Below, piece after piece: positions 1-6,855 of a stretch of 6,855 nucleotides of DNA. The stretch comes from a bacterium. Lineage in GTDB: Bacteria > UBP15 > UBA6099 > DSWB01. Within the stretch, counting starts at the first letter, position 1; each line of letters opens with the position of its first letter. Both the position numbers and the translations under genes were made by a program. The DNA lies in contig JAGUYV010000420.1 in the NCBI GenBank assembly GCA_020061125.1, positions 1-6,855 on the forward strand, written 5' to 3'. The notes beneath the pieces were generated by a model. The model saw only the letters and a program-made list of their open reading frames with translations. It did not search any database and had not been told where the DNA came from.

Positions 1-63
1 GACGGGCTGGAAAGCCCATTCCACGGCACAAGCTGGGCATGCGCCCTCCTATGCGTGTGTCTG

Positions 64-813
64 CTAGGTCGGCCGGCGCGTGGCGCCCAGGGCCACCAGC
101 GGCAGGGCGGCGCCCAGGGCGAAGGCGGCGTGCGAGGCGAGCGCGCGGCGCTCTCGCACGCCCAATTTCAAAATCGCATACGCGGCGAAAGACAGCAAAA
201 ACAGCGCTTCGGGATATCTCACGCAGGGAACGAACCCGGCGAACAGACCCGCAGCCAGCGCCCATGGCGCGGATGCGCTCCTCACCCATCGTGTGACAAA
301 AAACAGCGCCCACGCCATGAAAAACAGCGACGCAATATGGGAGTATCCGTAAAAAGCATGCTCGTTCAAAAACGGAAGGCACGCCATGCACGCCGTTGCC
401 GCCACGCCCCACGGGCCGCTTATCCACGCGCGGCACACGAGAAACAAGGCCAGGAGCGACAGCGAGGCCAGTAGCGGGTTCACGAGATACATGGCCTCCG
501 GTCCGAATGAGCGGAACGCCGCGGCCAGCACAACCGGAAGTCCCGGCGGCCACATGCTCACCCTCCTACCGCCACCCGCATCCTTCCATCCGTAGCCCTC
601 ATACTGGATTCGCGATTCCAGGTCCAGCGCGCCGCCTCCAGTGCGCGCTATCTGCCTGGCCTGCACAAAATAGCCGTGCGAATCGAGCGTGGAGATCGCC
701 GGTTGATAAAAGCGCATCAGAAACGCGAAGTGGCACGCAACGATCACAATGGCGGCGGCCAGCGCCGCCGCGCCGCCGCGATTTCCGTTCGTCGTGTCCG
801 CGCTGTGTTCCAT
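64..813 (-). CDS. Truncated GT39/ArnT-like membrane glycosyltransferase (N-terminal half)
   Basis: A 249-residue, strongly hydrophobic protein with about seven membrane segments. It resembles the front half of dolichyl/undecaprenyl-phosphate-sugar-dependent glycosyltransferases (GT39/PMT/ArnT-like), which move a sugar from a lipid carrier on the outer face of the inner membrane. After the first membrane helix comes the loop LDSHGYFVQARQIARTG, whose Asp (residue 44) matches the family's catalytic acid. WPPGLP (88-93) matches the usual YPPGLP, and RYPEA (199-203) follows a later helix. An upstream GTG at 892-894 would add 27 residues, but the ATG at 811-813 is preferred because a likely promoter lies between the two. 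No good Shine-Dalgarno precedes either. Family members usually have about 450-600 residues; this one stops just after a helix ending in LPLVALGA, followed by ATRRPT and a stop. The C-terminal half is missing or out of frame, so this may be a pseudogene or an assembly frameshift. The acceptor is unknown. Confidence 0.6.
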   Translation of the reverse strand: MEHSADTTNGNRGGAAALAAAIVIVACHFAFLMRFYQPAISTLDSHGYFVQARQIARTGGGALDLESRIQYEGYGWKDAGGGRRVSMWPPGLPVVLAAAFRSFGPEAMYLVNPLLASLSLLALFLVCRAWISGPWGVAATACMACLPFLNEHAFYGYSHIASLFFMAWALFFVTRWVRSASAPWALAAGLFAGFVPCVRYPEALFLLSFAAYAILKLGVRERRALASHAAFALGAALPLVALGATRRPT

Positions 814-878
814 TGATGCCGAAAAGGACCCGATCGCTGATGTGCGCCTGCATGCGCGCTGCACGGTCCGCCGCGTCC

Positions 879-908
879 ATTCTAACACATACACCGCGCG
901 CGCGTCGG
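879..908 (-). promoter_or_regulatory. Probable promoter of the glycosyltransferase gene
   Basis: On the minus strand, TAGAAT (plus 879-884) is preceded by TGT, giving an extended -10 element. The -35 position (about 902-908) reads CGACGC or CCGACG depending on a 17 or 18 base spacer, which is weak. Transcription would start near 872, downstream of the GTG at 892-894, supporting the ATG at 813 as the true start. The spacer contains an alternating CG tract (895-904). Confidence 0.4.
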
Positions 909-913
909 CGGTA

Positions 914-943
914 TTTACACTGTTGCGCGGCGCGGTCTATACT
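914..943 (+). promoter_or_regulatory. Sigma70-type promoter of the GAF histidine kinase
   Basis: TTTACA (914-919) and TATACT (938-943) are separated by 18 bases, each one mismatch from the consensus hexamer. Transcription should begin near 950, leaving a very short leader. It is divergent from the glycosyltransferase promoter; the two -10 elements are about 55 bases apart. Confidence 0.65.
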
Positions 944-951
944 TGAAATTC

Positions 952-958
952 GAGGGAG
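952..958 (+). promoter_or_regulatory. Ribosome binding site fixing the kinase start at 967
   Basis: GAGGGAG lies 8 bases before ATG 967. An upstream in-frame TTG at 943-945 overlaps the -10 element and precedes the expected transcript start, so it cannot be used from this promoter. Confidence 0.6.
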
Positions 959-966
959 CCGCATCC

Positions 967-3402
967 ATGGACGAACCGGGTAATCGGGATCCGCACGGCG
1001 TTCGGTTCGATCTCATCACCGAGGTCGGGCGCGTGCTGCAGTCCGCGCGTAGCGTGGAGCAGATTCTGCACGATATCGTGGACCTTGTGGCCGGGCTGAT
1101 GAAGGTGGACGGCAGTTCCATCTTCCTGTACGAGGACGGAGCGCTAAAGCTCAAGGTGTACAAGGGCGTGGAAGAAGAGAGCCTTGAGCCGGTGAGCGTG
1201 GAACTCGGGGAAGGCGCGGTGGGCGAAGCCGCGCTGCGCGGCCGTCCCGTGGCTGTTCTGCTCGACGAAAGCGCGCCATCCTTCATTTCACAATATTGTC
1301 CGGAGCCGGTGCACAGCCTGTTGTGCGTGCCCATGCTGGAAGACGACAGCCTGATCGGCGTGCTGAACCTGCATCACCACGGGGACCGGCAGTACTCGGA
1401 TGTGGAGCAGGGCTTCGCCTCGTTCATCGCCTCGCAGCTTGTGGGCGCGATCCGGAACGCGCAGCTTCAGGAGGAAATACTGCGAGGACTGCGGGACATG
1501 GCTACCCTGCACCGGGTCAGCCAGATCGTCAGTTCCGTGCTGGACGAGGACATGCTGCTGGACCTCATCGCGCAAACCGCGGCCGAGCATCTTCACGCCA
1601 GGGGCTGCGCCCTGCGCATGCTCGTTCCCATGACCGACCAGCTCGAGCTGCGGAGCATATTCGGGTTCGATCCGCAGATTTCGCCTCCCAAATACATCAG
1701 GGTCGGGTATGGCATAGCGGGCAAGGTGGCCCTGGAAATGCGCCCCTTCGTGAGCAACGATGTGGAGCATGATGAGACCATCGCCGGCGAAGTCGGCATC
1801 CCGCTCAAGTCCTCGATATGCGTGCCCATGCTGGTCAAGGGCCGGCTCATCGGCACCATCGGCGTGTTCGACCGCACCGACCCGGACACCGGACGGATCG
1901 TTCCGTTCGACGAAAGCGATGTGGGCCTGGTGGCGTCCATCGGCGCCCAGGCCGCCATGGCCATTGAAAACGCGAACTTGTTCGACGAGGCCCGGCGCCT
2001 GTCCGCGGATAAAGAATTGCGCATCAAGGAGTTGTCCCTTCTCCTCGAAATAACCAACATGATGCGCAGCACCCTGGACCTCGAGGAAATCCTGTACATC
2101 ATTCTCACGAGCGTGACCATGGGCCAGGGCCTCGGCTTCAACCGCGCATGCCTGTTTCTGGTGGACGAGAACAAGGCGTTTTTGCGGGGCGCCATGGCCG
2201 TAGGCCCGGCCACGGCCGAGGAAGCCCAGCAAAGCTGGAACGCCATTGACCCCGAAGGCAAGACCCTGGCCGAGCTTGTGACCGAGTACGGTCGCTACAA
2301 CATGTCCGCGGGTTTCAACACGGACAAACGCATCAGGGAAACGCGCATTCCTCTGGACCCGGAGAAGGGCGTTGTGGCGCGCACCGCCCTGGAGCGCAGA
2401 TCCTTCCACGCCGTGCATTATTCCTCGCCCGAAGGCAGCGAGGAAACCGTGCTCCATGAACTCAATTTCACGATCTTCGCGTCCATTCCCATCGTGGCCA
2501 AGGACACGGTAATCGGCGTGATCGTGGTGGACAACTTTGTGACCGGCGAACCCATCACCGACGACCTCATGAACTTTCTGCAACTGTTCGCAAACCAGGC
2601 CGCCAGCGCCATCGAGATGGCGCGCGTGTACCAGAATCTCGAGGAGACCAACAAGCGGCTCATAGATGCGCGGGATTTGCTCGTGCGCACCAAGACCCTG
2701 GCCACGCTGGGCGAGTTCTCCGCGGGCGTGGCCCACGAATTGCGCAACCCTCTGGTGTCCATCGGCGGGTTCGCGCGACGCCTCATGCGCATGCTGGATG
2801 CGGACGCCAAAGAAGCCAAGTACGCGCGCATCATCACCACGGAAGTGGAAAACCTCGAGCGCATCCTGTCGCAGATTCTGGAATTTGTGAGCGGCGGCCG
2901 TCCGGTGCGCAAGCAGGTGGATGTGTTTCTGCTTCTGGAGCAGGTCTTCGAGCTGTTTCGCGAGCAGATGCACCGCGCGGGCGTGGTCCTGTCCACGGAT
3001 TTCGAGGAAGAGGCCCGCATGCTCTGGGCCGACGAAGTGCAGCTCCGGCAGCTTTTCATCAACCTGGTCAAGAACGCCATCGAGGCCATGGACGAAACCG
3101 GCGGCGCGCTCACGGTCAAGGCCATCCGCATGCGGGACGAAACCGGCGGCGTGGGTCTCGAGATCCGGGACACCGGCTGCGGCATTGATCAGGAGGATTT
3201 GGAGCGCATCTTCGATCCGTTTTTCTCGCGCAAGGCCGCGGGCACGGGCCTGGGCCTGTCCATGTGCTCGCGCATCGTGGAATCCAACCACGGCGGCCGC
3301 ATTTTTATCGAGAGCGCCCGGGGCGAGGGAACCGCGGTTCTGGTGTGGCTGCCCGAGGAAACCGTGGTCAAGCCGGACGCCGCGCCCCCGGACCCGATCT
3401 GA
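967..3402 (+). CDS. Triple-GAF sensor histidine kinase
   Basis: An 811-residue soluble histidine kinase with no membrane segment or signal peptide, so it should sense a cytoplasmic signal. Three GAF-type domains lie at about residues 30-160, 194-337 and 370-552. The third is enlarged and contains a GLGFNRACLFLVDE segment. Coiled-coil linkers follow the second and third domains. The transmitter has an H-box AHELRNPL with phosphoacceptor His590, an N-box FINLVKNAIEAM with Asn703, a G1 box DTGCGI (735-740), an F-box IFDPFF (748-753) and a G2 box GTGLGL (759-764), so it looks catalytically complete. There is no attached receiver. The likely partner is the single-domain regulator 72 bases downstream, though that gene has its own promoter. 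What the GAF domains bind cannot be read from the sequence. The family assignment is certain; the signal and output are not. Confidence 0.95.
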   Translation: MDEPGNRDPHGVRFDLITEVGRVLQSARSVEQILHDIVDLVAGLMKVDGSSIFLYEDGALKLKVYKGVEEESLEPVSVELGEGAVGEAALRGRPVAVLLDESAPSFISQYCPEPVHSLLCVPMLEDDSLIGVLNLHHHGDRQYSDVEQGFASFIASQLVGAIRNAQLQEEILRGLRDMATLHRVSQIVSSVLDEDMLLDLIAQTAAEHLHARGCALRMLVPMTDQLELRSIFGFDPQISPPKYIRVGYGIAGKVALEMRPFVSNDVEHDETIAGEVGIPLKSSICVPMLVKGRLIGTIGVFDRTDPDTGRIVPFDESDVGLVASIGAQAAMAIENANLFDEARRLSADKELRIKELSLLLEITNMMRSTLDLEEILYIILTSVTMGQGLGFNRACLFLVDENKAFLRGAMAVGPATAEEAQQSWNAIDPEGKTLAELVTEYGRYNMSAGFNTDKRIRETRIPLDPEKGVVARTALERRSFHAVHYSSPEGSEETVLHELNFTIFASIPIVAKDTVIGVIVVDNFVTGEPITDDLMNFLQLFANQAASAIEMARVYQNLEETNKRLIDARDLLVRTKTLATLGEFSAGVAHELRNPLVSIGGFARRLMRMLDADAKEAKYARIITTEVENLERILSQILEFVSGGRPVRKQVDVFLLLEQVFELFREQMHRAGVVLSTDFEEEARMLWADEVQLRQLFINLVKNAIEAMDETGGALTVKAIRMRDETGGVGLEIRDTGCGIDQEDLERIFDPFFSRKAAGTGLGLSMCSRIVESNHGGRIFIESARGEGTAVLVWLPEETVVKPDAAPPDPI

Positions 3403-3416
3403 CCCGGCGCCGTGTT

Positions 3417-3445
3417 TTTACTTTTCCCGCCGCGGTGTGTATAAT
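3417..3445 (+). promoter_or_regulatory. Near-consensus promoter of the response regulator
   Basis: TTTACT (3417-3422), a 17-base spacer and a perfect TATAAT (3440-3445). It lies wholly in the 72-base gap after the kinase stop codon, so the regulator can be expressed independently. The expected transcript start is near 3452. The T-run at 3415-3419 belongs to the -35 region, and no convincing terminator hairpin precedes it. Confidence 0.7.
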
Positions 3446-3474
3446 AGATTCAAGTCGCACCGCGGGAGACGGCG

Positions 3475-3831
3475 ATGAAAAAGATCCTCATCATTGACGA
3501 TGACCAGAGCATCCGGGAATTTTTCAAGGACGAACTTGAAGAAGACGGGTATGCGGTGGCGCTTGCGGCCACGGGGCAGGAAGGCCTGGAGCAACTCGAC
3601 GCGGATCCCGCCGGGTTCCACCTCGTGATGCTCGACATCAAGATGCCGGGCATGGGCGGGCTGGAAGTCTTGAGCCGCATCAAGGAGCTGCGCCGCGATC
3701 TCCCCGTGATTCTGGTGAGCGCATACGACACCTACAAGATGGACTTTTCATCCTGGGCCGCGGAAGATTACATCATCAAGAGTTCCGACATCCGCGAACT
3801 CAAGGAAAAGATCCGCCGGTATATTTCCTGA
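3475..3831 (+). CDS. Single-domain response regulator (CheY-like receiver)
   Basis: A 118-residue stand-alone receiver domain with no output domain. The acidic Mg-binding cluster is Asp8-Asp9-Asp10, the phosphoacceptor is Asp54 in VMLDIKMPGMGG, the switch Ser is Ser82 in VSAYD, and the conserved Lys is Lys102. The last is followed by Ser-Ser instead of the usual Pro. The segment YKMDFSSW...DYIIKSS resembles a receiver subgroup I recall from deltaproteobacteria and similar genomes. A GGGAG ribosome site (3464-3468) sits 6 bases before the ATG. By position it should accept phosphate from the upstream GAF kinase and act through protein contact or as a relay intermediate; its target is not visible here. 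The gene ends 19 bases from the convergent cNMP-binding gene. Confidence 0.93.
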   Translation: MKKILIIDDDQSIREFFKDELEEDGYAVALAATGQEGLEQLDADPAGFHLVMLDIKMPGMGGLEVLSRIKELRRDLPVILVSAYDTYKMDFSSWAAEDYIIKSSDIRELKEKIRRYIS

Positions 3832-3850
3832 AAACGGAATGGATGCGGTT

Positions 3851-4369
3851 TCAGCGCCCCACCATCATTCGGGTGATGGCTTCGCGCATGTTCGCGCCTT
3901 CCTTGCGCTTGGCCGGGTTGGACTCGAACATGAACCGGGCCACCAGGTCGTCCGTGGCGCGGATGCGGTTGATGAGCGTGCGCAGCAGGGACTCCATCAT
4001 GGCGTGCGCCAGGTCGTCCCGGTTCTGGAGCAGGCGCTTGAAGTCGCGCCCGTAGAGTTCGAGCACCGTGGTGTTGTTGAGCGCCATGCACGAAGCTGTG
4101 CGCGGGCTGCCATCCACCAGCGCCACTTCGCCGAAGAAATCCCCGTGGCGCAGCGTGGTGATGTCCCAGGTGTCCTCCACATCGAGCTTTTTGATGATTT
4201 TGACTTCGCCCGCGTCAATGATGTACATGGAGTCGCCCCATGCGCCCTCCCGGCACACATAGTCGCCCTTGCGGTAGTGGTGCTCTTCCACCAGCGTGGC
4301 GACGCGCTCGATCTGCTCGTCCGTGAGGTTGTCGAAGAGGCGGCAATGGCGCAGCGTATCAATAATCAT
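3851..4369 (-). CDS. Stand-alone cyclic-nucleotide-binding domain protein
   Basis: A 172-residue protein with a cyclic-nucleotide-binding (CAP_ED) beta-roll at about residues 8-118. The phosphate-binding cassette is clear: FFGEVALVDGSPRTA, with Glu81, Pro89, Arg90 and Ala92. In this family the Glu contacts the ribose and the Arg the cyclic phosphate, so binding of cAMP or cGMP is likely. The rest (about 119-172) is helical and charged, ending in MREAITRMMVGR. There is no helix-turn-helix like that of CRP/FNR and no kinase or channel domain, so it is not an ordinary transcription factor; it may work by protein-protein contact. GGGAGAAG lies just before the ATG. It is convergent with the response regulator and divergent from the flagellin/VWA gene. 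Its output partner is unknown. Confidence 0.9.
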   Translation of the reverse strand: MIIDTLRHCRLFDNLTDEQIERVATLVEEHHYRKGDYVCREGAWGDSMYIIDAGEVKIIKKLDVEDTWDITTLRHGDFFGEVALVDGSPRTASCMALNNTTVLELYGRDFKRLLQNRDDLAHAMMESLLRTLINRIRATDDLVARFMFESNPAKRKEGANMREAITRMMVGR

Positions 4370-4402
4370 CGTCTTCTCCCGGCTATTGTGGCATTCTGAT
4401 AT

Positions 4403-4431
4403 ATTATCCGCGGGATTCGCAAAAATGTGAA
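4403..4431 (-). promoter_or_regulatory. Promoter of the cNMP-binding gene
   Basis: On the minus strand, TTCACA (plus 4426-4431), a 17-base spacer and GATAAT (plus 4403-4408). Transcription would begin near 4396, giving a leader of about 27 bases that contains the GGGAGAAG ribosome site. Confidence 0.55.
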
Positions 4432-4451
4432 GGCGCGGGATTGCTAATTAA

Positions 4452-4481
4452 TTGAGCGCGCGCGCGCGGTTCTGTTATAAT
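4452..4481 (+). promoter_or_regulatory. Extended -10 promoter of the flagellin/VWA gene
   Basis: TTGAGC (4452-4457), an 18-base spacer and a perfect TATAAT (4476-4481) preceded by TGT, an extended -10 element. The spacer begins in an alternating GC tract (4456-4468). The AT-rich palindrome AATTAATT (4446-4453) overlaps the start of the -35 and could be an UP element or operator. Expected transcript start is near 4488. Confidence 0.7.
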
Positions 4482-4500
4482 GTGCGCAATATGGCCTGAA

Positions 4501-4519
4501 CCCGGCCTTTCGAGCCGGG
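4501..4519 (+). other. Stem-loop in the leader of the flagellin/VWA mRNA
   Basis: CCCGGC (4501-4506) pairs with GCCGGG (4514-4519) around a 7-base loop, inside the roughly 66-base untranslated leader. The GC-only stem should be stable. It is followed by more GGCC repeats that could form alternative pairings near the ribosome site. A regulatory role is inference. Confidence 0.4.
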
Positions 4520-4541
4520 CCGGCCGGGGCCTGTGAGCCAC

Positions 4542-4547
4542 GGGAGA
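4542..4547 (+). promoter_or_regulatory. Ribosome binding site fixing the flagellin/VWA start at 4554
   Basis: GGGAGA lies 6 bases before ATG 4554. An in-frame GTG at 4533 is upstream of this site and has only a poorly spaced GGGG before it, so the shorter 439-residue form is preferred. The same CGGGAGA core precedes the regulator and cNMP-binding genes. Confidence 0.6.
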
Positions 4548-4553
4548 CATGGC

Positions 4554-5873
4554 ATGGAAGTGGACCGCAATCTGGTAAAAATTCCCAGGGTCATGCTGGA
4601 CCCGGCGCGCATCGAGAAACTGTTGAGCCGCCGCCGCGTGGCGCGCGCGGGCAGGGCGCTTCTACCCGAGCCGGCCGCACGGCCCGAAACCCTGCCCATC
4701 TCCTGGCAGTTGAGCCGCGAGCACCTCGAGGCGCTTACCGGGGAAATAGACGCCGCAGAACCCGTGCTGCACAATGTGTACGAGGACCGCGACATTTTCG
4801 AGCTTCGCCGCCGGGGTCTCCAGCAGATCATGGATCTGCTCCAGCGCATGCGCGGATTCGTGGACAGGTATCCTTTCAGCGACAAAGAAAAGGATGTGGT
4901 GCGCGCGGAGATTGACGCGCTGTCCAGGAACATCGAGCAGGTGGCGGCGCAGACGCGGTTTTTCAATATGCCGCTGCTCGCGCCCGCGCTCAAGGTGGCC
5001 CCGCTTCAGCCAGAGTCCGCGCGCTCCGCGGGCAACGCTACGGACATCGTGTTCGTGGTCAGCCGCGCAAAGTCCCTGCGCAAGGATGTCCGCCTCCTGG
5101 CGGACCACGCACGGCACTTCGCCACCGACCTGGCCAACATGGGCCTGAACGCGCGCCTGGGCCTGCAGACCTTCGGACGCACCAGCCAGCCCGCAGGGCC
5201 GTTCCGCATTTCCGCCGAGGATTTCATCGCCGATCTGAATTCGGTCTCGCCGGGCAAAGAGCCGCAGAACGCCCTTGAAGCCCTGCGAAACGCCGTAGAG
5301 GATTTTTCGTTCCGCGAGCCGTGCGGCAAGTTCGTGATCCTGCTTGCGGACGCGGACGCCAACGATGACTTCGCCGACGCCAGGGAGCGGACTATCGAGG
5401 CGCTCAAGAGCGCGCGCGCCACGCTTCATGTGTTCAGCGTGAACGACCCGTTCACGGGCGCGCCCTTCGCGGCTTACGAAGAAATTGCTCACGCCACCGG
5501 CGGGCAGTACTTCAACATCGCCGTCACCGACTACCGAAGCGCCCTGGCGTCCCTGTCCGCGGCCATCTGCGCGCAGGCCGTGGAATCCGGCGCGCCGGTC
5601 GTGTACTCGGAAAACCGCGCGCTGCCCATCGGACCCGAAGCCTCGGAAACCATTTCCGTGCGCTTCCCGGATTTCCGGCCCGGCGCGCTGGGCGTGGACT
5701 CTCTCAAGCTCGAATCCCGGCAGGATTTCATGGAGGCGTGCGCGGTTGTGGACAACGCCCTGCGCACGCTGTCCGAGGACGCGGGCGAGAAGCGCCTGCT
5801 GTCCGAATTCCTCGACCGCATTCTGTCCCATTTCGACACGGTGCGGCTCTACAGGCTCGATTTCAAGATTTGA
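4554..5873 (+). CDS. Flagellin-like protein with an inserted VWA-like domain
   Basis: A 439-residue protein with no signal peptide or membrane segment. Residues about 20-142 look like the flagellin N-terminal region: LPISWQL (47-53) recalls LAISEKL, LLQRMR (95-100) matches the flagellin ILQRMR helix, and EIDAL followed by TRFFNMPLL (134-142) matches EIDQL and TEFNGKKLL. Residues about 163-338 form a von Willebrand A-like fold: DIVFVV first strand, FVILLADADANDD in the metal-site strand, and HVFSV and TGGQYF late motifs. Residues about 350-425 match the flagellin C-terminal core: LPIGPEASETISV, then ALGVDSLKLESR, then VVDNALRTLS. So the VWA-like part occupies the place of the flagellin variable domain. 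Both termini are shorter than in flagellin and the C-terminal D0 helix is absent. The VWA metal site is partly lost. No flagellar genes are nearby. The gene is a single-gene unit with its own promoter and a terminator-like hairpin. Function unknown; binding or scaffolding is inference. Confidence 0.8.
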   Translation: MEVDRNLVKIPRVMLDPARIEKLLSRRRVARAGRALLPEPAARPETLPISWQLSREHLEALTGEIDAAEPVLHNVYEDRDIFELRRRGLQQIMDLLQRMRGFVDRYPFSDKEKDVVRAEIDALSRNIEQVAAQTRFFNMPLLAPALKVAPLQPESARSAGNATDIVFVVSRAKSLRKDVRLLADHARHFATDLANMGLNARLGLQTFGRTSQPAGPFRISAEDFIADLNSVSPGKEPQNALEALRNAVEDFSFREPCGKFVILLADADANDDFADARERTIEALKSARATLHVFSVNDPFTGAPFAAYEEIAHATGGQYFNIAVTDYRSALASLSAAICAQAVESGAPVVYSENRALPIGPEASETISVRFPDFRPGALGVDSLKLESRQDFMEACAVVDNALRTLSEDAGEKRLLSEFLDRILSHFDTVRLYRLDFKI

Positions 5874-5879
5874 ACCGCG

Positions 5880-5898
5880 GGGACGAATCGTCCCTTTT
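5880..5898 (+). terminator. Rho-independent terminator-like hairpin after the flagellin/VWA gene
   Basis: GGGACG (5880-5885) and CGTCCC (5889-5894) form a 6-bp perfect stem with a 3-base loop, followed by TTTT. It starts 6 bases after the stop codon. The T-run is short, so termination may be partial. Confidence 0.6.
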
Positions 5899-5951
5899 CG
5901 GAGAAACCGCCGCGCATGACTCTCCGCCGGGAAATTCATGCGCGGCGCAGC

Positions 5952-5956
5952 GGAGG
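5952..5956 (+). promoter_or_regulatory. Ribosome binding site fixing the dcd start at 5964
   Basis: GGAGG lies 7 bases before ATG 5964. An in-frame ATG at 5916 would add 16 residues that are not part of the Dcd family and has no comparable ribosome site. Confidence 0.75.
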
Positions 5957-5963
5957 CTGTTTC

Positions 5964-6515
5964 ATGGTAAAAAGCGACACATGGATCATTTCCATGGCCC
6001 GGGAGCGCGGGCTGATCGAGCCGTTCGAGGCCGGGCAGGTCCGGGATGGCGTGATATCCTACGGCGTGTCCTCGTATGGCTACGACCTGCGCCTGGAGCG
6101 CGAGTTCCAGGCGCCGCTCTTTGAGCAGGACACCGTGGTGGATCCCAAGAACCCCGGCTCGCTCGAATACGATTCTCTTGTTGCGGATTCGTTTCTGATC
6201 CCCCCCGGCAGCTTTGTGCTGGCCCGCAGCCTCGAGTATTTCCGCATTCCGCGCGATGTGCTGGGCCTGTGCACGGGCAAGTCCACTTACGCGCGCAGCG
6301 GCGTGCTGGTGAATGTCACTCCGCTCGAGCCGGAATGGGAGGGGTACATAACGCTTAATGTCATCAATGCAGGCCCCGCGCCCGTAAAGCTGTATGCGGG
6401 CGAGGGCGCGGCGCAGGTGATTTTCTTCGCCGCCGAACAGGTCTGCGCCACCTCTTACGCGGACCGCAAGGGCAAGTACCAGGCCGCAAGGGGCATTGAG
6501 CAATCCAAAATCTGA
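5964..6515 (+). CDS. dcd: dCTP deaminase family protein (Glu-to-Asn at catalytic position)
   Basis: A 183-residue protein matching dCTP deaminase along its whole length; the family is about 185-195 residues. Dcd is a cytoplasmic trimer that converts dCTP to dUTP and ammonia, feeding thymidylate synthesis; some relatives also have dUTPase activity. Visible motifs are MVKSDTWI at the start, IEPFEAGQV, SSYGYDLR (36-43), SFVLARSLEYFRIPRDV, GKSTYAR (105-111, with the conserved Ser107 and Arg111) and VTPLEPEWEGYITL. This is the chlamydial/alphaproteobacterial-type subgroup. The residue after EGYITL is Asn132 (codon 6357-6359), where homologues I recall have the catalytic Glu (Glu138 of E. coli Dcd). 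Without it, deamination would be expected to fail, so activity is uncertain even though the family is clear. The terminator-like hairpin upstream separates it from the flagellin/VWA gene, and no strong promoter of its own is visible. Confidence 0.92.
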   Translation: MVKSDTWIISMARERGLIEPFEAGQVRDGVISYGVSSYGYDLRLEREFQAPLFEQDTVVDPKNPGSLEYDSLVADSFLIPPGSFVLARSLEYFRIPRDVLGLCTGKSTYARSGVLVNVTPLEPEWEGYITLNVINAGPAPVKLYAGEGAAQVIFFAAEQVCATSYADRKGKYQAARGIEQSKI

Positions 6516-6520
6516 AACCG

Positions 6521-6541
6521 GCGCGGAACATTTTCCCGCGC
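6521..6541 (+). terminator. Weak hairpin between dcd and pepA
   Basis: GCGCGG (6521-6526) pairs with CCGCGC (6536-6541) around a 9-base loop, just after the dcd stop codon. No T-run follows, so it may be only a partial terminator or an mRNA-stabilising hairpin. Confidence 0.3.
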
Positions 6542-6595
6542 GCTGTCATTTGACTCCATGAACAACGCATTTTCGAACACAGGGGGGAACCGGAC

Positions 6596-6855
6596 ATGAA
6601 CATCAAAGTTACGGCAATGGACATCACGGCGTACAAGGGCGGCGCCCTGGTCGTGAATCTCTTTCACAAGGTAAAAACACCGGGCGGCGCAACCGGCGCC
6701 GTGGACAAGGCTCTGGGCGGCATCATCACCTCAATGATAAAAGACGGGCAGATAACGGGCGCGCTCGAAGAAACCACGGTCATTCCTACATACGGAAAAA
6801 TCGGCGCATCGCGTGTGGTGGTGGTCGGGCTGGGCAAAAAAGAGGAATTCGACCC
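6596..6855 (+). CDS. pepA: Leucyl aminopeptidase (M17), N-terminal part, cut by window end
   Basis: The first 86 codons of a gene that continues beyond the window. The peptide matches the N-terminal macro-like domain of M17 leucyl aminopeptidase: MNIKVTAMDI, ALVVNLFHKV, PGGATGAVDKALGG and RVVVVGLGKKEEFD all correspond to conserved stretches in PepA. In E. coli PepA this domain supports hexamer assembly and DNA binding, while the two-metal peptidase site lies in the C-terminal domain, outside this window. A purine-rich GGGGGGAA (6582-6589) stands 6 bases before the ATG. A TTGACT at 6550-6555 could be a -35 element, but no good -10 follows. The enzyme removes N-terminal residues from peptides in the cytoplasm. 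Whether the catalytic half is intact cannot be seen. Confidence 0.9.
   Translation, partial: MNIKVTAMDITAYKGGALVVNLFHKVKTPGGATGAVDKALGGIITSMIKDGQITGALEETTVIPTYGKIGASRVVVVGLGKKEEFD

Follow-up and report, generated by a model that had tools for sequence, protein, structure and literature searches.

A flagellin-related VWA protein without recognisable D0 is present in all seven sampled genomes of an order of UBP15 bacteria

The window, by which we mean the whole 6,855-nucleotide stretch of DNA analysed, comes from a 4.1 Mb draft genome of 79% completeness and carries a PMT_2-like glycosyltransferase fragment (minus strand), a histidine kinase bearing three GAF domains, then a response regulator and, on the minus strand, a cNMP-binding protein, as well as a gene resembling dCTP deaminase and the beginning of an M17 aminopeptidase gene. 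The triple-GAF kinase and the single-domain response regulator that follows it occupy positions 943–3831, with the divergent cNMP-binding protein downstream. Positions 4554–5873 of the plus strand hold the gene studied here, a confirmed open reading frame of 439 amino acids plus stop, which is a real gene, since its orthologs share the start methionine and the end position.

A sigma-70-like promoter candidate, TTGAGC-N18-TATAAT, lies at 4452–4481 (plus strand; pattern match only), while a pattern search of the 250 bases upstream of the gene found no sigma-28-like match and a similar search of the ortholog loci found no common flagellar promoter. At three ortholog loci, a −10-like TAGAAT or TAAAAT stands a few bases 5′ of the start codon (L067 before 4667, L069 before 7938, L072 before 2656), as in leaderless transcripts; unlike these, the window gene has a leader with a GGGAG stretch resembling a ribosome-binding site. 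The neighbours of the gene are neither flagellar nor conserved at the ortholog loci, so gene context offers no clue to function.

Orthologs with 38–40% identity to the window protein occur in six other genomes of the order, although the copy in genome G005 stops at a contig end. A scan of contigs with the single window protein found no ortholog, whereas a scan with the alignment found all six. Across a sample of 386 genomes (about one per family outside the order), the profile matched over its full length in all seven genomes of the order (in G005, as far as the contig runs) and in none of the 379 others, where its matches were VWA domains of other proteins, flagellin D1 alone or the VWA-bearing flagellin L044. 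Six full-length orthologs from three families are free of stop codons and have equal ends, with one more cut by the contig end. Within genus g3, dN/dS is 0.09–0.12 (about 0.11), and the gene is under purifying selection.

Searched alone against Pfam, the window protein reached 12.3 bits (E 0.18) with Flagellin_N, for which the cut-off is 26.6, and gave no match to Flagellin_C or VWA; the NCBIfam flagellinolysin model matched residues 353–408, in the C-terminal flank, weakly (E 1.3e-4). When a profile of the seven orthologs was compared with all PDB sequences, flagellins came top (best E 1.4e-10), the best match spanning residues 61–144 and 355–430 and each of the best three matching both D1 flanks. 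Against eight VWA-bearing flagellins, profile–profile comparison gave a probability of 99.8% over 347 columns, and VWA-free flagellins in other genomes were matched by the ortholog profile at about 1e-9, over D1 only. The N flank scored 51.8 against the N-terminal part of the VWA-bearing flagellins (column shuffles 12.5 ± 1.8, maximum 18.4) and the C flank 54.9 against their C-terminal part (shuffles 11.1 ± 2.2, maximum 17.6); swapped and reversed controls scored at background, each flank fitting its own half of flagellin only.

These comparisons, together with the structure model, place the N-terminal part of D1 at residues 50–147 (4701–4994, plus strand), with helices at 55–73, 79–105 and 110–134, and the D1 hairpin (LPIGPEASETISV..ALGVDS) and C-terminal D1 helix (389–433 in the model) at residues 346–430 (5589–5843, plus strand). 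The non-helical hairpin pattern IGPxxxxxxxxxFPDxxxxxLGL also aligns with flagellin. In three divergent orthologs, 30% of columns are identical in D1-N, 29% in D1-C and 23% in the VWA domain, and conservation of D1 is at least equal to that of VWA. The AlphaFold2 model, built from seven sequences, has a mean pLDDT of 66.8, with blocks of the flank helices averaging about 46 to 77; the Foldseek and VIA-align fold searches concerned mainly the VWA part (148–348). We regard the window protein as almost certainly a flagellin-homologous D1 joined to a VWA domain, and by sequence comparison D1 is the only part it shares with flagellin. The proposal that the flanks are flagellin D1 in the correct order is borne out by the flank scores and the PDB search.

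The VWA domain occupies residues 161–345 (5034–5588, plus strand), a placement drawn from ortholog Pfam matches, profile comparison, the model and VIA-align. Orthologs match PF00092 at 3e-6 to 3e-7, pLDDT is near 85 in this part of the model, and VIA-align over residues 161–341 finds similarity to integrin I domains at Z about 18 (1ck4_B: Z 18.2, rmsd 2.9, 173 aligned). The domain is inserted at the D1/D2 junction, between D1-N and D1-C, as in VWA-bearing flagellins; the earlier suggestion that a VWA fold occupies the variable-domain position agrees with the ortholog matches and the structural comparison. At the position of the MIDAS motif DxSxS, the alignment of orthologs and VWA-flagellins puts SRAKS (residues 170–174; 5061–5075, plus strand), so that the window protein has S170, A172 and S174, the Asp and first S/T being replaced. 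The equivalents are DRNRW in G001, DRREN in G005 and, in the g3 genomes, SRSAS, except for G002 with SRSTS. A complete DxSxS was found in no ortholog, while Dx(T/S)xS is kept in all eight aligned VWA-flagellins. The four g3 orthologs (G002–G004 and G006) keep both Ser, and since Asp alone is replaced they may, on sequence grounds, still bind metal. A VWA-domain tree gave no resolved sister placement of the ortholog VWA to a flagellin VWA, and a single clade of ortholog and flagellin VWAs without L055 was not rejected (p-AU 0.33).

The initial annotation had taken a VWA domain in this part of flagellin to be undescribed, which is not the case: vWFA was ranked eighth by frequency in 2017 among the domains of flagellin hypervariable regions, with 21 sequences (Eckhard et al., 2017, PMC5595980, Table 1), and the genome carrying the window encodes four further VWA-bearing flagellins in which Flagellin_N and Flagellin_C are both complete (L055, L056, L060 and L062). 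Such flagellins, with both Pfam domains and Dx(T/S)xS, were also seen in relatives (L041, L043 and L088) and in genome G035 (L044), with several per genome in the order. They have the D1 flanks, the insertion site and the VWA fold in common with the window family; they differ in carrying both D0 segments and Dx(T/S)xS, whereas in the window family D0 is not recognisable and the motif is incomplete.

D0 was sought at both ends. Residues 1–62 scored at shuffle background against the D0 of VWA-flagellins and of short flagellins alike, and the motif LPISWQL is for this reason no evidence of D0. In place of D0-N stands a basic extension (residues 1–49; 4554–4700, plus strand), delimited by the lack of D0 signal, its pI (about 11.5 for residues 1–52), low confidence in the AlphaFold2 model (pLDDT mostly under 50) and poor conservation (three divergent orthologs agree in 9% of columns). 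At the other end, the window protein and its orthologs finish at the boundary of D1 and D0-C: where flagellins run on into D0-C, the ortholog alignment shows a conserved short tail, RLYRLDFKI (residues 431–439; 5844–5870, plus strand), and no D0-C is hidden downstream because the next gene begins 42 bases later. No signal peptide was found on reading the window protein sequence, nor any transmembrane-like stretch (maximum mean KD over 19 residues 1.4 or less). The motifs first read as a D0/D1 core are present and hold for D1, but not for D0, of which nothing follows VVDNALRTLS.

As far as sequence can tell, recognisable D0 is absent from both termini, and the window protein is very probably not a normal filament subunit. 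The core of the flagellar filament is formed by the D0 of flagellin. In Bacillus subtilis flagellin, D0-C is also the main contact of FliS (PMC6070490), so neither normal polymerisation nor use of FliS would be expected here. FliW contacts in the same flagellin lie at residues 11–34, at residues 50–72 and on the C-terminal D1 helix, and the N-terminal 72 residues, D0-N included, suffice for FliW binding (PMC6070490).

In the seven genomes of the order, several of them incomplete, FliW was found in seven, FlhA in five, FliS in four and FlbT in none. Flagellin_N matches number 8 to 21 per genome (G000–G006), FlgL-like genes possibly being among them. At locus L048 (G000, contig C51), FliW has an FlgL-like gene on one side and a flagellin gene on the other. 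The orthologs sit outside flagellar loci, and the window gene is apart from FliW.

The most likely explanation is a repurposed flagellin unable to build a standard filament, for which we infer a function from these comparisons. Judging by shared architecture and insertion site, the ancestor would have been a VWA-bearing flagellin from which D0 was lost. The resulting protein could presumably neither enter the filament core nor bind FliS through D0-C, and would have been retained across the order as a soluble D1–VWA protein for another task; order-wide retention and D0 loss probably reflect a job other than building flagella. The likeliest such task would be binding inside the cell, with D1 contacting the flagellin-handling machinery and VWA acting as a scaffold rather than as a standard metal-dependent adhesin. 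A soluble intracellular binding role is favoured because the D1 surfaces are kept, all seven genomes have FliW and the regulatory flagellin FljJ offers a precedent. Taken whole, the explanation of a VWA-flagellin descendant without D0, kept for another, intracellular binding task, seems to us on balance the probable one. That the task is both intracellular and related to flagellin is a more tentative suggestion, as is the picture of a flagellin permanently out of the filament, in which this order-wide, single-copy, D0-less D1–VWA protein would have a binding or regulatory role in the cytosol. No description of a cytosolic use of the flagellin fold was found in searchable papers. Several points tell against the explanation we favour: D0-N, part of the segment sufficient for FliW binding in B. 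subtilis, appears to be missing here; the disordered N-terminus could be a flagellar export signal; and the neighbours are neither conserved nor flagellar, while the VWA tree gives no sister relation. Of the two uses first imagined for the protein, display of a ligand-binding module on the filament loses weight because D0 is missing and the metal-site motif is incomplete, and reuse of a flagellin-derived protein for another task is the better supported.

Among other explanations, we think it rather unlikely that the protein is a regulatory flagellin in the manner of FljJ, gauging or adjusting the supply of flagellin by binding to a regulator of translation, in this case putatively through FliW–CsrA, FlbT not having been found. 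FljJ, a regulatory flagellin that forms no filament alone and has FlbT as its partner (PMC7591256), is the precedent, and the FliW and FlbT counts and the FliW contacts on D1 (PMC6070490) point the same way; with 8 to 21 Flagellin_N matches per genome, dosage control would matter. Yet regulation by FljJ ends with its export, and FljJ has D0 and joins the filament, which the window protein without D0 does not match; the gene lies apart from FliW, and neither promoter nor context ties it to the flagellar regulon. An exported accessory protein or adhesin is unlikely: its disordered, basic N-terminus would direct it to flagellar type III export, and D1–VWA would be extracellular, free or bound to the filament through D1–D1 contacts. 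The low-confidence N-terminus of the model, FlhA in five of the seven genomes and the two DxSxS Ser kept in four orthologs suit such a protein, as does the fact that VWA domains are frequent ligand binders. It would, however, have no D0 for locking into the filament, its metal-site motif is incomplete in all orthologs, and D0-C, the main FliS contact in B. subtilis (PMC6070490), is missing.

Two further explanations were weighed. A VWA protein whose coiled-coil flanks had come to look like D1 through convergence would account for the weak Pfam matches of the lone window sequence, but is very improbable, given that each flank fits only its own flagellin half, far above shuffled and reversed controls, that the PDB search gives flagellins first and that the non-helical hairpin is aligned as well. 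A flagellin decaying into a pseudogene might show just such unrecognisable D0 segments and an incomplete metal-site motif; the full-length, stop-free orthologs with equal ends in three families, the dN/dS of about 0.11 within the genus and the conservation of the new C-terminal tail make this extremely improbable.

The repurposed flagellin that we favour can be set beside known systems. Flagellinolysin (PMC5595980, PMC7643111) likewise houses a functional domain within the variable region of flagellin and is the family matched weakly by the C flank, but its domain is a metallopeptidase where the window protein has VWA, and the window protein is without D0. FljJ of Caulobacter crescentus (PMC7591256) is similarly a flagellin paralog unable to build a filament alone; it differs in keeping D0, being exported into the filament and working with FlbT, whereas regulation by the window protein is putative. 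Flagellins with VWA in their variable region are known, then, but the D0-less, order-wide form was not found described: the searchable literature (subscription papers and supplements lay outside reach) yielded no D0-less flagellin, and nothing relevant on UBP15 and flagella.

Flagellin paralogs are commonly interpreted as filament subunits. The presence of a D0-less member in each genome sampled from the order suggests that the D1 head can be retained for a task beyond the standard filament core, and the family makes a clean test case because the FliS and FliW contacts on D1 and D0 are already mapped in B. subtilis. With so many Flagellin_N matches per genome, some with VWA or beta-propeller inserts, the order is also a good place to study flagellin diversification.

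A second VWA family, 89% identical in two genomes (L042, 593–2125, plus strand; L127, 862–2493, minus strand), has flagellin-like D1 features and a complete DRSGS; it has no Pfam flagellin match and ends in SYWETIWL in place of D0-C. Beta-propeller-like repeats occur in the variable region of four flagellins of the source genome: L051 (2138–3889, minus strand), L057 (2823–5876, minus strand), L065 (2–2026, plus strand) and L052 (4775–6526, plus strand), the last matching PD40 at E 6.4e-55.
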